Shown one piece after another: positions 1 through 39,718 of a DNA stretch of 39,718 nt. The notes beneath the pieces were generated by a model, which saw nothing but the letters and a program-made list of their open reading frames with translations, was not told the DNA's origin and ran no database searches. Position 1 is the first letter of the stretch; each line of letters opens with the position of its first letter. Source of the stretch: Ruegeria sp. PrR005 (GTDB taxonomy: Bacteria > Pseudomonadota > Alphaproteobacteria > Rhodobacterales > Rhodobacteraceae); assembly GCF_010500245.1 (NCBI RefSeq), contig NZ_JAAGOX010000019.1, positions 1 through 39,718 on the forward strand, written 5' to 3'. The translations under genes and the position numbers were made by a program.

Positions 1-77
1 CGGGGAAAGGTTCACATGGCTCAGTTCTCAGTGGAAATTATCCGCCGGCCCGGCTCACTTCTGGGTGGAAATCAACA
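1..77. mobile_element. Terminal part of an IS21-like insertion sequence
   Basis: Two related 20-bp blocks lie 34 bp apart at 21-40 and 55-74. They match at 16 of 20 positions and share the core GTGGAAAT. Multiple terminal repeats and ends of the form TG...CA are known features of IS21-family elements. Read on the minus strand, the ATPase reading frame is normal up to about position 78, then runs into TGTTGATTTCC, which looks like the outer tip of the element, so the junction is placed at 77/78. The transposase genes (istA/istB type) would lie to the left, outside the window. The family assignment rests only on the end structure. Confidence 0.5.
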
Positions 78-585
78 AACAGGCCTTCAAAACCACACGC
101 TTGGAGTTTTTCTGCTCTGTATTTGGAATGCCTGAGATGCCAGGGATGAAACCGCTGAAGAAGACTTCGTCACCACGAAACTGCGGTCTCACCTCTTCGG
201 GAAGTTCGCCTTTCACCGAAATCCCGGCATTCCGGGCTGAGCGCATTTCAAGTCGCGCAGTCACTTCAGTATCGTTATCATCTTGAAACTTAAAATGAAC
301 CGTAGACGAGGGACTGTCAGCGCGATTTCCCCAGTCCGCGTCGTTGCCGAGTCGCCAGTATTCATCGGTTGGGAGGTAATCTAGATCGTTGACACGGACC
401 ATTACAGTTGAGCCTGTTCGTATCCGGTCGGCCTGTCGCATCAAGCAAGACGCCAAGTGCAACGCCTGAAGTATCGAGGATTTTCCACTGCCGTTCGCCC
501 CCACAAGAATATTGAGGTCAGACAGGGACAAATCGATGTTTTCGATCCGCTTGAATTTTTCAATCTGGATACCCTTAAGTTGCAC
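55..585 (-). pseudogene. AAA family ATPase, N-terminal fragment cut by an IS element
   Basis: The 176-codon frame starts at a GTG (583-585). It opens with a RecF/OLD/SMC-like ATPase start: residues 2-12 read QLKGIQIEKFK, and a Walker A motif GANGSGKSS lies near residues 29-37. Proteins of this kind usually have several hundred residues, with the ABC signature and Walker B near the C-terminus; these are absent here. The homologous-looking sequence stops at about residue 169 (position 78), where the IS21-like end begins; the last few residues come from the element. The gene is therefore truncated and probably non-functional unless the fragment has its own role. Such ATPases often occur in defence modules, but nothing left here identifies a partner. 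Local GC is lower than in the core genome to the right. Confidence 0.7.
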
Positions 586-856
586 TTGCTACCCCTCGAA
601 TCTTGAGTTCTCCGCATAGTTGCATGTCGGTCACCAAGGGTAAACTAAGCTTCGGACGTTCTTGATGATTGCGTTGGAGGCACATGCGGTCAGATACCCC
701 CCGTCCGAAGCGCGTCTGAGCAGTACCACTGAACCCCCAACCAAGAAAAAATCGATCCACACCCCACCACACATGCTCGCTCAATATCCCCAGCGGCCAA
801 CCTTGCGGGAGCTGCCCCGGCAGAATTTCCGCCGGGGTTGCCTTGTCGTTGTTGTT

Positions 857-1408
857 CTATCGGGTCGCGAGTTTCTTCTCGGCACGGCGTGCGGCGGCAT
901 ATGCCAACCGGTCAGCTCGTTCATTGTGTTCGGAGCCGTTGTGTCCACGGACCCATTCCCACGTGATGCTACGTCCTGCTGCAGCGTTTTCCAGACGCTC
1001 CCAGAGATCGCGGTTCTCAACGGCCTTACCCCCACTTCTCTTCCAGCCGTTGGCCTTCCATTTCGCAAGCCAGGAATTCATCGAGTTGGGGATAAGGTTC
1101 GCGTCGCAGAAAACCGTGATCGGCTCGTCCGTCACCTTGCCCAGTTTCTCCAGCGTCGCGCACACGGCGGTCAGTTCCATCCGGTTGTTCGTCGTCGATA
1201 GGTCATAGCCGAATGCCTCGCGAGACTTGATGATCTCACCCGCCACTGTTTTCCGAAGGGTTACTGAACCCCAGCCGCCATGGCCGGGGTTGCCGATGCA
1301 GGAACCGTCCGTGAAGATTTCGATGCGGGTCTGGCTCTCGTCGAGCTGGGCACCGCGTTCGCTGGTTACGTTCTGGTTATCATGTGACGTCAAGGTAGTC
1401 GTGTTCAT
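857..1408 (-). CDS. rnhA: Ribonuclease HI (accessory copy)
   Basis: This 183-residue protein should cleave the RNA strand of RNA/DNA hybrids. The RNase H fold and acidic catalytic set are visible: Asp in FTDGSCIGNPG, Glu in NNRMELTAV, Asp in FCDAN (the family usually has TDSQ), His in RGHNG and Asp in NERAD. A substrate-binding stretch WKANGWKRSGGK is also present. The ATG at 1406-1408 is preferred over the upstream in-frame start at 1477 because AAGAAAG sits just upstream and the extra residues are basic and unlike the family. About 30 residues precede the catalytic domain; part of this leader (GAQLDESQTR) recurs in the ParB-like neighbour. Its place in a mobile island suggests an accessory copy separate from the housekeeping rnhA. 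The enzyme call is firm; the role in the island is unknown. Confidence 0.9.
   Translation of the reverse strand: MNTTTLTSHDNQNVTSERGAQLDESQTRIEIFTDGSCIGNPGHGGWGSVTLRKTVAGEIIKSREAFGYDLSTTNNRMELTAVCATLEKLGKVTDEPITVFCDANLIPNSMNSWLAKWKANGWKRSGGKAVENRDLWERLENAAAGRSITWEWVRGHNGSEHNERADRLAYAAARRAEKKLATR
1324..1356 (-). repeat. Leader repeat, copy in the rnhA 5' coding region
   Basis: This 33-bp segment matches 2414-2446 at 31 of 33 positions. Both copies encode the same N-terminal peptide pattern, GAQ-x-D-x-SQTR, in two otherwise unrelated genes. Similarity continues weakly around the start codons: AAGAAAG ribosome-binding sites and AAC-rich first codons. Confidence 0.75.
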
Positions 1409-1576
1409 GGTTAGCTTTCTTGGTTTTGACTTGCGATGCATCGTGGTCCGCGCGGCTTGTCGCCGACGGTTCCGCATCAGTTTGGTTGTGGTTGGGTTAG
1501 GGGATGCGCAATCGAACCCCGGCTAGGCCGCCCTTTGAATTCGGAACATGGTCAAGCCGGGGGTACGGCACCGCGA

Positions 1577-1595
1577 AACACGCAAAATGCGTGTT
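1577..1595 (-). terminator. Stem-loop downstream of the parB-like gene
   Basis: AACACGCA and TGCGTGTT form a perfect 8-bp stem with a 3-nt loop, 25 bp beyond the parB-like stop codon. No U-run follows on the minus strand, so this is only a possible terminator or processing signal. Confidence 0.35.
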
Positions 1596-1619
1596 CCTAT
1601 GGAGTGCGTGATTGCTGCG

Positions 1620-2468
1620 TCAGAAGTCGCAATCGTCGGGGGCCGTATCGGGCTCACGCAGGTTTCCGGCAAAGGAGCCCGTTTCGGCAGCTTCAAACTC
1701 GTCACCGAAGAAGAGCCACTCTGCCATCGACCGCAGCTTTGCGGTTCCGACAGCAAGTTGTATGGCCTCGGCGGCAATTTCCTCATCCTGCCATGGCATC
1801 TTGCCGAGCGCCTCGCGAATTCTCGTGGCGATCTGCTCGATATGGGCGCGGCGTTCGGCGTCGGTCATCTCGGGCCGGTCCTTTCGCTCCGGCAAGTCGT
1901 CATGGCGATCTCGCCACCATTCGCCGGTTGCTTCTTTTCCTGCTGCGATCATCGCCTTCCACCTTTTGCGCATGTTGTCGACGGAACGCGGCCCGACCCC
2001 GGAGGCTCCGGCTATGTCCTTGACCTTGAGCCGCTCGCCGGGAAGCCTGACCAACCTCCAGGCCGCATCCATTCTCTCGTTCTTGGTCAGCGGCAATTGC
2101 TCCCGCGAGTTTGCTCTCACGGCTGCCAGCATGGCCCCCGCCCGGTCCCCGTGAAAGACGGCTGCGGGCACGCCCTCGCGGGGCTTGGCGGTGGCATAAG
2201 CGGCAAGTCGATGGTGGCCGTCAAGAAGAACGAGGCGACCTGTCGGCTGTCCGGTGGGGTCGATCTCTTGCCAGACGAGGACTGGATCGAGTTCACCCGA
2301 CGTTCGGAGCGTTTGGGCGAGACCGCGAACATGGCCTCTGTCGGTACCGGTGTGCCGGAACCGGAACTCGGGGTCGCTGGTGATGTCCCGAGGCCAGAGG
2401 AAACGGCAGGTTGTGCGGGTCTGGCTCTGGTCGGGCTGGGCACCGCTGGTTGTGGTTGCGTTCTGCAT
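1620..2468 (-). CDS. ParB/Srx-like nuclease-domain protein
   Basis: The 282-residue protein has a ParB N-terminal-type domain in its first half. It contains the typical LDGHHRLAAY motif near residues 80-89 and a following AAVRANSREQLPLTKNER stretch that matches the box II region of ParB proteins. A helix-turn-helix follows (VKDIAGASGVGPRSVDNMRKR), then a charged helical C-terminal part. Proteins of this type on plasmids and integrative elements bind DNA or act in partitioning or regulation. No parA is visible, so chromosome-style partitioning cannot be claimed. The ATG at 2466-2468 is chosen because AAGAAAGG lies just upstream; the open frame continues further with no start as good. Its first residues share the GAQ-x-D-x-SQTR segment with the RNase HI encoded downstream. 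Confidence 0.75.
   Translation of the reverse strand: MQNATTTSGAQPDQSQTRTTCRFLWPRDITSDPEFRFRHTGTDRGHVRGLAQTLRTSGELDPVLVWQEIDPTGQPTGRLVLLDGHHRLAAYATAKPREGVPAAVFHGDRAGAMLAAVRANSREQLPLTKNERMDAAWRLVRLPGERLKVKDIAGASGVGPRSVDNMRKRWKAMIAAGKEATGEWWRDRHDDLPERKDRPEMTDAERRAHIEQIATRIREALGKMPWQDEEIAAEAIQLAVGTAKLRSMAEWLFFGDEFEAAETGSFAGNLREPDTAPDDCDF
2414..2446 (-). repeat. Leader repeat, copy in the parB-like 5' coding region
   Basis: Partner of the repeat at 1324-1356, with 31 of 33 bases identical and the same strand and reading frame relative to the start codon. Upstream of the gene (2469-2694) I see no further gene, only a GC-rich imperfect hairpin near 2495-2515. Confidence 0.75.
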
Positions 2469-2694
2469 CTGGTTCCTTTCTTCAGCAGAAATAGGAAAGC
2501 CCCCGCCGGGCAGGGCGAGGGCCATTCGAGGGTTCGGGTCTGGTGACCGCTGGCAGGCGGCACCGTGTTCTTCTAGGGTGGGGGATAATTGCCCGAGGGG
2601 CTCAGAGGCGAACGGCGGAGGTTCGTCGTCTTGGGGCTATGGTGTGGGTGCTTTACCTCTAGTATGTGGGTAAATCATAACCTGTTGATTTTGC

Positions 2695-2940
2695 TTACAT
2701 GCCCCAGCGGGCCAGTCCGGCCTCTGCTTCGGCCAGATCGCGACGGATGCGAAGGACCGTCTGGCGGCTCAACCCCGCCGCTCGGGCCACCTCCGAGGTC
2801 CCCGCTCCGGTGTTCGTCATGTCCAGCACGAGGTTCAACTGGTCACGGTCATAGCTGGACTTGCGGCCTCGGTATGCCTCAGGCTGCTCGATCTTGGCGT
2901 GTTCGATAAGGGTTTCCGGCAGGGTGGGAGTTAGTCTCCA
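2695..2940 (-). pseudogene. Serine recombinase C-terminal fragment (HTH domain remnant)
   Basis: This frame, read leftwards and ending with TAA at 2695-2697, encodes about 81 residues with no usable start codon. They closely resemble the last part of the complete recombinase next door: YRGRKSSYDRDQL here against FKGRKPSFDRKQF there, an HTH segment EVARAAGLSRQTVLRI against AIAKATGLNRNSVIRI, and the tail AGLARWGM against ASLARWGL. It lies directly downstream of the complete gene in another frame. It is most simply the surviving 3' end of a second, divergent recombinase gene, perhaps left by recombination between related genes. Confidence 0.7.
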
Positions 2941-2950
2941 GCAGTCGTCA

Positions 2951-3595
2951 TCACAAGCCCCAGCGGGCCAACGAAGCCTCCGCTTTTTCGGGGTCCGAGG
3001 CTATGCGAATGACCGAGTTCCTGTTCAACCCGGTGGCTTTCGCGATTGCGGAATGACCCTGTCCGGCCGCCGCCAAAGCCTTGATTTCCTCGAACTGCTT
3101 ACGGTCGAAGCTGGGCTTTCGGCCCTTGAACTTTTCGGGAGAGGTACCCTTGTGGTAGGCGATGCCTGCTGCCTGAGCTTCCTTCGTGGCCTGTGCCTGC
3201 GCCTCAGCTTGCGCCGCCATGAACCCAATCAGGGCATCTCTTACTGCCTCGTCTGTGGCGCTCTTCGGGTGCGCATCGAAGGTCTGCCCGTTGATCACTG
3301 TCTTGACCGTGACACCGCGTCTCAGCAAGTCCCTGAGCGTGTCCGTCACGTCCCGGTAATTGCGCCCCAAGCGGTCCAGCCACCGGACCACGAGCGTGTC
3401 CCCGTCGCGAAGTTTGTGAAGGAGTGCCTTGCCGCCTTCCCTTTCCGCGAGCCGAGTGGTGACACCCGAGGTGCCATGGTCGGTGATTACGTCGTCGTCA
3501 TGGATGTCGAAGCCAGCTTTGCGCGCTTGTTCCAACTGGTGGGCGCTGGTCTGTTCGGATGTGGAAACGCGAGCATACAGGAAGGTCTTGGTCAT
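2951..3595 (-). CDS. Serine recombinase (resolvase/invertase family)
   Basis: The 214-residue length is typical of small resolvase/invertase enzymes, which cut and rejoin DNA through a phosphoserine intermediate. The catalytic serine lies in YARVSTSEQ (about residue 11). The arginine-rich active-site motif appears as RWLDRLGRN, and a GRKPSFDR linker leads into a C-terminal HTH (AIAKATGLNRNSVIRI). The start at 3593-3595 is preceded by ACAGGCAGCAAC, which offers an AGG ribosome-binding site. Upstream lies a cluster of TGTTC half-sites and dyads that could be its recombination site and operator. A decayed relative of its C-terminal domain follows downstream. It may resolve element multimers or invert or delete a segment; the sequence does not say which. 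Confidence 0.9.
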   Translation of the reverse strand: MTKTFLYARVSTSEQTSAHQLEQARKAGFDIHDDDVITDHGTSGVTTRLAEREGGKALLHKLRDGDTLVVRWLDRLGRNYRDVTDTLRDLLRRGVTVKTVINGQTFDAHPKSATDEAVRDALIGFMAAQAEAQAQATKEAQAAGIAYHKGTSPEKFKGRKPSFDRKQFEEIKALAAAGQGHSAIAKATGLNRNSVIRIASDPEKAEASLARWGL

Positions 3596-3604
3596 GTTGC
3601 TGCC

Positions 3605-3719
3605 TGTTCAATAGGGTTATGTTCTCATATCTGAGGTGTTCATAAGGAGAAGTCAACCCTTAAGAACAGCATAGCACACTGCTCTTGTGTTGTTCTCAGA
3701 GGTATACCCTTGTGAGCAA
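3605..3719. promoter_or_regulatory. Possible res/recombination site upstream of the serine recombinase
   Basis: The interval carries repeated TGTTC half-sites (3605, 3620, 3637, reversed at 3664-3668, and 3691). Two form dyads. One has arms TGTTCATAAGG (3637-3647) and CCTTAAGAACA (3658-3668), matching at 10 of 11 positions. The other is a 30-bp imperfect dyad at 3690-3719 centred on GTATAC, with 11 of 15 positions matching. A long dyad with a central TA, plus accessory dyads next to the recombinase gene, fits the layout of resolvase res sites. No recombination evidence is available from sequence alone. Confidence 0.45.
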
Positions 3720-3965
3720 TCCACGGCGCTAGGCGGGTCTCGATACCAAAAGCCAAGCGATCAAGCGAACCCCGCCTGCCCGTGACCCCCGCCCCACCGG
3801 GGGGAACCGCCAGTAGCCGATATATCTATCCCGGCTGTCGGATTTTTTCGGTGAAAATATTTCCGTCCCCGTTCCGGGGTGCGGCCTTGGGGAACCGATC
3901 TGGTGCAGTTTTCTGCCCCGAAGGCATTCAACGCTGTTTACCGAGCGAACCCCGGTGATAAACCT

Positions 3966-6854
3966 ATGGGAGAACTCGTGGGTGAGCAGATGCAGGCAGC
4001 GGACTTCATTAAGAAATGGCAGGCGGTCGAACTCAAGGAACGCAGCGCCTCGCAAGCACACTTCCTTGACCTCTGCACGCTGCTGGGTATCGAAGACCCG
4101 GTGACAGCCGACCCCAAGGGCGACTGGTTCACCTTCGAGCGTGGCGCGTCCAAGACCTCTGGCGGCGAAGGCTGGGCCGACGTCTGGCGCAAGGGCTGCT
4201 TTGCCTGGGAGTACAAGGGCAAGAAGAAGGACCTCGACAAGGCCTTCGACCAGCTTCTTCAATACAGCATTGCGCTGGAGAACCCGCCGCTTCTGATCGT
4301 GTCCGACATGGCCCGCTTCCGGGTTCACACTAACTGGACCAACACGGTGCAGCAGGTTCATGCGTTCGAGTTGCAGGACCTGCTGGACGCCAAGACGCGC
4401 GACCTCCTGCGCAACTGCTTTCTCGACCCCGAACGCCTGCGCCCCGCCAAGACCCGTCAGGCCTTGACCGAAGAGGCTGCACAGAAGTTCGCCTCGCTCG
4501 CCCAGCGCCTCAGGGACCGCAAGCACGACCCCGCCACGGTGGCCCATTTCGTGAACCGTCTGGTGTTCTGCATGTTCGCCGAGGATGTGGACCTGCTGCC
4601 CAACAAGATGTTCCAGAAGATGCTGGAGCTGTGCCAGAAGGAACCGACCGAGTTCCAGCCCTTCGCCAAGGACCTGTTCGCCGCGATGCAATCCGGGGGT
4701 CGCGTCGGGTTCGAGAAGGTGGAGCGGTTCAACGGTGGTCTCTTTGACGACGACACCGCCCTGCCGCTGGAAAAGGACGATCTGGCTGACCTGCTGACCG
4801 CCGCCAAGCTCGACTGGTCCGAAATCGACCCGTCCATTCTGGGCACGCTGTTCGAACGTGGTCTCGACCCCGACAAAAGGTCGCAACTCGGTGCACACTA
4901 CACCGACCGCGACAAGATCATGCAGATCGTGAACCCGGTGATCGTCGAGCCGCTGCTGGCGGAATGGGCCGAGATCAAAGCCGGTATCGAAGAGGCTCTC
5001 AGCAAGGCGCAGAGCGCCAAGTCGCGGTCGGCCCAGACCAAGGCCGAGAAGGAGGCCGAACGCCTGCATGCGGAGTTTCTGGAGCGCTTGCGAGGTTTTC
5101 GCGTGCTCGACCCTGCCTGCGGGTCGGGGAACTTCCTGTACCTGTCTCTCTTGGCGCTAAAGGACATAGAACACCGCACCAACCTGGAGGCCGAGGCGCT
5201 GGGCCTGCAGAAGCAGTTTCCGACCATCGGGCCGGAATGCGTCAAGGGTATCGAGTTGAACCCCTACGCCGCCGAACTGGCCCGCGTATCAGTCTGGGTC
5301 GGGGAAATCCAGTGGATGCGCCGCAACGGCTTTGACGCTGCCCGTAACCCCATACTGCGCCCCTTGGGCACCATCGAGAACCGGGACGCCGTGCTGGCCC
5401 CCGATGGCACCAAGGCCAACTGGCCGGACGCGGATGTGGTCGTGGGCAACCCGCCCTTCCTTGGGAACAAGCGCATGATCTCGGCACTGGGAGAGGACTA
5501 TGCGACCAACCTGCGCAAAGCTTGGAAGGGCGTTCCCGGTGGCGTGGACCTCGTGGCCTACTGGTTCGCCAAGGCTTGGGAAATGATGTGTGAAGGCCGT
5601 CTGACGCGCGCAGGGCTTGTCTCCACTAATTCCATCCGTAGTGGGGTAAATCGCGAGGTGCTGAAACCCGTCGTGGAGACGGGGCGCATTTTTGATGCGT
5701 GGTCTGACGAGGAGTGGACAGTAGAAGGAGCCGCAGTGCGAGTGTCGATGGTCTGTTTCGACCGAATGCATGGGCAGCCGTCACGATTGGACGGGATGGC
5801 TGTCCCAAAGATATTCTCTGACTTGGCACATGCGCGCGGCGGCAGTGACCTCGCTTCTGTATCCAAGCTAGCGGAGAACAGGGCTGTCGCCTTCCAAGGG
5901 ACCATCAAGGTGGGTCCCTTCGATCTAAGTCGTAAAGACGCCCAAATGTTAATAGAATTGCCGTCCAACGCCAACGGTCGGTTGAACTCGGAAGTGGTTG
6001 TCCCATGGGCGAATGGCATCGACGTTGTTCGCCGCCCGCAGGACAAGTGGATTATCGACTTCGGGGCAGTCATGTCGCAGAAGGATGCGTGCTTCTTTGA
6101 GAAGCCTTACGAGTGGGTTATGGAGAAGGTCAAGCCACAACGGGACCAAGTAAGGCGGCAAAACCATCGGGAAAATTGGTGGTTGCATGGCGAGGCACGA
6201 CCCGGCATGCGAAAGGCTCTTGATGGGTTGGCAAGGTTCATTGCCACTCCTGAAACATCCAAGTACCGGCTATTTGTTTGGCTTCCTCACACAACCCTTC
6301 CGGGCCACAAGCTCTACGCAATTGCGCGGAGTGACGACACGGCATTCGGCGTTCTATCGTCGACCTTCCACGAATTGTGGTCCGTGAGCCTTGGTAGTAA
6401 GCACGGTGCAGGAAACGACCATCGCTACACCACGTCTACCACCTTCGAGACCTTCCCTTTCCCGCAAGGTCTGACACCAAACATGTCGGCCGCCGACTAC
6501 GCCAACGACCCCCGCGCTAAGAAGATCGCCGAAGCAGCCGCAGAGTTAAACCGCCTGCGCGAAAACTGGCTGAACCCGCCCGACCTCGTTACCCGTGTCC
6601 CCGAGATGGTCGAAGGTTACCCCGACCGCTTGTTGCCTAAGGACGACAAAGCGGAGAAGGAACTGAGGAAGCGCACCCTGACCAACCTCTACAACGCCCG
6701 CCCCGCATGGCTCGACCATGCTCACAAGCGGCTCGACGAGGCGGTGGCCGAAGCCTATGGCTGGGGCGACGACTGGCGCGCGGGCAAGCTGACCGACGAC
6801 GAAATCCTGGCCCGGTTGTTCCACCTCAATCAGGAGCGGGCCGTAAAGCAGTAG
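3966..6854 (+). CDS. MmeI-like single-chain restriction endonuclease/DNA methyltransferase (type IIL)
   Basis: About 962 residues, in the size range of MmeI-type enzymes, which modify and cleave DNA with one polypeptide. The N-terminal region has the family pattern (FIKKW...ELKERSASQAHF...LC.LLG) and a PD-(D/E)xK-like nuclease motif: Asp in GWADVW and EYK nine residues later (about D72, E82, K84). A helical spacer leads to the methyltransferase domain, with motif I LDPACGSGNFL (near residue 382) and motif IV NPPF (near 495). The last ~400 residues should include the target-recognition domain. The start is uncertain: ATG 3966 puts the nuclease residues close to the positions I recall for MmeI, but GTG 3978 follows a GGGAG ribosome-binding site and ATG 3990 is also possible. 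The gene converges on the integrase with 5 bp between the stops. Confidence 0.85.
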   Translation: MGELVGEQMQAADFIKKWQAVELKERSASQAHFLDLCTLLGIEDPVTADPKGDWFTFERGASKTSGGEGWADVWRKGCFAWEYKGKKKDLDKAFDQLLQYSIALENPPLLIVSDMARFRVHTNWTNTVQQVHAFELQDLLDAKTRDLLRNCFLDPERLRPAKTRQALTEEAAQKFASLAQRLRDRKHDPATVAHFVNRLVFCMFAEDVDLLPNKMFQKMLELCQKEPTEFQPFAKDLFAAMQSGGRVGFEKVERFNGGLFDDDTALPLEKDDLADLLTAAKLDWSEIDPSILGTLFERGLDPDKRSQLGAHYTDRDKIMQIVNPVIVEPLLAEWAEIKAGIEEALSKAQSAKSRSAQTKAEKEAERLHAEFLERLRGFRVLDPACGSGNFLYLSLLALKDIEHRTNLEAEALGLQKQFPTIGPECVKGIELNPYAAELARVSVWVGEIQWMRRNGFDAARNPILRPLGTIENRDAVLAPDGTKANWPDADVVVGNPPFLGNKRMISALGEDYATNLRKAWKGVPGGVDLVAYWFAKAWEMMCEGRLTRAGLVSTNSIRSGVNREVLKPVVETGRIFDAWSDEEWTVEGAAVRVSMVCFDRMHGQPSRLDGMAVPKIFSDLAHARGGSDLASVSKLAENRAVAFQGTIKVGPFDLSRKDAQMLIELPSNANGRLNSEVVVPWANGIDVVRRPQDKWIIDFGAVMSQKDACFFEKPYEWVMEKVKPQRDQVRRQNHRENWWLHGEARPGMRKALDGLARFIATPETSKYRLFVWLPHTTLPGHKLYAIARSDDTAFGVLSSTFHELWSVSLGSKHGAGNDHRYTTSTTFETFPFPQGLTPNMSAADYANDPRAKKIAEAAAELNRLRENWLNPPDLVTRVPEMVEGYPDRLLPKDDKAEKELRKRTLTNLYNARPAWLDHAHKRLDEAVAEAYGWGDDWRAGKLTDDEILARLFHLNQERAVKQ

Positions 6855-6859
6855 GGCGC

Positions 6860-8215
6860 TCAGGGGGCCAGAGCAATCGCCGCCTTCATCGCGTCGGTCG
6901 CCGCCTTCAACCGCGCCTCGCCGCCGCCATAGACCCGGTCGCCTACACCGCCGAGGGAATGCCCGAGAATGCGATGTTCGTCGCGTTCCGGCACCCCTGC
7001 GGAAACCAGCAGGTCCTTCATGTTGTGCCGCAGGGAGTAGACGACGTGGCGCTTGTTCTTGGTGATCTTGCGCAGGTGCTTCATGAGCGACTGTGAGACC
7101 GCGTCAGGGCCGCCCTCATAGGCGTAGCGGGGGAACAGCATCTTCTCGCCCTTGGCGAGCCACAGGGCGTCCTTGGCGGCCACCAGCGCGTCTCCGACAA
7201 GGGGCACCGCCCGGATGGACACCTTGGTTTTCACCCGCCGTTCCTCGTGCCAGCGCACCCAGATATGCGGGTTCGGGGCATCAACATGAACGTCTTCCAC
7301 CCTGAGGCCGACGATTTCGGCCCCACGGCAGCCGGTCCCCTCAAGCAGCCGCCAGATCAGCCCCAGCACGGGTTCACGCAGGTTGCCCCGAATGCGTTTG
7401 CGCATCTCCAGAATGACCTCCTTGGGCAGCGGGTCGCGCCGCTCCCATTCGTTGTCGGGCGGAATGTCATTCTTGGGCAGGTCCAGACCATCGAAGGGGT
7501 TGTGCGCCTTGCCTTTCAGGTCGAACTCGACAATGGCCAGCGAAACCATCGCCCGTACCATGTCCAGTTCACGCCGTACCGAGAGCGGAGACAGGAGGCT
7601 GCCGTCCGACTTCCTCTGCGCCAACATGAAGTCCCTGAGCTTTCTGCCGTGTTCCCGCTTGAACTCGACCAACGGTAGCGTGTGCAGCGGCCCAAGCGCC
7701 TCCTCAACCCTGCGGCAAACCCGATCAAGCCTGTTCTTCTGATTTCGCCCGGTCGCACCACCCATGCGCTCCTTACGGTACATCTCCTTGGCATCCAGCA
7801 TGGTCACCGGCGGGGCCTCTGCGTCCGGCTGCATGACTGCCTTGACCAAGACAGGGTCAGCGCCTCGCTTGTGGAGGTCCTCGGCCAAGATCGTTTGCGC
7901 TTCATCCTCGTCATGCACGCCACTGATGGCGGCCTTCATGGCCTCGGCTTCCTTGACCGCCTCCCGCCAGTGCTCAAGCGGCGACAGCGTTCCCTGTCCT
8001 GCCGCCTTGCGCTTGGCCTTGGTGACGATCTTGTCGAATTCGGCAAGCAGTGCTTCCTGCTCAACAACCAGAGCGGCCCCGAGGCGGGCCTTCATGGGGA
8101 CCTGAAAGAATTCCTCGCCCAGCACCTGAGCCGCGTCCTTGGGATAACGCCGCCGGAAGCGCTTGCGGCCCCCGGAAAGTTCGTCAACGTACTTGAGCTT
8201 CACCATCGTCACCAT
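6860..8215 (-). CDS. int: Tyrosine recombinase (island integrase)
   Basis: The 451-residue protein should catalyse site-specific integration and excision of the island. The C-terminal catalytic domain shows the box I arginine (GTGCRGAEI), a candidate lysine in the beta-hairpin (RRVKTKVSIR), box II YSLRHNMKD, GHSLGG and the tyrosine in DRVYGG. The first position of the usual HxxR motif is Tyr here, a variation seen in some integrase families. The N-terminal part (residues 1-200) resembles the arm-binding and SAM-like core-binding region. The gene starts 93 bp from the 3' end of tRNA-Leu and reads away from it, the usual arrangement for an element integrated at a tRNA gene. Two nearby in-frame ATGs (8215 and 8206) are possible starts. 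Confidence 0.9.
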   Translation of the reverse strand: MVTMVKLKYVDELSGGRKRFRRRYPKDAAQVLGEEFFQVPMKARLGAALVVEQEALLAEFDKIVTKAKRKAAGQGTLSPLEHWREAVKEAEAMKAAISGVHDEDEAQTILAEDLHKRGADPVLVKAVMQPDAEAPPVTMLDAKEMYRKERMGGATGRNQKNRLDRVCRRVEEALGPLHTLPLVEFKREHGRKLRDFMLAQRKSDGSLLSPLSVRRELDMVRAMVSLAIVEFDLKGKAHNPFDGLDLPKNDIPPDNEWERRDPLPKEVILEMRKRIRGNLREPVLGLIWRLLEGTGCRGAEIVGLRVEDVHVDAPNPHIWVRWHEERRVKTKVSIRAVPLVGDALVAAKDALWLAKGEKMLFPRYAYEGGPDAVSQSLMKHLRKITKNKRHVVYSLRHNMKDLLVSAGVPERDEHRILGHSLGGVGDRVYGGGEARLKAATDAMKAAIALAP

Positions 8216-8307
8216 CGCCAGTGTCCCATTTGTGTCCCGAAAAGTGTCTCAGGATGGGCGCTACACGACTGTTATTCTTGAAAAACAAGGACTTCAAGGC
8301 CAAGTTA

Positions 8308-8394
8308 TGGTGCGGTCGAGAAGACTCGAACTTCCACGGGTGTTACCCCACAGCGACCTCAACGCTGCGCGTCTACCAATTCCGCCACGACCGC
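8308..8394 (-). tRNA. tRNA-Leu (anticodon GAG)
   Basis: On the minus strand the 87-nt sequence begins GCGGTCG and ends CGACCGC-A-CCA, giving a 7-bp acceptor stem and an encoded CCA. The anticodon arm is CAGCG-TTGAGGT-CGCTG, so the anticodon is GAG. A long variable arm and a T-loop GTTCGAGTC are visible, as expected for a leucine tRNA. It is the likely attachment target of the neighbouring integrase. Confidence 0.95.
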
Positions 8395-8418
8395 ACTGCC
8401 AGTGACTTGGTAGAGCGG

Positions 8419-8447
8419 CGTATAGACGAGGGTCGCAGGGATGTGAA
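8419..8447 (-). promoter_or_regulatory. Probable sigma-70 promoter of tRNA-Leu
   Basis: On the minus strand TTCACA (-35) and TATACG (-10) are separated by 17 bp, with the -10 ending 24 bp before the mature tRNA 5' end. The call rests on spacing and sequence only. Confidence 0.45.
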
Positions 8448-8536
8448 GAGGCAAAAATCACCTCTGCTTGAATTCTCTTCCCCCGCCCTTACCCTTGGGC
8501 TTAGAACGGGATGCAACAGACAAACAAGGAAGAGAC

Positions 8537-9196
8537 ATGACCGCGACCGATACCCGCCCTGTGCTGCAAATCGACATCGTATCGGATGTGGTCTGCCCCT
8601 GGTGCATCGTTGGCTTTCTGCAACTGGATCAGGCGCTTGCACAGACGGGCGCATTGGTGAAACTGCGGTGGCACCCGTTTGAGCTGAACCCGCAGATGGG
8701 GCCCGAAGGCCAGAACCTGCGCGAACATATCATGGAGAAATACGGCTCCACGCCCGCGCAGAGCGCCGAGGCTCGCGCCCGCCTGACCGAAATCGGGGCC
8801 GATCTGGGCTTCGCTTTCAATTTCACCGACGACAGCAGCATCGTGAACACCTTTGCCGCCCATCAACTGCTCGACTGGGCCGAGGGCCAGGGCCGTCAGC
8901 ATCCGCTGAAACTGGCACTGTTCGCGGCCTATTTCACCCATGGCCGCGATGTATCGGACCCGGCGGTTCTGCTCGATGTGGTGGCGACGGCCGAGCTGGA
9001 CAGGGCGGCCGCCGAGGCGGCGCTGGCCTCGGGCGCCTATCAGGCCGCCGTGCGCGAGAAACAGAAGTTCTGGACACAGCACGGCATTTCCGGTGTCCCC
9101 TCGATGGTGTTTGGCGGCAAGTACCTCCTGACCGGCGCGCAAGGGGCCGACACCTATGCACAGGTGATCCAGCGCTGTCTGGCCGAGGCAGCCTAG
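8537..9196 (+). CDS. DsbA family oxidoreductase (FrnE-like)
   Basis: This 219-residue thioredoxin-fold protein has a CPWC active site in SDVVCPWCIVG near residue 20 and the DsbA/FrnE arrangement with an inserted helical domain. The second half holds the cis-proline region (GISGVPSMVFGGKYLLTGAQ). FrnE proteins are cytoplasmic dithiol oxidoreductases or isomerases. No signal peptide is seen, which agrees with a cytoplasmic place. The ATG at 8537 follows a strong AAGGAAGAG ribosome-binding site, so the longer open frame from 8468 is not used. The gene is transcribed divergently from the tRNA and is followed 40 bp later by lipB. The physiological substrate is unknown. Confidence 0.88.
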   Translation: MTATDTRPVLQIDIVSDVVCPWCIVGFLQLDQALAQTGALVKLRWHPFELNPQMGPEGQNLREHIMEKYGSTPAQSAEARARLTEIGADLGFAFNFTDDSSIVNTFAAHQLLDWAEGQGRQHPLKLALFAAYFTHGRDVSDPAVLLDVVATAELDRAAAEAALASGAYQAAVREKQKFWTQHGISGVPSMVFGGKYLLTGAQGADTYAQVIQRCLAEAA

Positions 9197-9236
9197 CCCC
9201 CTTCCCCTGCCCCGACCCGCACGCTAAGACAATGCC

Positions 9237-9896
9237 ATGGAATGGAAGATCACAGACGGGCTGACCGATTACGATGCGGCGGTGGCCTTTATGGAGGCAC
9301 GCGCCGCCGCCATATCGGCGGGCGAGGCCGACGAGTGCGTCTGGCTGCTGGAACACCCGCCGCTGTACACGGCGGGCACCTCTGCCCGGCGCGAAGACCT
9401 GACCGACCCCGACCGTTTCCCGGTCTACGACAGCAAACGCGGTGGACAGTATACCTATCACGGGCCCGGCCAGCGGGTGGTCTATGTTATGCTCGACGTA
9501 GGCAAACGCGGCCATGACGTGCGCCGCTTTGTCCAGCAGCTCGAGGAATGGGTGATCGCGGCGCTGGCCGAGTTCAACATCCGCGGCGAAATCCGCGAGG
9601 GCCGCGTCGGCGTCTGGGTCCGCCGCGACGACAAGCCCCTGACAGTCACCGGCAAACCGGCCGAGGACAAGATCGCGGCAATCGGCATACGGATCCGCAA
9701 ATGGGTCAGCTTCCACGGCATCTCGATCAACGTGGAACCGGATCTGAGCCATTTCTCGGGCATCGTGCCCTGTGGCATCACCGAATTCGGGGTCACGTCC
9801 CTGGTCGATCTGGGGCTACCGGTCACCATGGCGGATGTCGATGTTGCCCTGCGACACAGTTTCGATCTGGTGTTCGGAGACGATCAGACCGATTGA
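9237..9896 (+). CDS. lipB: Octanoyltransferase LipB
   Basis: LipB moves the octanoyl group from acyl carrier protein to lipoyl domains of 2-oxo acid dehydrogenases and the glycine cleavage H protein, the first step of endogenous lipoate synthesis in the cytoplasm. The 219-residue protein shows the family motifs in order: [21 protein letters not shown], the lysine motif KIAAIGIR and the catalytic cysteine in GIVPCGI. Length is normal. It may be co-transcribed with the preceding FrnE-like gene. The stop lies 3 bp from the stop of the convergent LuxR/hydrolase gene. Confidence 0.97.
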
Positions 9897-9899
9897 CCC

Positions 9900-11666
9900 T
9901 TAGGCTGGCAACTCGTCGAGCGCATCCAGAACAACATCCGGGCGCTCGTAGATCAGGAACTGGCCAACATCCGCTAGCACCCGGAACGTGACATTGGTGC
10001 GGGTCCCGGCAAACTCCTCTGCCACGCCGACGGGCACAACCGGATCCAGCGCGCCATGCAGATGGATCACCGGCTTTGCCTGTTTGGACAGCGGCGACAC
10101 CCAGTCCGAGACCATGACCCGCGCATCGCTGACAAACCCCTCGGTTCCGGCCTGCGCGGCAAAGCGATAACCGGCGTGCATCAGCTCTCCCAGGTTCAGG
10201 CGCGCAACCACGTCACGTTCATGCGTTCCGGGCGGGTACAGGGCATCCATAAAGGTCTGCACCTCTTCGCTATCGATCAGCGAGATGGCCGCCCGAACGA
10301 AAAACGGCAACAGGCTTGGCGTCCAGCGCGCGGTATAACCCATGACTCTCTGTCGCCGGGCCATTCCGCGGAACTGGTCACGGCGCAACAATGGCCCGCT
10401 GCCGGCCACCGCGACCATGCCCCGGACACGCGGATCGCCGCCGGCACAGATCGTGTGGCCCTGAACGACGCCGGCCATGTGCCCCAGGACGGCAGCGCGC
10501 CGGATGTCGAAACGATCCATCAACTCGCCCACATGATCCGACATCGCGCGCAGTGCGGCATGCGGGTCGGCCACCGGCTCCGAGCGCCCATATCCCGGAC
10601 GCACCGGTGCCAGAATACGCAATCCGCGCCGGTGCAACCGGTCCTTGAGATATTGCAACGGCGCCAGGCCATCCATCATGCCATGCAGATAGATTACCGG
10701 CCGGCCCTTGGGATCACCGCACTGATAGAGCTGCATCTTGAGGCCTGTGCGCATCTCCAGCACCTCGTCGTTCAGATCGACGGCACCGGGATGCCCGTTG
10801 GTCCGCAGCTGATTCCCCCGCTCGATCAGAAAAGCCACCAGCCGGATCAGGTCTGCCTGCCCGGGGGCGCCGGTCTTGGCCAGAACCGATTTCGCCTGAT
10901 TTCGAACCGTGTGCTCGGACCGGTGCGAGCGCTCGGCAATCTCGCGCAGGCTGTGCCCCTCCATAAGGTTGCGCACGATTTCCACTTCGGCCGGGGACAG
11001 GCCAAAGGATGAGACCAGCATCCGTTCGGCGGCGGGTGTCCATTGATAGTCGAGACTTTCGATCATGATCTGCCCCGAACCCTCGTCACAGGGGGCCATG
11101 CGCGCGATCAGGTGCCGGGGCCGCATGTCCGTGCTCAGAACAACGGCCTGAGCCTGATCCGTTCCCTCGCGCGCCGCCTCCAACAGCCCGTCGAGCATCT
11201 GCGCGCTCGGCACAGGCAAATGCGCTCTGAGCGCCCCAAGATCACGTGGATTATCAAGCAATTGCCGCGCCGCCTGTCCAGCGGCCCGGACGCGTCCATC
11301 GACGCCTGTCAGCAACACGAATCCCGGCGCGCCGTTGATGCACCGCTCCAGCTCGGATTGCGGCGCCTTGCGCCCCAGCTGTTCCAGAATCACATGTGCC
11401 CGGCGGAAATGATCCTGCAACTCGGGATCGACCTGCAACTCGGCCGCCAAAGGCTGTTCGCCCGCATTCGAGAAATCACCCATGTCCCGCAACAGATCAG
11501 ACAGGTGGTCGTCCCAGACCGATACCACACGCTCATAGTGATCGGGCCGCAAAACGATCTCGTAGATTGCGGCGATCACTTGCTCTCTGGTCGGAGTCGC
11601 ATGGGTTCCGAAATCGTCGCGAATAGTTAACCTCCCAAACTCGGCATCGGAGACCGATTTTGACAT
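9900..11666 (-). CDS. LuxR-type regulator fused to a degenerate alpha/beta-hydrolase domain
   Basis: Of the 588 residues, about 1-220 form an N-terminal region with a PAS-like segment (APGFVLLTGVDGRVRAAG). Residues 222-281 are a LuxR HTH (LSPAEVEIVRNLMEGHSLREIA...SEHTVRNQ), and about 300-588 an alpha/beta-hydrolase fold (VIYLHGMMDG, RPGYGRSEP). Catalytic positions are altered: the nucleophile elbow reads GHMAG with Met where Ser is expected (about residue 397), and the base position reads VGQFLIYERP with Gln for His (about 569); the acid Asp in HGALDPVVP is kept. The domain is therefore probably a ligand sensor, not an enzyme. ATG 11666 is preferred; an in-frame GTG at 11693 is possible. A near-perfect 18-bp dyad lies about 55 bp upstream, which may allow autoregulation. 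The ligand is unknown. Confidence 0.8.
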   Translation of the reverse strand: MSKSVSDAEFGRLTIRDDFGTHATPTREQVIAAIYEIVLRPDHYERVVSVWDDHLSDLLRDMGDFSNAGEQPLAAELQVDPELQDHFRRAHVILEQLGRKAPQSELERCINGAPGFVLLTGVDGRVRAAGQAARQLLDNPRDLGALRAHLPVPSAQMLDGLLEAAREGTDQAQAVVLSTDMRPRHLIARMAPCDEGSGQIMIESLDYQWTPAAERMLVSSFGLSPAEVEIVRNLMEGHSLREIAERSHRSEHTVRNQAKSVLAKTGAPGQADLIRLVAFLIERGNQLRTNGHPGAVDLNDEVLEMRTGLKMQLYQCGDPKGRPVIYLHGMMDGLAPLQYLKDRLHRRGLRILAPVRPGYGRSEPVADPHAALRAMSDHVGELMDRFDIRRAAVLGHMAGVVQGHTICAGGDPRVRGMVAVAGSGPLLRRDQFRGMARRQRVMGYTARWTPSLLPFFVRAAISLIDSEEVQTFMDALYPPGTHERDVVARLNLGELMHAGYRFAAQAGTEGFVSDARVMVSDWVSPLSKQAKPVIHLHGALDPVVPVGVAEEFAGTRTNVTFRVLADVGQFLIYERPDVVLDALDELPA

Positions 11667-11720
11667 AGTGGCAAATCCGGCCACAGCTTGCACAGCCGCT
11701 GTAACGAACTAATCATGAGA

Positions 11721-11738
11721 ATAACCCAAATGGGTCAT
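11721..11738. promoter_or_regulatory. 18-bp dyad upstream of the LuxR/hydrolase gene
   Basis: The arms ATAACCCA and TGGGTCAT are complementary at 7 of 8 positions around a central AA. The position, 55-72 bp upstream of the gene start, suits an operator. The half-site ATGACCC recurs upstream of the second LuxR gene at 14135-14141 (reverse). Confidence 0.45.
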
Positions 11739-11859
11739 GCGGCAAGCCCGCGGCGCATGCCAGAACTGCACATACCGTTCAGTGAGTGAGTGGTGTTTTC
11801 ATCAAGTCGCGTATGCTTGCCGGTCTTGAAGAGTGGCAGCAGACCATTGTTTCAGATCC

Positions 11860-11884
11860 GCCGCCCCGTGTTGCACGGGGCGGC
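11860..11884 (-). terminator. Strong GC stem-loop after the CDF exporter gene
   Basis: GCCGCCCCGTG and CACGGGGCGGC make an 11-bp perfect stem with a TTG loop, 17 bp beyond the CDF stop codon. On the minus strand no U-run follows; the plus strand has AATTTCTTT after it. It probably ends or protects the CDF transcript. Confidence 0.5.
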
Positions 11885-11901
11885 AATTTCTTTGCGGCCG
11901 G

Positions 11902-12831
11902 TCAGGCAGAGCCGCTGCCGATCCGGGCCGGGTGGACACAGGCATGAACCGCGCATTCCACCTCTAACGTCGTATGCTCAATGGAAAATTCCCGTTCGAG
12001 GCCGGACTTTACCCTGGCCTTGATCGCGTCCGCCTGCGACCAGGCGCCCGGAGCGATCACCAGATGAGCGGTCAAGGCGGCCGCGTTTTCCTGAAGGCTC
12101 CACAGGTGGACATGATGCACCGCCTGGACCCCTTCCACGCCTTCGACATAGCTGGCCACACGTTCGGGTTCCAGCCCGGGTGGGGTGCCGAGCATCAGGA
12201 CCTGGATCGCGGCGCCGGCTTCGGACCAGACGTGCCACAAAATGTACAAAGCGATCATCAGGGTGACCAGGGGATCGACCCAGATCCAGCCGAACCAGAT
12301 AACCGCGGACCCCGCGACGATCACAGCGACCGAGCCCAGCGCGTCGGCCACATTGTGCAGGAACGCGGCCCGGATATTCATCGAATTCTTCGACAGCGAC
12401 CAGGTCAGCGCCGCCGTCACAAGGTCGATGACCAGCGCCACGACCGCGATCCAGACCACCAGCCAACCGTCGATCGGCTGCGGTTCAAAGAACCGCATAA
12501 CTCCTTCGTAAATCAGGTAAAAAGCCAGAACCACAAGGGTCGTGTAATTAACCAGCGCGGCCACCACCTCGACCCGCCCATAGCCGAAACTCATCCTGTC
12601 ATCTGCGGGTCTCCGGGCGATCTTGCGAGCAAAGAAGGCGATGATCAGCGCCACCGCATCCGAGAAGTTGTGGAGCGCGTCGGCGATGAGGGCGAGGGAG
12701 CCGGAGAGCAGGCCGCCGACGATTTGTACAAAGGTCAGGGCCATGTTGACGGCGATGGCCCAAGCGACGCGGGCGTCGCCGGTGGCCGCGTCGATGTGGT
12801 GGTGGTGATGGTGGTGGTGATCGTGTGGCAT
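11902..12831 (-). CDS. Cation diffusion facilitator (CDF) metal exporter
   Basis: This 309-residue inner-membrane protein should export Zn(II) or related divalent metals in exchange for protons. It has an N-terminal histidine run (HDHHHHHHHH) likely to bind metal, six predicted membrane helices, and metal-site motifs in helix 2 (DALHNFSD) and helix 5 (HNVADALGS). The C-terminal cytoplasmic domain (EGVEGVQAVHHVHLWSL) is typical of the CzcD/ZitB branch. The ATG at 12829-12831 is preferred because the protein then starts MPHDHH; an in-frame ATG at 12864 would add 11 residues. Neither has a clear ribosome-binding site. Metal specificity cannot be decided from sequence alone. Confidence 0.92.
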   Translation of the reverse strand: MPHDHHHHHHHHIDAATGDARVAWAIAVNMALTFVQIVGGLLSGSLALIADALHNFSDAVALIIAFFARKIARRPADDRMSFGYGRVEVVAALVNYTTLVVLAFYLIYEGVMRFFEPQPIDGWLVVWIAVVALVIDLVTAALTWSLSKNSMNIRAAFLHNVADALGSVAVIVAGSAVIWFGWIWVDPLVTLMIALYILWHVWSEAGAAIQVLMLGTPPGLEPERVASYVEGVEGVQAVHHVHLWSLQENAAALTAHLVIAPGAWSQADAIKARVKSGLEREFSIEHTTLEVECAVHACVHPARIGSGSA

Positions 12832-12913
12832 GCGGATGCGGTTCCAATTGCGGTTCGCATCCACAGCTAATGGCTACAGCCGCTATAGGTTCAAGGGGCA
12901 GGCCCCAATTTTC

Positions 12914-13330
12914 TTAACCCAGCGCGGCGCGGATCTTCTCTGCCTGCTCGGCGATCAGCGCCATGTCGCCCATCTGTCCGGGCGGGCGCAGACGGACGCC
13001 TTCGTGCCGGGGCAGCACGTGGAAATGCAGGTGAAACACCTCCTGCCCGCCCACGGCCTCGTTGAACTGTTGCAGGGTAACCCCTTGGGCATCAAAGGCT
13101 TTCATCACCGCATGGCTGAGTTTCTGTACCGTGCTCATGACCGCGGCCAGCTGCGCGGGACTGGCGTCCAGCACGTTGCGGCACGGCGTCTTGGGGATCA
13201 CCAGCAGGTGCCCGTCGGCCCGCGGCATGATGTCCATGAAGGCAAGGGTGTCTTCATCTTCGTAAACGCGGGTCGCGGGAATCTCGCCGCGCAGGATACG
13301 GGCAAAGATGTTGTCGGGATCATAGGCCAT
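12914..13330 (-). CDS. HIT family protein (nucleotide hydrolase/transferase)
   Basis: The 138-residue protein carries the histidine triad HLHFHVLPR near residues 95-103 and the N-terminal DNIFARILRGEIP motif of the HinT-like branch. Such enzymes hydrolyse purine nucleoside phosphoramidates or related nucleotide conjugates in the cytoplasm. The ATG at 13328-13330 is chosen because the family begins here; the frame stays open for about 109 more codons upstream, but that stretch is not HIT-like and contains a repeat. The repeat at 13412-13461 lies 82 bp upstream and could influence its transcription. The substrate is unknown. Confidence 0.92.
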   Translation of the reverse strand: MAYDPDNIFARILRGEIPATRVYEDEDTLAFMDIMPRADGHLLVIPKTPCRNVLDASPAQLAAVMSTVQKLSHAVMKAFDAQGVTLQQFNEAVGGQEVFHLHFHVLPRHEGVRLRPPGQMGDMALIAEQAEKIRAALG

Positions 13331-13411
13331 GTCGGGTATCCGTTCTGTCAAACCGTTGGCGAGAGTTGTGGGCGAGGCGCCCGGCAGGGTCAAGCCGCAG
13401 GTTTGTACGGC

Positions 13412-13461
13412 ATACTGACCGTTTTGTACCCGGGTTTGAGGTGGGATTGACCGTTTTGTAC
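13412..13461 (-). repeat. 50-bp two-box repeat, intergenic copy
   Basis: Read on the minus strand, GTACAAAACGGTCAATCC is followed 32 bp later (start to start) by GTACAAAACGGTCAGTAT. The same two boxes with identical 32-bp spacing occur inside cysI at 35922-35971. The outer 18-bp blocks match at 18/18 and 16/18 positions; the middle 14 bp match poorly. It lies 82-131 bp upstream of the HIT gene start. Confidence 0.7.
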
Positions 13462-13707
13462 GCAGCGGATCGGCGCCGGAAGGCGCCCTCCCCGTCTTGA
13501 AACCGGTCACGCGGCGGGGCGGTATCCCGCCGGTCACCGGGCAAGGTGATCGTCTGTCTTCCGATCCCTCTTGCGCGCGCCCGGTGGCGGCCCTACTTAT
13601 GACGATGGCGGGTTCTGCCCTTCTCGTGACAGGTAGCATTCCGGTGGCCTTAAACATTTCCGAGGGGGCTGGCTCTGTTCAGGTCCTGGCCTGATTATCT
13701 GGCGCCC

Positions 13708-13723
13708 ACCTGTACATACAGGT
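13708..13723. promoter_or_regulatory. Perfect 7-bp-arm palindrome
   Basis: ACCTGTA and TACAGGT are exact complements around a central CA. It resembles a shortened lux box (ACCTG...CAGGT) but the spacing is 6 bp where a standard lux box has about 10. It lies 55 bp beyond the stop of the small membrane-protein gene, within the interval upstream of the HIT gene; function unknown. Confidence 0.35.
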
Positions 13724-13777
13724 CCTCGGGAATCGAACCGCACGGTCGAACCCTGGTGGTTCCCGCCGCACCTCTGA

Positions 13778-14080
13778 TCAGCCGCGCCGCGCCGCCTCTT
13801 GCCGGACGGGTGCGGGGCGCAGATCAGAGACGGCGCTGCCGCCGCGCGGCCCCTCGTCGGTTTCGGCCAGGCTCATGATTTTCCAAGCAAATTGCACCCC
13901 GGCAAAGACGATGCCATTCATGAACCACAGCATGAACACCGCCAAGAGCGCCGAATCGGAGCGCACGATCAGCCCCTTGAGCCCGGCGATATCCAGCCAG
14001 ATCAGCCCGGCGACAAACACCGCGGACAGGGCAAAACCGACAAGAACCTGGATGACGTAGAGACGGATCAGCTGTGGCAT
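13778..14080 (-). CDS. Small membrane protein of unknown function
   Basis: The 100-residue protein starts at ATG 14080, preceded by GGGAG at a good distance. Two hydrophobic helices are visible (about residues 6-30, YVIQVLVGFALSAVFVAGLI, and 43-65, LLAVFMLWFMNGIVFAGVQF), followed by a polar cytoplasmic-type tail rich in Arg, Glu and Pro. I do not recognise a family. It is divergently placed next to the second LuxR gene, sharing a 96-bp intergenic region, so the regulator may control it; this is inference from position only. Confidence 0.7.
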   Translation of the reverse strand: MPQLIRLYVIQVLVGFALSAVFVAGLIWLDIAGLKGLIVRSDSALLAVFMLWFMNGIVFAGVQFAWKIMSLAETDEGPRGGSAVSDLRPAPVRQEAARRG

Positions 14081-14119
14081 GGCCAAACTCCCTGTTTATC
14101 TCGGAAATTCTAGCGCAGA

Positions 14120-14141
14120 ATGATCCGGAATACAGGGTCAT
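14120..14141. promoter_or_regulatory. Imperfect dyad in the divergent luxR/membrane-protein region
   Basis: ATGATCC and GGGTCAT match as inverted repeats at 6 of 7 positions with an 8-bp spacer. The right arm contains the same half-site (GGGTCAT) as the dyad at 11721-11738 in front of the other LuxR gene. A candidate operator; unproven. Confidence 0.35.
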
Positions 14142-14176
14142 GCGTAACAACTGCGACAATATATGCCGGGACCGGA

Positions 14177-14932
14177 ATGCGAAATATCACAAAGTTTGCG
14201 CTCGATCTGTTGGAAAGCCTTTCCCATATCTTTGACGATGCTGCCCGATGGGACCACACGGTAGAGCGGCTGGGCGCGTTTGGCTTTCGGGCCGTGAACA
14301 TGGGGCAGTTCACGCCAAAGACGGGCATCCTGCACTGGGCGCGCAGCTCGATGACGCCGCAGTGGCTGAAGATCTATGCCGAGAGCGGCTATGCCGATGC
14401 CGACCTGGTCCTGGCGCAGACCGTGCAGGGGCCCGACAGCCTGTACATCGATTCGGGCCGGCGCCTGTTGCAGTCCAACTCGGCCACGGCCGCGGGCCTA
14501 TATTCCGGGCTGGTCGAGCACGGCTATCAGCATGTGTTCAGCCTAGTGGTCCCCTGCCCCGGCAATACCGCGATGCTGGTGGCCCTGTTCACCGACCACC
14601 CCGAGGCCGAAGCCTGGATGACCGAACAGGAAAGCGGCATGCGCATCCTGGCCACCGTCATCGCCACCAACCTCGGCCCCGGGGTCGAAGGCGACCAGAA
14701 CGCGGGCCAGGATCTGGCGCCGATTCTGGGGACAACCGCGCCGCTGTCGCGGCGCGAGCGCGAGGTGCTGCATCTGCTGGCCAACGGTCTGCGCAACGAG
14801 CAGATTTCGGAGACGCTGGGGATCAGCGAAATCACCGTGCGCACGCATCTGAAATCGGCCCGCGACAAGCTGCGCGCGCCGACCCGCGAAGCAGCGCTGG
14901 TGCGGGCGGTAAAAATGGGGCTGCTGAATTAA
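14177..14932 (+). CDS. LuxR family regulator, divergent autoinducer-binding type
   Basis: The 251-residue protein has an autoinducer-binding-like domain (about 10-165) and a C-terminal LuxR HTH (LSRREREVLHLLANGLRNEQISETLGISEITVRTH, about 188-245). In the ligand domain, WLKIYAESGYADADL keeps the Trp, Tyr and Asp of the classical acyl-homoserine-lactone pocket, but the Pro after the Asp is absent and the later Trp motif reads as PDSLYID. It may therefore bind a non-standard ligand. No luxI synthase is in the window, so locally it is a LuxR solo. ATG 14177 is chosen because the domain starts here; an in-frame ATG at 14120 lacks a ribosome-binding site and overlaps the dyad. Confidence 0.87.
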   Translation: MRNITKFALDLLESLSHIFDDAARWDHTVERLGAFGFRAVNMGQFTPKTGILHWARSSMTPQWLKIYAESGYADADLVLAQTVQGPDSLYIDSGRRLLQSNSATAAGLYSGLVEHGYQHVFSLVVPCPGNTAMLVALFTDHPEAEAWMTEQESGMRILATVIATNLGPGVEGDQNAGQDLAPILGTTAPLSRREREVLHLLANGLRNEQISETLGISEITVRTHLKSARDKLRAPTREAALVRAVKMGLLN

Positions 14933-14935
14933 GCC

Positions 14936-14955
14936 ACCTATCGGAAGAGATAGGT
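14936..14955 (+). terminator. Stem-loop just after luxR
   Basis: ACCTATC and GATAGGT form a 7-bp stem with loop GGAAGA, followed by TTCG. It sits 3 bp after the stop codon. A weak terminator or 3'-end-stabilising hairpin ahead of the stronger one at 15051. Confidence 0.4.
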
Positions 14956-15050
14956 TTCGCGGTCACCTATGATCCGCTAGCGTCTGGATACCGGGTTTCT
15001 GCTGTGAGTGGTGGCGCCTGGCTTTTTCATCTAGGCATTTGTCAATCAAG

Positions 15051-15088
15051 GCGCGGCGCAATCCGAGGATTGATGCCGCGTCTTTTTT
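15051..15088 (+). terminator. Rho-independent terminator of luxR
   Basis: The arms GCGGC-G-CAATCC and GGATTG-AT-GCCGC form a GC-rich stem with a GA loop, followed by six T residues at 15083-15088. Oriented for the plus strand. It also lies just beyond the 3' end of the convergent nusB gene and may act on both transcripts. Confidence 0.75.
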
Positions 15089-15118
15089 GGCAGCAGCCGG
15101 GGGGCGGCAGATCGCGGA

Positions 15119-15574
15119 TCAGAACGCCTCGGGCCGGGCCTCGCGCGCCATGTGGTCCAGAACGGCATTGACGAAACTGGTCTCGCGCCCCTCGGGGAAG
15201 AATGCGCGCGCGATATCCACGAATTCGGTGATCACCACCTTGGGCGGCGTGTCGCTTTGCGTCAGTTCGGTGCCAGCGGCGCGGAACAGCGCGCGCAGCG
15301 TCGGGTCGATGCGTGAAATCGGCCATTTCGCCACCAGCGCCCGGTCGGTCATCTGGTCAACCAGCGCCTGGTTGTTGACCGCGCCATCGACCAGGGTGCG
15401 GAACAGGGCCGCGTCGCCCTCGGCCATCTCGTCGCCGTCATAGACCGCGCCGAACCGGTGATCGAGAAACTCGGTCACCACCGCCTCGACGGTCTGGCTG
15501 GAGTGCTCCATCTGGAACAGGGCCTGCACGGCATAGAGCCGGGCCGCCGATTTCATCTGCCGTTTTTTGGTCAT
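15119..15574 (-). CDS. nusB: Transcription antitermination factor NusB
   Basis: The 151-residue all-helical RNA-binding protein joins NusE (S10) at boxA in rRNA leader transcripts for antitermination. The sequence shows the family start (KRQMKSAARLYAVQALFQME) and the C-terminal signature KVVITEFVDIARAF...FVNAVLDHMA. Length is typical. The ATG at 15572-15574 overlaps the ribH stop codon by 4 bp (ATGA), so translation is probably coupled. The ribH-nusB pairing at the end of the riboflavin operon is common in bacteria. Confidence 0.97.
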   Translation of the reverse strand: MTKKRQMKSAARLYAVQALFQMEHSSQTVEAVVTEFLDHRFGAVYDGDEMAEGDAALFRTLVDGAVNNQALVDQMTDRALVAKWPISRIDPTLRALFRAAGTELTQSDTPPKVVITEFVDIARAFFPEGRETSFVNAVLDHMAREARPEAF

Positions 15575-16122
15575 GCGGAAGCGGTTCCGTTGCCTTTGTC
15601 TGCCAAGAGGATCGACTCGGACATCGGTTTGAAGCCCACGCCCTTGGTCGAAGCGCCCCACTTACGGCCGAGCGCGATCAGATGCAAGGCCGCGGCGGCG
15701 GCACCGCCGCCCTTGTTCATCGCGGCCGGATCGGCGCGCACCTCGGCCTGGGGACGGTTCTCGACCGTCAGGATGCCGTTGCCGATGCAGGCGCCCTGAA
15801 GACCCATCAGCTGGATCGCGCGGGAGCTGTCGTTGCAGACGGTGTCGTAATGGGTGGTCTCGCCCCGGATCACGCAGCCCAGCGCCACGTAACCGTCGAA
15901 ATTGCACATCCGGTCGGCCATGGCGATGGCGGTCGGAACTTCCAGCGCGCCGGGGACCTCGATCAGCTCCCAGGTGCCGCCCACGGCCTCGATCTCGGCC
16001 TTGGCGCCGGCGACCAGATTGTCGGCGATGTCCTTGTAATAGGGCGCCACCACGATCAGCAGTTTCACCGGCTTGTCGAATTCGGGGCGCGGCAGGATGT
16101 AGTGGGTTTCATGTCCGGCCAT
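15571..16122 (-). CDS. ribH: 6,7-dimethyl-8-ribityllumazine synthase RibH
   Basis: RibH joins 5-amino-6-ribitylaminouracil with 3,4-dihydroxy-2-butanone 4-phosphate to give lumazine, the substrate of RibE. The 183-residue protein has the expected motifs: PGALEVP (ribityl site), ALGCVIRGETTHYD (phosphate-binding and catalytic region) and a conserved C-terminal helix (GGGAAAAALHLIALGRKWG). It overlaps nusB by 4 bp downstream and is separated by one base from the ribBX stop upstream, so the three genes form a tight operon. Confidence 0.97.
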   Translation of the reverse strand: MAGHETHYILPRPEFDKPVKLLIVVAPYYKDIADNLVAGAKAEIEAVGGTWELIEVPGALEVPTAIAMADRMCNFDGYVALGCVIRGETTHYDTVCNDSSRAIQLMGLQGACIGNGILTVENRPQAEVRADPAAMNKGGGAAAAALHLIALGRKWGASTKGVGFKPMSESILLADKGNGTASA

Positions 16123-16123
16123 G

Positions 16124-17245
16124 TCAGGCGTCCTTCAGAATGGGGCGGGTGCCGACGATGGACAGGCCATAGGCGTCGAGCCCGAGATATTTGGTTTGCG
16201 GCGAGTCGGTAAGCAGGATCAGCTCGTGCAGGCCCATCTTGGACAGGATCTGGGCACCCAGGCCGGTCTGCTTGATGGTGCGCACGCCGTCCTCGTCGCT
16301 GGCATAAAGCGCGTTGCGCGGCTGCCGGAACAGGCAGACGACGCCGCGCCCTTCGGCGGCGATCTTCTCCATCGCGCGCGGCAGTTCCTGGGTCGGCTTG
16401 GGGCCAAGCCCCAGCACATCCGATGCCTCGTGCAGCGCATGGGTGCGGGTCAGCACCGGTTCGGGGGTCGAGACATCGCCCTTGACCAGCACCACATGTT
16501 CGATGCCGTGGGTCTGGTCGGTAAAGATGCGCATCTCCCAGTCACCGCCATATTCCGAGGTGACGGTGCTGCGGGCGGTCTCGTCCACCAGGTTGTCGTT
16601 GCGGGCGCGATAGGAGATCAGGTCGCTGATGGTGCCGATCTTCATCCCGTGGGTGGCGGCGAACTCCACCAGATCGGGCAGCCGCGCCATGGTGCCGTCT
16701 TCCTTCATGATCTCGCAGATCACGCCCGCGGGGTTCAGCCCGGCCAGACGCGAGATATCCACCACCGCCTCGGTATGGCCGGCGCGCACCAGCACCCCGC
16801 CCCGCTTGGCCCTGAGCGGAAAGACATGGCCCGGCGTGGCCAGGCTTGCCATGGTATTCTGTTCGTTGATCGCGGTGGCCACGGTCAGCGCCCGGTCGGC
16901 GGCGGAAATGCCGGTCGACACCCCCTCGCGCGCCTCGATCGAGACGGTAAAGGCGGTCTCGTGCCGCGACGAGTTGTTCACCGCCATCATCGGCAGGCCC
17001 AGCCGGTCGATCCGCTCGGCGGTCATCGGCAGGCAGATCAGCCCGCGCCCGTGGGTGGCCATGAAGTTGATCGCGGCGGCATCGGCAAACTCGGCGGCGA
17101 TGCACAGGTCGCCCTCGTTCTCGCGATCCTCGTGATCGACCAGGATATACATCCGGCCCTTGCGCGCCTCCTCGATGATCTCCTCGATCGGACTGATCGC
17201 GTCGCGCAGGCGGGCCTCGACGGGTCCGGGCGTTTCAAAGCTCAT
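16124..17245 (-). CDS. ribBX: 3,4-dihydroxy-2-butanone 4-phosphate synthase with degenerate GTP cyclohydrolase II domain (RibBX)
   Basis: Of 373 residues, about 15-215 form the RibB domain, with [11 protein letters not shown] (metal/substrate acidic loop), [11 protein letters not shown] and the ATPGHVFPL motif. It converts ribulose 5-phosphate to dihydroxybutanone phosphate. The C-terminal ~150 residues align with RibA, but the zinc site and active-site cysteines are gone: where active RibA has a C-x-TGDV...C-x-C pattern, this has [14 protein letters not shown]. Such RibBX fusions with an inactive RibA-like half are a known variant in Proteobacteria; a separate RibA would then be needed elsewhere. 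The ATG at 17243-17245 begins MSFETPG; the longer frame to 17314 is not supported. Confidence 0.93.
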
Positions 17246-17349
17246 GGGGCGGCCTTTCAGCTGTCTTGGTCTGTTTGCGCAGATAGACCACCCGGCGCGC
17301 GAATGCCAGTACACAAACGGCAGACAGCGCCCCGGACGCGGCGTAGCGC

Positions 17350-17532
17350 GGGGCTAGGCGGGCGCCCTCGCGCCCGGGGCGGCCCCGCGCCCGGCCCAAC
17401 GCCTGGGGGCGCATCTGTGATGCGGCATCAGGGGGCGGGAGCGCCACCCTGATCCGGTGGGCAGGTCAGAGGGGGCGCTGCCCCCGTCGCGCTCCGCGCG
17501 ACTCCGCCCGAGTATTTTGACCAGAAAGAAGC
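17350..17532. repeat. Long direct repeat, copy A
   Basis: About 180 bp repeated at 17667-17850 with an offset of 318 bp and only scattered mismatches plus small indels at the left end. It ends in the block GGGGGCGCTGCCCCC...GAGTATTTTG followed by an AGAAAGAAG-like tail. The last ~75 bp recur inverted at 33980-34055. Confidence 0.85.
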
Positions 17533-17666
17533 GGGAAGGCTGCGGCCCGATGCCGGAGGTAAGAGAGACCACCTCCTCCCCCGACCAGGGGCAAGTGTGC
17601 CGCCCGACGCGCGGATACCACGCCCAAACGGCCGTGCAGAACCCTCGCGCGCCGCTGCGTCCGCGT

Positions 17667-17850
17667 GGGGCTGACGCGGGCGCCCTCGCGCCCGGGTCGG
17701 CCCCGCGTCCGGCCCAACGCCTGGGGGCGCATCTGCGATGCGGCATCAGGGGGCGGGAGCGCCACCCTGATCCGGTGGGCGGGTCAGAGGGGGCGCTGCC
17801 CCCGTCGCGCCTTGCGCGACTCCCCCGGAGTATTTTGGGCGAAATGAAGG
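17667..17850. repeat. Long direct repeat, copy B
   Basis: Second copy of the direct repeat, ending 15 bp before the stop codon of the minus-strand gene at 17866. Its terminal block CCGGAGTATTTT-GGGCGAAATGAAGG is the part most like the copy at 33980-34055. The embedded GGGGGCGCTGCCCCC can fold into a hairpin. Confidence 0.85.
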
Positions 17851-17865
17851 GGCGGGACAGGAGCT

Positions 17866-18438
17866 CTAGACGGCCTGGTGGCGGAAGTATTCGGCCGAGG
17901 GCAGATAGCCCGCGGCACGGCCTGCGGCGACCCATTCGGCTTCGAGTGGCGCGTCGCCGATCACCAGCACCGCCGAGCCCGGCAAGCGCTGCGCCTGGAT
18001 CAGCCCCTGGACGCGGGCGCGCATCTCGGACCAGCTGTCGACAAGGCGCGGCGCTCGGGCGGCATCCTCCAGCGCCCTTGTGGCGGCCAGTACGGTGGCC
18101 GGGGCGGCGGGCGGATGCACCAGCGCCAGTCGGCGGGCATTGCGGACCTCGGACAGCGTTCGTGCCTCGGCCTCGGGCATTTCACCGCCCGAGCCGAAGA
18201 TGCGCAGCGCGTTCGACGAAAACAGCAGCCCCATGATGTCCTGACCGGAATACTGGCGCACCTTGGCATAGGTGCGATAGTCCATGCCCAGTTCGGCGGC
18301 GCGGTTCATGCGCATTTTCAGCACCAGCATCGGGATGGCATTGGGCATCAGCGCCTTTTGCGCCTGCCGCCAGGCATGGGTGCGCCAGACCTGCCCCGGC
18401 TCCATCGACGGCCCGCCGTTGTGCCCGACCCCGGCCAT
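17866..18438 (-). CDS. Conserved-looking protein of unknown function in the riboflavin operon
   Basis: The 190-residue protein starts 4 bp after the ribE stop, so co-transcription with ribE is very likely. It opens MAGVGHNGGP, continues with a basic helical stretch (RTHAWRQAQKALMPN), a segment AAELGMDYRTYAKVRQYSGQ and LLFSSNALRIF, and ends with a domain that looks like a compact alpha/beta fold (LPGSAVLVIGDAPLEAEWVAAGRAAGYL). No signal peptide or membrane helix is seen. I recall GHNGGP-start proteins as a recurring uncharacterised group in Alphaproteobacteria but cannot assign a function. Position suggests a link to riboflavin or flavin use; this is inference. Confidence 0.8.
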   Translation of the reverse strand: MAGVGHNGGPSMEPGQVWRTHAWRQAQKALMPNAIPMLVLKMRMNRAAELGMDYRTYAKVRQYSGQDIMGLLFSSNALRIFGSGGEMPEAEARTLSEVRNARRLALVHPPAAPATVLAATRALEDAARAPRLVDSWSEMRARVQGLIQAQRLPGSAVLVIGDAPLEAEWVAAGRAAGYLPSAEYFRHQAV

Positions 18439-18442
18439 GGCC

Positions 18443-19030
18443 CTAGCCCGCCTCGGCCAGGCGCGCCACATAGCGCGCCAGCGTATCGATCTCGAGGTTG
18501 ACGAGGTCGCCCGCGCGCACATCGCCCCAGGTTGTCGCCTCCTTGGTGTGCGGGATCAGGTTGATGCCGAATTCATCGCCCTCGACCTCGTTCACCGTCA
18601 GCGAGGTGCCGTTCAGCGCCACCGAGCCCTTGGGCGCGATGAAGCGCGCCAGCGCATGCGGGGCGCGGAACCGGACCCGCGTGCTGTCGCCCTCTTGTGT
18701 GACCGAAACCACCTCGGCCACGCCGTCGACATGGCCCGACACGATATGGCCGCCCAGCTCGTCGCCCACCTTGAGCGCGCGTTCCAGGTTCAGCCGCTTG
18801 CCGACGGTCCATCCGCCCAGGTTGGTCTTGGACACGGTCTCGGCGCTGACCTCGACATCGTACCAGTCCGCGCCCAGCGCGATCACCGTCAGGCAGACGC
18901 CGTCGCTGGCGATCGAGGCGCCGATGTCGATGCGCCCGGTATCATAGGCGGTGCGGATGCGCGCCCGCAGGTCGCCGCGCTGCTCCAGCTCGACCACGGT
19001 GCCGATGTCGGTCACGATGCCGGTGAACAT
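18443..19030 (-). CDS. ribE: Riboflavin synthase, alpha subunit
   Basis: RibE dismutates two lumazine molecules to riboflavin and the ribityl pyrimidine. The 195-residue protein begins with the diagnostic MFTGIV and shows the two tandem lumazine-binding barrels: repeat 1 with SIASDGVCLTV, repeat 2 with SVALNGTSLTV, and the linker motif GGHIVSGHVDG. The first gene of the minus-strand riboflavin run; it diverges from kpsS across a 173-bp gap. No ribD and no recognisable FMN riboswitch are seen upstream within the gap. Confidence 0.96.
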   Translation of the reverse strand: MFTGIVTDIGTVVELEQRGDLRARIRTAYDTGRIDIGASIASDGVCLTVIALGADWYDVEVSAETVSKTNLGGWTVGKRLNLERALKVGDELGGHIVSGHVDGVAEVVSVTQEGDSTRVRFRAPHALARFIAPKGSVALNGTSLTVNEVEGDEFGINLIPHTKEATTWGDVRAGDLVNLEIDTLARYVARLAEAG

Positions 19031-19203
19031 GTTCCTTACCCCGCACTTGTATTCCTGCCCCTGACGTAACGCTGTGTTTCGCGCCGGACAAGCCCCGATG
19101 CTTGCCCGCCCGCCCCGTCCGGGTCATAGTTTGGCCCGAATGATCATGCAGGATGATGGGAATGCCGCGAATTTGGGCAGGCGCAGCCGGAGAAGGACCG
19201 CAG

Positions 19204-20496
19204 ATGCCGAACCAGACCCAGACCAGGCGGGTGTTCCTGTTCCTACAGGGGCCGCATGGACCCTTTTTCGACGCGCTCGGCCGCATGCTGCGCGCCGCCG
19301 GGGCAGAGGTCTGGCGCGTGGGCTTCAACTCGGGCGACCGGGCCTTCTGGTTCCACACGCGGAGCTATATTCCCTACAAGGGCGCGCATGAGGATTGGCC
19401 CGCGGCGCTGGCCGATCTGCTGGAGACCCGGGGCGTGACCGATATCGTGCTCTATGGCGACACGCGCCCCATCCATGCCGCCGCCGTGGCCGCCGCGCGG
19501 GCGCGGGGCCTGGGTATCCATGTGTTCGAGGAAGGCTATCTGCGGCCATATTGGGTCACCTATGAACGCGGCGGGTCGAACGGCAATTCGCGCCTGATGG
19601 AGATGACGATCGAGGACATGCGCGTGGCGCTGGCGCTGTCGGACATGGAAACGCCGCTGCCGCCCGCCCATTGGGGCGACATGCGTCAGCACATCTTTTA
19701 CGGCGCGCTCTATCACTGGTTCGTCATGTTCACCAACCAGGGCTATCGCCGGTTCAGGCCGCATCGCGACCTGCCGGTGACCAAGGAATTCCTGCTGTAT
19801 TTACAAAGGCTCTTGCTGATGCCGGTGCTGGCGGTCGAGCGGATGCTGGCCACCGCGCGTATCCGAAACGGCGGCTTTCCCTATCACCTGGCGCTGTTGC
19901 AGCTGGAACATGACAGCTCGTTCCGGATGCATTCGCCCTTTGCCTCGATGACCGATTTCCTGGCCGAGATCTTCGACGGCTTTGCCAAGGGCGCGCCACG
20001 GCATCACCATCTGGTGGTCAAGGCGCATCCGCTGGAGGATGGCCGCGTGCCGCTCCGGCGCGAGGTGCGGCGGCTGGCCCGCCAGCACGGGTTGAAAGGC
20101 CGGGTGCATTACGTGCGCGGCGGCAAGCTGGCGCAACTGCTCAACGACGCGCGCAGCGCCGTCACCGTGAACTCGACCGCCGGTCAGCAGGTGTTGTGGC
20201 GTGGCATTCCGCTCAAGGTCTTTGGCCGCGCAGTATACGACAAGCCCGAATTTGTCTCGACCCAGCCGGTGGCCGACTTTTTCGCCGCCGCCGACCGCCC
20301 GGACAGCCGCGCCTACAAGGAATACCGCCGCTATCTGCTGGAAACCAGCCAGCTGCCCGGCGGTTTCTATTCCCGCAAGGGGCGCCGGCAGCTGCTGCGC
20401 CAGGTGGTCGACATGATGTTGTCGCGCGATGACCCCTATGATGCGCTCAAATCGGGAAAAGCGGCACCAAGGCAACAGTTGCGATTGGTCAACTGA
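19204..20496 (+). CDS. kpsS: Capsule polysaccharide Kdo-transferase KpsS-like
   Basis: The 430-residue protein resembles KpsS, a beta-Kdo transferase that starts the poly-Kdo linker joining capsule polysaccharide to its phospholipid anchor at the inner membrane. Visible family features are the start VFLFLQGPHGPFF, GYLRPYWVT(Y)E, and the C-terminal VNSTAGQQVLWRGIP motif ahead of YDKPEF. ATG 19204 follows GGAGAAGGA at a good distance, so the longer frame from 19153 is rejected. It is the first of three plus-strand capsule genes. The ABC transporter and KpsE/F parts are not in the window. Confidence 0.88.
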   Translation: MPNQTQTRRVFLFLQGPHGPFFDALGRMLRAAGAEVWRVGFNSGDRAFWFHTRSYIPYKGAHEDWPAALADLLETRGVTDIVLYGDTRPIHAAAVAAARARGLGIHVFEEGYLRPYWVTYERGGSNGNSRLMEMTIEDMRVALALSDMETPLPPAHWGDMRQHIFYGALYHWFVMFTNQGYRRFRPHRDLPVTKEFLLYLQRLLLMPVLAVERMLATARIRNGGFPYHLALLQLEHDSSFRMHSPFASMTDFLAEIFDGFAKGAPRHHHLVVKAHPLEDGRVPLRREVRRLARQHGLKGRVHYVRGGKLAQLLNDARSAVTVNSTAGQQVLWRGIPLKVFGRAVYDKPEFVSTQPVADFFAAADRPDSRAYKEYRRYLLETSQLPGGFYSRKGRRQLLRQVVDMMLSRDDPYDALKSGKAAPRQQLRLVN

Positions 20497-20592
20497 ACGG
20501 CACAACTCCTGGTACTGGATTTTTCATCCGGATTCCGATAGTTTGAGAAAAAAATCTGAGGCAGAAACATATAAGGTCGAGGAGACCGAGCA

Positions 20593-21726
20593 GTGAAACT
20601 TAACCCCGTCCGCTGGGCGAAGCCCGTTGCCGTGTTGGCTGCGATGTCTGTCGCGGCCTCTTGTTCTTTGCCGAAAGTCGGGCCCAACAAGCGGGAAATC
20701 TTTGCCGGTTCCGTGCAGAAGGAAGGCGACGCATTTATCGTCGCCGTCAACGACCGGGTGACCCGCGCCACCGCCGTGGTGCCCGCGCTGGGCTTCTCGG
20801 ACGCGTTCAAGAACGCCTCCGCCCTGACCTCGGACACGATCCGGCCCGGTGACGTACTGGGTCTGACCGTCTGGGAAAACGTCGATGACGGGCTTCTGGC
20901 CAGCGAAGGCACCAATGCCACGGTTCTGGAAGAGGTGCAGGTCGACAGCGCCGGCTTCATCTTTGTGCCCTATGCCGGACGCCTGCGCGCCTCGGGCAAC
21001 ACGCCCGAGCAGCTGCGCGAAGCGATCACCGCCAAGCTTGAGGAACAGACCCCGGACCCGCAGGTCCAGGTGCGTCGCCTCGCGGGCGATGGCTCGACCG
21101 TGTCGCTGACCGGTGCTGTGGGCGGCCAGGGCGTCTATCCGATCGAACGTCCGACCCGCACGCTGGCAACCATGCTGGCGCAGGCCGGCGGCATCACCAT
21201 CCAGCCCGAGATCGCCGAGGTCACCGTGATCCGCGGCAATCAGCAGGGCAAAGTCTGGTACCAGGACCTGTTCAACTACCCCGAGCTGGACATCGCCCTG
21301 CGCGGCGGCGACCGCATCCTGGTCGAGGAGGACACCCGTTCGTTCACCGCACTGGGGGCCACCAGCACCCAGGCGCGCGTGCCCTTCGAGACCCAGGACC
21401 TCTCCGCGCTTGAGGCGATCGCCCAGGTGGGCGGCCTGATTTCGGCCGCCTCGGACCCGACCGGGGTCTTTGTGTTCCGTAACGAACCGGCCGAGATCGC
21501 GGGCCAGGTGCTGGGCCGCGACGACCTGCAAGGCGCGCAGCGCATGGTCTATGTGCTGAACCTGACCGAGCCCAACGGGCTGTTCATCGCCCGCGATTTC
21601 GTGATCCGGGACGAGGATACGCTCTATGTCACCGAGGCGCCTTATGCCCAGTGGACCAAGACCATTTCGCTCATCTCCGGCGGCCTGACCCCGCTGGCCA
21701 ACCTGCAAACGATCGCTGGCGGCTGA
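20593..21726 (+). CDS. Outer-membrane polysaccharide export lipoprotein (OPX family, Wza/KpsD-like)
   Basis: Starting at GTG 20593 behind GGAGACC, the 377-residue protein has a lipoprotein-type signal (LAAMSVAASC, Cys about residue 24). A polysaccharide export domain follows (IRPGDVLGLTVWE..., VDSAGFIFVPYAGRLRASG) and then SLBB-like repeats (VSLTGAVGGQGVYPI, LATMLAQAGG; later SALEAIAQVGGL). It should form the outer-membrane exit for capsule polysaccharide. The gene lies between kpsS and kpsC, only 3 bp before kpsC. At 377 residues it is closer to Wza-type than to the longer E. coli KpsD. Confidence 0.88.
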   Translation: MKLNPVRWAKPVAVLAAMSVAASCSLPKVGPNKREIFAGSVQKEGDAFIVAVNDRVTRATAVVPALGFSDAFKNASALTSDTIRPGDVLGLTVWENVDDGLLASEGTNATVLEEVQVDSAGFIFVPYAGRLRASGNTPEQLREAITAKLEEQTPDPQVQVRRLAGDGSTVSLTGAVGGQGVYPIERPTRTLATMLAQAGGITIQPEIAEVTVIRGNQQGKVWYQDLFNYPELDIALRGGDRILVEEDTRSFTALGATSTQARVPFETQDLSALEAIAQVGGLISAASDPTGVFVFRNEPAEIAGQVLGRDDLQGAQRMVYVLNLTEPNGLFIARDFVIRDEDTLYVTEAPYAQWTKTISLISGGLTPLANLQTIAGG

Positions 21727-21729
21727 CGC

Positions 21730-23733
21730 ATGTCGCCCAGTGGCATGAACCGGGCAGCCGGGGGCGACCGCTCCCGGCTGTTCGTTTATAACGGCGGCTT
21801 CCTGACGCAGACCCGGATGCGCCGCATCCTGTCGCTGGCCGGATACGACATCCGGCTGGGCCTGCCCGCCGAGGGCGATCTGGTCGGCATCTGGGGCAAT
21901 AGCCCCACCGCCCATCGCGGGCTTGCGGTCGCCGCGCGGCGCGCGGCGCCCCTGCTCCGGGTCGAGGACGCGTTTTTGCGCTCGCTCTTTCCCGGCCGGG
22001 CGGGCGAGACGCCCCTGGGTCTGCTGCTTGATCGGGCGGGTGTGCATTTCGACCCGGCCACGCCCAGCGACCTGGAACAGATGCTGGCGAGCCACCCGCT
22101 GGACGATACCGCGCTGTTGAACCGGGCGCGCGATGCCATCGCGCGGATTCGCGACAGCCACCTGAGCAAATACTCAGCCACCGACCCCGGCCTGACGCCA
22201 CCCGAACCGGGCTATGTGCTGGTTGTCGACCAGACGCGCGGCGATGCCTCGGTCACCGCCAGCCGCGGCACGGATGCGCTGTTCCGCGAGATGCTGGTCT
22301 TTGCGCAAGAGGAACATCCCGGTGCGCGGGTGCTGATCAAGACCCATCCCGAAACCGCCGCCGGGTTCCGCCCCGGCTATTACGGTGCGGGTGATGTCAG
22401 CGCGCGGGTCAGCCTTTATGATGCGCCTGTCAGCCCCTGGGCGCTGCTCGATGGCGCGGTGGGGGTCTATACGCTGTCCTCGCAACTGGGGTTCGAGGCG
22501 ATCCTGGCCGGGCACAAGCCGCGTGTCTTTGGCCAGCCCTTTTACGCGGGCTGGGGGCTGAGCCAGGACGAACACCCGGTGCCGCGCCGCGAACGCCGCC
22601 TGACGCGCGCGCAGCTCTTTGCCGCCGCGATGATCCTCTATCCCACCTGGTACGATCCGTACCGCGATTGCCTGTGCGAGCTGGAGACCGTGCTCGACAC
22701 GCTCGAGGCGGAGGTGCGGGCCTGGCGGCAGGACCGCGCCGGCTGGACCGCCGGCGGCATGCGGCTGTGGAAGCGCAGGCCGCTCAGGCGGATGTTCGGG
22801 CAATACGGCAAGGTGAGTTTTACCGACACCCCCGCCCGGGATGATCCGCGCCCGCATATGGTCTGGGCCGCCAAGGCCGATCCCGACACCCCCGCCGTGC
22901 GGGTCGAGGACGGGTTCCTGCGCTCGCGCGGGCTGGGCGCCGAACTGGTGCCGCCGCTGTCGCTGGTGACCGACGATCTGGGCATCTATTACGATCCGAC
23001 GCGGCCCAGCCGGATGGAACGCCTGATCGCCGCGCGCGCGACCCTGCGCGATGACCAGCGCCGCCGCGCCGAGCGGCTGATCGACCGCCTGACCCGGGCG
23101 GGTGTCAGCAAGTACAACCTGGGCGGCACCCTGCCCGACCTGCCGCCCGGGCACCGCATCCTGGTTCCGGGACAAGTCGAAGACGATGCCTCGATCCGCA
23201 CCGGCGCGGGCGAGGTGCGCACCAATCTGGAGTTGCTGCGCGCCGTCCGTGCCGCAAACCCGCAGGCGGTGATCGTCTACAAGCCGCACCCGGACGTCGA
23301 GGCCGGGTTGCGCAGCGGCCGGATCGAGGCCGAGGGGCTGGCCGATGTGGTGGCGCGCGCGGCCGATCCGGCCGCGCTCCTCGCGCATGTGAACGAGGTC
23401 TGGACGATGACCTCGCTTCTGGGGTTCGAGGCGCTGTTGCGCGGCGTGCCGGTGACGACGCTGGGCGCGCCGTTCTACGCGGGCTGGGGGTTGACGCGCG
23501 ATCTGGGTCCGGTGCCCGCGCGCCGCCAGACGCAACCCGATCTGGCCGGGTTGGTGCATGCGGCGCTGATCGACTATCCCCGCTACTGGGATCCACAGAA
23601 CGGTCGCCCCTGCCCGGTCGAACTGGCAGTCGAGCGGCTGTCTTCCGGCGATATCCGCCACCCCGGCGCCGCCAACCGGCTGTTGAGCAAGCTTCAGGGC
23701 GTTTTTGCCACCTATGCGCATTTGTGGCGCTGA
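21730..23733 (+). CDS. kpsC: Capsule polysaccharide Kdo-transferase KpsC-like (two tandem modules)
   Basis: At 667 residues this matches KpsC, which extends the poly-Kdo linker using two glycosyltransferase modules in one chain. Internal duplication is clear: module 1 has RVEDAFLRS, VYTLSSQLGFEAILAG and PFYAGWGLSQDEHPVP; module 2 has RVEDGFLRSRGLG, VWTMTSLLGFEALLRG and PFYAGWGLTRDLGPVP. Both end with a YP-x-x-x-DP segment. The start is 3 bp after the preceding stop, so translation is probably coupled. It closes the capsule gene group; transport genes must lie elsewhere or be missing. Confidence 0.93.
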   Translation: MSPSGMNRAAGGDRSRLFVYNGGFLTQTRMRRILSLAGYDIRLGLPAEGDLVGIWGNSPTAHRGLAVAARRAAPLLRVEDAFLRSLFPGRAGETPLGLLLDRAGVHFDPATPSDLEQMLASHPLDDTALLNRARDAIARIRDSHLSKYSATDPGLTPPEPGYVLVVDQTRGDASVTASRGTDALFREMLVFAQEEHPGARVLIKTHPETAAGFRPGYYGAGDVSARVSLYDAPVSPWALLDGAVGVYTLSSQLGFEAILAGHKPRVFGQPFYAGWGLSQDEHPVPRRERRLTRAQLFAAAMILYPTWYDPYRDCLCELETVLDTLEAEVRAWRQDRAGWTAGGMRLWKRRPLRRMFGQYGKVSFTDTPARDDPRPHMVWAAKADPDTPAVRVEDGFLRSRGLGAELVPPLSLVTDDLGIYYDPTRPSRMERLIAARATLRDDQRRRAERLIDRLTRAGVSKYNLGGTLPDLPPGHRILVPGQVEDDASIRTGAGEVRTNLELLRAVRAANPQAVIVYKPHPDVEAGLRSGRIEAEGLADVVARAADPAALLAHVNEVWTMTSLLGFEALLRGVPVTTLGAPFYAGWGLTRDLGPVPARRQTQPDLAGLVHAALIDYPRYWDPQNGRPCPVELAVERLSSGDIRHPGAANRLLSKLQGVFATYAHLWR

Positions 23734-23807
23734 CGCGGCGCCTCCACCACTGGACGCCACCTTCGGTTTTTCCTATATAAACACTCAGGAAACGGCGAGA
23801 GAGACTG

Positions 23808-24170
23808 ATGACCCACGCGACAGAACCGATGGAAGGCGCGCCGCTGATTGCGCCCTCGACCGTAAACCACCCGCTTTATGACCCGGTGGTCGAGGCCTGC
23901 CGCACCGTCTATGACCCTGAAATTCCGGTCAATATCTTTGAACTTGGCCTGATTTACACCGTCGAGATCTCGCCCGACAGCGACGTTCGCATCATCATGA
24001 CGCTGACCGCGCCGGGCTGTCCGGTGGCGGGCGAGATGCCCGGATGGGTGGTCGCGGCGGTCGAGTCCGTGCCCGGCGTCAAATCGGTCGACGTGGAAAT
24101 GACCTGGGATCCGCCCTGGGGCATGGAGATGATGTCGGACGAGGCGCGGCTGGAACTGGGATTCATGTGA
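23808..24170 (+). CDS. sufT: Fe-S cluster assembly protein SufT (DUF59/MIP18 family)
   Basis: The 120-residue protein belongs to the DUF59 family that helps mature iron-sulfur proteins. Diagnostic segments are VYDPEIPVNIFELGLIY, the cysteine motif TAPGCPVAGEMP and VDVEMTWDPPW near the C-terminus. The extended N-terminus (about 20 residues) and length fit SufT. TATATAAA and AGGAAACGGCGAGAGAG lie upstream. The A-type carrier gene follows after 256 bp and a terminator, so the two are functionally related but probably separate transcripts. No sufBCDS genes are in the window. Confidence 0.9.
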   Translation: MTHATEPMEGAPLIAPSTVNHPLYDPVVEACRTVYDPEIPVNIFELGLIYTVEISPDSDVRIIMTLTAPGCPVAGEMPGWVVAAVESVPGVKSVDVEMTWDPPWGMEMMSDEARLELGFM

Positions 24171-24323
24171 CGGATCCGGGCGGGACTGTCGGAAAATGTT
24201 CTCACCCCTGTCATGTGCCCGTTACAAGGTTGGGTCAGCCTGACCGCGCCGGCCGGGCCTATCCCCCATCCCAAAACTCCCGGCCCGGATCACTGCTGAC
24301 CCCCAGCCCCGATCCTTCCGGCC

Positions 24324-24352
24324 GGGCCGTTCCTTTGCAGGAACGGCCCTTT
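24324..24352 (+). terminator. Terminator downstream of sufT
   Basis: GGGCCGTTCC and GGAACGGCCC make a perfect 10-bp stem with loop TTTGCA, followed by TTTCC. It lies about 150 bp after the sufT stop and about 75 bp before the next start codon. Confidence 0.7.
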
Positions 24353-24426
24353 CCACCGGCCAAGCCCCTTGAGCCGGTCCCTGCCCGGCCCTAGATTAAA
24401 GACAACGCGCGACAACGGAGACCCCC

Positions 24427-24789
24427 ATGTTCGGCATTCCCGGCAAACAGGCCGTGACGATGACCCCCAGGGCAGCCGCCCAGATCGCCCGCCTGATGGC
24501 AAAGGGCGGTCATTCCGGCCTGCGCATCGGCGTCAAGAAAGGCGGCTGTGCCGGCATGGAATACACCATGGACTATGTCGACCAGGCCGATCCGCATGAC
24601 GAGGTGGTCGAACAGGATGGCGCCCGGGTACTGATCGCGCCCATGGCGCAGATGTTCCTTTTCGGCACCGAGATCGATTACGAGGTCTCGCTCTTGGAGG
24701 CCGGGTTCAAGTTCAAGAACCCCAATGTGGTCGATGCCTGCGGCTGCGGCGAATCGATCAAGTTCGACGAAAGCCTCGGCAAGGCCTGA
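24427..24789 (+). CDS. sufA: A-type iron-sulfur carrier protein (SufA/IscA/HesB family)
   Basis: The 120-residue protein carries the three conserved cysteines of A-type carriers: one in [10 protein letters not shown] (about residue 38) and a C-terminal CGCGES pair (about residues 103 and 105). These bind or hand over a [2Fe-2S]/[4Fe-4S] cluster to apo-proteins in the cytoplasm. AACGGAGACCCCC supplies the ribosome-binding site before ATG 24427. Whether it is best named sufA, iscA or erpA cannot be decided from sequence; the neighbouring sufT favours sufA. Confidence 0.9.
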
Positions 24790-24877
24790 TCCCTTTTGCC
24801 CCCGCCAGATTGTCTTGTCCGCATACCGGTGTTATCCGGTTGCGACGTTTGAACAATGGATGGGCAGGAGGCAGGAC

Positions 24878-25633
24878 ATGCGGCGGAAACTGGCGGCAGG
24901 CAACTGGAAGATGAACGGCACCGGCGCCGCTTTGGACGCGCTTGGCGCCATCGCCGCCGCCCACCCCGCCCCGACCGTCGATATCCTGATCTGCCCTCCC
25001 GCCACGCTCTTGTCGCGCGCCTCTCAGGCGGTCTCGGGCAGCGCCGTGACCCTGGGCGGGCAGGATTGCCATGCCGAAGCCTCGGGCGCGCATACCGGCG
25101 ACATCAGCGCCGCGATGCTGGCCGATGCAGGTGCCGGCGCCGTGATCCTGGGCCATTCCGAACGCCGCGCCGATCACGCAGAGACCGACGCACAGGTCTG
25201 CGCCAAGACCCGCGCCGCGCTGGAGGCCGGGCTGATCGCCGTGGTCTGCATCGGCGAGACGCTGGCCGAGCGCGAGGCGGGCCAGACGCTGGATGTGGTC
25301 TGCGGCCAGCTTGCAGGCTCGTTGCCCGACGGGATCACCGGCAACCAGATCGTCGTCGCCTATGAGCCGGTCTGGGCCATCGGCACCGGCAAGGTGCCGA
25401 CGCTGGAACAGATCGCCGAGGTCCATGACGCGCTGCGCGGCCAACTGGTGGGCCGCTATGGCGCCGAGACAGGTCATGCCATCCGCCTGCTCTATGGCGG
25501 CTCGGTGAAACCCGGCAACGCGGCCGAGATCTTTGCCGTTTCCAATGTCGATGGCGCGCTGGTGGGCGGCGCCAGCCTGAGTGCCGCCGATTTCTCGCCC
25601 ATCGTCAAGGCGCTGGAACTGGCGGCCGGCTGA
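24878..25633 (+). CDS. tpiA: Triosephosphate isomerase
   Basis: This TIM-barrel enzyme of 251 residues interconverts dihydroxyacetone phosphate and glyceraldehyde 3-phosphate. Visible active-site elements are Asn/Lys in AGNWKMN, His in LGHSERR and Glu in [11 protein letters not shown], plus the phosphate-binding YGGSVKP and [14 protein letters not shown] 24878 follows GGAGGCAGGAC. It stands alone between the Fe-S carrier gene and the acetyltransferase; a small GC hairpin (TGCCCG/CGGGCA) lies about 30 bp after its stop. Confidence 0.97.
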
Positions 25634-25685
25634 CACCGCCGCTTTGCCGCTTGCCCGCGCCGGGCAGGTCCGGGATCATGTACAT

Positions 25686-26159
25686 ATGACATCACCAACG
25701 CTTGCGGTCCGGCAGGCCTCGGATCAGGACCTGCCGCAACTCTTCGACCTCTACCGGCACCTCAACCCCGAGGATGCGCCGCCGCCCGCGCCGGATGTGG
25801 CGCGGGGCATCCTGAAGCAACTGAGCCGCTACGAAGGCAGCGGTGTTTTCGTCGGAGAGGTCGCGGGTACTCTGGTTGCATCCTGTACCCTGATCGTCAT
25901 TCCCAACCTGACGCGAGGCGGCAACCCTTATGGGCTGATCGAGAATGTGGTGACCCATACCGATTTCAGGCAACACGGGTTTGGCCGACGGTTGCTCGAT
26001 CATGCTGCCGAGGCAGCCTGGGAGGCGGGCTGCTACAAGCTCATGCTGATGACAGGCTCGCACCGGCCCGAGGTTTTGCGGTTCTATCAGGATGCCGGGT
26101 TCGAACAGTCCAAGACCGGATTCCAGAAGCGGCGCGTTCCGCCACGACCCGAGGGCTGA
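25686..26159 (+). CDS. GNAT family N-acetyltransferase
   Basis: The 157-residue protein has the GNAT fold. The acetyl-CoA-binding motif appears as VVTHTDFRQHGFGRRLL (Q/R-x-x-G-x-G/A type), preceded by a beta-strand region VFVGEVAGTLVASCTLI and followed by YKLMLMTGS and FYQDAGFEQSKTGFQKR. The start at 25686 sits just after CATGTACAT with no strong ribosome-binding site; in-frame starts upstream would overlap tpiA. The acceptor substrate is unknown. It is followed by a strong terminator shared with the convergent dctM gene. Confidence 0.85.
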   Translation: MTSPTLAVRQASDQDLPQLFDLYRHLNPEDAPPPAPDVARGILKQLSRYEGSGVFVGEVAGTLVASCTLIVIPNLTRGGNPYGLIENVVTHTDFRQHGFGRRLLDHAAEAAWEAGCYKLMLMTGSHRPEVLRFYQDAGFEQSKTGFQKRRVPPRPEG

Positions 26160-26194
26160 ACCGACGAACAGAAAGGCATCGGGACAGAAACAAA

Positions 26195-26231
26195 AACGCC
26201 GGGCAGGGGAACCTGCCCGGCGTTCTCTTTT
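26195..26231. terminator. Bidirectional terminator between the GNAT gene and dctM
   Basis: AACGCCGGGCAGG and CCTGCCCGGCGTT form a perfect 13-bp stem with loop GGAA. CTCTTTTG follows on the plus strand and TTTTTGTTTC on the minus strand. It serves both convergent genes. Confidence 0.88.
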
Positions 26232-26245
26232 GTCTGATCCGACCG

Positions 26246-27682
26246 CTACTTGATGATGATCTCCGGCCCCATCAGCGAATTGGGCAGGAAAGTCGAGAGC
26301 GGCGGAATATACGTCACCATGATCAAGAAGACGAAGAGGACCGCCAGGAAGGGCAGCGCCGCGCGCACCACCGACATCATCGGCATACCGGCCACACCAG
26401 AGGTCACGAACAGGTTCAGACCGACCGGCGGCGTGATCATGCCGATCTCCATGTTCACCACCATGATGATGCCCAGGTGGATCGGGTCGATGCCCAGTTC
26501 GATGGCGATCGGGAACACCAGCGGCGCCACGATCACGATGAGGCCCGAGGGTTCCATGAACTGACCGCCGATCAGCAGGATCACGTTGACGATCACCAGG
26601 AACATCACCGGACCAAAGCCCGCATCCAGCATCGCGCCTGCGATATGCTGCGGGATCTGCTCGTCGGTCAGCACATGCTTGAGGATCAGCGCGTTGGCGA
26701 TGATGAACATCAGCGTGATGGTCAGCTTGCCCGCATCGAACAGCGTGTCGCGGGTGTCGCGGTGAAAGAACGCGGTGATCAACGCTTGCGGCTTGTCCAA
26801 CAGCGACAGGGGCCGCGGTTCGACCGAGCCGTCGGTGACGGCGGCCGCCGAAAGGCTGCGCGCCTCGCGGGGACGCAGCGGACCGATGTCGCGATAGACG
26901 AACATGGCGATGATGAAGGCATAGATCGACGCCACCGCCGCCGCTTCGGTCGGGGTAAAGATCGCCCCCGTGATCCCCGGGATGCCGTAAATCCCGACCA
27001 TGATGATCACGATCAGCATCAGCCCCCAGAACGCGTCGCGGAACGAGGCGCCAACTTCGCCCCAGCCCTGCCACTCGCCCTTGGGCATGCCGCGCATGAC
27101 CGCCATCACGTAGATGGTGATCATCAGCATGAGACCCGCCAGGATACCCGGTATGACGCCCGCCAGGAACATCCGGCCGACGCTGACATCGGTGGCGGAG
27201 GCATAGACCACCATCACGATGGACGGCGGGATCAGGATGCCCAGGGTACCGGCGTTACAGATCACGCCAGCGGCGAAATCGCGGGTATAACCCGCCTGCC
27301 GCATCGCCGCGATGACGATGGTGCCGATGGCGACCACGGTCGCGGGCGACGAGCCCGACAGCGCCGCAAACAGCATGCAGGCAAAGACGCCCGCAATCGC
27401 CAGACCGCCGCGCAGGTGGCCGACGCAGGCGATGGAGAAGCGGATGATCCGCTTGGCCACGCCCCCGGTGGACATGAAGCTGGAGGCCAGGATGAAGAAC
27501 GGAATGGCCAAGAGCGTGTAGTGTCCTGCCATCGCCTGGTAAAAGCTCTGTGCGATCGAGGCCAGCGAGGTGTCCGAGAAGGCCAGCAGGAAGATGATCG
27601 AGCTGAGGCCCAGCGACACCGCGATCGGCACGCCGATCAGCAGAAAGCCCACGACCATCGTGAAAAGAATGACGACATCCAT
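26246..27682 (-). CDS. dctM: TRAP transporter large permease DctM
   Basis: The 478-residue inner-membrane protein is the transport subunit of a C4-dicarboxylate TRAP system driven by a Na+ or proton gradient. Many hydrophobic helices are visible, with typical segments GVPIAVSLG, LLAIPFFILASSFM, ALSGSSPATV and NAGTLGILIPPS in the first half, and a matching ITPPVGLNLFVTSG in the second. A cytoplasmic loop of about 60 residues (near 270-330) carries charged sequence. The start is 4 bp from the dctQ stop, as expected for an operon. Confidence 0.95.
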   Translation of the reverse strand: MDVVILFTMVVGFLLIGVPIAVSLGLSSIIFLLAFSDTSLASIAQSFYQAMAGHYTLLAIPFFILASSFMSTGGVAKRIIRFSIACVGHLRGGLAIAGVFACMLFAALSGSSPATVVAIGTIVIAAMRQAGYTRDFAAGVICNAGTLGILIPPSIVMVVYASATDVSVGRMFLAGVIPGILAGLMLMITIYVMAVMRGMPKGEWQGWGEVGASFRDAFWGLMLIVIIMVGIYGIPGITGAIFTPTEAAAVASIYAFIIAMFVYRDIGPLRPREARSLSAAAVTDGSVEPRPLSLLDKPQALITAFFHRDTRDTLFDAGKLTITLMFIIANALILKHVLTDEQIPQHIAGAMLDAGFGPVMFLVIVNVILLIGGQFMEPSGLIVIVAPLVFPIAIELGIDPIHLGIIMVVNMEIGMITPPVGLNLFVTSGVAGMPMMSVVRAALPFLAVLFVFLIMVTYIPPLSTFLPNSLMGPEIIIK

Positions 27683-27686
27683 CGGA

Positions 27687-28382
27687 TCAGTCCTTGTTCA
27701 GGGCGGCGGCTTCGGCCACCGCGTCTTCGGCCTCGTGGCTCACGATCAGGCTTTCGCGGGAACCGCGCAGCACGCCCAGCGTGGCCTGCACAAAGCGGAA
27801 CAGCAGCAGCGCCGAGCCGGCCGGCAGGATGAAATAGGGGATCACCCGCGGCAGTTTCTCGTATTCTTCGCCGTAGTTGATCAGCGGTTCCAGCCAGCGG
27901 AAGATCTCGAGCATCGGCACCTGGTCGGTGACATAGAAGGCCCGGTCGCGCACCCCTTCGGTAAAGCCCAGCGGGAACCAGCGGCCCTCGGTCGGTTGCA
28001 GCGCGGCAAAGGGCGCCCAATAGTCCCACGACCCCTTGAACAGCATGATGCCATAGAGGATGCAGCACAGGCCCGATACCAGCGCCATCATCTTGCGGCC
28101 GCCGGGATTGAGCAGGTTGATGACCACGTCGACCCCCAGATGGGCCGTCACCTTCACACAGTAGCTGACCCCGAAGATCACCAGCCAGGCGAACAGGATC
28201 AGCACCACTTCGAGCCCCCAGATCAGCGAGCTGTTGAAGACATAGCGCAGAACCACGTTGATGAAGGTGAGCAGGGTCATCAGGCCGAGGATGACGGCGA
28301 TGGCGGTCTCCTCGATATTGTTTATCACGCGACCGAAGGCGGACTCCGACTGGCCGGTCACGTCATGCGACGGACGAGACAT
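27687..28382 (-). CDS. dctQ: TRAP transporter small permease DctQ
   Basis: The 231-residue membrane protein has the four-helix plan of DctQ subunits: helix 1 near AIAVILGLMTLLTFINVVLRYVF, helix 2 WGLEVVLILFAWLVIFGVSY, helix 3 ALVSGLCCILYGIMLF and a last helix near PYFILPAGSALLLFRFVQ. The long loop between helices 3 and 4 (residues ~120-175) makes it larger than the commonest DctQ. The motif WGLEVVLILFAWLVF-like is typical. ATG 28382 (GGAGAATGATC upstream) is preferred over 28388. It binds DctM in the membrane; a hairpin separates it from dctP. Confidence 0.9.
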   Translation of the reverse strand: MSRPSHDVTGQSESAFGRVINNIEETAIAVILGLMTLLTFINVVLRYVFNSSLIWGLEVVLILFAWLVIFGVSYCVKVTAHLGVDVVINLLNPGGRKMMALVSGLCCILYGIMLFKGSWDYWAPFAALQPTEGRWFPLGFTEGVRDRAFYVTDQVPMLEIFRWLEPLINYGEEYEKLPRVIPYFILPAGSALLLFRFVQATLGVLRGSRESLIVSHEAEDAVAEAAALNKD

Positions 28383-28427
28383 GATCATTCTCCGAAAGAT
28401 GGGATGATGTCCGTAGGGACAGGGAAC

Positions 28428-28452
28428 GGGCGGCCCGGGACCCAGGCCGCCC
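28428..28452 (-). terminator. Intercistronic stem-loop between dctP and dctQ
   Basis: GGGCGGCC and GGCCGCCC form a perfect 8-bp stem with a 9-nt loop, 9 bp after the dctP stop. No U-run follows. In operons for binding-protein transporters such hairpins often make the binding-protein mRNA more abundant than the permease mRNA. Confidence 0.6.
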
Positions 28453-28461
28453 TGCCAGGCA

Positions 28462-29463
28462 TTAGCTGGCGTTGTTGAACTCTTGCGCCTTGGCGATGTT
28501 GTCGGCGCCGATACCGTCCTCGAACTTCTGCCAGACCGGTTTCATCGCATCGACCCACATCTGGCGCTGTTCCGGCGTCAGTTCGCGGATCACGCCGCCA
28601 GCATCCAGCACCGACTGGCGGGCGGCGGCGTCGACGTCGCCCACGGCGGCGTTCCGCGCGTCGGTCACCTCGCTCAGGATGGTGGTGAACTGCTCGCGCA
28701 CCGCCGGATCCAGGCTGTCCATCCAGTCGACCGAGGTCACCACGAGATAGTCGATGATGCCATGGTTGGTCTCGGTGATGCCGTCCTGCACCTCAAAGAA
28801 CTTCTGGCCGTAGATGTTGGACCAGGTGTTTTCCTGACCGTCGACAACGCCGGTCTGGAGCGCGCCATAGACCTCGGAGAAGGCCATCGGCTGCGGGCTG
28901 GCGCCCAGTGCTTCCATCTGTGCCACGATCACGTCGGACGGCTGCACGCGGAATTTCAGACCCTTGGCATCATCCGGCGTCATCAGCGGCTTTTTGGCCG
29001 ACATCTGCTTCATGCCGTTGTGCCAGAATTCGAGGCCCAGCAGGCCGCGGCGCACCATCGATTCCTTCATCGCCTGACCGGTTTCCGATTTCTGGAAAGC
29101 GTCGACCGCCGCGATGTCCTTGAACATGAAGGGCAGGTCGAAAATCTGGAACTGCTTGGTGAAGGTCTCGAACTTGGACAGCGAGGGCGCGGCCAACTGG
29201 ACGTTGCCCTGCAACATCGCTTCAAGCACTTGGTCATCGTTGTAAAGCGTGGAGTTCGGATAGATCTCGACGCACATCGTGCCGTTCATCTCGGCATTCA
29301 CCCGCTCGGCCAGCAGCGAGGCGGCGATACCCTTGGGGTGCTTGTCGGTGTTGGTCACATGCGCGAACTTGACGACGATCTCGCCCTCTTCGCAGCTGGC
29401 CAGGGCGGCCCCTGCGGTCACACTCAGCGCCAGCGCGGTTGCAGCGGTGGTCAGGAATTTCAT
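28462..29463 (-). CDS. dctP: TRAP transporter solute-binding protein DctP (C4-dicarboxylate type)
   Basis: The 333-residue precursor has a Sec signal peptide (MKFLTTAATALALSVTAGAALA, cleavage near residue 23). The mature part shows DctP family sequence: VVKFAHVTNTDKHPKG, LKFRVQPSDV (with the arginine that pairs with the substrate carboxylate) and SEVYGALQTGVVDGQENTW. It should bind C4-dicarboxylates such as malate, succinate or fumarate in the periplasm. CGGGAGGAGACC before the ATG is a strong ribosome-binding site. Gene order dctP-dctQ-dctM with dctBD directly upstream supports the C4-dicarboxylate assignment. Confidence 0.94.
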   Translation of the reverse strand: MKFLTTAATALALSVTAGAALASCEEGEIVVKFAHVTNTDKHPKGIAASLLAERVNAEMNGTMCVEIYPNSTLYNDDQVLEAMLQGNVQLAAPSLSKFETFTKQFQIFDLPFMFKDIAAVDAFQKSETGQAMKESMVRRGLLGLEFWHNGMKQMSAKKPLMTPDDAKGLKFRVQPSDVIVAQMEALGASPQPMAFSEVYGALQTGVVDGQENTWSNIYGQKFFEVQDGITETNHGIIDYLVVTSVDWMDSLDPAVREQFTTILSEVTDARNAAVGDVDAAARQSVLDAGGVIRELTPEQRQMWVDAMKPVWQKFEDGIGADNIAKAQEFNNAS

Positions 29464-29590
29464 ATCGGTCTCCTCCCGAAATTCTTGGTGATGCTCCTCT
29501 GGGCTCCTTCCTCAAGAAGCCGCATGGTGGGCAGTGAAGCGATTCGCGACGCCGCACTCAACAGATAGTCACACCGGGACCGCAGAGGGT

Positions 29591-29618
29591 ATTTTATGTC
29601 ATAATTTCAAATATTTGA
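29591..29618 (-). promoter_or_regulatory. Candidate dctP promoter core with AT-rich palindrome
   Basis: On the minus strand TAAAAT (29591-29596) is a good -10 box, but only a weak -35 (CTCAAA) is found 17 bp upstream, as expected for an activated promoter. A 12-bp palindrome TCAAATATTTGA (29607-29618) overlaps the spacer and -35. On the plus strand it matches all but one base of the IHF consensus. I found no convincing GG-N10-GC sigma-54 element between the palindromic sites and dctP. Confidence 0.4.
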
Positions 29619-29658
29619 GGAAAGATCAGCCAGGGACTCATCAAGTCCGGTCGCGCGC

Positions 29659-29678
29659 CTGTGCGGAATTCCGCACAG
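29659..29678. promoter_or_regulatory. DctD-like binding site 1
   Basis: A perfect 20-bp palindrome with core GTGCGGAATTCCGCAC, centred 205 bp upstream of the dctP start. It closely resembles the DctD sites known from rhizobial dctA promoters. Confidence 0.75.
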
Positions 29679-29690
29679 CCCGATCAGGCC

Positions 29691-29710
29691 CTGTGCGGAA
29701 ATCCGCACAA
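29691..29710. promoter_or_regulatory. DctD-like binding site 2
   Basis: Second site with core GTGCGGAAATCCGCAC, 32 bp (about three helical turns) from the centre of site 1, so two dimers could bind the same DNA face. Confidence 0.75.
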
Positions 29711-29744
29711 GCAGCGCGAATCGCGTGGGCTCAGTGAGTCGGCA

Positions 29745-29773
29745 CCGAAGAAAATTCGTCGAATGTTCTTCGG
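29745..29773 (-). terminator. Inverted repeat downstream of dctD
   Basis: CCGAAGAA (29745-29752) and TTCTTCGG (29766-29773) are exact complements, with further pairing inside (ATTCG/CGAAT). It begins 20 bp after the dctD stop. No U-run follows on the minus strand, so a role as terminator is likely but not certain. Confidence 0.5.
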
Positions 29774-29792
29774 CACGCCCCAGCCCGATCCG

Positions 29793-31022
29793 TCAGCGCC
29801 GGTAGGTCTCGGGCTTGATGCCATAGCGGGCGAGCTTGTCGTAAAACGTCTTTCGCGGCAGTTTCAGCGCCTGCGCCGCCTCCGAGGCATGACCGTTATG
29901 CCGCCCCAGCGCCGCGATCAGAAGCGAGCGTTCGACCCGCGCCATCTGCTCGCTCAGCCCCAGTTCGGCGGCCTCGGCCACCTCTTCGGGCATACCCAGA
30001 ACGAACCGCATAGCCGCCGACATCAGCGAACGCGCATTACCCGGCCAGCTTTGCGCCATCAGCGCCGCCAGGAAATCGGGCGTGACCTCGGGCACCGGGA
30101 TGCCCGCCTGCTCCGCCGCCTGCACCACATAGTGGCGGAAGATCACCGGGATATCCTCGGGCCGCTCGGCCAGCGAGGGGATTCGCACCCGCATCCCTTC
30201 GAGGCGATAGAACAGATCGGCGTTGAACCGCTCTTGCTCGACCAGCGCGGCCAGATCGGCGGTGGTGCCCGCCAAGAGCCGCACGCCCCTGCCCTGCTCG
30301 ATTTGCTCCAGCGCCGCGTATTGGGTGGCCTGCGACAGGGCCGAGACCTCATCCAGGAACACCGAGCCCTCGGCCGCGTCCTTGCACAGGCGTGTGAACT
30401 CGGCCGCGTCCAGTCCCGCGGCGGGCCGTTTCAGGAACGGCCCCTGCGCGCGCGGCGACATCAGGTGAATGACCTCGGCCACCTTGGAGATGCCACTGCC
30501 CGCAGGTCCGGTCACCAGCACCTCGGCCAGCGTCGGGGCCACCGTACGCACCCGCTCGCGCAGCGCCTCGGATTGTGGCGAGCTGCCGAAGAGCAGCCGC
30601 GCCGCCGGATCACCGCGTTCCAGCTGCCGTTTCAGCGCGCGGGTCTCCAGCACCTGCGCCCGCGCCCCGATGCCGCGCCCGATCACCGCCAGCAGATCGG
30701 CGGCGGCACAGGGTTTTTCCAGGAAATCATAGGCCCCCTCGCCCATCGCCTTGACCGCCATCGGGATGTCGCCCTCGCCGGTCAACAGGATCACCGGCAG
30801 TTCCGGGTCAGTCTCGCGAGCGTAGTTCAAGAGGTGAAACCCGTCCCGCCCGGGCATCCGGATGTCGGACACGATGACGCCCTCGAACCGGGGCGTGATA
30901 TGGTCCTTGGCCGCCACGAAGGATCCCGCCGTCACCGCCTCGTACTCGGCCAGTTCCAGCGTCTGGCTCAGCGCCTCGCGCACGGCGGCATCGTCATCGA
31001 CCAACAGAACCTTGCGGATCAT
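29793..31022 (-). CDS. dctD: C4-dicarboxylate response regulator DctD with degenerate AAA+ domain
   Basis: The 409-residue protein has a receiver domain (VLLVDDDAAVRE; phospho-Asp in VSDIRMPGRDG near residue 53; Lys in FLEKP), an NtrC-like AAA+ domain and a C-terminal Fis-type HTH (HASEAAQALKLPRKTFYDKLARYGI). The AAA+ domain is unusual: the Walker A region reads TGPAGSGISK with Ile at the lysine position, and about 35 residues that normally carry ESELFGHEKGAFTGA are absent between GPFLKRPAAG and the Walker B SVFLDEVS. The arginine in the usual FREDLYYRL motif is Asn. It therefore probably cannot remodel sigma-54. It overlaps dctB by 4 bp and lies upstream of dctPQM. Confidence 0.9.
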   Translation of the reverse strand: MIRKVLLVDDDAAVREALSQTLELAEYEAVTAGSFVAAKDHITPRFEGVIVSDIRMPGRDGFHLLNYARETDPELPVILLTGEGDIPMAVKAMGEGAYDFLEKPCAAADLLAVIGRGIGARAQVLETRALKRQLERGDPAARLLFGSSPQSEALRERVRTVAPTLAEVLVTGPAGSGISKVAEVIHLMSPRAQGPFLKRPAAGLDAAEFTRLCKDAAEGSVFLDEVSALSQATQYAALEQIEQGRGVRLLAGTTADLAALVEQERFNADLFYRLEGMRVRIPSLAERPEDIPVIFRHYVVQAAEQAGIPVPEVTPDFLAALMAQSWPGNARSLMSAAMRFVLGMPEEVAEAAELGLSEQMARVERSLLIAALGRHNGHASEAAQALKLPRKTFYDKLARYGIKPETYRR

Positions 31023-32752
31023 GCCGCCTCATCCTCTCTGTAACGTTCCAGTTCCACGGTGAAGGTCGCGCCCTCGCCCGTGTTCTCGCCCCGGATATTG
31101 CCGCCAAAGCTCTGCACCAGCCCGTAAGAGATCGACAGGCCCAGCCCCATCCCCTCGGAACTGCCCACCGCCTTGGTGGAATAGAAGGGCTCGAAAATCT
31201 TCTCGGGGTCGGCGATGCCCGGCCCGCTATCGGATACGGTGACCATCAGGCGCGCGCCCTCGACCACCCGGATACGGATGCGCCGATCCCGGGTTGCCGT
31301 CATGGCGTCGGCGGCATTGGTGATCAGGTTGACGAACACCTGTACCAGCCGCACCTCGCCGCCCCAGGCCAGCGCCGGGCTTTCGGGCGGTTGCCAGTCC
31401 ATGGTGATCCCGTCCGCCGCGATCCGGGTTTCGGTCAGCTCGATCGCCGTTGCGATCACCTGGGCCAGATCGACCCGGTTCATCGGTTCGCTCTCGTTGC
31501 GGGCAAAGGCGCGCAGGTTCTTGATGATCCGCGCCATCCGTGCAGCCATGTCTGAGATCCGCGTCAGGTTCTCGCCCGCCTTGTCCTGACGCCCGCGCGA
31601 CAGGAAGGCCGCGCCATTGTCGGCGAACTGGCGGATCGCCATCAGCGGCTGGTTCAGCTCGTGGCTGATCCCCGCCGACATCTGCCCCAGCGCGCTCAGC
31701 TTGCCGGCCTGTACCAGCTCGGCCTGCGCCCGTTTCAGCGCCGCCTCCGCCTCCTGCCGCTCGGCCACCTCGCGGCGCAGTGCGCTGTTGGCCGCCGTCA
31801 GCGCCCGAGTCCGCTGCGCCACCCGGCTTTCCAGCACCTGATTGGCCTCGGCCAGGGTGCGGCGGCGCTCGGTCGCGAGATAGAGCATGGCGCCAAAGGC
31901 CAGGCAGATCGCCGCCACCGCCGCCGCCTGCAACCAGGCGATCCGCTGCGCCGGGGCGATATCGACCACGACCTCGCCGGTCATGCCGATCACCGGCAGC
32001 GCCCGCGACAGGTGCAGCGCCCGCTTGGGCAGGTAAGGCCCCCAGTCCAGACGCCAGATCTCGTGCCCGGCCACCCAGCGCGCCTGGAATGGCCGCGACG
32101 GCCCCTTGGCCGGGACCAGCCCCGGCTGGCCCGCCGGGCGGGTCCACCACAACAGCTCGCTTCGGTTCGAGATAAAGACCACGCCGGAGGCATCGGTAAA
32201 GAACACCGCAGGCGTATTGCCACGCCAATCCCATTCCAGATGCGCGATATCCACCGCCACGATCATTGCGCCGCGCACCTTGCCATCGGGGCCGAATGCG
32301 GGCGCGGCATAGTAAAAGGCGCGCTGGTCCAGCGGATGCTGGACCCCGTGTTCACTGCCCAGCGCCCCATGCAGGGCGCGCCGGAAATACCCGGTCTGCG
32401 ACACATCCCCAAACGACGTGCCGCGCGCCGAGACCCGCACCGCCCCGCGGGTATCGGCATAGAGGATCTCCAGCGCCGATGTCTTGTCCGCGATATCCAG
32501 AAACAGCGCCTGTGCCCGCCGCTGTCCCTCTCTGGTGCCCAGATCGTCCAGCGCGGGGTGATCGGCCAGGAGAACGGCGGTTTCCTGGTATCGCTGCAAC
32601 TGCGCGGTCAGCCGGTCGGTGGCCAGCTCCAGATCGGCCTCGGCCCGCTGCGACAGCTGCCCCAGCGCCTGGCGCAGCCCATAGGACCAGACGCCGGTCG
32701 CCATCAGGCCGACCGCCGCCAGAAAGCCGAGGATGATCCACCAGCGCCGCAT
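31019..32752 (-). CDS. dctB: C4-dicarboxylate sensor histidine kinase DctB
   Basis: The 577-residue inner-membrane kinase has a first membrane helix at about 5-25, a periplasmic dCache-like sensor domain (to about 285), a second helix (AAAVAAICLAFGAMLYLA), a coiled-coil linker and the kinase core. The H-box is GISHELNQPLMAIRQFADNG, the N-box FVNLITNAADAM, and ATP-lid motifs are DSGPGI and GSSEGMGLGLSI. The sensor should detect periplasmic C4-dicarboxylates. Its stop overlaps the dctD start (ATGA), so the pair is translationally coupled. It is divergent from the P450 gene across 48 bp. Confidence 0.94.
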   Translation of the reverse strand: MRRWWIILGFLAAVGLMATGVWSYGLRQALGQLSQRAEADLELATDRLTAQLQRYQETAVLLADHPALDDLGTREGQRRAQALFLDIADKTSALEILYADTRGAVRVSARGTSFGDVSQTGYFRRALHGALGSEHGVQHPLDQRAFYYAAPAFGPDGKVRGAMIVAVDIAHLEWDWRGNTPAVFFTDASGVVFISNRSELLWWTRPAGQPGLVPAKGPSRPFQARWVAGHEIWRLDWGPYLPKRALHLSRALPVIGMTGEVVVDIAPAQRIAWLQAAAVAAICLAFGAMLYLATERRRTLAEANQVLESRVAQRTRALTAANSALRREVAERQEAEAALKRAQAELVQAGKLSALGQMSAGISHELNQPLMAIRQFADNGAAFLSRGRQDKAGENLTRISDMAARMARIIKNLRAFARNESEPMNRVDLAQVIATAIELTETRIAADGITMDWQPPESPALAWGGEVRLVQVFVNLITNAADAMTATRDRRIRIRVVEGARLMVTVSDSGPGIADPEKIFEPFYSTKAVGSSEGMGLGLSISYGLVQSFGGNIRGENTGEGATFTVELERYREDEAA

Positions 32753-32800
32753 ATCCTAGGGTCTTGCATCCGCGCGCGGCCAAGGCAAGGGTGCAGTGCC

Positions 32801-33979
32801 ATGAAGACCCTGCACCAGTCCCCCACCGACCCGGATTTTGTCCAGAACCCCTATCCGTTCTACGCCCGCGCCCGCGCGGCGGGGCCGCTGTATCTCTGGG
32901 CCGAGTACGGCATGGTCGCGGCCTTTGACCATGCCAGCGTGGCCGCACTCTTGCGCGACCGCCGCTTCGGGCGCGAGCCGCTGACCCCGCTCACCGGCCC
33001 CGATCACCTCGCCCCCTGGCTGATGGTCGAACGCCACTCGCTGCTCGAGGCAGAACCGCCCCGCCACACCCGGCTGCGCGCGCTGGTGATGCGCGCCTTC
33101 ACCTCGCGCGCCATCGCCGATCTGGCCCCGGGGATCGAGGCGCTCTGCCACCGCCTGATCGACGATTTCCCAGCGGGCGAGGTCGACCTGCTCAGCGCCT
33201 ATTGCACCCAGGTGCCGGTGATCACCATCTGCCGCCTGCTGGGCGTGCCCGAGACGATGGCACTGCGGCTTCTGGACTGGTCGCACGCGATGGTGGCGAT
33301 GTACCAGGCCGGCCGCTCGCGCGTCACCGAAGAGGCCGCCGCCCACGCCAGCGCCGAATTCTCTGCCTTCCTGCGCGGCTATATCGACAGCCGCCGCCGC
33401 ACCCCGGGCGACGATCTCATCACCCAGCTGATCGCGGCCGAGGAACAGGGCGAACGGCTGTCCCCCGACGAGCTGATCGCCACCTGCATCCTGCTCCTGA
33501 ACGCCGGGCACGAGGCCACGGTGCATGCGCTCGGCAACGGCATTCGCACGCTGCTCGCCACCGGCACCGGGCCCGAATGGCTGGCCCCCGCCCGTATCGA
33601 CGCCACCATCGAGGAACTGTTGCGCTTCGACCCGCCCCTGCATATGTTCACCCGCTACGCCTATGCCGAGGCCGAGATCGCGGGCCATATCTTTCGCCGC
33701 GGCGATCAGGTGGCGCTGCTGCTCGGGGCCGCCAACCGTGATCCGGCGCTCTGGCCCGATCCCGACCGGTTCGACCCGGCCCGCCCGATCCAGACCAACA
33801 CCAGCTTTGGCGGCGGGCTGCATTTCTGCGTCGGCGCGCCGCTCGCGCGGCTGGAAATGCGCCTCGCCCTGCCGATCCTGTTCGACCGCTGCCCGCATCT
33901 GTGCCTGGCCGAACCGCCGGCCTTCTCAAACAGTTACCACTTCCACGGGCTCAGCGCGCTCCGCGTCCATCCCGCCTGA
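32801..33979 (+). CDS. Cytochrome P450
   Basis: The 392-residue soluble bacterial P450 has all key motifs: I-helix AGHEATV (oxygen activation), K-helix ExxR in EELLRFDPP, and the heme loop FGGGLHFCVGAPLARLE with the Cys ligand (about residue 346). It should hydroxylate an unknown small molecule using ferredoxin-delivered electrons. No ferredoxin gene is beside it; the Fpr-type reductase 4 kb away is a possible but unproven partner. ATG 32801 is chosen because the protein then begins like related P450s; AAGG lies 12-14 bp upstream. It converges with an Lrp gene. Confidence 0.95.
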   Translation: MKTLHQSPTDPDFVQNPYPFYARARAAGPLYLWAEYGMVAAFDHASVAALLRDRRFGREPLTPLTGPDHLAPWLMVERHSLLEAEPPRHTRLRALVMRAFTSRAIADLAPGIEALCHRLIDDFPAGEVDLLSAYCTQVPVITICRLLGVPETMALRLLDWSHAMVAMYQAGRSRVTEEAAAHASAEFSAFLRGYIDSRRRTPGDDLITQLIAAEEQGERLSPDELIATCILLLNAGHEATVHALGNGIRTLLATGTGPEWLAPARIDATIEELLRFDPPLHMFTRYAYAEAEIAGHIFRRGDQVALLLGAANRDPALWPDPDRFDPARPIQTNTSFGGGLHFCVGAPLARLEMRLALPILFDRCPHLCLAEPPAFSNSYHFHGLSALRVHPA

Positions 33980-34055
33980 CCCGCCCCTTCATTTCGCCTG
34001 AAATACTCCGGGGGGAGGCGCCGCAGGCGACGGGGGGCAGCGCCCCCCAACCCGC
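33980..34055. repeat. Intergenic repeat, third copy (inverted), filling a convergent gap
   Basis: This is the reverse complement of the terminal part of the repeats at 17350 and 17667: CCCCTTCATTTCGCC-TGAAATACTCCGG-GGGG, then a GGGGGGCAGCGCCCCCC hairpin. It occupies the whole space between the convergent P450 and Lrp stop codons, so it may end both transcripts. Confidence 0.8.
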
Positions 34056-34517
34056 CTATAGTGGCAGCATGGTTGTCGACTTGATCTCCTCCATTGACAA
34101 CAGGGCTGTCACGTTATGCACCCGCACCTCTGAAATCAGAGCCTGATAGAAGGCGTCATAGGCGCGCGCGTTCTTCACCCGCACTTTCAGGATGTAATCG
34201 ATATCGCCCGCCAGCCGGTGCGCCTCCTGCACCTCGGGGCGGCCCTGCAACGCCTTGAGGAAATCGCGCTGCCATTCCGCCTCGTGCTCCGACGTGCGGA
34301 TCAGGACAAAGAAACAGGCCTCGAACCCCAGCGCCTCGGGGTCCAGAATCACCGTCTGCTGGCCGATCACCCCGGCCGATTTCAGCTTGCGGATTCGATT
34401 CCAGACCGGCGTCTTGGAACTGCCCACCCGGCTGGCGATATCGTCCAGCGACTGGCTGGCGTCGCGTTGCAGCTCCACCAGAATTTTCCGATCGGTTTCA
34501 TCGATGCGCACCGACAT
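34056..34517 (-). CDS. Lrp/AsnC family transcriptional regulator
   Basis: The 153-residue protein has the N-terminal AsnC HTH (IDETDRKILVELQRDASQSLDDIASRVGSS...TPVWNRIRKL) and the C-terminal RAM ligand/oligomer domain (EVQEAHRLAGDIDYILKVRV). Lrp-type proteins bind DNA as multimers and often respond to amino acids. ATG 34517 follows AGGAA. It is divergent from the DUF2849-cys genes, so it may control sulfate assimilation, perhaps through the GGGAAATATTCCC palindrome; this is inference from position. Confidence 0.93.
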   Translation of the reverse strand: MSVRIDETDRKILVELQRDASQSLDDIASRVGSSKTPVWNRIRKLKSAGVIGQQTVILDPEALGFEACFFVLIRTSEHEAEWQRDFLKALQGRPEVQEAHRLAGDIDYILKVRVKNARAYDAFYQALISEVRVHNVTALLSMEEIKSTTMLPL

Positions 34518-34608
34518 TCCTGTTTTCCTTCCAGTTCGAAACAGATGTTCTCTTCCGCAGATACAGCAGAACAAGTTTCCTTATTTGCTCCGCCATCTGG
34601 CTTTGATT

Positions 34609-34627
34609 GGGAAATATTCCCTATATT
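34609..34627 (+). promoter_or_regulatory. Palindrome overlapping a probable cys-operon promoter
   Basis: GGGAA-ATA-TTCCC (34609-34621) is an exact inverted repeat. It abuts TATATT (34622-34627), a good -10 box 29 bp before the DUF2849 start codon. A protein binding here would affect polymerase access; the divergent Lrp-family regulator is the nearest candidate. Confidence 0.5.
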
Positions 34628-34656
34628 GAGACCCAAGTCAAACAGGAGCGAAACCG

Positions 34657-34971
34657 ATGGCCCGCGCATTCACACCCAAGGTGGTCACCGCCAATGACCT
34701 GATCGAAGGCGACGTGATCTATCAGACCGCAGATGACCGCTGGTCGCGCGATCTGACCGAGGCCGAGCTGATCACCGACGAGGCGCATGCCCAGCTGCGT
34801 CTGCTCGACGCCGCGCGGCAGGTGTCGAAAGTGGTCGGCGCCTACCTGGCCGACGTCCGGCCCGGCCCGAACGGGCCCGAGCCGGTTCATTTCCGAGAGG
34901 ATTTCCGCCGCACCGGGCCGTCGAATTACGCCCATGGCAAACAGGAAACCTCTCCGCAGCCCCGGGCCTGA
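34657..34971 (+). CDS. DUF2849 domain protein, first gene of the sulfur operon
   Basis: The 104-residue protein (FTPKVVTANDLIEGDVIYQ..., WSRDLTEAELITD) belongs to the DUF2849 family, which is regularly found immediately before the sulfite reductase gene in Alphaproteobacteria. It has no membrane segment, and no cysteine that could act in catalysis. AACAGGAGCG is the ribosome-binding site. The sulfite reductase gene follows after 59 bp. It may support sulfite reductase assembly or activity, but I know of no demonstrated function. Confidence 0.88.
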   Translation: MARAFTPKVVTANDLIEGDVIYQTADDRWSRDLTEAELITDEAHAQLRLLDAARQVSKVVGAYLADVRPGPNGPEPVHFREDFRRTGPSNYAHGKQETSPQPRA

Positions 34972-35030
34972 GCACCAGTCCCACCCCTCTAAAGGCCCCG
35001 GTTCCGGGGCTGCACCAAGGACAGCCAGAC

Positions 35031-36695
35031 ATGTATCGCTACTCCGAATTCGACACCGCCTTTCTCGCCGCGCGCAACGCCCAGTTCCGCGCCCAGGTTG
35101 AGCGCCGCATCGACGGTTCGCTGACCGAGGACGAGTTCAAGCCGCTGCGCCTGATGAACGGGCTCTACCTGCAACTGCACGCCTACATGCTGCGGGTGGC
35201 GATCCCCTATGGCACGCTGAACAGCGCCCAGATGCGCAAACTGGCCTATCTGGCCGAGACCTGGGACAAGGGATACGGCCATTTCACCACCCGCCAGAAC
35301 ATCCAGTACAACTGGCCCAAGCTCAGCGACGTGCCCGACATGCTCGACGCGCTGGCCGAGGTCGGGCTGCATGCGATCCAGACCAGCGGCAACACCATCC
35401 GCAACGTGACCGCCGACCATTTCGCCGGGGCCGCCGCCGACGAGGTGGCCGACCCCCGGCCCTATGCCGAACTGCTGCGGCAATGGTCGACCGACCACCC
35501 CGAGTTCCAGTTCATGCCGCGCAAGTTCAAGATCGCTATCACCGGGTCGGCCAATGACCGCGCGGTGATCAAGGCGCATGACATCGGCCTGCAACTGGTG
35601 ACGCGCGACGGCGTGCTGGGCGCCCGCGTCATCGTCGGTGGCGGCCTGGGCCGCACGCCGATGATCGGACAGGAGCTGAGCCCCTTTGTCGCCTTCGACG
35701 ATCTGCTTGCCTATCTCGAAGCAACGGTCTCGGTCTGGAACCAGATCGGGCGGCGCGACAACAAGTACAAGGCGCGGATCAAGATCACCGTTTTCGAACA
35801 TGGCATCGACGCGATCCGGGCCAAGGTCAACGAACGGTTCATCAAGGTGCGTGGCCAGTTCAAGGGTGCCGACATGGCGCTGCTGGACCGGATCAAGGCA
35901 CATTTCGCACCGCCGGAGTTTGTACAAAACGGTCAATCCGGCTTCGAAGAGGCGTACAAAACGGACAATATCTTCCGCTCCTGGGTCGATACCAACATCG
36001 CCGCGCACAAGCGCGAGGACCACGCCATCGTCACCATCTCGCTCAAGGCGCATGGCGCCACGCCGGGCGACGCCACGGCGGAGCAGATGCGGGTGATGGC
36101 GGATCTGGCCGAGCGCTATGCTTATGACGAGCTGCGCATCAGCCACGAACAGAACGTGATCCTGCCGCATGTGCCGCGCGCGCATCTGCATGCGATCTTC
36201 AAGGCACTTCAGGAAAACGGCCTAAGCACCGCAAATATCGGACTTATCAGCGATATCATTGCCTGCCCCGGGATGGATTACTGCGCCCTGGCGACGGCCC
36301 GCTCGATCCCCGTGGCGCAGGAGATTGCGACCCGGTTCGAAGAGCTGAAGTTGGAGCATGAGATCGGCGCGCTCAAGATCAAGATCTCGGGCTGCATCAA
36401 CGCCTGCGGCCACCACCATGTGGGCCATATCGGGATCCTGGGCCTCGACCGTGCAGGTGTCGAGAACTACCAGATCACGCTCGGCGGCGACGCCACCGAA
36501 ACCGCCGCCATCGGCGAGCGGACCGGCCCCGGCTTTGCCTATGACCAGATCGTGCCCGCCATCGAGCGGATCGTGGAAACCTATCTGGATCAAAGGCTTG
36601 ACCGCGAGGAGAGCTTTATCGACACCTATCGCAGGGTTGGCATGGCGCCGTTCAAGGCGGCGCTGTATCCCGAGGCCCGCGCCGATGCCGCTTGA
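35031..36695 (+). CDS. cysI: Sulfite reductase hemoprotein (siroheme, [4Fe-4S])
   Basis: The 554-residue enzyme should reduce sulfite to sulfide. The [4Fe-4S]-siroheme cysteines are in ACPGMDYC (about C412, C418) and GCINACGHHH (about C455, C459), the CX5C...CX3C pattern of sulfite and nitrite reductases. The duplicated ferredoxin-like half-domains and siroheme-contact residues (HFTTRQNIQYNW, KFKIAITGS) are also visible. Neighbouring cysH fixes the role as assimilatory sulfur metabolism over nitrite reduction. Codons around residues 298-314 are made of a 50-bp repeat also found upstream of the HIT gene. The stop overlaps cysH by 11 bp. Confidence 0.93.
   Translation: MYRYSEFDTAFLAARNAQFRAQVERRIDGSLTEDEFKPLRLMNGLYLQLHAYMLRVAIPYGTLNSAQMRKLAYLAETWDKGYGHFTTRQNIQYNWPKLSDVPDMLDALAEVGLHAIQTSGNTIRNVTADHFAGAAADEVADPRPYAELLRQWSTDHPEFQFMPRKFKIAITGSANDRAVIKAHDIGLQLVTRDGVLGARVIVGGGLGRTPMIGQELSPFVAFDDLLAYLEATVSVWNQIGRRDNKYKARIKITVFEHGIDAIRAKVNERFIKVRGQFKGADMALLDRIKAHFAPPEFVQNGQSGFEEAYKTDNIFRSWVDTNIAAHKREDHAIVTISLKAHGATPGDATAEQMRVMADLAERYAYDELRISHEQNVILPHVPRAHLHAIFKALQENGLSTANIGLISDIIACPGMDYCALATARSIPVAQEIATRFEELKLEHEIGALKIKISGCINACGHHHVGHIGILGLDRAGVENYQITLGGDATETAAIGERTGPGFAYDQIVPAIERIVETYLDQRLDREESFIDTYRRVGMAPFKAALYPEARADAA
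35922..35971 (+). repeat. 50-bp two-box repeat, copy inside cysI
   Basis: GTACAAAACGG occurs at 35922 and 35954, 32 bp apart, as in the intergenic copy at 13412-13461. The repeat stays in frame and encodes the surface-like linker VQNGQSGFEEAYKTDNI between the two half-domains, with no stop codon. Confidence 0.7.
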
Positions 36696-37446
36696 CGAGA
36701 TCCAGACCGAACTGGGCCGCGACCGGAGCGTTCTGACGCAGAAGGTCGCGGCGCTCAACGCCCGCTACAAGCATCACAGCGCCACCGATGTCATGCACGG
36801 GGCGCTGCGCGAGGCGGGCAATATCGCGCTGGTGTCCAGCTTTGGCGCGGAATCGGTGGTTCTGCTGCACATGGCGGCGGTGATCGACCGGCAGGTGCCG
36901 GTATTGTTCATCGACACTCAGATGTTATTCGCGGAAACCCTTGTTTATCAACAGGAAGTCAGCGAACGGCTGGGGCTGCGCAATGTCCATGTGATCCGCG
37001 CCGATGCCGATGACGTGGCCCGCGATGACCCCTATGGCGCGTTGCGCCTGCGCGACACCGATGCCTGCTGCACCCTGCGCAAGACGATCCCTCTGCAACG
37101 GGCGCTGGCGGGTTATGACGGCTGGATCACCGGGCGCAAGCGGTTCCAGGCGGGCACCCGCGCCGCGCTCGACTTCTTCGAGGTCGAGGACGGCACCGGC
37201 CGGATCAAGGTCAACCCGCTGGCCCATTGGGCACCCGAAGACGTGCGCGCCTATATGGAGGAAAACCGCCTGCCCCGGCATCCGCTGGTGGCACAGGGAT
37301 ACCCCTCGATCGGCTGCGCGCCCTGCACCTCGCCGGTGGCGCCCGGAGAAGACCCGCGCGCCGGACGCTGGCGCAACCAGACCAAGGAAGAATGCGGCAT
37401 CCATTTCATCGACGGAAAGATGGTCCGCAGCGGAGAAAAGACATGA
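36685..37446 (+). CDS. cysH: Adenylyl-sulfate (APS) reductase CysH
   Basis: The 253-residue protein reduces activated sulfate to sulfite with thioredoxin. The PP-loop nucleotide site is SSFGAESVVLLHM. The iron-sulfur cysteines of APS-type enzymes are present: CC at about 128-129 (DACCTLRK) and CAPC at about 211-214. The C-terminal catalytic cysteine lies in ECGIHF. The presence of the four cluster cysteines favours APS over PAPS as substrate. The start lies inside the cysI 3' end and the stop overlaps the DUF934 start by 4 bp, so translation is coupled. Confidence 0.95.
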   Translation: MPLDEIQTELGRDRSVLTQKVAALNARYKHHSATDVMHGALREAGNIALVSSFGAESVVLLHMAAVIDRQVPVLFIDTQMLFAETLVYQQEVSERLGLRNVHVIRADADDVARDDPYGALRLRDTDACCTLRKTIPLQRALAGYDGWITGRKRFQAGTRAALDFFEVEDGTGRIKVNPLAHWAPEDVRAYMEENRLPRHPLVAQGYPSIGCAPCTSPVAPGEDPRAGRWRNQTKEECGIHFIDGKMVRSGEKT

Positions 37447-37850
37447 CTGTACTCGTGACCGACCAGGGCTTTCAGCCCGACGACTGGACCGACGGATTCA
37501 CCGCACTGGGCGATGTGGCCAATGATGTGGTGGCGCTGGACGTGCCCGCCGATGCCGACCCCGACGCACTTGCCGCGCGGCTGGCACGGGTGCGCATGGT
37601 GCGGGTGGACTTCCCGTCCTTCGCCGACGGGCGCGGGTTCACCATCGCGCGCACCCTGCGCCTGCACGGCTATACCGGTCGGCTGCGGGCCAAGGGCCAT
37701 GTGCTGGCCGACCAATACGCCATGGCCCGCCGCGCCGGATTTGACGAGGTCGAGATCGACGCGGCCCTGGCCGCGCGCCAGCCCGAGGAACAGTGGCAGG
37801 CCCGCGCCGACTGGCAGGCGCACGACTATCAGGCCCGGCTGCGCGGCTGA
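37443..37850 (+). CDS. DUF934 domain protein of the sulfate-reduction operon
   Basis: The 135-residue protein has the DUF934 pattern: VRVDFPSFADGRGFTIARTLR, GYTGRLRAKGHVLADQY and MARRAGFDEVEID. Genes of this family sit next to cysH and cysI in many Proteobacteria. An earlier suggestion in such operons is help with sulfite reductase or siroheme function, but I can give no proven role. It overlaps cysH (ATGA) and is followed by a terminator, which closes the operon. Confidence 0.88.
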   Translation: MTVLVTDQGFQPDDWTDGFTALGDVANDVVALDVPADADPDALAARLARVRMVRVDFPSFADGRGFTIARTLRLHGYTGRLRAKGHVLADQYAMARRAGFDEVEIDAALAARQPEEQWQARADWQAHDYQARLRG

Positions 37851-37877
37851 TTACCCCACTTCATTCGTGTACTAACA

Positions 37878-37900
37878 AAAAGGGGAGACAATCCCCTTTT
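37878..37900 (+). terminator. Terminator of the cys operon
   Basis: AAAAGGGG and CCCCTTTT form a perfect 8-bp stem with a 7-nt loop; the T-run is part of the right arm. It lies 27 bp after the DUF934 stop and can work in both directions. Confidence 0.8.
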
Positions 37901-37958
37901 CATGATGTATGTCAAAGACTAGAGAGAGGCGCCGGATTACCGCACCGGTGACGTAACA

Positions 37959-38792
37959 ATGACCGAGATGAGACCCGTGACCGAAGCCGCCGCCATCAAG
38001 GCCCCCACCCTGCCCGACGCCCAGACCGTAACGCAAGTGAAACACTGGACCGACCGGCTGTTCTCGTTCCGTGTCACGCGCCCCGCCAGCTTGCGGTTCC
38101 GTTCGGGCGAGTTCGTGATGATCGGCCTTCTGGGGGACAACGGAAAGCCGCTTTTGCGCGCCTATTCCATCGCCTCGCCCGCCTGGGACGAGGAGCTGGA
38201 ATTCTACTCGATCAAGGTGCAGGACGGCCCGCTGACCTCGAAGCTTCAGCACATCCAGCCCGGCGACCAGATCATCCTGCGGCCCAAGCCCGTTGGTACA
38301 CTGGTGCATGACGCGCTGTTGCCCGGCAAGCGCATCTGGTTCTTTGCCACCGGCACCGGCTTTGCCCCCTTTGCCTCGCTGCTGCGCGAGCCGCAGACCT
38401 ATGAGGATTACGACGAGGTCATCATCACCCATACCTGCCGCGAGGTGGCGGAACTGGAATACGGCCGCCAGCTGATCGAGGAGATCCGCCAGGACGAGCT
38501 TCTGGCCGAGCTGATGGGCGAGGGCTTTGCCGACAAGATCCGCTATTACCCCACCACCACCCGAGAACAGAGCCCGCGCATGGGCCGCATCACCGAACTG
38601 CTCAAGGACGGCACTGTATTCGCCGATCTCGGAATCGAGGGTGGAATCAAGCCGGAAACCGACCGGGCGATGGTCTGCGGCAGCCTGGCCTTTAACCATG
38701 ACATCAAGGCGATCCTCGAAGAGTTCGGCCTGACCGAAGGCGCCAATTCCGACCCGCGCGAGTTCGTGATCGAAAAAGCCTTTGTCGGGTGA
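37959..38792 (+). CDS. fpr: Ferredoxin/flavodoxin-NADP+ reductase
   Basis: The 277-residue FAD enzyme moves electrons between NADPH and ferredoxin or flavodoxin. The FAD site shows LLRAYSIAS (RxYS motif) and the phosphate region PLTSKLQHIQPGD; the NADP site has FFATGTGFAPFASLLR; the C-terminus carries MVCGSLAFNHDIK and ends EFVIEKAFVG, as in the bacterial Fpr group. ATG 37959 is used; there is no strong ribosome-binding site upstream. It lies just after the cys terminator, so it may be regulated separately while supplying electrons for CysI. Confidence 0.93.
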   Translation: MTEMRPVTEAAAIKAPTLPDAQTVTQVKHWTDRLFSFRVTRPASLRFRSGEFVMIGLLGDNGKPLLRAYSIASPAWDEELEFYSIKVQDGPLTSKLQHIQPGDQIILRPKPVGTLVHDALLPGKRIWFFATGTGFAPFASLLREPQTYEDYDEVIITHTCREVAELEYGRQLIEEIRQDELLAELMGEGFADKIRYYPTTTREQSPRMGRITELLKDGTVFADLGIEGGIKPETDRAMVCGSLAFNHDIKAILEEFGLTEGANSDPREFVIEKAFVG

Positions 38793-38796
38793 CCCG

Positions 38797-38821
38797 GGGA
38801 CCGGGCCACGGGCCCGGTTCC
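38797..38821 (+). terminator. GC-rich stem-loop downstream of fpr
   Basis: GGGACCGGGCC and GGCCCGGTTCC pair at 10 of 11 positions plus one G-U, with loop ACG, starting 4 bp after the stop. The following sequence is only moderately T-rich (GATTGATGGGCTGTTTT). Confidence 0.55.
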
Positions 38822-38922
38822 GATTGATGGGCTGTTTTCCCGGGTTCCTTGGTGGAAGCCGCTTGAAAGACTGTGCAGGCCAGTCTATTTTCCAGCCTCG
38901 AATTTCTGCTAACAACAAAGGA

Positions 38923-38930
38923 ATGTTCCC

Positions 38931-38934
<4 letters not shown>
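38923..38934 (+). promoter_or_regulatory. Three-codon mini-ORF overlapping the infC start
   Basis: ATG TTC CCA TAG (38923-38934) ends within the proposed infC start codon ATA (38931-38933). AAAGGA stands just upstream, better spaced for the infC start than for the mini-ORF. It could affect initiation at the weak start by termination and restart; unproven. Confidence 0.4.
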
Positions 38935-39479
<545 letters not shown>

Positions 39480-39500
39480 GCCGTCTCAACTGAACATGTC

Positions 39501-39535
39501 GAAACCCTGCCCGTTGGGCAGGGTTTCCTTGTTTC
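39501..39535 (+). terminator. Terminator of infC
   Basis: GAAACCCTGCCC and GGGCAGGGTTTC form a perfect 12-bp stem with loop GTT, followed by CTTGTTTC. It starts 22 bp after the infC stop. Confidence 0.88.
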
Positions 39536-39566
39536 TACGAGTGGCAAACCAACGTGGTCGCGCGTC

Positions 39567-39617
39567 CAAAATTTCAGATGAAATTTTGTGACCAGAGTTT
39601 GCGACTGCAAACTCTGG
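39567..39617. repeat. Two tandem perfect hairpins
   Basis: Arms CAAAATTTCA/TGAAATTTTG (39567-39588, 2-nt spacer) are followed after 3 bp by arms CCAGAGTTTGC/GCAAACTCTGG (39592-39617, loop GACT). Both stems are exact. They look like a palindromic intergenic repeat. The rest of the window (39618-39718) has no feature I can support. Confidence 0.75.
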
Positions 39618-39718
39618 GGCCGGTGCATTTGTAGTCGGCTGCGCTTTACGCCGCCGCTATTACGGCGCGTTTTGTCATGACGTTGACGAGGTGTGCGCGG
39701 TATGGTTTTGAGCCGTGC

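Follow-up and report, generated by a model that had tools for sequence, protein, structure and literature searches.

What does an alpha/beta-hydrolase fold do once its catalytic residues have been replaced and it has been joined to a DNA-binding domain? The question is raised by a reverse-strand gene in the window, the whole stretch of 39,718 nucleotides analysed here (contig NZ_JAAGOX010000019.1 of Ruegeria sp. PrR005), which a preliminary description had read as a LuxR-type regulator fused to a catalytically dead hydrolase. The gene, its encoded parts and its convergent neighbour are as follows.

9900-11693, reverse strand: coding sequence of the LuxR/pseudo-hydrolase regulator, 597 residues from GTG
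11055-11588, reverse strand: N-terminal helical and PAS-like region, residues 36-213 (AlphaFold secondary structure, alignment of relatives)
10839-11000, reverse strand: GerE (LuxR/NarL-class) helix-turn-helix, residues 232-285 (Pfam PF00196)
10896-10922, reverse strand: recognition helix RSEHTVRNQ, residues 258-266 (sequence reading)
9903-10778, reverse strand: alpha/beta-hydrolase fold with helical cap, residues 306-597 (Pfam, AlphaFold, Foldseek)
10476-10478, reverse strand: Met406 in place of the Ser nucleophile, GHMAG 404-408 (alignment to 9wlv)
10044-10046, reverse strand: Asp550, the acid, kept (alignment to 9wlv)
9960-9962, reverse strand: Gln578 in place of the His base, VGQFL 576-580 (alignment to 9wlv)
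9237-9896, forward strand: lipB-like lipoyl/octanoyl transferase, convergent, marking the syntenic locus (Pfam LplA-B_cat, synteny)

A GerE-type regulator with a hydrolase fold lacking nucleophile and base

Pfam scanning of the 597-residue protein revealed GerE (PF00196) at residues 232-285 with 26.5 bits against a cut-off of 23.5, as well as Abhydrolase_1 at 332-446 and Abhydrolase_6 at 333-591, both above their cut-offs, so that the proposed fusion of a LuxR-type regulator to a hydrolase fold holds. The likeness to NarL, LuxR and FixJ lies in this helix-turn-helix; unlike NarL and LuxR, the protein has neither a receiver domain nor an autoinducer-binding domain (Autoind_bind, PF03472) at E 0.001, i.e. 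neither the layout of a NarL-proper response regulator nor the domain of an acyl-homoserine lactone receptor, and its helix-turn-helix lies mid-chain, followed by the hydrolase fold. An AlphaFold model built on 76 sequences (mean pLDDT 89.1, pTM 0.80) places N-terminal helices first, then a mixed alpha/beta, PAS-like segment (residues 126-213), the helix-turn-helix and a complete hydrolase fold whose helical cap is predicted with high confidence. On the basis that model confidence is below 50 over residues 1-25 counted from the GTG (11691-11693), and that the start context ATGTC(A/G)AAA is common to the window gene and its closest relative (L005), the true start is probably the ATG at 11664-11666, giving 588 residues.

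The Pfam scan returned no PAS domain in the window protein. Hydrolase-free LuxR-class proteins, some 300-430 residues long, align with its N-terminal part and helix-turn-helix, and one of the three such relatives tested carries PAS_4 and PAS_8 matches; from these relatives and the predicted secondary structure we infer a PAS-like identity for the N-terminal part.

Foldseek superposed the hydrolase part on 9wlv, a Microlunatus hydrolase and the nearest solved structure, with E 5.9e-16 and a TM of 0.85 on target length. Alignments to 9wlv pair Met406 with the Ser of its GWSGG motif, Asp550 with an Asp and Gln578 with the His of EGHL. The family shares with 9wlv and with aryl esterases the core fold, the helical cap, the HG loop and the acid Asp, the last two both being present in the window protein, and differs from them by a Met or Leu at the nucleophile, the Gln at the base and the fusion to a DNA-binding domain. 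The model and Foldseek thus bear out an intact, capped hydrolase fold, and the earlier claim that Met replaces Ser and Gln replaces His, with fold and acid retained, agrees with Pfam, the model and the alignment to 9wlv: the fold is there, and in place of a nucleophile (Ser, Asp or Cys), an acid and a His stand Met406, Asp550 and Gln578. Met, Leu, Phe and Ala cannot serve as nucleophile, and Gln cannot be the general base of a hydrolase mechanism. Judged from these residues, catalysis has been lost at the hydrolase site while the fold stays. The general idea of the Met as an oxidation sensor was rejected, Leu standing for Met in many members.

Conservation of the replaced residues

Matches at E 1e-20 or better were found in 90 of 394 genomes of the family. 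Within the genus, four of five genomes carry the gene, the window's own included, and open, near full-length orthologues (90%, 73% and 67% identical) occur in three of the four others. In genus- and family-wide searches that were blind to the site residues, Gln occupies the base position in 76 of 100 members, and Ser together with His occurs in none of the 100. A pattern scan of named genomes yielded 79 loci with 81 open reading frames, of which 51 read M-D-Q, 11 L-D-Q and 7 R-D-A, the remainder being other combinations or fragments, and none has a Ser nucleophile; the patterns avoid nucleophile and base but derive from the window's clade, so that this count samples that clade. Alignment A1 was set aside as evidence of conservation, its rows having been chosen for Met or Leu plus Gln, and the HGM in alignment A2 is partly fixed by the scan pattern.

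All searches together gave 169 distinct fused proteins (a set that omits four stand-alone hydrolases and identical rows in addition to the sequences excluded from the tree), with Met/Gln in 57, Gly/Gln in 43, Leu/Gln in 15, Asp/His in seven and Ser/His in one. Of the 169, 127 carry Gln as the base residue and 155 keep Asp as the acid. On the suggested check of whether Met and Gln are conserved, Gln thus holds the base in most members, and the nucleophile position is Met in many and Leu, Gly or Arg in others.

In a tree of 192 rows, 110 rows including the window form one clade (SH-aLRT 95), in which 91 carry Gln and 85 of these 91 Met or Leu. The tree contains near-duplicates from two collections (173 of the 192 rows differ) and omits L157, L185, L141b, L192, the second frame of L189, L103, L201, L206 and every row with fewer than 200 residues in the hydrolase region. 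By sequence comparison, the replacement of nucleophile and base is old and conserved within the window's clade. An intact triad, which together with measured hydrolase activity had been named as the finding that would overturn the earlier reading, does exist in one distant fusion (L197, with Ser-Asp-His), and seven further fusions have Asp/His, but all lie outside this clade. L197 has GerE and Abhydrolase matches in Pfam and groups with stand-alone Ser-Asp-His hydrolases, a join that the tree tool flags as one of long branches. The Asp/His members (L058, L064, L085, L092 and L193-L195) resemble dehalogenases and epoxide hydrolases in their Asp nucleophile and His base, some of them also being without the acid Asp, and could be active regulator-enzymes.

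The window's regulator might likewise still be an enzyme that degrades or converts its signal by an unusual mechanism at the hydrolase site. The acid and HG loop kept in the window protein would suit such activity, as would the one Ser-Asp-His and seven Asp/His members, from which active fusions may exist; yet Met, Leu, Phe or Ala offers no nucleophile and Gln no general base, and a clade with Arg at the nucleophile position (see below) has changed both residues again. We consider retained catalysis very unlikely.

Other arrangements were observed within the family. Locus L171 (about 5749-9461) carries fused regulator/hydrolase frames in tandem, one M-D-Q and one Q-D-H, and L189 has two frames in tandem, which hints at duplication and divergence. 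Most members of the Gly/Gln clade have lost the HG loop. Gly/Gln members L105, L243, L246, L252 and L254 often lie beside recN-like, bamD-like and lpxC-like genes, and L242, L245, L249, L251 and L253 beside polyphosphate-kinase-2-like and glutathione-transferase-like genes (all named by eye).

A conserved 7-2-7 palindrome upstream of the regulator gene

Two conserved elements lie upstream of the gene.

11722-11737, reverse strand: putative 7-2-7 operator TGACCCATTTGGGTTA, given as the reverse complement of the forward strand (comparative sequence)
11782-11795, reverse strand: second conserved block CACCACTCACTCAC, then TGAACGG (comparison of orthologue upstreams)

The preliminary description had pointed to a dyad at 11721-11738. 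This element, ATAACCCAAATGGGTCAT, has two 8-base arms, a gap of 2 and one mismatch. Homologues with diverged surrounding DNA keep it at 0-2 mismatches, compared to an average of about 5 (lowest 2) for the best match in shuffled upstreams, which argues that the dyad is not there by chance; it is real and belongs to a series of conserved 7-2-7 operators across the family. A de novo palindromic search of 56 deduplicated upstreams outside the lipB locus set returned TACCCCATATGGGGTA with a log-likelihood of 330.8, versus 60.3, 68.0 and 65.4 in three mononucleotide shuffles. The family palindrome is TACCCCAWWTGGGGTA and the version of the window's lineage is TGACCCAWWTGGGTCA, which most members with an (R/K)SEHT(V/I)RNQ helix carry upstream at 0-2 mismatches, the exceptions being L017, L018/L122 and L109. 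From its form and conservation, this motif would be a GerE-type palindromic operator.

A subsequent scan used position weights set by hand after the de novo search and is therefore a fitted one whose controls are the test. With only members having Gln and M, L, F, A, K or I scanned as positives, it found a site in 55 of 72 distinct upstreams versus 0, 0, 1, 0 and 0 of 72 in five shuffles, and in none of 42 Gly/Gln and none of 17 Arg-clade upstreams. The 17 of 72 without a site include L018 (just under threshold), L109 and L022 (RNQ helices), as well as L136, L165 and L179, all of which have autotransporter neighbours. Both de novo search and scan cover the set without L185, L151, L158, short upstreams, L080, L082, L090 and L091, and the scan also leaves aside L157, L063 and L098; L063, L098, L080, L082, L090 and L091 group with the Gly/Gln part of the tree. 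A separate de novo search of the Gly/Gln clade reached a log-likelihood of 92.1 versus 51.7-54.4 in shuffles with matches at scattered positions, and we claim no operator for this clade.

The outer bases of the site vary with the recognition helix. At half-site bases 2-4, RNQ helices are accompanied by GAC in 24 of 38 half-sites, RTQ helices by ACC or ACA in 43 of 50 and RAQ helices by CAC or AAC in 12 of 14, a covariation that rests on few independent changes since helix types follow clades. The engineered NarL 7-2-7 site given in PMC4549865 is TACCCCTAAAGGGGTA; the family motif matches it everywhere but in the four central bases.

Exact matches to TGACCCANNTGGGTYA occur only upstream of the regulator gene in all four gene-bearing genus genomes, and once in the fifth (G001), at a relic of the gene. 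With at most one mismatch, the pattern yields 4-6 matches per strand and genome versus 0-1 for a backward control pattern. In the window's own genome (G000) these correspond to six distinct places, the exact one being at the regulator gene. The five near-sites comprise one within a frame that by eye resembles nitric-oxide reductase, two within further open frames, one within a frame bordering a transporter-like locus and one some 180 bases ahead of an exported-looking frame; this fifth site, which the closest relative also has between similar flanks, may be coding on the other strand. Most of the near-sites fall in open frames of unrelated genes. We claim no wider regulon in this genome. The genome's one match to a TPS exoprotein (C6) has a best site with 4 mismatches, the same as shuffles.

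The second block, CACCACTCACTCAC(T/A)GAACGG (window 11775-11801), lies in the interval from the efflux gene to the operator. Close orthologues share it in their upstream regions, G001 still has it, and L011 has its first part; it is perhaps the site of another regulator.

The Arg clade and gene loss

Eighteen rows with Arg at the nucleophile position form one branch (support 100) inside the window's clade, beside two Leu/Gln rows. Their other position is Ala, Gly, Asp, Ser or Thr, so both site residues have changed. All 18 occupy the window gene's locus, where they converge with lipB, and so seem to be syntenic orthologues whose two site residues underwent a second change. Their helix-turn-helix scores 48.8 bits in L021, 37.4 in L026 and at most 16.6 in the remaining rows. 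In a model of the Leisingera member L175 (mean pLDDT 78.6) the hydrolase fold persists, while a short strand replaces the turn helix and the recognition helix is shorter.

These orthologues bear on whether the pseudo-hydrolase is instead a structural or partner-binding module, serving dimerisation or protein contact, with the PAS-like N-terminal part as the sensor. The Arg clade keeps the hydrolase fold with a mostly degenerate helix-turn-helix, which fits a protein-binding role, and both the PAS-like secondary structure and the existence of PAS-like plus helix-turn-helix relatives without a hydrolase lean the same way. For dimerisation alone there would be no obvious need to keep Asp and Gln in 155 and 127 of 169 members, however, and the confidently predicted cap also speaks against it. 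We rate such a module as rather unlikely and retain the pseudo-hydrolase as the more probable sensor.

In G001 the gene is gone, leaving a 43-residue C-terminal relic and an exact operator between lipB and the efflux gene. The relic suggests recent loss, and the absence of the gene indicates that it is dispensable there. G203 carries a broken copy. Although this loss and this break would be expected of a decaying gene whose triad residues were simply lost, open near full-length orthologues persist in three of the four other genus genomes and the same replacement residues are kept across families of Alphaproteobacteria, which makes decay barely credible.

As G001 keeps the exact site without the gene, the site alone is no proof of its partner, and the operator could serve another NarL/FixJ-type regulator that controls this gene while the encoded protein does not act on its own promoter. 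NarL indeed binds almost the same 7-2-7 sequence. On the other hand, the outer site bases change with the protein's own recognition helix, the site is missing upstream of the Arg clade, where the helix-turn-helix is weak or undetectable, and the G001 relic suggests that the gene was lost recently. A foreign regulator is accordingly improbable in our judgement, and binding by the protein itself is the reading we carry forward.

Genes adjoining the regulator

At 22 of 54 non-lipB loci the adjoining gene encodes a large secreted protein, a secretion partner or IalB. TPS, ShlB or IalB neighbours occur at 13 (L138, L143, L149, L150, L152, L154, L155, L161, L162, L169, L173, L183 and L185; L154 has IalB alone), RTX neighbours at five (L131, L145, L148, L153 and L156) and autotransporters at four (L136, L158, L165 and L179). 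Pfam matches above cut-off support TPS in L152 (Maritimibacter alkaliphilus HTCC2654) and L162, ShlB in L143 and L185, IalB in L143, L150, L154 and L155, RTX in all five and autotransporter in all four; the remaining labels were assigned by similarity to Pfam-verified members, the RTX label by motif count, with L148 found by Pfam only. As to TPS, L138, L149 and L150 have no Pfam TPS domain, L169 and L173 are below cut-off and L161 carries its label by similarity.

None of 25 lipB loci has an adjoining exoprotein-type gene, the window's own lineage included; at L108, L110 and L112 an RTX-motif frame lies 2.0-3.8 kb downstream, not adjacent. Among 20 other-clade loci (15 Gly/Gln, four Asp/His and one Ser/His; L244 not counted), none has such a gene within three genes as judged by motif and similarity labels rather than Pfam. 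Fisher tests gave p = 7e-5 (22/54 versus 0/25 lipB loci) and 4e-4 (22/54 versus 0/19 other-clade loci), values that are rough since related loci are not independent. At 12 of the 14 loci examined for its position (L131, L143, L145, L148, L150, L152, L153, L155, L156, L162, L169 and L183; not L138 and L173), the 7-2-7 site is flanked by the divergent neighbour's open frame on one side and a possible start codon of the regulator on the other.

Elsewhere in the window, a Phage_integrase gene (6860-8215) stands side by side with tRNA-Leu (8308-8394) and an MmeI-type restriction-modification gene (3879-6854), which suggests that a tRNA-inserted island (3879-8394) adjoins the regulator locus. At 14120-14932 lies a gene for a LuxR-type protein whose autoinducer-binding domain narrowly exceeds the Pfam cut-off; as none of the genome's luxI-type matches is on the window's contig, it may be a LuxR solo.

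Discussion

Loss of catalysis, retention of the fold, fusion to a DNA-binding domain and an upstream operator, the combination on which the earlier reading rested, are all conserved across the family. We regard it as fairly probable that the gene encodes an autoregulated one-component LuxR/NarL-type regulator with a pseudo-hydrolase sensor, which in relatives probably controls surface adhesins. On the basis that the palindrome lies upstream of most clade members scanned and tracks the recognition helix, the regulator most likely binds its own promoter at the 7-2-7 site, and it would thereby control its own gene. A small ligand could sit in the cavity that the helical cap covers, where Gln and a hydrophobic residue would line the former catalytic centre, and once bound it would shift DNA binding of a regulator dimer. 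In non-lipB lineages, divergent genes for large surface proteins or secretion partners across the same site would be the probable targets, and the neighbours suggest that the output in relatives includes surface adhesins.

The ester- or lactone-like ligand proposed earlier is unsupported: 18 Arg rows change both residues, the PAS-like part could be the sensor and no ligand evidence was found. Acyl-homoserine lactone signals may be present in the genus, since all five genomes carry 2-4 luxI-type genes each above cut-off; nothing ties these signals to the regulator.

Alpha/beta-hydrolases already act in signalling as D14/DAD2/KAI2 and RsbQ, DAD2 being described as keeping a working triad with hydrolysis linked to signalling, in which it differs from the window protein. 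To our knowledge, none of these has a DNA-binding domain. RcgR of rhizobial plasmids yields a model resembling esterases, and no DNA-interaction domain is predicted in it. The preliminary comparison with plant hormone receptors stands as an analogy to the gibberellin receptor GID1, likewise a hydrolase fold without catalysis used for perception (which in the window protein would be the case by analogy), although GID1, as described in PMC3531792, has lost the His but keeps Ser and Asp. GID1 acts via protein partners, whereas the window protein has its own DNA-binding domain. As to kinship, neither GID1 nor D14 is named among 37 PDB matches or the best 60 of 97.

Each part taken singly is known, be it the GerE regulator, the hydrolase fold or the dead hydrolase that serves as a receptor. 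For all of them joined in a single chain, together with a conserved operator, we found no description in the open-access literature searched, which does not mean that none has been published. In plasmid records of related genes, 23 of the 25 matches listed (58 in total) are labelled alpha/beta (fold) hydrolase, 19 of the 23 from one species and as judged from labels rather than triads, and one of the 25 is labelled LuxR C-terminal-related transcriptional regulator. Under plain hydrolase labels the regulatory nature is easily missed.

The family offers a candidate operator, a series of natural losses in the Arg clade and G001, and candidate surface-adhesion genes linked to the regulator, the adhesion link concerning marine and soil Alphaproteobacteria. 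Tentatively, and as a possibility that we hold to be doubtful, these proteins may be widespread alphaproteobacterial soluble receptors in which the dead cavity binds a diffusible signal and a NarL-type operator switches giant adhesins of three secretion routes; if so, they would do in bacteria what the gibberellin receptor does in plants, but with a direct connection to DNA. Should the cavity indeed bind a signal, LuxR-class regulators would have a new type of sensor domain, and the conversion of a hydrolase into a receptor would have a further, independent example.
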